Shown here: in pieces, positions 1 to 64,000 of the stretch
Layout of the letters: every line of letters begins with the position of its first letter
How positions within the stretch are numbered: the first letter of the stretch is position 1
NCBI GenBank assembly: GCA_950295325.1
Contig: OX485809.1
Location: 15,562,001 to 15,626,000 of the forward strand
From: Polytrichum commune
Lineage: Eukaryota; Streptophyta; Polytrichopsida; Polytrichales; Polytrichaceae
DNA length: 64,000 nucleotides
Reading direction: 5' to 3'
Program-made: the position numbers and the translations under genes
Notes under the pieces: generated by a model
Seen by the model: the letters and a program-made list of their open reading frames with translations, nothing else
Told to the model about the DNA's origin: nothing
The model's database searches: none

Positions 1-265
1 GCCAGAAAGCATGCCTAGCTGGCAGACCATCATGATACAGCCAAATGCAGAGAGATTGCCTCAAAATTTTACTTTTTCTTCACTCACTTTGATATCAACC
101 TCTTTCTAAGTAGAGGTGGTCTCCTCTTCCTAGAAAGGTCATCCTACTGAAGTCTCTGCAGATTCAAATTTACAAAATTAATTTACATCATGGAAAAGCA
201 CTGATGAAACAGCACTGATTACACTCGATCCATTTGTTGAGGTTCTCACCTAAATAAAGCATCAA
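1..265 (-). other. CDC5 3' UTR / downstream flank
   Basis: AT-rich sequence directly after the CDC5 stop codon. I see no other gene in it. A poly(A) site was not located with certainty. Confidence 0.5.
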
Positions 266-6660
<6,395 letters not shown>

Positions 6661-6755
6661 AGGAAAAGACGAGGATAATGGTGTCTGGTGTCCGAGACTT
6701 CAGAGGAGCTTGTGACGCAGTCTGAGGAAGCATTCGACAGTCTTGAGGGACTGAT

Positions 6756-6960
6756 TTGTTTGATGCGTGGCCAGTGGCAGTAGCGGCAGCAGCAGCCGGC
6801 GGGGAAGAAAGAAGAGGAACACGATTGGGGCGATGCCGAAGCACGCACAAAGCCTGCAGCGACGAGGGCACGGAGGAAACCCCGGGTCACCCGAGGTTTG
6901 GCCCGGTCACCCCTCCCCTACCCAAAGTTTGTTTGTTTGGAGCTTAGATATATCATCGTA
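6756..6960. repeat. GC-rich segment with a degenerate second copy at about 9235-9365
   Basis: A locally GC-rich stretch with CGG/CAG runs upstream of CDC5. A related but AT-shifted copy lies 2.4 kb away. Shared blocks include GAGGCAATCCTTAAGCAAGC versus GGGGCGATGCCGAAGCACGC, followed by GCACAAGGC versus GCACAAAGCC, a C-rich block ending CCAAGTTT versus CAAAGTTT, and GGAGCTT with ATATAT. Short reading frames cross it on both strands, but none shows a recognisable domain. It may be a duplicated promoter-proximal fragment. Confidence 0.4.
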
Positions 6961-9900
6961 AGAGCATGATCACACGTTCTACACCAGACCCTAACACAAA
7001 GGGATGCTAAACCGGGTAACATTATTTTAGAGGGAAGTAGTCTCAGTTTCATACATTCATTCTATATGAGCTTTCATATATTATAGATTTCATGATCAAA
7101 AGTAACATTTTATAATACATGGGGCTTAACATAGAAATAGTTAAAGCTAAGATTTTATTTGGCGAAAGAATGTGAGACATTAATAATTGATTTTCTTAAT
7201 GAGGAGTTCAAAGTTGGGTTACAATATACCCAATCTATTCCAAGATGGGAAGGCTTTCCGGGCCCTACCAACACAAATATAGCGGTTAGTCCCAATGCGT
7301 GGGTCGAGCTCGCAGCCTAAACCCCACACTCTTTTGTTATGGGGTGTTGTATGGAGGACCAATGAGCATGCTCTTACAATATGGTCAAACTTAAAGGACG
7401 TATGGCTCATGTATGACCTATATAAACGATTTCTACAACCTTCACCAAGTCTCAAAACCATTATTTTTTTAATATATTTATGGGTTTACACTATCACCCG
7501 CCCCTAGGATCCACATATTGTTATTTTTAGTTGATATATATTGAAGGTATATTGGGACCCACATGATGAATCAATTGTGTTGAGAAATGTTACGGTCACT
7601 TGATACATTATCTTATCTTAAGAAGACAATAAAAATATATTCACATGTGACATTGATGATCAAATTACAAAATATATATTTGCATCCAAGGGCACCCAAG
7701 CTATGTATTCTAAACCAAAACCTCAATAGATTTATGATCTTCAATTGATTTAAAAAGCGTAGTAAAATAATTTGTTAATTTTAGATTGGATCATTTGTGA
7801 TATAATTGACTAAATATGAAAGTACATAGTTCAAATACTCTCTTTTTAGTGCATGGAGTAGCCCCTTATTGGCCTCTTGGGTGATAGAGGGTTAACCATG
7901 AACACATTTGGAACCGGATTTGGGCATCTAATATGTACAATATTTTGGACTTGTACAACATGATATAGATGTAATGTGATTGTTTAGTAAATATTGATAA
8001 CCTATTGTCTTGCAAGGTTATTCGTATGGACACCAACACAAAGTAATTTGAGAAGAGATTGATGGAAATTTCATGTTATCCAATATAAAGAGAGAATACA
8101 CAAATTAATTAAATGTACCGAAAACCCTTAGGAATTACTTGCCACTCAAATTTTGATGATTGATGAACTAAGATCTAGACAAGTAGTGAATATCATAGGG
8201 TGTTGCTTTGGTTTGGCATTAAATAATTATTTTTTATACAACACACGTCATAAGCAAATTGGTCAAGATCTTATTGAATCTAGGTTGGATTTATCTTTTG
8301 GTACTCATGTGTGTTGAAGCTAACATCATTCTACAATAGTGGAACAATAGTGTTAAAGAAAATAAACATCAAGGCTTTGTTTGCCTCGACATGAACGAGT
8401 GACCATTCTCATTGATCATGTTCTACCAAGTGCCTCGATAAGGATACTTCCACCATTATGGGAGGTGGTCACCATATTAGTAGCATGTATAGTAGGGATA
8501 TAAATCTTGTGATGGGGCCATTGGCGTTTGCTTGTTATCTAATTTGCACTCATTGAGGACTAGATACGTGAGGTATTTGATTACAATTTGATGTAGTTGT
8601 TTCATTAGTTCTTATTGTAGACTTTTGGGATATGAATTTGCTTTAGGGGGTTGTGGAATGTTTGTGGAATGCTCCTCTAACCTTGGTCATGAGGGTGATA
8701 AGGGGGTTTCCTTTCCAATCTACACTTTGGAGGTCTTACAATAGTGTTAAGTTCGCATTTGACATCATCATATGCCCACCCATCTCAATATCACAACCTA
8801 GGAAACTGGTCTTTAAAAAGCACGACACCACTTTATGAGAATGTTGATTTAAGGCGTAAGAAACTTTATGGGTATGCTCTCAAACTCATGTTTTGGCCAA
8901 CTCAACAAGAGTTTGATCCCAAGACTTTATGCATAACTCTATTGCCACCCAAATTTCCATGAACTTTATGAGATCTCAAGAATTAGTAGATGAGAGTTAA
9001 CTGAAAGTTGACATTATTGTATGCAAAACAACTTTTCACATATAAACTTTTCATAATTTCAAAGTATCTTGAATAATACTCACACATTTTTCATGTATCC
9101 AAAATATATATATATATAAAAGAATGTTTATTTGAAATATTTATATTAATTTAGTTTGAAAATGATTTAAATTCCATAGTCTAATTTTCATATAATGTTT
9201 AATAAGATCTCCTTCAAAATCACTAGTAGTAGTAGCAACATTGACAACAAATAAGAGACACATGATTGAGGCAATCCTTAAGCAAGCACAAGGCTAGAGC
9301 TTGAAGGCAAAGGCAACTACATGTCACCCTCCACTACCCCAAGTTTGGAGCTTGAATATATAAGGTGGTCAAACCCAATACTTTCTCACTCAATCATTGA
9401 TGAATTAAGGGCATGGCTGCACATGGCATGTCTAGAATTAGTGGGGGTCATGTAAGCCGACCTTTGGGCAGAGCAACAAATGCCTTAACCAATGTGCCAT
9501 GTAGCATTAGACTCTCAAGGTTGCACATACCGTGCACGTAGCCTTATATATATGTTGGATGAATGTCTGCATGTTGATTGGTTCAAGTCCATACATTTTT
9601 TATCCACAACTTGATTGCACGTGTCTTTGCTATGACTAAATTTGCAAACTAGGCTATGAGCAACAACTTTTGTTGCCATGCTTTTCCAAGAACCCTTGAT
9701 CCCATTATGAGTGGCCTTATTGCCTGATTTGAATATGCCCAACACATTGCTCATGGGTGCTTATCAACACATCAATTTTAAAGCATGATATTGGACCATG
9801 TTTTGGGACCTTCAAATATTGGGTGAGAGCTTCAACACACTTGAGTGTTATGGCACTAAATCATGGATGCACAATATTTCTAACATGTCACACCTTCTTT

Positions 9901-12900
9901 TTGCGAGACTTGAGATTATTGGAATGGGTATGCATTTTTTGTTATCCCTCTATTCACACAATGAGCCACATGTGCATGAAAACCATTGCATTAGGTGAGG
10001 ACTCCTTCTCAAACTTTCACGTCCTTTTTGCAATTTGAACAATGCATGCCATCTTTGTGGTAGTTGGAGATGTTGGATTTTGTGTGTCCACTATAGATCA
10101 CATTGCATGGGAGGTGAATGAGTGCAATCCTTACACTTGTGCAAATCAATTCCTAAAACATGTGTGGATATGCTCTCATTGGTGGAGATGTGCTTGAAGC
10201 ATGAATTAAAAGGGGATAAGGTATCATCTTTTCTCTATTTTGCACCGCTTCAATCTCAAAGAAGATCTCTAACTGCATGAGTTGGGCCAATCTCTCTTGG
10301 TCATGGTGGCAAGCGATGAGGGTGGATTGAGGGGATAAATGCACATTTTCAGACCATTTTGCCAGTTGATTCATTTTAAGAAATAAGGAATGATTACAAA
10401 CGCTTGACAATGCATTTCATGAACTGCCAATCAAATAAGGAAAACCTAACCCATAGCATTGAATTTATTTATAATGTCAGTGGTTCATGCAAGTTCTCCA
10501 CCAGTCCAAAATTGGCCACTCAATTCGATGCTCGTGATCCCCCATATACTATAATGCATTCCAAATTGACCAAGCAGTCTAAATTGTTTGAGTTCAAACA
10601 CTTGGATGTTGCAATGGTACTTATGGCCACAATCATTCGTTGGATTCTGCTTATGTGTCTTCCGAATTTAAACAAGCCACTAATGCTAGCATGAGCATTG
10701 TTGCAAACATGTTCGGAGGTTTGTCAAAAACTAGTTGCAGTCTTGGGCTACTTTTTAGCCTCCGAGCTCCCACAATCAACACAACCTAGCCACTGCCACG
10801 TACTCCTTGCCTATTGCCACACTTTCCTCGCAACCTATGTGTTGCCACAACCTCCTTGTTACTATTCTATTGCCCACAAAGTCATGCTACATGTCTAAGG
10901 AGCCTACATGTTTGTATGGCAACTCTGAAGCATGGGATTGTTGCCCTTATTTTTTTAGGTTCCTTTCGTTTTTAATCCCAACCTAGTGCATCCCCATACT
11001 TCGCTAGAGTTTGATTCATTTGTTAATAGGGACACTTATCTTTGTCACAATCTACCGGGCTCCACACACACACAATGTTGTTGAGGGATTGATGAGTGTG
11101 ATAGCGGGGAGGTATCTTTGGGGTTCACTGAAGTCCCTAAAGTATTATTGAGTACATTGTTCTCATCATGCTTGAAAATGTTGTGATTAGGTAACGGTGC
11201 ATGTACTTCAACCATCCTATAATTATTTTGCATCATGATTGAATGTTTATTTAGTAATAGCTAACACTAAAGTATGTAGTGAAAATTTCCTTTGCAACTT
11301 TATTTCCACTGACCTTTGCATTGCTTGATGACAGTAATTTCTCGATGTCAATCATTATGAAATTGACATCAACGAGTTAGGAATGTCTTGATATATTTCT
11401 TGAGATTATTAATTAAAGTCCTTGGCTTCAACACAACACAACACAACACAACCTCTTTGTATAAGTTTTGCTTCTTAGACAAGATGGTTTCATTGAAGTT
11501 TTGTAGGCAATGTTTCCAGACCTTGCTTCTTGGGCATAGGTTAAGTATCTTCAAGCTCTAGTATGATAAGATACAATTCCCTAATTAATCTTTGTACCCT
11601 TGATTCAAGGGTCTTCAAGTTCTAGTAGATTTGGTTACAAGATCCCTTGCTCAAGGTCATCACTTTGAGCTCTAATACGCCCTTCCTTTGTTCCACTTCA
11701 TTCTTCTTGCATTTGAAAGTTTTTCTTTATTCCACTACTTAGTATCTTTTTGAACTCCAAAAAAAAGAACATAGTAAGCATGGCCCTCACTCGAACAACT
11801 TTAAGTAAGTTAGGTGTTGAAAGTGGTCACAAAATCTATGAAAAAATCATAATGTATCATTGCATGTGAAGTCAAAAGTTCAATCCACTACTCATATTAC
11901 TCATTCTAGATTCTCATTTAAAATACACTATACATCAATTATACCAATATGATTCTCGCTTTCTTTAATAACCCAAGTTCCAAATTCCCTATTGGGCAAT
12001 TGTAGCTCACGTTTGTGATTGAATTACAATTGTTGATGGGTTGTTTTTATTGTTATTGCTACTCGAGTCCTGGAGAACACTTGGTCTTTCCATCAGTTCC
12101 GTACCACGAGATAGTTACAATGTCTATGAATATGACTAAATGATGACATGAATGAATGACGTTGTATACTTGATCGTAGATTTATAGCTCACCCACACCT
12201 AATGATGCGGGCCACCAATAAACGAGATCTACCAACACTAGTTACATCATCTAGTGGCTCTCATTGAGCACATTGAAGTTAAAAGTGACCCTTGTTCATA
12301 GGAGCCGTTCTCTGGTCGCCCACGCCAATAAGTGTGGGCATGCTATTAGACTCACATGTGAATATGGAACATGTATAAGGAGATATATGAATTTAATTCT
12401 ACTATTCTTCATACATCATAAACCCATCTAGTGATTGTGAATCAATGGTAAAACCAAACTATGTCCATAGTGGATCAACTGGTTCTCGTGTTCAACTATA
12501 AGCCCTTATCCTTGCAAAATTTGATTGACCACATGGATACAAAGTGTGTATGTAAGCAAAGTAATTATCATTATAAATGGTGCATGATGTGTAGGAAAAT
12601 ATTTGCCTAACCTGCAAGATACTTTTGATGTTCTCAAAGGAAGGAGTAGACTATTTCAACCCTCTTTCCTTTCATTTTGCGGCTATTTCATGTCATATTC
12701 TCCAAACAATTGCATTGTCAATTGGAGCAATTGAATATGACATGGAATGACAGTTCAAACGTGCATGAAATTGCACTGCAACCATCCAAAGCAATCCTCA
12801 TATATTGCATGTGCTACCAGATTGCAAACCCATCAAATGGCCACACTGCATGATTTTACAAAAGGTGGCAAAGTAGGTAGCAAAAATAAGAAAAGCAATT

Positions 12901-14900
12901 GCAATCTGTATCATTGCTTTAAAGCTTCCATGAACACATGCTTTTAAGTAAGGACTTAAGGCTTCCGTGTGATTAACCTGGAAATTATGTAAGAGTGTAT
13001 GGAGAGACAAGTTTCAACACAAAACCACAATCTATGCAGACTCGACCCCAAGTGGTACAACAATGACCACTTGAAAGCAACACTTTTTAGTATGTGTTGT
13101 ACTTTTGTTCAGCTTTTTTCCTTACAATAAGCACAACCTGGCCAATAAAGAGTGGTGGAGTCATTTTCAGGGTCCGTGTGATGGAGGAGGTCTTCAATGA
13201 CAGATGGAGGTTTCACTATGGTGTGAAAACAATCCCAAAAAAACACACAAATTCTTATTGGTCAGTGTCAATCCATTTAACCATGTGAACCATGGGGAGA
13301 AAGCGCCACTTGTAGGTGACCTTAGATTGACATGTGGCTAGTTGTCTGCAGCAAGTACAGAAAATGACTCCCAAGTAGATCAATCAATAACTGCAACAAT
13401 TAACAGTGGAATTGGCTGCCGAATAGGTTAGTCACAACAACACTTGGTTGATCAAGAAAATGGACTAGCGGTTGTAATTGCACATACAAATTAAGAGAGG
13501 AACCTTCTTCCAGAGCACCTAAGCCACATTACAGCTGGGAAGTACTGCAAGTTTGTCATGACATATAAATTAGAAAACAGAGTGACGAGTCTGCAAGTAA
13601 CTTAAGGGAGAAAATTAGTAGGAGGAACGCATTGGGGAGACCAGACCACCTCTAACTGTAGATGTCAAAATAGTCATTAAAACTGCTGATACTGACTGCA
13701 ATTGCATTATAAGAACATAGCTTGCAACCAACTTGCATGTCATCCACAGCAGTTTCAGACTTCTTGCAGATACTTATATGCAGATGAGAAACTGCAAGTT
13801 TAGCATCAAAGTAAAACTTTTTTATCACGACCTGTCCGCATATGTCTGCTGTGAGCTTCAAGAGAGAATCAGTGGTGCAACACCTCCTCCCTCTTCATCA
13901 CTAAGCAGCAGCAAAGACACTCATAAAGACAGCATTTGTGTCGAGTGGAGAATTAACTGGTTATTCAAGTGGCAATTGAACAGGTTCTCCATGTGGCACT
14001 TCCAACAGGGTTTCCATATAGCACTTCCAACATTTTCCATGTGCGTTAAGTATTAAACCAGAGAGCATTCCATCCATAACCTCCGGTCTAGGGATGTCCA
14101 TTTGGAAACCAACCATGTCTCATAAACAGTGGCTGTCTCACCACGACACTTTTATCTAGCTCCCTTCTGTCCCTCTCCACATTTCTTACAATACCTCCAT
14201 ATGTTTTTGTATGTATGTCCCAAATTCCGCAATAAAGATCTGCAAGCCTGTGCAAAACCACCTCAACTTCCCAACATTTATCGAGAACCCATCTAAGAGC
14301 TCTTCTAAGCAACTTCCTATAGAGCTCAGAAACATTTTTGCAAGGTATAACACTTCCACAGAATGCAGACTTGAGATTTCATTCAGATGTGCAGGTGCAT
14401 TCTACCAGACAAATTGCACTATGCAATGTAATGCACCGACCCTAGAGCACTCACTTGGGCCAGTGCACTAATATATACACAAACAACCACATGAATCTCA
14501 CTTTCAACTCTTTCCTTCTCAATTTGGTACACAGGATCATCCTCTTTCGCCCTCTCACTCCTTCATGATGCCGCTGCTATTATCTCCAAACACTTGTATC
14601 TAGTTCCCTCTCTACGTTTTTTTACAATGCGTCCCTATGTATCATAAGGATCTAACTACGCAATAAGCAACCGAAAACCTGTGCAAAACCTCCACTAAAC
14701 TCATCACAACATTTGTAGAGTATCCATTTAAGTAGCTGATCTCCAACAGACCTCCAGCTACCTAACCTTGCAACCCCTCTTAACTTAGCTACTTTGCAAA
14801 ACTAGCACCTCTCGTTTTCCAGTCGTCCAGGTTTCCGATCAAACTGGAGAGAGTGCGTTGCGTTGAAGTAGTAGTAACGAGTTGTAGGCATGTGAAGGTA
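6961..14900. other. Intergenic, AT-rich; no supportable gene
   Basis: About 8 kb without a recognisable coding region. Reading frames are short, overlap on both strands and show no domain. Visible structure is limited to dispersed repeats (about 7400-7725 and 9235-9365), an (ACAAC)n microsatellite near 11431-11451 and simple AT-rich tracts. The region is probably old, decayed transposon sequence. Confidence 0.6.
7397..7725. repeat. Dispersed repeat, related copy at about 33912-34110
   Basis: Two blocks recur in the same order in both places. One contains ATGTATGACCTATA followed by a ...TTTCTACAA / TTTTACAA block and CCTCACCAA-like sequence. The other contains GTGACATTGATGATCAA, then ATCCAAGGGCACC. 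The copies have diverged and differ in spacing. No coding capacity is evident, so this is an unclassified old interspersed repeat. Confidence 0.5.
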
Positions 14901-14940
14901 TTACATTGTTTGTTTTGTGCCTGCAAGATCGGTGCAGGTT

Positions 14941-15228
14941 TCAGAACCTGCTGCTCCCGCCGCGGCCGTACAAAGTCTTGGGCTTGATGCTGTGGGAGAC
15001 GCCGTCCAGGAGCTGGATGATGAGCGTGACGGAGAGGCCGACAATGAGGAAGACAATGAGGCCGTCGAAGAAGAGACGTGCGACGAAATAGATGATGCAC
15101 AAGCCGATGAGGCTCTGGAAGAATTGCTCCCCGTCAACCCCCTGCGTGTAGGGGCGGTACACCACCTCCGTCCTTCGACCACCTACGTTGCTCGTCCAAT
15201 AGTGCTCTTGCACGCCCCTGGTATCCAT
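14941..15228 (-). CDS. Small membrane protein of 95 aa, unknown function
   Basis: I do not recognise the family. The single coding exon starts at the ATG at 15228 (MDTRGVQEHYWTSN). The soluble N-terminus (about residues 1-35) is followed by two hydrophobic segments at about 40-54 (LIGLCIIYFVARLFF) and 56-74 (GLIVFLIVGLSVTLIIQLL), joined by a single Asp. The tail is basic and Gly/Ser-rich (KTLYGRGGSSRF). This predicts a helical-hairpin membrane protein. The frame is open for 20 codons upstream, but a good acceptor (TCTCTCACAG) lies just before 15252. I therefore take 15229-15252 as 5' UTR and the ATG at 15228 as the start. The base composition is clearly more GC-rich than the surroundings, as in a real exon. 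Coding status is likely; function is unknown. Confidence 0.6.
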   Translation of the reverse strand: MDTRGVQEHYWTSNVGGRRTEVVYRPYTQGVDGEQFFQSLIGLCIIYFVARLFFDGLIVFLIVGLSVTLIIQLLDGVSHSIKPKTLYGRGGSSRF

Positions 15229-15252
15229 AGCTGATAAATCGGTTTCTAACTC

Positions 15253-16596
15253 CTGTGAGAGACATATCTCAGAATCAGAGGCTTCCAAACCTCATAAAAT
15301 TTCACAAAGAGGGACAACGCTGCTGAACACTATTGCCAGAAAGCAAATCACTCAATACCAGAGGTTAGACTTCTAAGCTAAGCCTGCTAGAAGGCTAACA
15401 CTCTCCAATCACAACCGAGAGTATGCCATAGACCTTGAAAACCAAAATGCATAAGAGCTCGACAGACAGTGAACACTATTGCTGCAAAAACATCACTCAA
15501 AATCAAAAGACAAAACTTCCTGATCAGGTTTCGCAAAAGATCGAGCTCCACACATTTGCTGCAAATCACTCAAAATCAGAGACAAGGCTTCCAGAACTCT
15601 ACCTGACCAAAATTAACAACGAGGGAGACCGACACTGCTGAACACTGTTGCTACAAAAACATCAGTTGGAATCCTCAGCTAGGCTTCTAAATCGAAACCT
15701 GCTCGGTTTCCAAGCACTCCACACAACCAGGTGCATTCACACAGACGTGGAAAAATCAAATGCGTCAAAGCTCGCCGGACAGTCAACACTATTGACTCAA
15801 CCTCAACAACCCTACCTGACCAAAATTGACAAAGAGGGAGACCGACACTGCTGAACGCTATTGCTACAAGAACATCAGTCAAACTCGAATGTTAGGCTCC
15901 TAATCGAAACCTGCTCGGTTTCCAAGTACTCCACACAACCAAGTGCCCTAACACAGACCTTAAAAGACCATATGCATAAAAGCTCGCTCGACACTATTGA
16001 CTCAAAAATACCACTCGAAATCAGACGTTCTGCTTCTAAATTTCAACCTGCTCGGTTTCAAAGCACTTTCCAAATCACAAGCCAATAGCCTCACACAGAC
16101 CGAAACCAATAGCCAAAAAAATGGCTCAACGACCTGGCTTCTTGATCTCAACCTGCTCAATTTTCCAGCTAGAAGCCTGACCCACTCCAATCCACAACCA
16201 AGAGCTCAACAAAACCCTCCAAAACCAAAACCAAGAAGAGCTCGTCAAACACTGCTACAAAACTGCTACAAAACGCCTCCAAAGACCCAACCTCCGAAAC
16301 ACTCCCCAACCCACATAGACCTTGAAAACCAAAACCAAAATGCCTCACCCAACACTCGTCACCATTACTACAAAAATATTATTAAAAAATCAGAGGTTAA
16401 AAGGCTTGTGAATCTCAACCTGGTCAATTCTCTATCTAGAACAACTAAAAATCCTCCACCCAAAAACACCCCAGATCCCCAACCCAGGAACTGAATCTAA
16501 GACCTAGCCACAGCCCGAAGCAAACCACAAGTACCAGATTGCAAAAGAGAAAACAACACAACACACAACACACAACACAGCACGAACATATCCAAC
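15253..16596 (-). other. Probable 5' UTR intron of the 95-aa membrane protein gene, built of tandem repeats
   Basis: The acceptor is TCTCTCACAG before 15252. A plausible donor, CTCAG|GTTGGAT, lies at 16597/16596, placing a 5' UTR exon in the moderately GC-rich block at about 16597-16950. The 1.3 kb between holds degenerate tandem copies of a unit of roughly 130-210 bp. The recurring words are ACACTATTGCTAC-AAAAACATCA, CTTCTAAATCGAAACCTGCTCGGTTT and GACAAAGAGGGAGACCGACACTGCTGAA. Copies begin near 15317, 15474, 15640, 15850 and 15990. Intron placement is an inference from splice-like motifs. Confidence 0.45.
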
Positions 16597-18844
16597 CTGA
16601 GGTTTTGGATTGGTAGATCAAAGCGAGAACTCGGCAGCAGCAACAAAGGAAGATTGGTGCTTCGAAATTCCCCCGAACCGCAACTAGATGCGGGATGAGG
16701 AGGACGGGGTTCCCGCGCAATGAAGGGAGGGATCCGATGTGCGTAGTTTGCCACCAAGTGGAGCTGGACAAAAGCGGCGCTTTTAGCTTCGACTAGACTC
16801 CGGGAATGAACTTGGTACAAGAATGGCTTGGAGACGGAGAAGACGAAGACTCGAAGCAGATGAACAAAGGGAGCAGCCTCGGTAAAAGTGGATGAAGAGA
16901 GTGTTCGTGCTTGGATGACTGTTGGATGGATGGTGGATGACATACGTCAGCTGCGGGACTTGAAGGAACGTGCTTTCTTGCTTTCGGGCCCCTGGTCCGA
17001 CATGTGTACCCACGGATGAATGAGATAATAAAAATCATCGCCTGCATTGAAGAAGCGTCCTATCATGGGCTATGGATTCGTAGTGCTATGCACATTAACT
17101 CATCCATTGGGAAGTTGAAATTGTAGGAACCAAGGTGTGTGGGTGTTATTTGGTTTGTTTTTCATGTTCTCCGACTTCTATCGATTAGATTTACACAACA
17201 AAATTCATGTTGAATTAGCAAATCTACGATGAAACACCTGCAAAACCATATTGAAAGTCACACCTCCCTTTATATGGTTATAGTGATTGGAAGCACATGT
17301 TTGTTGATTTCTTAACCAACAACATAGGTTCTCCCAATTGTGTTCACTGTTGAGTGCAATGTAGTTATCAATATTTGAAGACATAGTCCAATCTCTTTAA
17401 TCACATGTCTTTATGATGTTTGCTCTTTTGATCCTCACCAAGTCACATACCAATCAAAGCTAGGGGTCCAATTAAGAAAACGAGCCACTTACTACCCATT
17501 TACCTTATATAATACCATGTAATGTGTAATTTTACATGTTTTGATCGTGGAAATGGTGTCATGGATACCAAATTAATCTAGTGGGAACCATTTAGTGGAT
17601 AGACGGTGGATGATATGTGTGAATTGCAAGACTTGCACGAGCAGGTTTTCATTTGTATGGTAGAAGCACTCTCTCATGGGCTAAGGGTTCGTAGTGTAAG
17701 GTAGAGGTAGTTAATTATGACTCCTACCTAAATTTGTCCCCATATCACCCTCACATTCCATTACATTTATGCAACCTAAACTTGTCCTACTAAATTTGAG
17801 GTTTAGGTTTTATGTGGTTTAGGTATGATCAAAGGGAAAAAAATCCCCCATATAGAGGAACAGAAATAAGAAGCAAATCATATTTTGTCATAATGTTTTT
17901 TGCAATAAGCATATCACTACTTTTCTTTTCCTTCTAAGAATGCTTGATTCATGTTATCAAAAATGGATGCACCTAAAAATGCTTGCAATCTAAACAGAGT
18001 TGTCAATTTAGCCTATGACATTTTGGCTATATTGGATTACAATCATAACATATCAACATTAATTACATATTGACATAGTATTGCATAAAAATAAGTTGGC
18101 CTAAGCTACAAAAATGGGGTGGTGGTCAGGAAATGGGGTTGCTACCTTATGGGCACACTAAACACATGCACTCGTCAATTGCGGTGAAAGGGTAAGGTCG
18201 AGGCATCCATAGTCAACCAAGTCCATTTAACCTCTCACTACCAGGGTCATGTAATGGCCGACATGGATGAGATCGATATTTTTTTAGACAAACATACTTA
18301 AGGTTTATGTGATGGTGGCTTGTGATTGATTACCTTGATAAAAAAAGATTGACAAATGTAGTAGCCAAGCATTGGCATTTTGATGAGTGGTTATGGGTTT
18401 ACCTATAGATCAATTATGTACTACCCTAACTTACTGCTTTGAAATTTGTAGCAATTTCCATATTTGTAAATTATATTTAATTATTTTGTTTTCTCATTAG
18501 AATCTGTTTCTTGTCACACGAAAATGAATTCCCCATCATTACTCCTCCTAAACATATGCAAATCTCACTTATTTTGTTGGTTATAGATGCCTCAACCTTA
18601 ATAAGAAAAAACAATCGTTCCTTATAAGCTTGTGGTTAGGTGGATTCATGAAAGTTTCATGTGATTTGACTCTATATATAAAAAGAATAAACATCTTACG
18701 TGTGGTTGCAGGCTGTAGGAAGTACTTAAGCTTCGAACATTATAGCAAATGGGATGAAAGGCATCAATACATGACACTATTCATATTCATGACAATGTTT
18801 TGTGATACTGACAATGTTCAATGGAATATTCCTTGATATTTCCC

Positions 18845-18930
18845 ACATTCGAACTAAATGTGGAAAATGTCATGGAATATTGTCAGTCCCGTAGATTACT
18901 TTTATAGATTTGAATAACATTATGTATCAA
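18845..18930. repeat. Dispersed repeat, related copy at about 51592-51690
   Basis: Both places carry AATGTGGAAAAT, then CATGGAATATTGTCAGTCC or CATGAAATATTGTTAGTCC, then TATAGATTTGAATAACATTATG or TATGGATTTGAACAATGTCATG. The order and spacing are the same. It is an unclassified, diverged interspersed repeat. Confidence 0.5.
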
Positions 18931-19438
18931 CAATGGTCTAAAGTTTCATTACTTAATGAAATGCACCTCTAGGAGAAGTTGCTTTGTAAGTCGGCATCCA
19001 AGATTAGTTACCTATATCATAAACAACCAAGACCTAGAAATTTGGAGAACTTGTCCCAAAGCTTCATGTTACTCAATTTCCTTAGGTTCTTCTCAACTCA
19101 TAAGTTTTTTTTATAAAGATCAAACATAGCATTACAGTACTTAGCTTCACCACGATGTTCCTTGGCCCCAAGGATATGTTTCACGAAAACCAAGTATCCC
19201 ATGCACGAAATCCAAAATTCCTTGAGATTCAACATGAACATGAAGGGGAGGTATATAGGAGCTTGACCACCACCCACCTATAGAAAGGGGACATGGTACA
19301 ACATTGAGTAATATAATGGTTTTTACGTAACCAACTTCCGAATCATCATGGAAATTGGTGAAAGATTCTCAAAGGAATATTTTAAAGGTTCAAGTACACC
19401 CACAAAGTCCTCCATAGAAAACTATAAAGAAACATGTC

Positions 19439-20124
19439 ACGTGGCCTCACCAGAGTTCGGGAAGTTTTTGAAGCCTTATAGTGGCTAATTGCCGGTAGTT
19501 GCTACGAAGGGTCGGATTTTTTCCAATTTACATCGGCAAGAGCCGGTCTTTTGTAAAATCAATCGGCCAATTGCCTATATTTTCATATTTTCATTGGCCA
19601 ATATCCGATTAAATGGAATTCATATCGGCACTAATTGTTTAAAAAATGTATGAAAAGTTATTAGAAATCATTTCTTAGTACAAAATCTTGAATAAGTGAA
19701 AAGAAAAGGCATGTTCAAAACTTTAAATTTGAAGAGTTAATATCCTTGGCAGGAATTGAACCTAGCAATGCCTTCACTGCTTGAAGGCCAAGGGTCCCCC
19801 AATTCTTCATAGAAGCAATTGGATTTGGTCATGGAAAGGTTGCATAATTCAAAAAGTTTAAGGTTTAGGGTACTTCCTCAAGTGCATCATCAGATGCCCC
19901 AGACAAATAGCGCTATGGATGCTTCTGGCTGAAATCCAATAACTCACAAGAAAAATCAGCTACATTTCCGGGACATTTTATGGTCCATCGGCTAATTGCC
20001 GGAGAATTGAAATTACAGTCAGATTGCCATCCGATGGTTGGAAATTTGGACCGGCCATGAAGGGAAATCCATCGGCTGATAATGAACTAGCTGTCGGTTT
20101 TCCCCGAACATAGACGTGGCCTCA
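19439..20124. mobile_element. Mutator-like non-autonomous element with 11-bp flanking direct repeats
   Basis: The 11-bp sequence ACGTGGCCTCA occurs at 19439-19449 and again at 20114-20124. Between them lie 664 bp with short imperfect inverted ends: the left end begins CCAGAGTTCGGGAA, and the right end read in reverse complement begins CTATGTTCGGGGAA. Internally there are several CGGC...GCCG palindromes, for example CGGCTAATTGCCGG near 19988. Long target duplications of 9-11 bp are typical of Mutator-like elements (established knowledge). There is no transposase inside. A second copy of the left terminus lies inverted at about 38270-38313. Confidence 0.55.
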
Positions 20125-23100
20125 TAAATAACATTACTTGACGACGTGGGTCATTAGGATAAATAGTGAGATGTTGGGAGTTAAGTCTCAATCTGAGTCT
20201 CCTAGTGCAACTTTTCAAGCATCTCACTATTATATTCTAAAGGCCCATGGAACATGAATTGAACGCATTAAGCTTACTGACATGTGAATTAAAATATAAA
20301 TAATTTACAATATACTTAAATATGGGATGAAAAACACATATGGATGAAAAATGTCTATAGTAGGTAGGGGTTTTGACATGGTAAGTTGGTTACAATGTAC
20401 ACATGTATGGTGAACAAAAACATGGATGAATGAAGGAATACATTGGAATACATTGGAATACATAATTACATGGATGAAAGTAACACATGAACATGGTTCA
20501 TTGATCAAATAAAAATATTGGATGTTTTAATGAGTGAATGATCTAATTAGCATGAAATACATGATCTAGATGATTTAGTCTAGAGAGTGGATGGATCTAA
20601 TGCTCTCCCTTGTGCCCAATACTATGGCAGTAAGTTACACAAAGTCATGATTATGGATGAATAAATGCTATTGTAACTCAATAACAAAAGGTGCTAAAGT
20701 GAACCAAAGGTCATAAATGGACAAATCGCAATTGTTATGCAAATCTCTTACCATGCTTCTACTTTGGTTGGTCTCCATGACATTTTAAAACTCCAATAGG
20801 ATTTGTTTCCTATTTGTTTGTTATTCAAGGCGGTCCAAGCCTAGAGGGAGTTCAACATGACTTTCGCAACACATCACCCCAATGTCAAACAAAACTTTAG
20901 TAGTTGGCCTACCAATCTTTGAATTTTGAGATGTCTATCCAACTTTATAAGTTCAAGGAATAAATTTTATTTTTGTTACACCACTGTCCTGGTAATGCTA
21001 CAAGGGTTGAAAAACCAATGCATGTCACTATATTCCTTGTCTTGGAAGATACTAGAAGTCTGGAATAATAGTTATGAATTTGTAAGACATTGCATATTAT
21101 CATTTGAGTGGATGAATGAATACATGATGCACACATTTGTACACACACATAAAACTCCAAATCTTCAAATTTAGGAAGCCTATGTGAAGAAAACTCTTTT
21201 AGCCATAAGGTTATTGCCCCTTCAAGGGGTTATTGTAATTTATAACTTTTGGCCATAGTCCTTTTCTTTCATATGTAAGTCTTAGCATTCGATAAAATAA
21301 CATTGATAGAATGTGAAAAAGGCTATTGGATGACAATAGGAGGCAATCGTTAAGTTAAAATGATATAACTACATAGACGATAGCCACAAAGTTTGGCTAC
21401 AAGAAGGCATGGCAATAGGCAAGAGGTAGCTGAGATAGTTCAGAGAGTGCATGATAGCGCGAGAAAACGTGAGGGCAATAGTATATATTGATGTGGTTTA
21501 GAAGTTGTTGAAGCATCAAGGAAAGACTGTAGCCTTGAGTAAGCATTAAGTGAGAGAGACAATGCATGTGAGAGAGTTGTTGAGTGGATTATCTCCAAGT
21601 ATTTGGACTTCTTGTGATAGGAGGTGGTACTTAGACTATTCATACAATATAGTCAATATACCAATTACGCTAGAATTTTGTGTTAATGTGTGCAATCAAC
21701 TGTCTCAAACATGTGTGAGCAGTGGATATAATCTCAAGTCTAAGCAAGAGGATTGTTGGGATCAAGAACAAGTTATTGATGATGATGATGATGATGAAAA
21801 TTGAATGCAAATAAACAAACTTTGGCAACAAGCAAGGAGAAGGATAAATATTAAGTGAGTAAGTTAGAGAGAAAGGTCACTTGAGATAAAGTATTGAAAA
21901 ATGTTGTAACAAAGAGAGATGCTCTAAACAAAATGGTTTGAACCTTATTAGACTATTAGCCAGGCGATAAGAGACTAAAAGTTATGAAAGCCATAAACTA
22001 AATCTAGATGCCTAATTCTTGGCAATATAATGAGAAATACATAGAGCGTATGACATTGAGGATGCATGCACAATGTAAATCAATATGACATTGACTGAAG
22101 TAGAGTCTGAGAGAGACAAGAATATATTGCTTGAAGAGGTAAATGTTTTGTTACCAAGAGGTACGTTGAATGAAGCGCTTAGAAAGATAGGCAATCAACC
22201 TTTGAACTAAGATTGAAAGTGATTTAGAAAGACATAAAGACAAGCTATAAGCAAGGGGACGCAACCAAGAGAGTTAGAGCAATCATTAGGATGTGGTTAG
22301 GCCACTAGGTTGTGGGAATCACAACTATTTGTCATCATATAGACAATATATTTATTTGTATGGTTGATTGGATAATTTGGCCATAGCCTATACCTAACAT
22401 TTGTATTAATTATGGCCTTGTTAATGTACGTGTATGGAAGTATTGTGGCATTTTTAAAAATTAATTCTTTTTTAACCTTGCATGGAATCAAAGAGCTATA
22501 ATATTGGAAGAGTTTATGGTCCTCTTCCACAAAGATGAAAAAATATAGTTCCCATCTTTACCCATGTAAAAGTGGGAGTCATTGAATTTGGCCGTACTTC
22601 TCCAACCACGCTCCTTTCATAGTTCATTAAATTTGTGTACTTTGGCTTATTCATGATTCCTCCTTTCCAAGAACCGCCACCACTAAAACCAATTGCAAAC
22701 CACCCACAGAGGTGGACATCAATGCCATGCGCCCACTTCATCGCCATCTCTTGAATCCCAACAAAGATAGCATATTTATCCTTTTGTGTTGATTTTACAT
22801 GTTTTCCCTCCCATGTTGCAATGCAATCACCACCACAATCTTGAATGACACAAGATATGAATCTATATCAATGAATTCTCATTCAAGCTGCATTTTGAAC
22901 TAAACCAGGACTGGAAGGGATGGAGTTGTGTTGAGAGATGGTGGCTATGTGGCCATACATATACCACAATTGTTCATATGCACAAATCAATTGGGATGCG
23001 GTAGATTTGGATGCAAGCATGTGGAATTGTGTGGGAAGCATATTCCCATGAATTCATAACAAACCACATTCATGGCGCAAGTGTTGGATTATGGCAGTAA

Positions 23101-24876
23101 ACATCACCAAACGACAAGCAAGGTCAATGAAGCACCAAAACTTTAAAAACTTATTCCACATAAACTACCACCCATTCGGGTGAAGTACAAAAATGTATAG
23201 GTGACATAACATCCACACATCCCACCCGCCATACAAAGTATGTGTGTGAACTTCAAAAACCCACCCAACAACCATCCTTCCACCCAAAATGCATACCCAA
23301 AACACAAAAAACATGCACCCAATGTCTACCAACCGGTCATTGAAGCGATGATGGTTTCCCTTGTTGGGTGCCAATATTATTTTAAGGGTACATGATATGC
23401 ACAATACACATAGCTAAAGATTATTCATTTATCAATTTGCAGATTTACTAGGCTAATTCTAATGTAATAAGAAATTTAGGCCTACATTAAGGCATATAAG
23501 CATCTAAGATTATGCCATCTCTTACCTATATTAAGTTTGTACATGCATCATTGTTTGGTAGCCTAGAACTTTGAATACGGGGAATTAATTCAAGGGCAAC
23601 GCACACACATCATTCAAATATGTGTGCATCCCTTGAGCTTTATCTCTATTAAAACTTAAAGGACTAGAGGTGTATATACATGATATGTGACAATTTGCAC
23701 AAACCTCCCCAACAAGTATTCAAATAATAGTTTATTTGGTCTATGGTATTCCAGTCATATATACCAAAACATGTTAAAAGAGAGAAAAATAGAGTCATGT
23801 GTGACTATGGTGATGACATGTATATGATACATATTTGAGACTAGGTCATTTAAATAGGCTCCTTGTAATTCAATTTACACACATGCATGCTCTAATTGAT
23901 ATATTTCATAGGAGAAGTATCTAATTATAGACCATGTATGTTCTAATAAGTTTGGCTTATAATATCAAGAACGCACCTTATACCCTTTTGTACCATAATG
24001 GGCATGTCAATCTTTAAAGGTTCAACAACTAATTTTCTTTTACTTGTTCTCTATCTTCTAATATGTTATTCATGAATTTTCCTTGTCCTTTCCTTTTGCA
24101 CCCCCCCCAATTCTTTTTTCCTCCCCTCTTTCCCTTCCTTCCCCCCCCCCCCCCTCTCTCTCCCCCCCCCCCCGCGGGCCAATCACATTGTTGGCCTTGT
24201 AAATATATTTACTCTGCCACCCCACTCACCCCCCTAATGCATAGAAAGAGGTCCACTTGTTGTGCATAAGCTCCCAAACTCACCATGTATTTTACTGTAT
24301 AATTTATGAATACCTCTACATCACTTATAGTATTTAGTGTCACATACATTATTTACAAAGAGCCTAAACTAGATGCCTAGAGGTCTCAAAGTGTCACACC
24401 CGCTAATTGATGACATGATACCATTTGTCAACATAAGTAACTTCTTTAAGTGAAGAAAATATCTACATTATGACATTTAGAGTACCACATTGGGATACAT
24501 TAGATGACAGTCTTGTGTTTTAGTATGTAAGGGGAAGATATACTAATGGCAAGTGTCACGTGTTTTACATTAGTATGCAAGAGGAAGAGATTCTTGAGCA
24601 TACTAATGACAAGTATTATTTATGTACATTTTAGTCAACTTTGTAGACCATTATGTAACATAGGCATGCACCTCATAACATTATTTAACATACTCATGCT
24701 GATATATTAGTAAGCGCACTTGAACGCCAAGTGTCATGAGATGACATTATGATGAAGTTGATAATCATCAGTGTAACCTAGCATATGCCTCAAAATAGGG
24801 TAAGTGACACTATTGAGCATGTGACACTAAATACCATAGATGGTGTAAGTTTACATCTGAAAGTGAGATCCAAAAC

Positions 24877-24901
24877 TTTTTTTTTTTTTTTTTTTTTTTT
24901 T
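24877..24901. repeat. 25-bp poly(T) tract (poly(A) on the minus strand)
   Basis: An uninterrupted run of T, followed by GGTCTCGAAATG. It could be the tail of a minus-strand retroposed sequence or simple slippage. No flanking target duplication was found. It lies about 950 bp upstream of the RimM-like gene start. Confidence 0.6.
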
Positions 24902-25184
24902 GGTCTCGAAATGTGTTCAATGAGGATGAACTTGAATGCCAATTCATCATTCACACAGAGAAGAAAAGGATTCGAACGACGGGCGATGACGGGGTACTCT
25001 GACGGGCACTGACGGGTGAAAGCCACAGAGAGGAGAAACACTGAAGAGTCCTGCAAGTGAAGCCACCGTCTATTTCGGCGAGAAGCAAAGCAATGAGTAT
25101 GAAGGTTTGGAAGTGACATGTTTAGGAGACTCGTTCATCATTAGTACAGGAAACAGAGAAAATGTGGAGTAATTTTACTGGGAA

Positions 25185-25790
25185 GTGCAACTAATTGGTC
25201 TAGAAAGCTTCGGACTCGAGATGGATGTCAAACGCTTATCGTTCCAGTTTTGAGCTTCTCAAAGTTCAGGGTTTAGGGTTTAAGGGTTGGATGCCACAAC
25301 AGAGTCGAGGGCAATTCATTTGTTTCTGGGCCTTGGAGAGCATTTTCTCGACTCAATTGTGCTTAAACTCTGGACATAATTTATCGGTTGATGTATAAAG
25401 CAATTTCTGTTTTGAGGTGCAACTAATTGGTCTGGGAAGTTTCAGACTCGAGATGGATATGAAGGTTTATGGTTCCATTTTGGGTTGCTCAGAGTTTAGG
25501 GTTTAAGGCTTGGGTGCCACAGGGTGGTGGGCAGTTCTCTCATTTCTGGGCCTTGGAGAGCATTTTCTTGACGCAATTATGCTTAAAATCTGGACAATAA
25601 AATCATCGTTTGATGATTTATGCAATTTCTGTTCCGCGGTGCAACTAATTGGTCTGGAAAATCTTGGACTCGATACGGATGTCAAGGTTTATGGTTCTTG
25701 TTTGGGCAATTTCTCGACTCATTATGCTTAGATTTGAACATAAAATCTTCGTTTGTTTCTTCCTGAAATTTTTGAAGCGTGGATGAGAGG
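25185..25790 (+). promoter_or_regulatory. 5' flank of the RimM-like gene: 2.6 tandem copies of a ~225-bp unit with telo-box motifs
   Basis: Copies start with GTGCAACTAATTGGTCT at 25185, 25417 and 25639, giving periods of 232 and 222 bp. Shared inner words are GACTCGA-ATGGAT, TTCTGGGCCTTGGAGAGCAT and ATGCTTAAA. The first two copies each carry GGGTTTAGGGTTTAAG or a close form, which is the plant telo-box in reverse. Telo-boxes are enriched in promoters of translation and ribosome genes, which fits the downstream gene. An upstream ATG at 25783 opens a short out-of-frame reading frame overlapping the main start. Confidence 0.6.
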
Positions 25791-25829
25791 CGCCCTGGGA
25801 CCAGTATGTTGTAGCTTGATATCTGTAAC

Positions 25830-28800
25830 ATGGACGTTGCCATTAGCAAGGTTTTGGGGTCCAGCCTTCACAGTTGGCAATGGCAATTTATGAGGGCGAG
25901 CAAATCAGTGCATATTTTAAAGCCTGGGCAACGCGTCCATCTTCTCTCTCCTTGTTCTGTAACTTTAAGATACAATCGCTGGAATCCAGGCAGAACACAA
26001 CTGTTTGCTGATATCCGAAGTGCACTCCTCGGGTATGTAAATTTTTTTACGAAAAAAAAATTGATTTTAAAAACTGTTTTCCAACTATAATTTGAGTGCT
26101 ATATGGACTTGTGAATCATATGCAACCCTATCAAGCAGCTTCGATTGGAAGAATGGGGCAATGCACACTTTAAATTCTTAACGTCACATTGCAAACTTGC
26201 AAACTTGAGTAGGAAGAGGACATGGATTGATTGATTTTGAACATTAGGAAAGGTGGTGGAGTTACTGACAAGGGATGTATTTATTGATGATTTTCCAGAT
26301 GCTCAAATACTTCACAATTTGCACTGCTATCAAGTACTGTGACCCCAGCCCCTGCAACGAGGGCGAATCAAACGAGCGAACTGAGCTCTGCATCTTTGAG
26401 CCAAGGTAGTTGAATGCCATTATGGATTTATGAATTTTTGAACGTTGGGATAAAGCTTCACCTTCTTAGGCTTATGTAAGGGCTCAAAATTTTGTTGACC
26501 TTGGGACGTTGTGTGTGTAGATTGGTAGGTTGGGGATGTACTGTGGAGTTTGGAATAATGAATATTCATGGGAGAATAATGGAAATTTCATGTAATGTGG
26601 AGATAGGAGTAATGACTATTCACAAAAGAAGAATGAGTTATGAATGTAATTTGGATCCAAAATGATAATTTTTCATGGGGAGTGATAGATGTAATGTGGA
26701 GATTGGAATAATGGATATCCACAAGGAACAATGATACGAATAGTTAGCAATCTGGTAAGGACTCACGGTATGAGTTGTACACAATATCTCAGAAGATGGA
26801 GTTTTAGGGTTTAGGTTTTCATGCCTGAGCAATCAAAGGATACTATATCCTTGAGCCTAGATGTGAATCTAATTATTGGATTTTGTTTCTGTAGATTGGT
26901 AGATTTGGGATGTAATGTGAAGTTTGGAATAATGAGTATTCACAAAGAATAATGAGAACTTGAAGCAAAATGATGAAAACTCAAGGGGAGTCATAGATGT
27001 AACGTGGAATTGGAAAATGTGGATATTCATGAGGAATGATGATACCGATAGTTGGCAATGTGGTAAGGACTCATGATTTGAGTTGTACACACATCCTAGA
27101 AGGTGTTTGGGGTTTAAGTTTTCTTACCTGAGCAATTAAGGGATACTAGTTATCAGTTATCAGCTGGAACTTAGATGTGAATTTAATTATGGGGATGTTT
27201 GTGTGTGTAGATTGCCACGATTGGGACTTGGAAGGATGGAGGGTGGTTCTCCAGGACACAGGTGAAGAGGTGGGGTGTGTGGAAGAGGTGCTTGGTATTG
27301 GCTGCACAAGTGGTGGGAAGGCTGCGGTCTATGAATACTCAATGCTCAAGGTTGTGGATGACATCAATTCTCCTGGGCTCGAGGTTTTGGTCCCGTGGGT
27401 GGACGATATTGTGAAAGAGCTTGATAGCCGCACTCATGTTGTGCTCATCAAGGTGGGGTGCTCTTGACATATGTGTGTATAGAAAATTAACGAAAACGAA
27501 CAAGAAAGAAAGATGACTTCGATGTTGGCATCAGTGTGAATTGTGGTGTTGCTTCATCTTTGAGTTGGTCTAAGTCTACATATTTACCTTGAAACGGGCA
27601 TCATGAGAATTAGAGGCCCTGGGAAGACTACTACTGCCACCTTTCAAAGGTGAACACCTTGAATGGATGCAGACAAGCCGGCTTGCACCTATCTCTTGCA
27701 AAGGCAAACCCCTTAGGTTCCCATGTGGTTGGTTGAATATATCTGGTTCACCTGGGTACCCCTAATATGATTGGGTAGATTATAGGTGGTAGGCTGCACT
27801 GGAAAACAAGTGCTAGGAAGGTCACTCATCTGAGCACTATTTTGGCCTTTAACGGCTTAACCTCGGAGTTCCCATGGGATCTGGTCAAGGCCTTGAGTTT
27901 AGGCCACCCTCATGCACAATCAATTATACTTACAACTTGCTCCAAAATTGTTTCCCATCGCAATTCAAGAGTAGGAGTAAGAGATGCTTCACCCTTGATC
28001 ATAGACCTAGATTCATATATAAATCCAAGATGGGTTTACGAAGCTAAGCTATGGGATAAGCTTGCCTCCTGTCAGAGGTGGTCTCTTTTGGGGGAAAGGA
28101 GGATACCCAGACCCAGGAGGGTCTGGGTGTTGGGGTACCAGGGCTATTTTGAGTGTTGCTAGGGGGGGGGGGGGGGGGTGGTGAGGATGGGGCTTGGTGG
28201 TTCCTGAGGCACTGTTTGTTTAGCATGAGCATGGTGAGGTATTTGAGGGCTATGAGCTGTATTTGTTTCATGCAAGTCTGGATAGCTTTACTGGGGATGT
28301 GGAGTTGGTTATGGAGGGTGTCAGTAGAGTTGGTGTGAATGCCTCCTCAGACCCAGCTGTGATTAAGGTTAAGTGGAAGACTCAACCTTCATCTTCCAAG
28401 GTGTCAATTAGTGTTTTGTATTTGGCTTTCTTTCTACTTGTATTGCATTGCTGGGGTCTCTATCATGGTCGCTGAAATCACTGAACTGGATGTCATTGGT
28501 GTGAATGCCTCCTCTGACCCAGCTGCGATTATGGATAATTGGACGTGCTAACGTCAATCTTCCAAGGTGTCGATTAGTGTTTGATTTTTTGGCTTGTCTT
28601 GTGACTTGTATTGCATCACTGGGGTCTCTATTGTGGCAAAATGTGAAATCAATGGATTAGATGTCATTGATGTTTATTTGAGTGATGTGGTTGTGTGGTT
28701 GTGTAGCCACCAGATGGGCTTCTTGAACTGGCAAGGCGACCCGAGGTCCTCAGAAACATTCGAATTTCATTACGGAAGTTTGGTCTACACACTGAAGGTA

Positions 28801-31800
28801 GTGCAGCTGTTGTTTGGTTTTAAATTAGCTCAAACCATATTAACTTCACATCTGCCTGGTTGAGGTTGCTAAGGTTGTAGAGGAAAGCCTTAACATATAA
28901 ATGACTTAGTGGCATTTACTGTTTGTTTGTGGAGGAAGGCCAAGTAGAACCACATATGCCAACACGACGTCAACTTTATCTAGCAGGAGAACATGAGCTT
29001 GTGGAGATGATAATGGTAATTATGCGTTTATCTTTGACAAATGTAGTTTCCATTACTCCATGCACTTCAAATTTCACTACTTGGGTTCACGACATAGGCT
29101 TCAAGAAAATTAAAACGTGAAATTCTAAGGTATTTATATTTATGAAAGGTACATTTGGATGATTTCTTCATCTAGCTGGTGTTAGATGATGTTAAATTAT
29201 CTAGTATGTGCCTGTGGTCTTTTTGAGAAGCAGGTGCATAACTATTTAAAATGGCATGTCAGAATAAAGGATCATGGTAACTACAATCCTTGTTTCTCCT
29301 TTGACATCATGGTAGTTTGGAGGGGAGATTATTGAAACAATGTGCAAGTGATCACTAAAAATTAGTAATGTTGTGGTTTCCTTAAGAATATTGTGGGAGT
29401 GATGGTTCATTGAAGATGGCAAAGAGCTAAATAGCATTGCAACTGATGCTTTTGCATAGGCTGCTGGAGGTTTTCCATCAGTTGCTCAAGCTTTAGGTTT
29501 TTACTCAAAACGACGCCCAGTTGGTTTCTGGTAATATTTATTTTCTTTCTTATTTACTCGCATTGATGTATCTCAGATTGCTAGAAAGAGGCCCTGAATG
29601 CAGTCATAGTGTCAAGTTTGCAAATTCTGTGTATGCAGAGACTCTCACCCCTTTTTCTTTGGCTGATTGGTTCTCCGGATATTGAATTATTATTAATGCA
29701 ATCACATTGCAGCCAAGTTAAACCAAAAATATGCTCCTCAAGTCAACGTTGTCATGTCTGGTAGGGAAGACTTGCAAAATGTTGATGAAGAAATTGAAGC
29801 ATTTGTGGGGGAGAGCTGGAGGGAGGAAAAGGATGCAAGTACAGGTTTAATATCCAGCATGTCTGACCTTTCTGTTTCTTCCTCTTCAAATGTGGACAAT
29901 TTGGATGTTGCAGACAAGTGATGAAATAGAGGCTGTCTTGATTATTATTACCTCCAAAGTACCTCTATAATAGAGCTATCCTTCAACTCAATGGGACTTT
30001 TGTTCGTGGGTTGGTCGTTTTGCATATAACACCTTCCATGTTTGGCTAGTTTTCAGTACATGCTTGGAGGTGGTGTGGAGGTTTAAACGAAGAACATTCT
30101 ATATTGGTTCGTTGAGGATCGAACTCACTTTGGCATGCCAAAATGTGCTAACTTATGTTTGACCCTTAATGAACCAAAATAGGTTGCTCATTCCTACATT
30201 CAAATTCAAACACTACCTTCAAGCATGCACTACACTTGGACAGAAATTATTGATATTGGATCTAAAACAACCAATCTGAAATGATAGGGAACTGACAAAA
30301 AGCCCCATTGAGTTAAGGGATAACTCTAGTATATTATGCATGAAGTATGTGGAATTCCAAGTGGTCAACGTGATGCAGTCTACTTGTTTCAAGATAAGAG
30401 TTCTTCAACAGGTCAATAAAAAAAGTAGATAACAGCTAAGCTCCGACTAGATGATTCATCATATTGTGTGTGAACAGGTGAGATCCATTATGTAAATCTT
30501 GTGACTGGTGAGGTGGTGCAAGAGAAGCCAGTTCCAGCCAGTGTTATGAATCCTATCCCAGTGAGCCAGGTTGTTAGTGACTCGGGAACGGCTGTAATGC
30601 CCCGAGTCCGCACAGTGAAGGAGGCAGGGCGATATGACCTTCATCATGCGGTATAGTCTATTTTTCACTTTGTGTGAGTTCCACCATAGACATGCTCACT
30701 TGCCAACTCTGTAAGGCAAGTGACTTTAGATGACAGACTTTTAATGCTCAGATTTTGTTTACACTAAAACAACAGTGATAAAAAATTATGTAAGGGCTAC
30801 ATCCATATGGTTGAAAGCTAAATTCAACATCTCGACATGCCAAAATACCATACATATGATTTTGATTGTAACTATTCTTAAACAATCCATACCAAGGAAT
30901 AATCTTATGAAATTATATCTCAAGGCTCAAAACTAATGTTTGATATACTTTGAACAATATAAATAACACAATTATGTGTATAAATGGTGGCTAGAAATAT
31001 CAGATTTAACTTAGAATAGTACTCTGGATTCCTTAATGTACTTGATCGTATTTGCACCCTAATTTCAACTTATTTCTTCAAGTAAATAATCTCACTAGAA
31101 TAAAACAAGGGTTACATATTTAAGAAATGACTAAAGATGAAGTTACCAACAACAGAATTTCATTTTTCTTGTCTCCAAAGCCCGTTGGGTCTTTTGTGAC
31201 ATTTAAGCCCACTGCACGTGTGAACCACATGCAAGAGCAGCTCCCAAACATGCAGTTGGCAAGGCTATAAACACCCTTTATAGCTGCCCAAAGAGTTCGA
31301 GTTGATGATTTTGCACTATTCAAGGAAGCCCTTTAACAGAATGGCTCATCTCCATCCCTAGGCAGTGTCCCAAGGCCATTTTGGGACCTTCATGAACAAT
31401 ATCATGTAAAGTAGCCCTTAGCACGCATATGGAGGATAGGAGATGTGGTAGTTCTGTAGACAGCAGGGAATTTTTGGTGTTTCAGCTACAGGAGGTATTT
31501 TCATGAAAGAGTCATTTTAATTTGTCTTGATGTTACTGGATATATTTTCGTGGTAGGATGACTTTGATTCACCTATCTTATTACACAGTCTGGTTGTGGG
31601 TATGCACAGATTATGTTGCATGGAGGTTACAAGGAAGTTGCCCAGCAATTAGGTCGCCAGACAGTTTGCTCAAATGCAGTAGCAAATTTGGAACAGGAAA
31701 TTTGGAAGTTCATGCAGGAACATGGATTGTAAGTCAAATACTCCACATTCTTTTTGTCATCATCGTCATCATTGTTGTTTTCTCAAGTTCGTAGCTGTGG

Positions 31801-33463
31801 TTCTTTGGAATATTAGATGTCAACCGTATATGTGTTGTTACCATGCTGACTGGGTGGCTTTGAGGTCTGTTAGATGTTTTTGATGTACAGATTACAGTGC
31901 TCAGAAGTTTGATAGTCTGTTGAACAGGTGCAGCAATGAAGCTGGACTATGTATATATATATAAATATATCTGTAGAGAGAGAGTTCTGGAGTTTTGAAG
32001 AATCATATAACGAGAATAAATCTCAAAACATTTGAGGGAAAAGAATCCAATGAAGACTTTGTTTGAGGTGAATATACAGGTCGCTGTTTCCAACACCAGC
32101 TCAGTTGCTAGAGAATAATCGGGATGATCTTCTTACAGCCGTGCGCAGAAATGGCGGAGTTAATGCTGTAGCCAGGAACATGGGGGTTCGAGCCCAAAGA
32201 AATGGCGTAAGGACACAATTCTGACAACATTTATTCATTTATTCTGCAACAGAAGTCTTTTAGTTGGGAGCAAACTTGGTTTCAAGTCATTAGGAATTGA
32301 GGGTGCATTCTTTGAAGTACACAAGTTTTATGATTAAGTCTGTAGAAATTCTTAACTGTCATTATGTTGCTGGAAGCGGTTTAGGGCTTGGGTTGGGGGT
32401 CAAAGGGTGTTTTGTGCGGAGAGGTTACTCTCTTTCTTTCTTTTCTTTGTTCGTCTGCCCCTCCCCCAATAGTGTATATCAGGAATTTTATTACTGAATT
32501 ATGTGTCTAAGTGGAAGCTTCAAAAGCATATTCTTACTTCGAAAATTGTTTGACATGGGGAAAGTAATGAACTGATACTCTCTTCCATCCTCTGCACATC
32601 CAACCAAATAAGTTGTTCAATAAATTGGTGATCATTGACAGTGTTCTTGTTCCAACCCTATGGATGTAATCAAAGTCATTCTCCACAACCTTGTTCTGGA
32701 GTCAACTCCAAATTAAGTCTACATATCATACTTTATACTACATTTGAGGTCAATCCCCGCCCTTCAGAGGTTAAAGGAGTCAAACTCTGTGCTTGGGTGT
32801 ACAGAAAGGTCATTGGGTTAGTGTGGAAGAAGCAGCAATGGAAATGAAAGCATACATGGTGGAAAAGATGATGGAGGACCAGTCACATTTGTGGAAAAAT
32901 GACAAATTGGAAGAAGAAATGTGGGTAAGAGCCCTGAAGGAAGGTAATTTGCGCCTACCATCACAAGCTCAAATTTTGGAAGATGGTCGCAGAGACCTAC
33001 GATATGTCTTACAGGTTTGCTCTCTGCTTGTAAAAACCTGACCTTTTTTTTTCTTTGTATTTTTAGGCACCTCATCATGTGTTTGAGTCTTCCAACTTTA
33101 AGTGTGCATCTTATGACTCATAGACATGTCTTTGGAGTGCTATTGTCCTTGTATTCTGGTGCCTGAAAGATAAAGAGCAAAACTAGGTCAAGTTATTACG
33201 CCTGACAAGGGTAGCTCCTGAGGCCCTTCTGTGTTTTCCCACCAGAGGACCACTGTATCCTGTTATGAAGTTTTTTTTTCCTTCTAATTTTAGGGTTTAG
33301 GGTTTAGGGTGTGTTCTGGTTCAGTGTTTTGGTGTTCTAGCTTTTGTTCTGGTGGGTCTGATTGGTGTGTGCTTTGCAGAAATTTGGTCAGCATGCGATT
33401 GCAGATGTCTTAGGTATTAAAAACTTAACAATAAGGAGGCCATCACGTCGTTTTCGTCCTTAA
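25830..33463 (+). CDS. Plastid RimM-like (PRC-barrel) 16S rRNA-processing/ribosome-assembly protein with four C-terminal helical repeats (13 exons, 586 aa)
   Basis: RimM binds the 30S subunit head and aids 16S rRNA maturation. Exons: 25830-26032, 26299-26405, 27211-27452, 28224-28400 (optional), 28707-28797, 28939-29015, 29460-29530, 29765-29844, 30478-30650, 31610-31728, 32080-32206, 32805-33014, 33380-33463. Phases agree at every junction. Residues 1-103 are Ser/Ala/Arg-rich and look like a transit peptide. The PRC-barrel is at about 104-184 (LEGWRVVLQDTGEEVGCVEE, LEVLVPWVDDIVKELD) and continues as PPDGLLEL. A WW-like stretch, IHYVNLVTGEVVQEKP, sits near 351-366. Four repeats of the form P-x3-LxxxGRxDLxxAxxxxGGxxxVAxxLG follow (PTRRQLYLAGEHELVEMI; VKEAGRYDLHHAIMLHGG; PTPAQLLENNRDDLLTAV; PSQAQILEDGRRDLRYVL). 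I do not find the usual RimM N-terminal domain; it may be lost or on an exon I missed. Plant RimM-family proteins with a long C-terminus are the nearest match I recall. Confidence 0.8.
26521..27210 (+). repeat. Tandem duplication of the 3' end of intron 2 of the RimM-like gene
   Basis: Two units, 26521-26894 and 26895-27210, each begin right after a TGTAG with ATTGGTAGGTTGGGGATGTA or ATTGGTAGATTTGGGATGTA. Each ends with CCTGAGCAAT, AAGGGATACTA or AAGGATACTA, TAGATGTGAAT and a T/G-rich tract closing in TAG. The true exon 3 start, ATTGCCACGATTGGGA at 27211, resembles the unit starts. The acceptor and first exon bases therefore appear to be part of the repeated unit. Confidence 0.7.
28332..28669 (+). 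repeat. 167-bp tandem duplication covering the 3' half of optional exon 4 of the RimM-like gene
   Basis: Copy A (28332-28498) and copy B (28499-28669) share GGTGTGAATGCCTCCTC, GACCCAGCTG, TCTTCCAAGGTGTC, ATTAGTGTTTGT-like, TTGTATTGCATC-CTGGGGTCTCTAT and GATGTCATTG. Copy A keeps an open frame and the donor AAG|GTGTCA. Copy B keeps the donor-like AAGGTGTCG but has an in-frame stop. Copy B is therefore a dead exon copy lying in the following intron. Confidence 0.75.
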
Positions 33464-34465
33464 GAAGACTTTGTGTCCAGGACCTACTCCAGTGAGGAAG
33501 TTATGTTGCAATATTCCCTCAATCTGATGATAAATTGTTCAATGAAAGAGATATTTACATTTGGACTTGTAGCTGCCACAAAGAGAATCAAAAGTGTATT
33601 TGGTGGAAGACACCTATAAGAGTATGCATTTGAGATGGCTGGAACTGCGAGCTTGGCAAAGAGAGAATAGGCAAATTGTAGGAAATTAGGATATCTTCTG
33701 AAATGTCCACGTTCAAATCCATGTGTGGAAACTTCTGCTGAACCTCAATTAGTGTACTATATATTAGTGTACTTCACACTAAGCCTGAATGTGTTCAATA
33801 CCCACCAGGGAGCCTGCACCAAGTTAAATTGTCTCTAATTATCTCATTTGAACTGTAATATGATTGGGTTTCCTCTTCTACACATTTATGCACTCTTGAA
33901 GGACCAAGGGGCTCAATGTATGACCTATACACACAATTTTTACAAGCCTCACCAAATCTTATTTCTCATACTTATGGGTTTGAAAGTTTGTTTTATACAT
34001 CATGTTATGTCAAAGAAATCAAATTATACTTATATGTGACATTGATGATCAAGTACTATGTATGTAATTGTATCCAAGGGCACCAATGTTGTGTACTTTG
34101 AACCCATATCTTAAAAAAAATTAAAAAGTGCACTTGAAGAATGAGTTGATTTTGATAGAATTAGCTTACATTGAAGCATTTATTTCAAATACATGTTCTC
34201 GTGCATTGAGGCCCAACTTGGGCTTCTTAGATGCTTATGGCTTACACTTTAAGCATGTTTCAAATTCAACATGTTGTTGCAAACTATATAGGTCCCGAGC
34301 TGTACGTACCAATCTTGATATAAGACTTCTTCATTTAGAATGGTTTGGAGGATTGCTTTGGTGAAGGCCAAATGATTCCCTAGCCATGCTTACTTTCTTT
34401 CTCTGAACCCTAAGTGCATGAGAAGCCTGATTTAGGTCTCATCCCTTGGGAGACCAACGTTGGAG
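33464..34465. other. Intergenic between the RimM-like gene and the RING-CH-like remnant
   Basis: 3' flank of the RimM-like gene, then the second copy of the dispersed repeat (about 33912-34110). No gene is seen. Confidence 0.55.
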
Positions 34466-35672
34466 TTAAAATATACGATAGCAAGACTTGCTAATTTTTG
34501 GTCCAACACTTGGTGAGTTTTGAAGCTTGAAAGGCTCTGAACTTTCAACACCAAGCTCTTTGTGGAAATGGAAAGCTACAAGTAGCACCATGAGTGTAAA
34601 CCCCAAAATAAATGCTATCAAAAGCTTGCTTGTGATCATGTGTGCTCCTTCTAGATGTTGCATAGCCTACAACATCATAAAAAGAAAGTTGGAACATATT
34701 AGTCTCAATCTTGTAAATTTTCTTATTTTTAAAGTAAAGACACGGTTAAAAAGCTCCAAATAGAATCAACTACATTTATTTCATTAATCTTCCTACATTC
34801 TTCACAATAAGAACATGAAACAATTCAACTTTCATAAGATTTGACAAATTAATATCTACTTACCTCATCTTCAGATACTTCAATCACATGTTGATGAGTT
34901 TGTTGGTTTAGGTTTGGTGTTAATAAAGTGTCACCTATAATTGAATCTAAATCAAACCTGAAATGTGGCAACGAACAAAACTAATTGGTTAGAAACTCAT
35001 TATATTCATCACCCATTACGTATTTACAAGGCAAGAGACAACACAAGCATGTACACAAAACTTTGAACATGTGCACCAAGAATTGTTTTTGACATTGCTT
35101 ACATGCACACTTCACAAGTATATCAGTCTTGAACCACTCGATGCCCCCAATACCATTGAATGCAAAGCTTATGCACATGGGCATTGCCTCTACAACAATC
35201 ACAAGGTAGCTTCAAAAGAGGACCTTTGGTTTTGCTGATTTCTTCTAAGTAAATCATGTTTAAAGTTTTAGTTAAAATTTTAGCACATTTCTCAAGCTCT
35301 TGGGGTTTTTGAATATAGATTTCGGCTCTAAATTGTATTAGGTTAAGACATACTAGTAGTAGAAAAATCACCTTTTGAAAGTAAAAAAATTCGTACAATA
35401 TGCACCCATTTTAGGAAAAGCTTACAGAATATGGTATTACAAAGGTGCATGAAAACGTACCTACAAAGAACACCATTTATAGTAGGAGTGTTGAGGATAT
35501 CCACCTCGCAACTAGTCTCTTGGTTGTTAGCCAAGTTTGAAGTTGCTAACAAGGGTTCATATTCACTCTCTTCATCATTGTTCTTACCTTCTACCACTTT
35601 GTATTCAATTGCAATTTTGGCATCAGTTGAAAGCCTTCCATACTCTTGATGTGAGCTAAACACAGCTCCCAT
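34466..35672 (-). pseudogene. RING-CH (MARCH-type) E3 ligase-like membrane protein gene, probably broken
   Basis: Exon-like pieces on the minus strand: 35672-35461 (MGAVFSSHQEYGRLSTDAKI, acidic), 35327 to about 35150, an unclear piece to about 34980, 34957-34864 (FDLDSIIGDTLLTPNLNQQ, donor GAG|GTAAGT) and 34676-34466. The second piece has GPLLKLPCDCCRGNAHVHKL then C-I-Q-W, resembling the second half of a RING-CH finger (PC-x-C-x-G-x-HxxC-xxW). After W the frame breaks. The continuation IEWFKTDILVKCACKQC, with a C-x2-C pair, is in another frame, as if about 19 bp between two TGG triplets had been inserted. The expected first C-x2-C is not convincing either. The last exon has one membrane segment, LLIAFILGFTLMVLLVAFHF, as in membrane-bound RING-CH proteins. 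I infer a decayed gene; an unusual but working splice form cannot be excluded. Confidence 0.4.
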
Positions 35673-37370
35673 GATATGGGTACTTGGATAGTAAAAGATG
35701 TTCCAAGTTTTTATTGCAATTGTAACCTTACTTCAAAGAGTTGGGATTGTAACATACAAGTGAGTTTCCCTTGAGATTAAGACCAAAGGTTTGATGAAAA
35801 TTTATAATCAAATATCCAAAGTAAAAGTTGCTGCAAAAGTAAATGTTATAAAAAATAAAATCTATAACAAAATATTTGTATGAACTTTGACCCCCCAAAA
35901 AGCTCTAATTTTTTTTTTAAAAATCAAGAAATCCTAATGCTTTATATTACTTTTGACAAAGGATGGAAAAGATAAGCATTTCATGCACCCTTTACTTAGT
36001 TATGGTCAATGTCATTTGTGCAATTACAATGTGCAAATATCCATATACAACGGTGGGGTGTTATCTTGTATGTGTGATCATCATGATAGATCAATAGATA
36101 TAAATGCCGACATTGTCATCGTAGGCTACCAATCATCACGTCATTTCTTTTGCTTTCATTGTCTCATAATTGAAACAAAGTCTTAATTTTGATTTTAAAG
36201 TCAACGATCACTTTAGACCTATTATTCTTTAACCTTCAATCTTCTCAGCTTCCACTTGAATATAAACAGCGTATCACCTTTTGTGGTTTTAACAACTTTT
36301 AAAGATTTAGAAATTCCAAACTTAATATATTCTACTTCTATGCAAGATAGGTTTACAAATCTTGATGATGGCCCAAAGGTAGCAAAACTCCTTCTCGCAC
36401 AAGTAGCGTGGAGGTTTGAATGAAGGTTTTAGTTTTATGGAAATGCAAATCAAACAAGGTCTTTGATTAAAATTCAGAATACCCCATGAAACCACAACAA
36501 AATAGTGTGCAGGGTGACAAAGGTATACATTAACAAAATAAAACAAATAATATAGGGTTAAAATTGGTTTGGATATATTTTCTTAAGCACAAGTGTGTTA
36601 AACAAATAATGAAAATGTTATGGTTGTATGGGGGTCGTCTAGATGTTGGAAGCCTTATTGTCAATTTGTGTTCGGCCGCATCCACACTTAGTTTCTGTGG
36701 AGTCTCCTTAAAAATAAAGCGCCCCTAGGGGACTTAGACTTTGTCTTTGGCACACCACCCTTGGTGTTGCCCTCTCATACAACCACCATTTACCCTTGGT
36801 GGTCACTACCACCTTCATGGACTTGAGTGTCACCCCAAGGTCCATTTTCACACTCTACTCACACTCGATGTTACATGATCTTTATTTAGGTTCATGAGAT
36901 TACATGTCCACAACACAAAACATACTCCATATCTAAGGCAAGTTTCTATCACTTCTATCACAAGATAAATCCTTGTTAGAATTCCAATCTTCAAGAGCTT
37001 GCATGAATCTCGGTGCTCACTCATTTAATAGCATTGCTTATCCAATATTGTTCTCCATTATCGAGGTGAACTCCATAAGATAAACATACACACACACCAT
37101 TGCAAATGCAAGCGTCCAAGTGCCCACATGGTTGATTAGTTATTTAAATTTTCTTTGAAGCTTCTACCATAATCAAGCACATTATAGATGGTGTTATTAG
37201 TGTGGATCGACTTGAATTTGAATTTGAGTCGACTTGGTGTCAACCACAAGTGCCAAGCACCAAATATGGGATTGATCAATTTTTTTATGGATGCTACATT
37301 AAACCAAATATTATGGTAATGATTAATTTGTTTTATCAAATACTCAATGTCTTTATATCTTTCTTAACCC

Positions 37371-37725
37371 CTGGGCTAGATCACATCTTCATTCGGGTGG
37401 GTCCCGCTCTTCCCACGCCTCCTTCACTACTCAGTCTTCCTGCCCGCACCTGCGTGGGAACTCTCCCTCGTGGGGAACGAATGTGACAATACTTGATCAA
37501 ATCACAAATATTGAAGTTGACATCACTTTCGTTATTCCCAAGTTAATTGATGGAATTCCTTCACATGCCAAAGAAACTTAATGGCTTAAGTGATTGGGTA
37601 TTATCACATTGGTTCTCAACAGGGAAGAGTTCCCAACGCAGGTGCGGGCAAGAAGACCGGATAGTGAAGGAGGCGTGGGAGGGGCGGAACCCAACCGAAT
37701 GAAGATGTGATCTAACCCAGGGTTG
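37371..37725. mobile_element. Foldback element: ~100-bp inverted repeat around a ~150-bp spacer
   Basis: The left arm, about 37371-37475, contains GATCACATCTTCATTCGG, CCCACGCCTCCTTCACTA and TGCCCGCACCTGCGT. The right arm, about 37620-37725, is its reverse complement with few changes. Both arms are GC-rich against an AT-rich spacer. No transposase is present. This fits a foldback or MITE-class DNA element. Target duplications are not clear. Confidence 0.6.
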
Positions 37726-38269
37726 TCTTGAGTGGGATGTAATCTATGTACACCTTGGAAAATCCTAAAATAAAGATTCATTATCCCTCAATACCAGGTT
37801 TACGGCGGACATTAAGTTCGCCCATACGAACTATGGGGGGTGTTAGATCCGGGCGGGGGCAGCCTCCAGGGAAATTTCTGAACCCGACCAAAAACTGCTG
37901 CCCAACTTCGAAAAAAATATTGCCCTTGCATTCTTGAAGGCCGCTTGACTACAAATCCCATATTGAGTGCACTTCGTCTTCAAGGTCTAAAATCCAATAT
38001 ATATGTGCACTTCCAAATAGTAAATAAGCAATTCATTGGGATTTCATTCCGGAAATGAAACCATCAATGAAGCACGTAATTAACTTGGAGATCAAATAAA
38101 ATTACAAAATCCTCATTAACATTAAGGTTATAATTTTTATGACTTACCATTTGAAATTGTCTTTGTCATTCTAAAATGACACTTAAATTTAGTGTGCTGA
38201 TTTAGTATGTATATTTTATAATATTTTAGTAACGCCGCCTAGTTTCACAAGTATTCATACACATTCAAA

Positions 38270-38313
38270 CCAATTAGCCACTAAGGCTTCAAAAACTTCC
38301 CGAACTCTGGTCA
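38270..38313 (-). mobile_element. Solo terminus of the Mutator-like element family seen at 19439-20124
   Basis: In reverse complement this stretch reads CCAGAGTTCGGGAAGTTTTT followed by GAAGCC and TAGTGGCTAATTG, nearly identical to the left end of the 19.4-kb element. I find no matching opposite terminus nearby, so this copy is truncated or its other end has diverged. Confidence 0.55.
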
Positions 38314-38518
38314 CAATGCGAGGACTTGCAGCAAACAACTGCATGAGACATGTGTGCTTCGACTAAGCTCCCTATTACATGCTTCGACTAAACATGTGTG
38401 CAAGGTTGTGTGTGAGCATAGTGGCGGTGAGGTGGTTGATGGGGGAAGGAGAGTGAGGAAGAGATGTTGCACATGGCAATTGAGGGTGTTGCTATGCGCG
38501 AAGGGTGCTCCAACTACA

Positions 38519-39115
38519 CTAAATATGATATTTAGTGTTTGATTCTATTTAGTGTTGTTACCACGCTACCCTGCTCAACACTAATTTTCAATTCTTTGAC
38601 AATTAGTGTTAGACAGAAATGTGCCGCTACCTTCCGAACTGCTACGTGCCTTATTATACCTTTTTTTTAATATCCTTACTAACACTAAATTGAACCATAT
38701 AACTTCCACATATTACCATAGTTGATATTTAGTGTTAGAGTTTACATTCGATGTTACTTACTTTCATTAGGGTTATTAATATTTAGTGTGTACGTTCGTA
38801 TTTAATGTATCAAATAGTAAATATGATATTTAGTGTTTGATTCTATTTAGTGTTGTTACCACGCTACCCTGCTCAACACTAATTTTCAATTCTTTGACAA
38901 TTAGTGTTAGACAGAAATGTGCCGCTACCTTCCGAACTGCCACTTGCCTTATTATACCCTTACTAACACTAAATTGAAACATATAACTTCCACATATTAC
39001 CATAGTTGATATATAGTGTTAGAGTTTACATTCGATGTTACTTACTTTCATAGGGTTATTAATATTTAGTGTATGCGTTCGTATTTAATGTATCAAATAG
39101 TAAATATGATATTTA
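38519..39115. repeat. Two tandem copies (~298 and ~283 bp) of a hairpin-rich ATTAGTGTT repeat
   Basis: The unit starts AAATATGATATTTAGTGTTT at 38521, recurs at 38819 and begins a third, cut-off copy at 39102. Each unit holds several AACACTAAT and ATTAGTGTT words facing each other. One perfect 10-bp stem (AACACTAATT / AATTAGTGTT) with a 14-base loop lies at 38577-38610 and again at 38875-38908. The copies differ by a small deletion of a poly(T) stretch and by point changes. Nothing in it codes. Confidence 0.75.
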
Positions 39116-41140
39116 GTGTAGTGTTGTTGCATTCAATTCCAGGTGAGTGGATGTGTTGCTTGATGAGATGAGTTAGGTTGTGGTGTGGTGTGGTGTGGTG
39201 TCCATTAAGTGGTGGTGTGTACAGGGTTGTAAGGCTCAAGTGCGGAGGAACACCAAGGTGACTGGGTGGTGCCTAGCATCGGCATGACCTCGGACTGTAT
39301 GAGGGCAAAGCCCGGTTGGGAGACTTGTATTAAGAAGTGGCTTAGAATAATATCTCCAAGAGGTCAATTGGTTGTCGATACTTCCTATAGACACTTCCTA
39401 AATGCCAAATCTTGATAAACAATGTTCTAACCGATGTTTTTTTGTATCCTTTTTGTCTACATTCCTTCAACTATTGCTTGAGAAACAATCAAACCATACA
39501 TCACAATTCAATTTCAATAAGTATATGACTCTAGACAGTCAAACTTTAGATTTGACATACAACATACCATACTTTAATTGTAGTGTCAATGTGGCATTAT
39601 CAACTCACATATGGGATGAAATATTCATTTGGACCTCTTGGGGATTACCCATTATAGTTGACTATGGGGCTAAAGGTGAAAATAAAACTAGGAGTACATG
39701 AATAATACGCCTAGTATATTTACAAAGCTAAATTAAATAAAACCCAGGTGTAAACCGAATGTGGACCAAGAGGAATGGCCATGTATCAAAAAGTGAATGT
39801 GTTGATTTTTTTTTAAATATGCCCAAAAATGAGAAGTTTGAAAATAATTCAAGTTTTACCATTCTCTTGTCTTCCCCTGTCTTCATCTTCTCTTCCCCCA
39901 AAAAAAATTATGTTATAACAACATCTCTATGCCATGGGCCCTTGCCTTTTCCTACCACAACACCTATTTTGCCTCTCCCACTCCAAAGCCCATTGAACCA
40001 TGTCATTGGATAATGTAGGCCTTAAAATATGTTTTTTGGGGACCTCTCACTTTGACATTTTTTTCCCTTGGTGTAAACCAAAGTGGTCTAGAGTCCCTTA
40101 CTCTTTGGACTCACTCAATGCAATAACTTCTACTATCGTATTCGAGTTTTACTTCAACAGTTGATTAGGTTGTTCAAACATTATAGAACATAGATTTACT
40201 TGATTAAATAATTCAATTTCAGTAAATAGTTAGAGTACTGCTTGAATATGAATAGGGTAAGTGGCACCTAATACCATAAATGGTGATTGTTGGTGGACCA
40301 TTGTCCACATACAAGACTTGCAAGTCAATTACTATTGTTACATGCATAAGGTAGACGTGTGTTAATCCAACATGACAATGATTTGAAAACATGCATTTTG
40401 AGTAGCATGTACTAAGGTGAGAATCAAAAGACAGACACCAAAAAGACGTGTGTTTAAAAAAGATTGGACAATAGAGTTATTCGTGAAGTGAAGTGGATGA
40501 AACCATGGGTTTAGTCCTCAAGCCATGAGTTTCCCATAATTAACACAAAGTCACTTAAGTATTCTTAATGCTTAAATTATCATCCACAAGGAGTGGTGTC
40601 GGGCTATTAAAACCCGGCTTTCTAGCTTGTCCTACTAGAATGGGTGGGCCAAGCTAGCCTTACATAGGTTGATCTGGGATTTAAGACGGCGGGTCCCATG
40701 CACATACTATTTTTCAGATCCTAAAATTTTCTCAAAGTTTGAGAGGTGGAATGAGGAAGTCCCAAAACTTGTACCCAACTTACAAAATAGGTTCCGAAAC
40801 ACAATGAGCTCGCAAGCTCTTAATAAAAAAAATTCTCAACAAAGAATCAAACCCACGATTTCATCTCTCTTTGCGAAACTTTACGGATAGCTCTAATGTG
40901 TTCAAAATATACCAAACTTTCTAGAGTAATAATCGACCTAGTTGGTGGCACCTATAAGGTACTGAGGCCTCAAAGCATCTCTTTAAGAAACATTTCTATT
41001 TCAAGCAAGCTAGATAACTTAAAAAGTTTTCAACAAAATAATAATAATAATAATAATAAATCCCTAGATTAGCAAGTCAATACATTTTATTTTAATTTAT
41101 TTTAATATTTTATTAAATGAACAAATTTACATGCAACTTA

Positions 41141-42235
41141 GAGCATCCCCACTAGCCCGGGCACCGCCCCGGGCATAATGGCCTCGGTGGCAGCCCTAGC
41201 ACAGTGTGGGATGCCCGGCACATCCCCTGAGGCCCACTAGCCCTGGTACATACCGGCTTGCAGACCCGCTCCGAGGCCGACCCCCGCCCGGGATAAGTAG
41301 GCCCCGAAGCCCTGCCCGTGATTAGATGCCCTGCCCGATGCCCTGCCCGAGAATAGTTATATAGTTACTTGTAAAAGCTTTTACTTTACTTTTCAATTTA
41401 AAAGTATTAAAAGTAAATGTAAAAGTGTGTATTTAAAATTATGACCCTAAATGTAAAAAAATCAATTTAAAAAGCAAAAGTGTGTATTAAATTAAGTAGA
41501 AAGTAAAAAACAAAGACCCCAGGTAGTGCAACTGGGGTCCATAGGATTCTTAAATCCCAGTAGATTTGGATGAATTGTTGTGGATGGGCGAGGGGATGTT
41601 GGGTTATGTGAGTTATAACTATAGTAAGACATCATAATAATACACCATATTAGGGAATTATATAATTAAACGGTGTGTTCAAATCTAACATCTAGACATA
41701 GTACCCCTACATTAAATACCCCTTTAACGCACGTGTTCACACAAAGTATAGTGATGTGCCCCCCCCCCCCCCCCCCGAGTGTTAATCACATTGTTAATCA
41801 CATTGTTAATATGATTGCAGGGGGTGTAGTTGTAGATAATCGGATATGATGTGTATTAAGGCCGCATTCTTTTGCCCTATCCCTCTCCTCGAGTATGTGG
41901 AAGTGTGCATGAAGCTCCTACAACATTGTTCTTCCTCCTCCGGGCAGAAGTTCCTGCCCTTCTTTGTCCTCCCACCCGTTGTAGCCACATATTCTCCCCT
42001 TGCTGACATATTAGAATAAATCCAAAGAAAGGAAATATGGGCGATGGCGTTGGCGTGGGAAGCTCGGTACCTGAGGCAAAAATACCCAACGAACTCCTCT
42101 GAAATGCCTGCCCCAAGACCCTTTTACCAGATAGCGGTGATTGATGGACGTTGGGACTTGGCGGCCCCGCCAGCGATATACCCAGAGTGCCGTTCACCTG
42201 CCAGGTACCCAGCCTGGTGGGGACGCGGCGGACGC
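41141..42235 (-). mobile_element. Degraded GC-rich DNA element, probably PIF/Harbinger-related
   Basis: The left end has GAGCATCCCCACTAGCCCGG. The right end in reverse complement has GCGTCCCCACCAGGCTGGG, so the two form a degenerate terminal inverted repeat. The interior includes a 16-18 C tract near 41760. On the minus strand at about 41870-42009 it reads GRTKKGRNFCPEEEEQCCRS then FMHTS, which resembles the Myb/SANT-like ORF1 protein that accompanies PIF/Harbinger transposases. The reading frame is interrupted, and borders and target duplication are uncertain. Confidence 0.4.
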
Positions 42236-43383
42236 CCTTACAAACTTTCACAAAGTTGTCTTAAAGGAATATGCCCTTTACTCTCCACTAGGGATGTCTA
42301 TTGATATTGGGTTGCTAAAGTGAGAATCATCACAAAATCAACTTATTGCAAGTGAAGATCTTCTAATAAATGAAGATGTTGTCCCCCTTTTGTGGATCAC
42401 CTCTTACACCACCTTGTTGAGCATATAGATCCCCAATTAGCCATTTCGAGTGGCCAAAGTTGATGGTCTTGTGAAAGTATTCTTGTATCCTTACACCACC
42501 ATTGTGAATAATCAAAGTGGTGCTATTTGATACTCAATGCTGCAAATGATTTAATCAGTTTCAACAATGAATTATTCAATGACCTTGTTGCACTGACTTT
42601 GTGACGGCATAAGGATTAAAAATAGGCATCACCAAAAGGAAGATGACATTTTAAAACCTCAATACCTTATGACCATTAATGAGCACGAGAATCTCGAGTT
42701 TTAATAAATACTCAAACAAGCTCCGAAAACTATGAGGCAAATGGCTACATGCAGAATTTGGATTTTCTGATCATCTTGCAGTTGTGTTTCGTATCGTACA
42801 TGAAATGGGTGCAGAATGAAAACTATTCATCTAAGGCACATCTGCCTTATAATTTATATTGCAAAAACCTTGTACTGTGAACAGGGAAAATTCCCTAACT
42901 CACCCCTCCTGAGGGTTCAAGGTGCAGGGGTAGGGGTCAGGGGAAATCAATTATTTTGTAAAGTCTATGTTCATAATTAACGGTAGCCAACAAAGGCTTT
43001 GCAATATCCTTACAATGACTGAAATTCAATACACACGCCCAAAATTTGGAGTTTATAAGTGGATGCAATGCAACACCTCACAAGTCTCCAGCTCAACCTA
43101 TTTGTCAACCCAATTCATATAATATGGCACCTTAGTTCCAAAATTGTGGTGGAACTGGGAGCTCTATGTCTTGAAAGCACCTAGCACGCATGATAGAGGG
43201 CAAACAAACAAACAAAGGCAGCCTCACCAACCTCAGTATTGTGGAGATATAGCTACAACCCTACAAGGTGATTCTCGTGGGAATCAACTCACAGACTCTC
43301 TCTCAATAGGCGTCAACAGAGTAAAGGTATGCAATCAAAACATGAGATATAAATGTTCATATCCGTGAAAAATCATGTGGGAG

Positions 43384-46300
43384 TTATCCAGCTGCAGACA
43401 CGGCCGCACCACCCACAGCTGCCATGCTTGCCATATTCTTCTCTTCCTCAATCCCTCCCTGTTGCACTCCCATATGTGTGTCCTGTAAAATGTGCATTTC
43501 AAGTCAGCTCAACTTCAACCACCTTGAGGAAAGACAATAAACAGAACTGTCAAATTACTGCCAGGGACAAACTGACCTACATACTCAGTGCAGTAGCTAC
43601 TTGGCTTCCATGAACTTCACGGAATTCAGAGCTTAGGAAATTTCAAGTCAGCTTAACTGGACAACCTTACTTCCAGCCAACTTACTGCAAAGGACAAACT
43701 GACCTACTCCTTGCACTAGCTACTTGGCTTGCATCAACTGTGAGCCCAGCATTCGATTTCCTTGTTCCAACTACTTAAAAACTTTCTGATGCCCAAAGCA
43801 AGATGACTATCTTAAATTCATGAAGCCACCAAAAGAACTAGAAACACTTGTGAACGCTAAGGTAGGCTTGGCTAATTCAATTTATCAGAAAACTATATTT
43901 GAGTGGTATGTGGTTAGGAAAGGCTCCAAAAACGGACACCAAAAAGGCATGTGTTCAAAATATGATAACTACTGTATTTTTAATAGTCAACATTATTGGA
44001 TTGACCTATGTGACCACTTATAGCCCACTCGCACAACGTTTTGGAATGTCAAGGAACCCCCTCAAGTTGGGGAGCCACCTTCATGCAATTTATTGTCGGA
44101 TGACCAAAACATTCGACAACTGATCATGGAGTTCTACATGTTCATTGAATGTTTTGAAATGTTCAACAGCTCTCAAACATAATAAGACAAAAGACCAAGT
44201 TACCTTCCTCTTCACAAATCCTGGCTTGTAAATGGTGACAACTTAATTGGTATTTCATCCTGTGTGTGAGTCACGACATTCTACCCAAATGTTGGATGCT
44301 TCTGCACATCCAATGTCTTAAAAACTTTCTGCACTCGCACACGCAAAGCTACCTTTTAAAAAATCTGACGTTCGGCATGTGCGAGTGGGCTATTAAAGAG
44401 CATGAGATTCTTCACTTTGATAATGATTACAAATTCATATGAGCTCCAAAAACTACAAGGAAAGTGGCTACGGCCTCAATTTGGTTTTGCTAACCATCTC
44501 ATGCTGATAGCATATTTCATATCCTAGGAGTAGCAGGCTAGTTGGAAAAGGTAACTATTTAAGACACATCTACCTTAGCTGTTGTTCATATGTGTGAAAC
44601 AAATCTGGCTTTCAATGGGAGGGAGAAGCTCACCACTACTTCAGCAGCATTCTCTACATTATGCTGCAAGTCCACTATCTGCTGTGGTTGCTGCAGGATG
44701 ATCTGTGCCCTCCAGAAATCAGTGCATTCATCCCTCCAGTCAGAAATATCACCATAACAGTTTGAAATTTGTAATAATAGTAGTCACCCAAGCAGTATTA
44801 CATACTGTGGTCCCCGTAATTTTATATGAAACACAGAAACAACAACCCTACTTTAAATTGAGGCCCAGGAAAACAGGAATTACAACAACACAATCTCGAC
44901 AAATCTGAGCTGCATTAGAGAAGTGAGGAAGAACAAACAACAGAATCACACATAATACATCACTGGAACATTGCTTTAGATGACTTACTTGCTGTTGTTG
45001 CAGTATGTGTGGCTGCTGCCCTCCCGCAACTGGAATGTTCTTCGACAAATCTCTTAGAACACCCTGCACACAAAAAACGTTTCATTATGACTGGACTTAT
45101 GTTGTACTCCTGATCCCAACATTCACCATGTGTGGAAACATTGTGAGCACTATGTACGCCATCACCAGTCAGATTTCTAAGTCTTGTTCACCTTGTTAGC
45201 CCACATCAGCCCACAAGCATTGCAGAGTGTTCTTGGTCCAGCAGGACCCCGCCGCATCATGGGAGTCGACCGCTCTCCAATTCCACAGTGCACACACCTG
45301 CCAATTGAAACTAAAGCTTCAATATATTTTATCAAGGCTCACATTTAAAAAAGACAACTGAGAACAACAACTTTGCAAATGACCTCCTTCACCTAAATCA
45401 TGTCATTCTTATAACAAAGAGGAATACAGAACACAGCAGATTCCTCAGAGGACATACATCACTTCTGGCTGTACACCTCCTGAACCCAGAGGTTGACCAG
45501 GAGGTTGACTACCATCCCAATTGGTAATAGCAGCACTCTCCTCTGCAGTAGACCTCGAGGATGCAAATTGGCCTTTCTTCCGCTGCATCCTGGAGACATT
45601 CCCACATACACCTCAATACAAGAAAGTCATTTTGATAAGACTCCGCTTGGCCTCCAATTTTCTTAATTTGCAGTGACCCTCTCAAGAAAATAAAAACCAG
45701 GACTACATGCCCCTTCATGGAAAATTAAATGCTGATCCTGTAGAAAATGATATCTTCAATTAGTAACCAATTCATACATGTTCGAGGACACGCTGTGATA
45801 TACCTTTGAGCAACTTCTTTGCGAACAGTGTAACGAATTTTCTTATCGTAGCACCGTTCTTTACGCTTCTCTCGGAACCTTGTCAGAGATGCAAGTCTTT
45901 GGGGCATATTCATCCTTGCAGGCAGCTCGGATACACCCTGCACCAATCAAAAGCCTCACAATTTAACCCTGTCCTCCAATGCAAGAATAATACACTTGGG
46001 GTCCAACCATGATAAAGTGTACCAAACTTGTGTCATGCGTCACCATTTTATCATAGTCCTTGACAATCCTTTACATATTTTGAACTTTACTTGGGTTTAC
46101 AGTCAGGACTTAGCACAATTATAGATATTGTCATCACATTCGAAAATGGGTTGTAATTTTGATCAGTATTACTGCCTCAAACACGAGTCCTCGTGAAATT
46201 CAAGGAATCCTTTCTATTTAGTCCTTAGTGCTACACCTTAATCATGGTTAGATCCACTCCCCTTCTGTGTATGTTTATAAGAGTCCCAATACTTGCAGAT

Positions 46301-47474
46301 GTAGTAAACACAAGCAAAAAACTAGACCTTTGAGGAAAGTTTGAAGGAAGTCCCTACTGCCAGATCACTTCATGTCTTGATCGCAAGCACAAATTAAGCT
46401 GCAAAAACGTCCGTACAAAATAAAACAGCTTCAACACATTTCATATATAAAAACCGTCATCAGGAGGCATACCTTGTGATGATGATGGCTTGTGGCGTTC
46501 GCACCAGTCATGCCTGGGGGAATTTCACGACCACCCAACAAAAGCAACACAGCTTGAACCTGCCAACCAAATTCAAAAGCACTGTCACAATAGCCACTAA
46601 CGTTTTGAAACCACTGCACACCACACCCAAGGACCACTGCTTCTGATTGCCCACGTGAAATTACATGAATATCATCACTTCATTTAAACAATTCACAAGC
46701 ACCATCTCAAGATATATATTTTGACATTATTAGTCAATGAAAAAAATACCACCTCTCTCCACATAGAAATCACACGACCACCACTCCTCAGTCACTACTA
46801 GGGCACATCAGATGAAAAATAATGGTCACATCCATTCCTGGTCATCGGACTGGAATTCACAAGAGTCGATTCAAATCCAAGTAATCAGAAAACAACTGGG
46901 CACCATGTTGGCTACCACAAAGTAAACTTGGGCCCCTCACCTTCTAAGTTAATTGGGAACAAGAGGACGGGAGAAACAAGACTACTGGGCTAAGCAAGCC
47001 GGACAAGAACAGGGACATAAATCAGTAGTTTACCTTTTCAGGGGGCACCGTATCAAACACATAAACTTCACCTTGGTAAGATAAAGTCAGCTGTGTGGAT
47101 CCCTGGTTACGAACAGCCAGGGCGGTAGGAGCGTCACCCTGATTGGCTCCACCGTCGGAATGCATGTCAGCCTCATCCAAACCTTCCTCGTCGCCTGGAT
47201 CATCGTCGTGCTCTTCCAGTCCCACGCCGTTCTCCTCGCTGTGATGCATTCCGTGGTCATGCCCATGGTGACCGGGCATATGTTCCCCGTCTACATGGGC
47301 ATTCCCATGTTGATCGGCCTGAGCCTGGCTGTCTGCCTCGCCATGCCCGTGCATATGCAACTCGTGCATCCCATGCTCTGCGTGCCCTAACCCATGACCC
47401 AGGTTGCGTGACTCGATGTTGTGGTGTATTTGGAGACCTTGTGCATGTGCGAGGTGATCTGTCTCTGACATCAC
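43384..47474 (-). CDS. Class C GATA transcription factor with TIFY, CCT and GATA domains (ZIM/ZML type; 8 coding exons, 380 aa)
   Basis: Nuclear DNA-binding regulator that recognises GATA-type sites; the TIFY domain mediates protein contacts. Coding exons: 47474-47034, 46559-46473, 45937-45804, 45589-45458, 45297-45192, 45063-44989, 44702-44634, 43482-43384. Junction phases are consistent and borders are GT-AG. The N-terminus (about 5-95) is very rich in His, Gly, Asp and Glu ([10 protein letters not shown]). The TIFY motif lies at about 128-162 ([18 protein letters not shown] then [14 protein letters not shown]). CCT lies at about 190-232 ([34 protein letters not shown]). The GATA finger, C-x2-C-x20-C-x2-C, lies at about 266-294 ([16 protein letters not shown] ... 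[13 protein letters not shown]); the 20-residue loop is diagnostic for this class. The tail is Gln-rich. The start could also be the adjacent second Met. An alternative acceptor at 44690 would shorten exon 7 by four residues in frame. The gene appears intact. Confidence 0.94.
43500..44620 (-). repeat. Last intron of the GATA gene, with internal duplicated blocks
   Basis: Blocks at about 43500-43617 and 43646-43740 share TTTCAAGTCAGCT-AACT, GGACAAACTGACCTAC and AGCTACTTGGCTT. A block at about 44438-44576 has a diverged copy outside the gene at about 42717-42851 (GGCTACATGCAG or GGCTACGGCCTC, and AAGACACATCTACCTTA or AAGGCACATCTGCCTTA). No coding sequence is seen in the intron. Confidence 0.55.
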
Positions 47475-49075
47475 TCTCGCATTTCCTTCCTTATTTTCCC
47501 TCGCTTACTTCCGTTTACAACCTTGCAGATCCTCGCTCCTTCTACCCTCCTCTTTACCAGCCCAAACTCGTTCAACACTTCATGTGCTGCACAGCTTGCG
47601 CTGGAATGGCCTCATCACAACCATCACATACAACCGCCTCCCGGCGTACATTCTCATCATTGAAATTGCAGCAATCCAGTCCTTCAGTCCGTTATAGAGC
47701 AACACCTCAACTTAGAAAGTCCAGCCAATCCACATGTTATTAAGCCCCGAGTGTTTGAAATGCTCAATTTAGACTGTTCACATGGTCATTGACTCTGCAT
47801 CCACAGCACATCAACTTCATCAGTCAAGTGATTACTATACACAAGCAAGCGCATGTAACCATACGATATCAAGGACTTGCGGGAATAGTTGCATTGTCCA
47901 TGAATCTCAAACAATCATAAAAACACAACCAAGGACATTGTCTCTCTCCAATTCAAGGCTATTGTAAGAGTACATGGTGTTACGATCGTCGAGGGCATTG
48001 TGACTGTAAGAAGTAGGGGTGAGAAGGGAGTAAAAGCATGCTCAGGGGCACAACCCCACACACGAGTATAATGCAAACGTGACTCCAAAATTGGAAAGGA
48101 GGTTCTCAAGGAGGTACTTGTACTTCTAAATGTTTCCCTGTATACAGTTCACTCCACCAATATCCAATACAACTGCGAGAGTCGGAACTTTTTAATGGAA
48201 GCTGCAAGTCGGTCACCTTTGCACAGACTAACTACAAAAAGAGAGAAATTGCACCTTCAAACCCTTATGAGTAGGGCGTCCCAAGGAGAGTCCAAAGCGA
48301 AGGAACTACAACTACAATTCGATGGACAAAGCTGAACAAAGAAATACCCACCCCAAACCTAAACTGCAGCAGCTGAGAGGGAAAATACATTGCTTTGACT
48401 ACTTAACCCCTGCGGGGAAATAAGGTGCCCTACCTACCAAAGACCTAACTGAAAAAAATAAAATAAAATAAATAATCCTCCCACTCTCGCACTCCCCAGC
48501 CGAACAGCCTTAACCCTAAGACGATTCCCACCACATAAGACGCTCATTGTCCCTTCATCTACTGCAACCTCGGAACAACACCCACCTCCTTTTCCACCGA
48601 TCACCCACTTATTCCCACAACCCAATAAATTCCTCCCCCTCCAAATGCATCCCTACCCAAACCCTAGCGCCCAAACTGCAACAGGGCGCCTAAAATCTCC
48701 AAACCCACCAAAACCAGAACAAAACAAAAATCCAAAATAACAAATCAAACTAGAAAAATTCCCGAAGAAATCCAAACCACCCACCAACCCAATAAACCTT
48801 ACAAACCCAGAAAAAGTCCAAATCCACACCCCAAATGCAAAGTCGTCACCGCTGAGCGCGTGAAGGTAGGCTAGCAGGCAGCGAGACGGACCTGAGCGAG
48901 TGATCATCGCAACAACATGATGGTGGAGGGTTCAGTTGCGGAAGGAGAGAAGTTGTCCGTGAAGAGTTGAGAATGCGGGCGAGAGAGCAGAAATGGCGGG
49001 AGGAGAGATGGAAGGTAGCAATGCGGTCGGAGAGCGGGTGGCGATGGCGATGGCGATTAGCTCATGGTGATGGCG

Positions 49076-49112
<37 letters not shown>

Positions 49113-49115
49113 GAC
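47475..49115 (-). promoter_or_regulatory. 5' leader and promoter region of the GATA gene
   Basis: Sequence upstream of the GATA ATG. It carries CAAACCCTAGCG near 48658 (telo-box-like) and, at 49081-49109, an (AG)14 tract that is (CT)n on the coding strand; CT-rich microsatellites are common in plant 5' UTRs and core promoters. A 5' UTR intron is possible but I cannot place it. Reading frames here are short and low in complexity. Confidence 0.4.
49081..49109. repeat. (AG)14 microsatellite
   Basis: 29 bases of perfect AG dinucleotide repeat in the GATA gene 5' region. Confidence 0.9.
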
Positions 49116-52100
49116 AAAACACATGGAACTCACCTCTACTTTTCGTTGTGCTTGGGGTGGGTGCTCGCAAAAGCAAGGGAGGGAGGAGCAATAGGTATGC
49201 ATGTAATATATTATAGTATATTATATTCTTCTTCTCCTTTTTATGAAAGCGTAATTTTCTCCATCGCCAATTTTCCCAAAGTCTAATAAGTCTACGAGGG
49301 AACAAGGCCACTGGGAAATGGTGGGGATCTATGTTCACGGTCATTGATATTGTGAGTGTGGGGATTTTGTTTTCCAAAGCCTGATGACATGGGAGGTGTG
49401 GTAAAAACCACATTTGATTTATAGGTACAATGTCAAGTTATTGTCAACTAACTTCAGTTGATTTAATTTGGGGTCCATGACCCTGATGTAGGTGTTAGTT
49501 TGGTTTGCAAATCAACCCCCGTGCTCTATATATGAATCAACGTTTTCACTCCCCATATCTGGTAGGTGTTGTGAACGTTGACCTTGAGCATGGGAGGAGA
49601 TAGACAATGAGATGAAAAGGAAGAATCTACCATGTTATTAACCACTTTTTTGCAAAGTAGTGATGTATTTTTTCCTCGTAAAAACTAAAAGAGGTACTTT
49701 GTTTCTTCTCTTTTGTAAAAGTAAAGTCACCAATTTATGTTTCCTTCTACATGTACGAAAGGGAGTCTTGTGGGTTTTCATGCTTAATTCCACACATGGA
49801 ATTATGGTTGGTTTGGACTATAATTAGTGGGGTGGGGAGCCGACTACTTCCAAAGCACGCTCACGCAATTGATGATATTGGTGCTATCTTAAGCTTGCAA
49901 GGAGGGCTAAAGCAATCAACTTTGACTCATGCCTACTAGACGTTTTTTTTTTTTTGCAAACTTAAAATAATAGACTTCTTTGTATGTGCAACCATTATTC
50001 GGAAATGCTAATCCAATTTAAAATTGTAGCCCCCTCCCCCCCCCCCCACCTCATGTGTTGCCCATATGGTGTGCTTCTTATTTAACCTTGAGAATAGCAT
50101 GTCATCCATTTCCACATTTCCTCTAGGAACGAGACTTGGCCCAAATGACCATATGTATGACACCACACTTTATTAGATGTGGACATCATACCACTGAAAC
50201 AAGAACGAGAAGGCTTGTTGTTTTGATTGAATTAAATTAAATTAAAGTAGTGATATTTTGCAATCTTGGCATGAACCCCACATAGACCACACTTATGGTC
50301 ATGCAATGTGAATCACATAGTCAATTGAATAGACTTCAACTTTGGTATATGTAAAATTTAAGATGTTGTGGTCTTCGTGTATTTCATTAACCCGACATCA
50401 AAAAGGAGGTCAAGACCAATGTTCTATGCTTTGATCACATAGGTTTCTGCACAAACCTCTCATCCATGGAGAATGGTATGGGTGTTTGGCCTAAACAAAT
50501 ATCCAATTTAGAGTAGAACATGTTCGTTAGCCAATCACAACTCCAATTATTCAAGTTGTCCGTCGCTCAAGGAGTACATGCCTGTTTTGGCATGATTTCA
50601 CATGCATTTGTTTAGCAAGGTAGACGTGGGAGAGAAGGAAGCATTGTACACAAATGTACCGCTCACTCATCTAGGATACAAGCCCTTAAATAGTATGCAA
50701 CCAAAAAAAAAGTTGGATTGACACCGGAATAAACTATAAAGACCCCGAATCAATCTACTTGAGGCTATTTGAGATGAATCAGCAACAAACTCATAAGGGT
50801 CAAGTGTTTTTGTTGGATATATAAGAGGTGCACTCATATAAAATAATACCATCTCTTCATAGACATGTGTGAACCTTCGTGCATTTTGCAATTTGCATGT
50901 ATTCCAATGCAATGGAAATCGTGTTTTTTTGAAGCCGTTTGAGTTACACCCTCTCCTCCATAATGTCACTCTTTGTAATGTCACTCCCTCTCTTATACTC
51001 CAAAACCCTTGGGACCAGATGTGCTCGATCTAAATCTCCCTCCTTGTTGTGACATGTCTCTTCGGCACATTGCGTAGTTTGACATTAAAATAATTCACCA
51101 AAAAATTCAAACCACATGCTTGCATGCATCACATTGTCATCATTCTCGTTATTGAAGTATTGACTTTGTGATATTCCATAATATCACATGCTAAACTAAT
51201 TCTCTATTATCACGCATCCATGTTAACACTACAAATATCATGAATATCATGCGCACTTTGGTTGCCACATGCATGATATTAGGGAGGTTAGAGTGTACTG
51301 TATTTCAGGAACCTCAAAGTGATAACTCTATGTGTTTCTTTCACATGGAGGTTAGTGCAAAGCAAGTCCCAGATTGTTGACTTTGACCAACGAGTTGAAT
51401 TTATGCTTTCCTAATATCATGACAAGTTATCACTTTATGGTCACATTGATTTCATCCATAGCAGCTAAAAAAATTAATAACAAAAATTATATAAAAATCC
51501 CTTATCCGGTATGGACGTTTGCCAACAATACTTAATCCACTAAGACTAAAGTTCATTGCCAAGAGTAACAAGTGTCATAAATGTGGGAACAAGTCTGAAT
51601 GTGGAAAATATCCGGAATTACTCCATGAAATATTGTTAGTCCTACAGAGCATTATTATGGATTTGAACAATGTCATGGTGTAGTGTGCATCGAGTTTTAA
51701 TTTTCTTCTTAGGAAATTTGGTGAAAATCAAGTGTTTTGTTTGTCGTGTATCAAGTAAAATTGTGTTGACTAATGTCAGGGGATATGTGGTTTGAATGTA
51801 GTGGTGATCGTTTTGTCTCTACTCTTTCTAAAGTGGAGTTGGAGAATAATGTAATGTGTATTTATTTATTAGTTGCCTTTGCTATCTTTGATACCAGCTA
51901 AACTCTACTATATGTAAGATAAGAAGACTCTAATTCCAATTGGACTTTATTATTTTAAGACTAGAGGACTCCACCATGAAAGATCTAATAGTTTAAAAAG
52001 AGAAAGGGGAGTTACCCACTACAATAAAAATGGCGTTTAGTGTCACCAATTCTATTTGTCTTGCTCAATACTAATTGTAAACCGCGGTATAGTGCCACCT

Positions 52101-52836
52101 ACACTAAATGTTAACCCAACATTATTTGTCATTCCTTGTGAATTTTTGTGGGGATTATAGATTTACAGTGTTGCAATCACTGTTACTTACAGTGTTACAA
52201 GTGATTTTTCATCCAATTTTCAATCATGCATGACGATATTTCATCACAAGTTGCTAACAAGAGAACGTAGGGTTTTGGCCGGTGGATGTATTCATCCATC
52301 ATCCTTAACAATATTTGTAAGCTTATCAATTGTAAGCTTTGTAGTTGGGACTATGGTGTTCAACGATGTTCTCATCTCATACATGTCAATCATTATTTAT
52401 ATGCTTGAGGATTTAGTTGAGGGGGGCTTCAACTCTTCGTTCCTACAAGTATATAAGGCTCAAGATTGGGTGATCACGCCTCTTATTTTTCCTCTCTTTT
52501 TGAGAGATGTTACCAAAAAAAAAAGTGTTGTCATGGGTGGAGATGTTTTTAGGGAGAGGAAAGCTGGCATGTGAGTGGTGAGCAGTGATATGTGAGCAAC
52601 GAGGATTTTTTTCCAATCAAAGGCTATTTTAGGAAATACATGCAATATAAATGGTTAAGTTTCTTTGGAATCAATTTATTGGGTTGTTCATAAGAATTGA
52701 AATGGACCGTATTACCATGGATTTCAAGGGTTCAAGTAGTCCATGGTGATAGACACTTCGTTAAATAAACAAACATTACATTGAAATGCAAAGTACCTTG
52801 TTGTGACAATCAATCGAGTTGCAACCTTAGTGTGCA
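49116..52836. other. Intergenic, AT-rich; no gene seen
   Basis: Short unsupported frames only. It holds a C tract near 50032-50048, a diverged dispersed repeat near 51592-51690 and, near 52031-52110, TTTAGTGTCACC / ACACTAAATG words that recall the 38.5-kb hairpin repeat. Confidence 0.55.
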
Positions 52837-53034
52837 CTACATCTCCCATGGACAAATACATGTGTTCATGTATCTAAATACTATGTGTATATACTGGTCA
52901 ATATCATGGCACCAAGCTTGTTCCACCACATCCATAAGCTCGAGAAGATGCATCACCTCATTGTAGATGAATGTGGGTGCGTGGATAACTTTGTCGGTGG
53001 CACGGTCAACCTTGCACAAATACTCAAGAACGTA

Positions 53035-54006
53035 CCGTACGTTAAGGGCAGCTTCGGCACAAAATAATTCTAAAAATAGACGCCGAAAATTTTGGATAAT
53101 TATTGACATTTTTTGCCGAATATAAAATTAATTAATTTTCAAAATTGCCGAAAAGTAAGAAATTTTAACTTCTCACTAGAATTTTACTTACACTGGAAGC
53201 ATATATGAATTCTGAAGAAGAGAAGGTGCTCCTTTTGTAATCAAGCTCACTTACATTAGTCCACAAAGAATATGGGTTAAGAAGTAGCAAGACTCTAAGT
53301 GAGGCTTTTCAAATGTGTTGTACACAATTTTTTGGAGTCCAATTGAGCATAGAAGATGAAGTTTTATAGAATTTTGTCCAACTAACAAAAGTTGAGAAAT
53401 CAAGTAATCTTCCACCTCCAACAAGTTTTGTGTCAAAATAAGTCTTTATGCGAAAGATATGGACAAAACATTGCAGCCGTGTAAAGATCAAAAAATTAAA
53501 ATGCGTTCATAACAGTTTTTCGGAGCTCATTTGTGCATAGAAGATCAACTTTTTTGGAATTTTGTTGCTCTAAGAAAAGTTTAGAAATAAAGTAATATTT
53601 CACCTCCAACAAATTTTATGTCATTTGAAGACTCTATGCAAAAGTTATGCGTGTTATAAAAATGAAGTCTAACTAGGTGCTTCACCTCAAACTTTACATA
53701 TCCCATATGCATTGTTGAACACAACTCCACTCTACTTGTATAAAGCACAGAGCATTCTCAACTCTTCACAAAATCGTGAAAGATTTATATCTTTTGTAAA
53801 ACTCTTCACACAAATTGTGAAATCGTGAATGAACATCCTTGTTTACTGTTAGATAGTAACTTCTTGGATGTATGCCGAAATTGCATTATTAGACTATTTA
53901 AAATGCCGAAATTTTTAGTAATTTTTTTTTTTTGCCGCCGAACACTGTTTTTTTACTTTTAATAATTATTCGGCAAGAGAGCGCCGAAGCTGCCCTTAAC
54001 GTACGG
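53035..54006. mobile_element. 972-bp inverted-repeat DNA element inserted in the SWIM pseudogene
   Basis: The left terminus (53035-53058) and right terminus (53983-54006) are perfect inverted copies containing TTAAGGGCAGCTTCGGC. The flanking sequence is palindromic (CGTACG), so the target duplication could be CGTACG, GTAC or TA. Removing the element with one CGTACG copy rejoins the two halves of the SWIM region in one frame. Several subterminal GCCGAA/TTCGGC words lie near 53080, 53114, 53145, 53873, 53904 and 53970. The interior carries a ~185-bp diverged direct duplication (around 53330-53460 and 53515-53650) and no transposase. Confidence 0.8.
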
Positions 54007-54419
54007 TAGTACAAATGTTTCCATGAAACCCATTGTTTCTCTTTCCCATTACCATTGATGACATTTTTGCAAAGTCAAGGCAAGTGCATTGTGGATTATT
54101 TGCATTGGACACGAGGTAAGTCTTGTCCTCCTTGGAGACTATGGTTATGATGCATCCAAATCTAGGGCTTGGGATGGCAGTCACTCCCACCACATAATAC
54201 CCATTCATATGTAAAACGCTCTCCTTTTTTCTTTTTTTCTTTTTTTCTCTGGCAACAATACCGCCATATTACAACAAAATGCCTTGGAAAACCATGTGGT
54301 TGGGTGAGCATTTGGGTTTTCTAGAACATGAAGATGTGACCGAGATATAGGAAGGTTGGGCATTGTACCCAAACGACAACATGGTGACATGGCCTCCTGT
54401 TCCTACAATTGAAAACTCG

Positions 54420-54431
54420 GGGGGGGGGGGG
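54420..54431. repeat. Poly(G) tract
   Basis: An uninterrupted G run inside the SWIM pseudogene region; a comparable C run lies near 54746-54759. Such tracts are prone to slippage and to sequencing error. Confidence 0.7.
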
Positions 54432-57400
54432 TAGTCATTGGTTGGAGTAGCAATATATGTACGAACAAATGATAGGGTATTTTTAAAACATGGGGGCTAA
54501 AAATTATAAATGGACTTAAGAGTAATATAGGGTATCAAAAATGGCACTGGACATCTTTAAAGTACTATAGGGTATGGAATAATAGGTAATTTGGAATTAT
54601 AAGTAATGCAAGCCATTTTTCTATTAACCCAAAGTAGAAATTTACATAATGATAGCATGTGGAAAAAATAAGAGAATTGAAAGTAATACCCCCCTATAAA
54701 ATAGTGGTTGTTCGCACCTATATCCTTAACTTTTTAACACACTGCCCCCCCCCCCCCCCGAGATTGAAAACCAACGTCCTTTAACGCAAAAACCTCCTCA
54801 TGTGTAAGGTTTGTTCCAACCTTGACTGTCCACATAGTCGAAAGACTCAACCAATCAAGCACCGGTCCCACTTCTTCTTGCTACCCTTCATGCAACGGTT
54901 GATTTCATTTGCGCAAAACCAAAAATCAATAGGTATGTGGTTGTTGGAACGAAATTTATTCTTCAAACCTCTATAAGTTGGCGCTAGTGTGCCTTGTTTA
55001 CTCTTCCCCATGTTACCTTGCATGGATGACTTGTGTTGGCATGCAATGCTTGGCATTTGTTTTTGAGGAATAAAACAATATAGAAATCCAACTCTAGCAC
55101 ATTAGTGGTGTGGGACACCACATTCTCATAATGTTTAAAGGATTCTCCAATGTGAGCCCTAGTCCACTTCCTGGTTGGGCAAGGAATGGAGTAGTTCACC
55201 TTGGCAGGATGATGTGAATCATACTCAAAGTCTGGAAGCAAGTCTAGTTTCCTTTTGGTCGAATTCTAAAATCCAGACCCATTGAGCAAGCATCTCCTTG
55301 TGTTTAGATCATTTCACACCGGAATATGACCTCATAGCCTCTACAAATAGTTTGGGATCATTGGTGGTTGCTGCAACTTTAAGCTTCAATGATGCATTGT
55401 CTTGCCTTTTCCCATAGAGCCCCCTTTAACCCACGAATGGTAACTAGAGATTTGCATGAGTGTCTAGATTATGTCATCCACCGTTGCCTCATACATGCAT
55501 GTCAATTAGGCCCATAATTGATTCATCCACTTGTTATGCACCATTTTTGCGAGGCTGCAAGTAGGCATCTCAACCCGTGTTCCAAAGTGAGATCATGCAT
55601 CACAAGTTAGAAAACAATTTTAATAAAGTCCAATAAAATGAGATTGTCGTACAATCGTCGACACAACACAAATTTGGAAATCAAACACTTACAATGAGTT
55701 GTAACCTCCCCATTGTCTATACAAAAATTTCCAAAATGCCAACCAATTAGACAAGGTGTACATATCTTCCTATGTGGTTGCATTTGAGGACAACCACCAA
55801 ACATGAATCACATGGTAGTTGATGTCAACATCTTTCATAGTCTTGGCGTTATTGTATTCCTTACAGAGCTGCTTGTGTTGATGTTTTGATCAATAGGAAG
55901 GTTTGATGTGTTTTTGTGTTATCTTATCTAGGTTGGCGGACCACTAGAAAAGACAAGTACGTTCACAACCCTCCATAGGATCACTATCACCATAAATCTG
56001 CCTCACAGCAATCCAATTTGCATGTGCACTATCTGCCATGAACCCCTTGAAGTTGATGTCAAGGGCACCAATATCCATCATGACAACATTAAGGTTTCCC
56101 AAAAAGTAGTTTGAGTATGTGCGTCCTTGAATAGTATATCACATTAGGCTATGGTGAGAACCTTGCAATGCTTGATGTTGTAGACATGGCACACCATCGT
56201 GGTCCAATGGCAAAAGGCGCTCAACGTGGTCCAACATAATCCACGAGTCTTCCATAACTCTTCCACATTGCATGCGTCTCACCATATCACTCCACTTCCA
56301 TCAAGGTCTGCATATAGTTTGAATAGAAACACCTTATCTTTGGATTGCCATGGGAACCGACCATCATGCACATACTTGAACCCAAAGTGGTCTTAAAATG
56401 CCATGATACTATCCATGAAACCCATCCCACTACGAATCAAACGCTTTGAAACAACCACAAAATTTATGCAGTTAGGGATGCAAGGATGGAAATCTCTCCA
56501 TCACCACCTCCAATGATGCTCCCATGGAGGTGGTTCTTCTCCCCCGGGAAAGGGGACTAAAGGATGTAATGAACCAAAAATTGTTTATTGGCATCCGTAA
56601 GAACCCTTGAGCTCTTTGCAGTTGGAGTTTTAGACACCTCGTTGGATACACATTGGAAAACAATGTCCAATGATTCATGGCACACTCGAATGTCCACTAG
56701 GTGGTTGTGAACACAAAGATGGATACATGCAAGTCGGAATCCCAAAGATTGGGAATGAATTTAAATGTTTTTTGCATGACAATTTGCAAGACAAATGGAG
56801 GGACCGACAAACCTAGCATTAAACCCTTGATTTCAAAAGTAGCTCCGATCCCGGGTAGTTCACTTAGTGCATTTAAAAAACGACATGCGGCAAAATATAG
56901 AGAGGATTAAATTTGTTTGACATAAAATTTATATAGATTTCCAAATAATGAAGGGTCCATTAAAAGTAGACAATCACATTACAAATAAGGTGGATAGGTT
57001 TAAAATGTGTGCCATTCTTCATCTTTTTGAATAATAATATAGGGTTGAAAATAAGGATCCTAGGATGTATGTTTAGTAGGATCAATTTTGTATGCATACC
57101 TCACAAGGGATGGATGAGTAATGGCTCATCGTTTGTCCAAGAATGGAAGAAAATTGTAGCACCCATTATTGATCATCTTCTTGCATTGTTGTTTGTTAAA
57201 AAATCACCTAAGGTTTTTTTTTCCTCAACTCCGCCGTGTTTTGTTGAAACTCCTCCTTGCTGAAGCTTATGGTAACAAAGTCTAGCAAGTATGTATTGTT
57301 GTAGTTGGTTTAGGATCTCCTTTGTAGAGCCTCCTTTGTAGTTGCTTTAGAATCGGGGGCGGCCATGAAGTTCTATATAGGGTTTCGATTTTCTTGGTTG

Positions 57401-57519
57401 AAGGTCTGACAATTGTTTTGGAGGCGGTTTCAGGTTTAGAGTTTCCATGTGTGGCTTGCGATTGATTGTTCCGCTTCTGCTGGGGCGGTTGTAGTGGTGT
57501 TTACGGCTAACAAGTAAAA

Positions 57520-57991
57520 TGAAGATGTGGACTATGGAAGGCGATTTTGTTGTGCCGCAATATTGCAACAAGTTAAAGGTTTTTGAGGAGGAAATGTACG
57601 CCTCGCTCAAGGTTTGTTCGGAAGAGAAATCGGCATTGGATCTTGAGCCGCTGCCACACCCAACAACCTTGAGGAGTGTGCCTCCAATTTGACACTTATC
57701 TTGCGTTTGGCCATCATCAACAACTGCCCGCAAGAATTTGTGAGCAACATGTTGGAATTTAGTACATTTTAGCTCGCACAAGTTGATGTCATTGTGTTTC
57801 CTCCACCTTGGCGTGCATTTCGAGGGTTGGCAATCGTCGACAGCTTCAACGCCCACATGGAGTTGTTGTGTAAGTCGTTGGTTTTGAATAACCCGATGCC
57901 CGACCACTTTCACACGAGCTCTTTTGCACGCCTCGACGTAATGGACCTCTATGCAATCTGTCTGCACCTCAAGTCAGGTTGGCCGCGATAA
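57520..57991 (+). pseudogene. Possible plus-strand coding remnant, unknown family
   Basis: I do not recognise it. A frame starting at 57520 (MKMWTMEGDFVVPQYCNKLK, acidic, 57 codons) is followed by a frame shift. A longer stretch then runs in the next frame (ILRLAIINNCPQEFVSNMLE, one stop, then VDVIVFPPPWRAFRGLAIVD and on to LDVMDLYAICLHLKSGWPR at 57991). The local GC content is higher than in the flanks, as in exons. The 206-codon minus-strand frame over the same bases has a less protein-like composition. It could equally be non-coding. Confidence 0.25.
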
Positions 57992-58773
57992 TGCTTTGTC
58001 CGTCATGGTGATGGTTCGATTGACAATGTGGGAGTATGAGTAACCCCTACTCTTAGATCTTGACATTTGTTTTTGTTTCTTTTTCTTTTTCTTTTGTTGT
58101 GAATTGCTTGTTTTTTTGCACTACAACAGATTGGGTATTTTGTGACTAGGGAAATATGACTGGGGATGACTGGTGACTACATGCAGTCACATTTTTCCAG
58201 GCCTCGACCTTTGGGGTGTACGAAATTCAAAAATATGACTCGCAGTCATATTTTATTGTCGTATTCGGCAAATGTACTGTATACGGCGTATGGGAACGAC
58301 GACTGCCTTTATAGGGAACGACGGGGAACGTGTATGGTGGACGCACAGTCATATGTGGCAGTCACATTTTTCTACGAGTCATATTCTTCAGTCACATTCT
58401 GACTAGGACCATTTTTTTCCTTTTTTTGGGCAGCCCTTGATAATTCAGGCTGCCCTAGACGGGCCTCTTGTGTTTTTGCCCCATGACTCATTATCTAGTA
58501 TTATGGTTTGGATTATTTATTTAATAATGAAAGATTTTGGTCAAAATTAAGTACTTTGTGTGTTATAGTACGAACGGCAATGAAAATTGGGAATGACCCA
58601 TGTTTATTTAATGAATAATTAATTGATTGATGTTTTAGGGAGTATAGGGGGGAAATTGGGGAGGAAATTTGATTCTTACTATTGCTAAAAGACTAATTGA
58701 ACATGTATATAATTGAACTTAAATATATACCCACCTAAGTTTCATTTATACAACTTCTTGCTCGGACGGGAAG

Positions 58774-59694
58774 TCAATCACCGTCCGAGTCGCAAAGCTC
58801 GGAGTCATCTACCGATGCGTCGTCCGGTCCCTCTAGACATTCTAATGCCTTGGCAACCATTCCTGGCCCTACTTCCATTGCATCGCCCAATATGGGTGTC
58901 TTCGGTACGATATCGTCATGTAAGGCCGTCACTTGTAATCCGGGAAAATCAGAAGTCCTACCTAGTGCTATGCATTGTACTTCATCGGTTCTTTGTTGTT
59001 TGGAGAATACCCGAACCCCTCTCGGTTCCTTACGCAAAACAACTTCCCATCCACTCTTCGCGACGTCAAGTGCAAAAAAAACTTGTTCGATATGGAGAGG
59101 AAATGCAAATGATTGTGCTGAGTAAGGAATCAATCTGTCAAAGTTTACAATGGTGAAACCATAGTCGTCGTGCTTCATCGTCGCCCCATCTCCCTTAATG
59201 TTTGCAACGACCCAATTGCAATAGAGGACCACCACCTCGAAGAATCCATAGTCCACAGAGAGTATTTCCTCAACCCAACCCACATACTCCAACTCCGCTG
59301 CCTTTGGATTTGTGTCCTTCAGGCCCGAGCGACATAATTGTCGAAATGTTGCGGCCACCCCAGAGTCCATCGTTGTCAATTGTGCCTGTGCGCTTCGGAC
59401 ACGGATGTGGTTTCCAAACGCATACATGGATCGATATGACTTCGCTGCATCCGATGGAGGTAACATCAAGGCCCTAACGTTTTCTTGTACCTCCTCAGTC
59501 CCTTCTTCTATGGCGCGCACCACTGCTTTTGGAAACAAATGTGGAAATCCTCGTCGCGCAACTCCGCTGGGTACATTACCCGCGCCTTCCGCTTCTTGCG
59601 CCTGTATTCGTGCCGCTCACATTCCCGCCGTGACATGTCATCCTCGTGTTTCCTGCATTTTGGATACAGCCCAACACATCATTACCCGTGACAT
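58774..59694 (-). pseudogene. CACTA transposase C-terminal part with DUF4216
   Basis: Last segment of the CACTA protein. An acceptor (AAAATGCAG) near 59694 starts a basic stretch (RRECERHEYRRKKRKAR). A frameshift near 59540 leads into 59538-58774 (RAIEEGTEEVQENVRALMLP, SYRSMYAFGNHIRVRSAQ). The DUF4216 core is GFFEVVVLYCNWVVANIKGD, DDYGFTIVNFDRLIPYSAQS and QVFFALDVAKSGWEVVLRKE. The tail is acidic and ends DDSELCDSDGD. DUF4216 regularly follows tnp2 and DUF4218 in plant CACTA proteins; its molecular role is unknown. The preceding intron (about 59695-59945) holds a dense block of transposon subterminal repeats. Confidence 0.75.
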
Positions 59695-59940
59695 TCTGAA
59701 ATCACTAAGGGCAGTCATATTATGCATACAACAGTAGTCGTACTGTGTCGCGATAACTACAACGAAATGCATATTTTACAACTACATTTTGTGATTGTAC
59801 TCAGTCATATATCCCAAAATATGACTGAGTGCAGTCATGAATTTTGGTCACAAAAGATGAGTTTTGTTGTAGTTCGTATGGATTGGACTGTTGTTCTAAG
59901 AGAGGTCATGCATTTAAGATTCTTCCACTAAAATGTGAAC

Positions 59941-60864
59941 TCACCTCCTCCACTCTTCTAGTGGTGCCGCATTGTTCACCACGAACTCATGTATCCATTG
60001 TCGAAGGTCGGATGGGAGATGACGCGTCCGCCCGCCACCTTCGAGGATCTCATCATACATTGATGGGTCTTCTTTGTCATCCCACACTCTTCGAGTGGTG
60101 ACTGTATATTCTTGCATATACTCCGTACAAAATCCCAATGCTTCTACTATGGCGTAGCCTTCAGCCATGCAACCCTCTGGTCGAGTACGGTTTCGGACAT
60201 ACCCTTTGAGAGTCTTTAGGTACCTCTCTATAGGGTACATCCAACGTGTATGTATGGGTCCACAAATTTCCACTTCCTCCACGAGATGCAGGACCAAATG
60301 GCTCATGATGTCAAAAAATGATAGCGGGAATTCTTTTTCCAACATGCATAGTGCTATGGCCGCTTCACACCTCATCTCATGTATTGTTGCGGAATCAATG
60401 GACTTAGTACACACCCTCCTGAATACACGGCTCAACATTATTATTGATGTCCGCACTTCCTTTTCCATTGTGCAGCGCACATATAGTGCCAACACTTGCT
60501 GCATGAGGACATGGTAGTCATGGGATTTCAGGCCTTTCATTGTCCCATCCACGTTAACGCGCTTCTTCAACTGTCCCACATAGTGAGTGGGGGTTCACAA
60601 TGCACGCACTTGCTTCACAAAGACTTTACGCTATTCTTTCGTCATAACGTAAGAGGATCGAGGTAGAATCATGCTACCGGGTTTTGTTCCTGCTACGGGC
60701 CAAAGATGCGGGCGTATACCCGCCTCCTTCATGTCTAGACGAACTCCAATTGTTGCCTTCTCTCCAAATATGGTTTTCATCACATTCTCAGCGATGTTTT
60801 TCTCACAGTGCATAACATCCAGTGTGTGTCGAATTAGAAGATCATGTACAGTGACTCGAGCCAA
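59941..60864 (-). pseudogene. CACTA transposase: end of tnp2 plus DUF4218, with two premature stops
   Basis: 60864-60634 matches the end of the tnp2 domain (LDVMHCEKNIAENVMKTIFG, RLDMKEAGIRPHLWP). The same frame continues through a TAG at 60631 and a TGA near 60598 into the DUF4218 part at 60579-59941 (KGLKSHDYHVLMQQVLALYV, HLVLHLVEEVEICGPIHTRW, MYPIERYLKTLKGYVRNRTR). The two stops lie in the linker typical of this family, so the frame was once continuous. A donor, AGGAG|GTGAGTTC, lies at the end. Product: inactive transposase fragment. Confidence 0.8.
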
Positions 60865-60984
60865 TGAGAAATTTGCCGGCGCGAATCACAATATCACTAC
60901 GTGCAATCATGTGACTGTACATGAATACGTCCACTCACATAATACTCATAAACAATATTACTATATGCAATCATGTGACTACGG

Positions 60985-61991
60985 GCCAAGTAGTTTTTGG
61001 TCACTAACCAAGGGGGGAGATTGTAGTTCAGCATGACCACGGGCCAAGTAGAGTGGCTGAGACTTTGGTTCCTAAATGGATTTACGCCATCCAGTGCAAG
61101 GCCAAGCCTAACGTTCCGTTCATCTTCCGCAAACCACGGCCACCTATTATTTACGTGGTCCCAAGCCTTCGAGTCCACCACGGACCTTATCACCTTGTCC
61201 TTACTTTTCCCTCCTACATGCCACTTCATTAGCTCCGCGATCCGTGTGCAGCTGTACATCCTTCGCAAACGAGGAATCAAAGGAAAATGTTTCAAAACTT
61301 TGACTGGAATTGTACTGGAGTTCTCTACAAAGTGCGATTTGTGGCATGTTGGGCACTCCGTTGCATTTTCCAATTCTTTCCGAAACAAACAACATCCATC
61401 TCTACACGCATGTATTGAGTTGTAGGACAACCCTAACTTCATCAACAAGCCTTTCGCCTCGTTAAATGATTTCGGTAGTGTGTTGTCATTGGGTAAAATT
61501 GTCTCCTTCAACAACTTCAACAACTCATCCACATAGTTGTTTGGTACGGCGAAGATGGTGCAACACAATAGTATCAAGAGTGTCGATGTGAGACGGTTCG
61601 AGGGGCTTCCCTCATACATTGGAGTTCCAGCTTCGTATAAGAGATTTTGGTGGTCTACCCCACTGGGGTCCTCACTGTTCATGGTACTCCCTCTTGTTTC
61701 CATGGGGTCATTCATTTCTTTCATTTCCCCCTCGCTACCATCATTGTCCCTCGTTGTGAAACCATCCTCCCCTTCATCGTCTTCAACCAATGCATCCCCG
61801 AGTCCCTCATGTATGGTGGCTTCGGTTTCGTGTCCGTCATAATTGAGGCCATCGTACTTGCCGAAGCACTCTGCCACCATACGTAGAACCTCAACTTCTC
61901 CATCATATCCATCGTTTGTGTTAGGGTATGTCTGGCTTCTTTGCCCAGTCCGCGGTGCATGGGAGAACAAGTCAATCGGGTTGTACTCGTC
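60985..61991 (-). pseudogene. CACTA transposase N-terminal tnp2 segment, core deleted
   Basis: The exon opens after CTCTGCAG at 61991 (DEYNPIDLFSHAPRTGQRSQ), followed by an acidic linker, then CPTCHKSHF, KVLKHFPLIPRLRRMYSC, MKWHVGGKSKDKVIRSVVDS, RLGLALDGVNPF and STWPVVMLNYNLPPWLVTKN, all tnp2 hallmarks. Similarity stops at KNY near 60985. The next recognisable tnp2 sequence (LDVMH) is only about 120 bp on, although well over a hundred residues normally lie between. The missing part includes the region expected to carry catalytic residues. The 60870-60984 filler holds a 27-bp near-perfect direct repeat (about 60890 and 60954) around TGCAATCATGTGACT. Confidence 0.8.
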
Positions 61992-62503
61992 CTGCAGAGA
62001 GTGATAAATTTGTGCGCACGTTATATATTTTTGCTTTGGCAAAAACATACGACAAGGACAAACATAGATCACGAATTATATATAACATGGACATATTACA
62101 TACAAATGTATGAAAACGACAAGGAGCAATCACAAGTAGTCTTGTATCACATGGACGAGTCATAAATTTGTGACTTTTGTGTTACATGGTTCTGTCATAA
62201 AATGCGCGTTGTATCTAACGAGGGGCAATCATGAAACGCCGAATATAACATGAACGTGTAACATGCGTGGGGGGTGTTCATCGATTATGAAGACAAGAGT
62301 GTGTCAGGTAAAAGAAATTTCATGCAACATATAACGGAAAACCAATGGATGTAAAAAATTGGTCATGTTCCACGTACACATGTATAGTGTGGTCCGGACA
62401 TGTATACAAAATTTTGTCAAAACAAAACATGACTTGGTGTAGTCATGTTAGTGAACACATGGCACACTTTATTCATTCCTAATATGGACTAATGGGTGCC
62501 AGC

Positions 62504-63202
62504 CTACAATGCGGTGTGCGGGTTCAAAGAGTAGTGTGCATACAACTCTTCTCCGACCAAAATGTCCTTTGTGGCTAAGGTGATTACATACCCCCATTCA
62601 TGTTTGTTCCAGGATTTTGGCAACATGCGAAATTCCCACACCACATTTCCTATTTCTTTGCGTCCTATGAAACTATTTATGAAGCCAACGACATTCCCCT
62701 TCATTACATCTCCATCGATGTACAAGTCCGGCTCAACTTGCATCGCATATGACTTCACTCGAGGTTGTGCCTTCTTCAAAGCTCTGTATTCTCCCAAGGT
62801 GTATTGTGGTCCTACAAATGGAAGCATTTCCTCTCCCTCTTTGGCGGGTTGAAGTGCAAAGAGACCCCAACCCATGAATGGGAAGTTGGACACCCTTACT
62901 TCCCATTCTCTATTCCAGTATGAAAACTTTATAAGTTTTGGGATGGGCCCGTCACACCACTGTCCATCATACACGTTTGACCCCCATGTCTGCAAGGTTC
63001 GTATGACCCCCATGTCTGCAAGGCTCGTACTCTTGCAGACGTTGTGTTTGGCATTGACTGTGAAGGCGTTTCGTATCCTCCTAGAAACTTTCTCAGGGAT
63101 GTCTTGCAAGCAGCTTTTACAATGGGTCTCCATCGGGCCTACAAAATTCATGTACACAAAAATGAAAACTCGCTCATAGCAAGACCACCCGCTTACGCTC
63201 AT
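62504..63202 (-). CDS. SET-like domain reading frame inside the CACTA element
   Basis: SET domains are usually protein lysine methyltransferases that use S-adenosylmethionine. This frame (232 codons, no internal stop) shows SET hallmarks in order: FMGWGLFAL at 109-117 (GxG type), LPFVGP at 127-132 (YxGE position), DLYIDGD at 159-165, GNVVGFINSF at 169-178 (position of GNxxRFINHSC), NVVWEFR at 186-192, and TKDILVGEELYAHY at 211-224. The canonical NHxC is replaced by NSFI, so normal catalysis is doubtful. The part before residue about 75 may be out of frame because of a 26-bp tandem duplication. It lies between the transposase-associated and tnp2 segments, on the same strand, and could be captured host sequence. 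Whether it is expressed alone or spliced to the upstream exon is unknown. Confidence 0.6.
   Translation of the reverse strand: MSVSGWSCYERVFIFVYMNFVGPMETHCKSCLQDIPEKVSRRIRNAFTVNAKHNVCKSTSLADMGVIRTLQTWGSNVYDGQWCDGPIPKLIKFSYWNREWEVRVSNFPFMGWGLFALQPAKEGEEMLPFVGPQYTLGEYRALKKAQPRVKSYAMQVEPDLYIDGDVMKGNVVGFINSFIGRKEIGNVVWEFRMLPKSWNKHEWGYVITLATKDILVGEELYAHYSLNPHTAL
62979..63030. repeat. 26-bp tandem duplication in the SET-like reading frame
   Basis: GACCCCCATGTCTGCAAGG followed by TTCGTAT at 62979-63004 is repeated at 63005-63030 with two changes (CTCGTAC). 26 is not a multiple of three, so the frame upstream (minus strand) is shifted relative to the SET core. The alternative upstream frame (RPIVKAACKTSLRKFLGGYE) is also open. 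Confidence 0.85.
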
Positions 63203-63226
63203 TCAAAAGTCATTTCATGGAATGAC

Positions 63227-63421
63227 TCACCAAGATAGACGCTGTAAACACAGGGTCCCTTTTTTGCTGCGAAGATGCTTTCGGATTGTGGCTCGATCGA
63301 GGACTTTCCCTCCTGCACACTCCATGCATGGGCACTTGGATAGCCGCATTGCGTCTGCTTGGACCTCTTCTTCTTGCCATAACTGTAGATGCTTCAAGCT
63401 TTCGACCTCCCCTCCTGCCAT
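63227..63421 (-). pseudogene. CACTA transposase-associated zinc-binding-like exon
   Basis: Starts at an ATG at 63421 (MAGGEVESLKHLQLWQEEEV). It contains KCPCMECAGGKVLDRATIRK then HLRSKKG, the CPCxxC...H pattern of the transposase-associated domain that opens many plant CACTA proteins. A strong donor, TATCTTG|GTGAGTC, sits at 63231. I could not find an acceptor that joins it in frame to the SET-like frame as it now stands, in keeping with the nearby frame-shifting duplication. Confidence 0.55.
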
Positions 63422-63549
63422 CCTGTGGTGTGCACGGCATACGGGGCGGGTTAATTTGTGATATGGGGATACCTTACAAGGAGTGAGTGCTCACATGCGC
63501 GCAGTCACTTGAATATGTGGATACATACGAAAGGGGAGTCAAATAACCC

Positions 63550-63671
63550 AAGGCAGTCATATAACACACAGGAGTCATATAAGACATGGCAGTCATATAA
63601 CACACAGGAGTCATATAACACACGGGAGTCATATAACACATGGAAGTCATATAACACACGGGAGTCATATA
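63550..63671. repeat. 18-19-bp tandem repeat array, about seven copies
   Basis: The unit AGTCATATAACACACGGG recurs with small changes (CACAG, GACATG, CATGGA). It contains the GCAGTCATAT word also found near the left end of the CACTA element, so these are most likely its subterminal transposase-binding repeats. The protein frames it generates (YNTRES repeats) are artefacts. Confidence 0.8.
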
Positions 63672-64000
63672 TTGATGGTAATTGAATAATTATTTATGAT
63701 GTCCCTAAGTTTACACGGAATTCAAGGAAATTCAAAAAGTTGAAGCCCAAACTATATTGGGTTATGAAACTTACGCCCATAACCAGATTTACCCTCTTTT
63801 CTTTTGAGCATTAAATTTAGGGATAAGTTTTCATAATCTCATTTAGATATTCTAAATTTGAGTACTTAACAAAAATTCCGATTCAACCCGAGCTGACTTT
63901 TCACCCTGTTTGCCTAATTTTAAGCGGCCCCTAAATATATCATAATTGATTCGGCCTGATTCATATACCCCAGTTATACGTAAGTGTGGTGAAGCCCATA
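63672..64000. other. AT-rich end of window, nothing recognised
   Basis: No gene, terminal repeat or RNA is visible. The missing right end of the CACTA element could lie beyond this point. Confidence 0.5.

Follow-up and report, generated by a model that had tools for sequence, protein, structure and literature searches.

A SET-domain exon within a family of CACTA transposons in Polytrichum commune

The element in the window

The window, which is the whole stretch of 64,000 nucleotides of Polytrichum commune DNA that was analysed (contig OX485809.1, positions 15,562,001 to 15,626,000), holds one end of a CACTA transposon together with a row of frames that all read on the minus strand. The end is a 30-bp CACTA terminal inverted repeat at 58119-58148 (+), located by a terminus search on the tnp2 side of the element; the opposite end lies outside the window. 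From upstream to downstream, the row begins with a transposase-associated (TAS) like exon at 63231-63490, which lies in a frame spanning 63227-63490 and, by comparison with related copies, carries a one-nucleotide frameshift. Its match to PF13963 (E 1.6e-4) is under the cut-off of that model. A GT-AG intron of 92 nt is predicted between this exon and the SET exon, at 63139-63230, and the same length was found in 18 of the 18 intact copies tested from the window's own subfamily (A). The SET exon follows at 62504-63138, from its predicted 3' splice acceptor to the stop. The tnp2 exon, counted from a predicted CAG acceptor, occupies 60897-61991 and has a deletion of about 0.6 kb in its core, and it matches PF02992 (E 1.5e-25) over positions 1-69 of the 213 in the profile only. 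In copy L042 the same model (tnp2, Transposase_21) reaches E 1.9e-73. A further transposase frame at 60631-60885, which related copies also have at this point of the row, separates tnp2 from a clear DUF4218 frame at 59941-60594 (PF13960, E 4.4e-36), and a DUF4216-like frame at 58774-59616 (PF13952, E 6.3e-6, just below the curated cut-off) completes the row. The order is as expected in related copies, and the SET frame does lie where the earlier note had placed it, between the TAS exon and the tnp2 exon and on their strand.

In the ORF list, 62504-63202 (-) is a single reading frame of 232 codons. Its description as a 232-codon SET frame is right in that the frame is open, but the length is partly accidental. 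Comparison with intact copies indicates that codons 1-21 are intron and that codons 22 to about 66 (about 45 codons) read the linker of the SET exon out of its natural frame. A 26-bp tandem duplication with approximate borders at 62975-63030 (-), recognised by a common 18-mer at 62980-62997 and 63006-63023, then brings the reading back into the SET frame. Given the intron codons, the out-of-frame codons and the duplication that rejoins the frames, the true SET part is only about 166 codons long. The view that the transposase is otherwise broken applies to the window element, with its truncated tnp2 and its shifted TAS and SET frames, but not to the family, in which many copies are complete.

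The palindromic form of the subterminal repeat had no match in the window. Just outside the element end, at 57347-57973 (-), there is a 208-residue open frame with no Pfam match.

Identity and active site of the SET domain

The SET domain profile PF00856 matches the 62504-63202 (-) frame at E 6.2e-8 and 33.4 bits (cut-off 22.4), with residues 111-224 covering positions 1-104 of the 105 in the profile. This places the domain at 62531-62872 (-) of the window (genome place C7:15624531-15624872). Copy L044 scores 41 bits against the same cut-off, and when E-values of up to 1 are allowed the profile is matched by 28 of the 28 aligned members, the best at 9.5e-12. The profile search against SET families that had been proposed as a check thus returned matches, and the reading of this part as a SET domain is borne out. 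A search of the PDB with the family profile gave MLL/SET1, ASH1L, EZH2, NSD and SETD2 as the best chains (best E 3.8e-5); the single-sequence search was weak (best E 0.02).

When four host SET rows were included in the alignment, the structure model had a pLDDT of 66 and a pTM of 0.64, and it retrieved SET domains both with Foldseek (E 7.6e-7) and with VIA (Z 10.3, rmsd 3.3, 117 aligned). Prediction on the transposon family alone, with no host SET rows, was poor (pLDDT 37), so the fold evidence is supportive but not independent. None of the 50 VIA matches listed was a PRDM entry, which does not exclude PRDM, and the PR-domain profile PF21549 gave a weak match in 1 of the 28 members (E 0.009). 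An NCBIfam model of a bacterial effector was matched weakly (18-32 bits, cut-off 550), which we read as a general likeness to SET.

The GxG and GEELxxxY motifs of canonical SET lysine methyltransferases are present and the NHxC motif is absent. In our alignment (A1) GWG and the final Tyr are invariant and GEEL is nearly so, and GEELxxxY and the N of NHxC are kept. The earlier note reported that NHxC is replaced by NSFI, which holds for the window copy but not as a family motif. NSFI is found only in the window copy and its nearest relative (L040), with NSYI in one other decayed copy, and the intact copies read have INSS at this site (family motif NSSI). The loss of NHxC is a trait of the whole family and NSFI is a variant of these two copies. 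Since both the H and the C are missing from every intact copy read, canonical SET catalysis by the family is doubtful. Four older, decayed SET copies (L107, L110, L113 and L114) have INNS instead of INSS.

A genome-wide family with CACTA borders

A six-frame search of the genome that the window comes from (64 contigs, of which seven are large, with 408 Mb in all) gave at least 153 matches to the window frame at 114 or more separate SET places, both counts being lower bounds with 150 of 232 candidates scored. The identity of these copies ranges from 98% down to about 45%, and they fall into subfamily A (the window's own, mostly at least 90% identical), subfamily B (about 60%) and subfamilies C and D (about 50%). 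When the SET places are compared with the best 150 tnp2 matches, 72 of the 114 are followed on their own strand by a tnp2 at a distance of 906-2554 nt, and none has one on the opposite strand. The chance expectation is 0.1, and a chance association is thereby excluded. The 42 places with no tnp2 among those best 150 may still have one, as is the case for L041, L046, L049 and the window copy. For about 48 further SET copies the link to tnp2 comes from coordinates alone.

A SET-bearing CACTA family is present in the Polytrichum commune genome. A search for other CACTA copies with the same order had been suggested, and TAS, SET and tnp2 follow each other on one strand in all 13 of the long copies read from other loci. 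DUF4218 and DUF4216 come after tnp2 in 10 of these 13; in L046, L048 and L052 no match was found past tnp2 within the 9.5 kb read. In one copy, L049, an additional stretch of about 1 kb separates the TAS frame from the SET exon, at the place of the short intron of other copies.

The 30-bp CACTA terminus of subfamily A occurs at 115 places in the genome, compared to 0 for a control pattern. There are 32 pairs of inward-facing termini, and exactly one SET lies inside 25 of them, mostly in elements of 14-18 kb. The frame therefore recurs inside CACTA borders, rather than occurring once and outside them, and the placing of the window frame inside a CACTA element, upstream of the terminus at 58119, is upheld. 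Identical 3-bp flanks were seen at 9 of the 10 end pairs read, namely at one short SET-less element and at 8 of the 9 SET-bearing elements checked, all other than the window copy, where they form perfect 3-bp target-site duplications. Terminal inverted repeats starting with CACTA, the 3-bp target-site duplication, tnp2 and the TAS/DUF4218/DUF4216 set are the features of the CACTA (En/Spm) superfamily. The greater than 99% identity of some copies across 3.5 kb points to recent movement of the family.

The pairs of termini with no listed SET consist of six short ones (5.8-7.5 kb) and one of 17.6 kb. The short ones, at C2:53543159-53548991, C2:17528421-17534561, C6:39029013-39036030, C3:48730502-48737563, C3:45035958-45043158 and C4:12776107-12783570, are probably deletion derivatives. 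The long one, at C3:41448766-41466346, has the same termini and no SET place among those listed.

Gene structure and splice signals

Subfamilies A to D share the starting point of the SET frame, directly after a TGTAG acceptor, which in one of the 40 intact copies (L052) is replaced by TGTAT. In all 40 a GT donor stands in phase 0 right after the ...SIL that ends the TAS frame (SIS in one), and the distance from this donor to the SET exon is usually 88-117 nt (256 nt in two copies). Most intact copies have an intron whose length is not divisible by three (for example 92, 88 and 115 nt), and this argues against read-through. The SET exon also has its stop at a homologous place in all subfamilies, after YYxVN in B, C and D and after SLNPHT(A/T)L in A. 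We infer from these signals that the natural gene consists of the TAS exon, a short phase-0 GT-AG intron and the SET exon up to its stop; the SET part is then no free-standing frame but follows the TAS exon as an exon in phase 0.

The tnp2 exon starts after CAG, likewise in phase 0, in all four subfamilies, so the TAS exon could be joined to SET or to tnp2. No early ATG is conserved in the tnp2 exon, and both features suggest that the beginning of the transposase, like that of a TAS-SET protein, comes from the TAS exon.

Selection and origin

Pairwise dN/dS values were calculated by the Nei-Gojobori method on intact copies, which were chosen for their open frames, and the estimates lean towards constraint for that reason. 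Between diverged copies the SET ratio is about 0.16-0.3 and near the tnp2 values. The median is 0.24-0.27 between subfamilies (B-C, B-D and C-D) and 0.18 inside B, where the median dS is 0.65; in comparisons of A with the others dS is saturated. For the same pairs, where computable, tnp2 gives 0.13-0.28. Ratios well under 1 and similar to those of tnp2 indicate that the SET exon is kept by purifying selection much as the transposase is. The ratio rises among very similar copies, to about 0.4 in A and to nearly 1 in C, which fits copies that are young or in decay.

SET-less tnp2 lineages coexist in the same genome. In the best tnp2 tree the SET-bearing groups are clustered and do not form one clade, and a single clade is not rejected (p-AU 0.34). 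This test omitted two SET-less tnp2 loci that fall inside SET-bearing clades (L097 and L098, probable losses) and the incomplete L047, and it was not blind, because they were left out after the first tree was known. We favour a single gain of SET because the place and the phase of the exon are the same in all subfamilies. A close host donor did not emerge, the best host SET locus compared being only 23% identical to the family. A search for relatives in viral contigs gave 22 pattern matches, none of them confirmed.

Interpretation of the SET exon

The best reading of these observations is an element-encoded TAS-SET accessory protein that is PR-like and whose catalysis is uncertain. Splicing of the TAS exon to the SET exon in phase 0 would yield a TAS-SET protein about 265 residues long, with its end at the homologous stop, and skipping of the SET exon would join TAS to tnp2 and yield the transposase. 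TAS-SET would then share an N-terminal zinc-motif-like module with the transposase, and it may go to the element or to its transposition complex. There, the non-canonical SET could act on chromatin, either through an altered methyltransferase activity or through binding of histone tails or partners, and the element could profit by being relieved of silencing or by controlling transposition. On balance we lean towards this account, in which the TAS exon has two splice partners and TAS-SET acts on the chromatin of the element. The bolder form of it is more tentative, namely that the CACTA lineage encodes its own chromatin factor, an alternatively spliced TAS-SET that marks or shields element chromatin as a long-kept means of anti-silencing by a non-canonical SET.

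Alternatively, the SET could be a cassette within the transposase, with transcripts of the form TAS-SET-tnp2 and the SET fold serving as a structural or chromatin-targeting part. All three exons do join in phase 0, and subfamilies B, C and D have a GTRAAT just before the stop that might be a phase-0 donor. However, subfamily A lacks this possible donor, and the stop of the SET exon is found at its homologous place in all four subfamilies. Additionally, the residues after the possible donor (VN or LN) stay conserved while their codons differ, a pattern that suggests translation. We consider the cassette unlikely.

It is similarly improbable, in our estimate, that the main role of TAS-SET is to regulate transposition, for instance as a rival of the full transposase that also carries TAS, with the SET fold used for dimerisation or partner binding and no role in chromatin. 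Such a protein would have TAS in common with the transposase and could do without the lost NHxC. Short regulators made by alternative splicing are also known for CACTA genes, as in En/Spm (tnpA/tnpD) and the soybean Tgmt* element, where one gene gives a transposase and a shorter regulator (PMC2613891). There the splicing was demonstrated with RNA and the short protein has no SET, whereas here the splicing is predicted from the exon signals. What a regulator of this kind leaves unexplained is why the SET fold in particular stays selected, with GWG and GEELxxxY intact.

The earlier note had offered either a recent capture or a real function, and the second of these is favoured. Host gene fragments are captured by CACTA elements (PMC8978399), but a recently captured fragment carried with no function would hardly be expected in at least 114 copies, in subfamilies with a dS of up to about 2 that are still under purifying selection with open frames and a dN/dS well under 1, and with no close donor among the host SET loci compared; we regard this as very improbable. 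That the SET likeness is false or due to chance is scarcely credible, since the weak single-sequence PDB search stands against Pfam matches in every aligned member, SET proteins as the best PDB matches of the family profile and SET domains in the fold search.

Relation to known systems

It is not settled how plant transposons evade histone-based silencing or turn it to their use. To our knowledge, the element-encoded chromatin factors described in plants are few, and we know of no SET domain in the VANC proteins. These anti-silencing proteins of the Arabidopsis VANDAL (MuDR) elements, named in PMC12730594, are element-encoded and alter the element's own epigenetic state; the parallel is in the proposed function only, and they belong to the MuDR superfamily, unlike the CACTA family here. 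A parallel in principle only is given by SUVH2 and SUVH9, plant SET proteins that are thought to be catalytically inactive and recruit Pol V (PMC7617993). They are also probably non-catalytic and act in a transposon-silencing pathway, but they are host genes with an SRA domain. The PR domains of the PRDM family are likewise SET-like with no canonical NHxC, and some are reported to be active and others are suggested to be binding modules (PMC4146578). However, these are animal proteins, and a PR match was seen here in a single member.

The termini, the transposase and the order of the four basic domains are those of plant CACTA (En/Spm) elements with TAD, Transposase_21, DUF4218 and DUF4216 (PMC8978399). 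The difference lies in the added domain, which is SET here, whereas that survey of domain architectures highlights Transposase_24 and Peptidase_C48 and names a few others, SET not among them. We found no description of a SET-bearing CACTA element in the literature searched; Repbase and most subscription papers lie beyond it, so an earlier description is possible. HarbingerS elements and the MuDR elements of Phytophthora are reported to carry SET genes (Kojima and Jurka 2014, cited in PMC12730594). These are likewise DNA transposons with a SET-domain gene, compared here by that description and not by SET sequence, but they belong to other superfamilies and other hosts, and the element here has tnp2 (PF02992) and CACTA ends and no membership of Harbinger or MuDR. 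Going by the superfamilies named in that paper, the family would widen the SET-bearing DNA transposons from Harbinger and MuDR to CACTA.

In this plant CACTA lineage the SET part thus seems to be a stable coding exon and not a stray piece picked up by capture. Since many copies are nearly identical and have perfect termini, an open SET frame and splice sites that are conserved, the system can be tested.

Just to the right of the window, at C7:15628486-15631998 (L039:2486-5998, +), several frames are open on the strand not used by the transposase, and they read away from the transposase. Seven were tested and none was over a Pfam cut-off; they look like exons of a second gene of the element.
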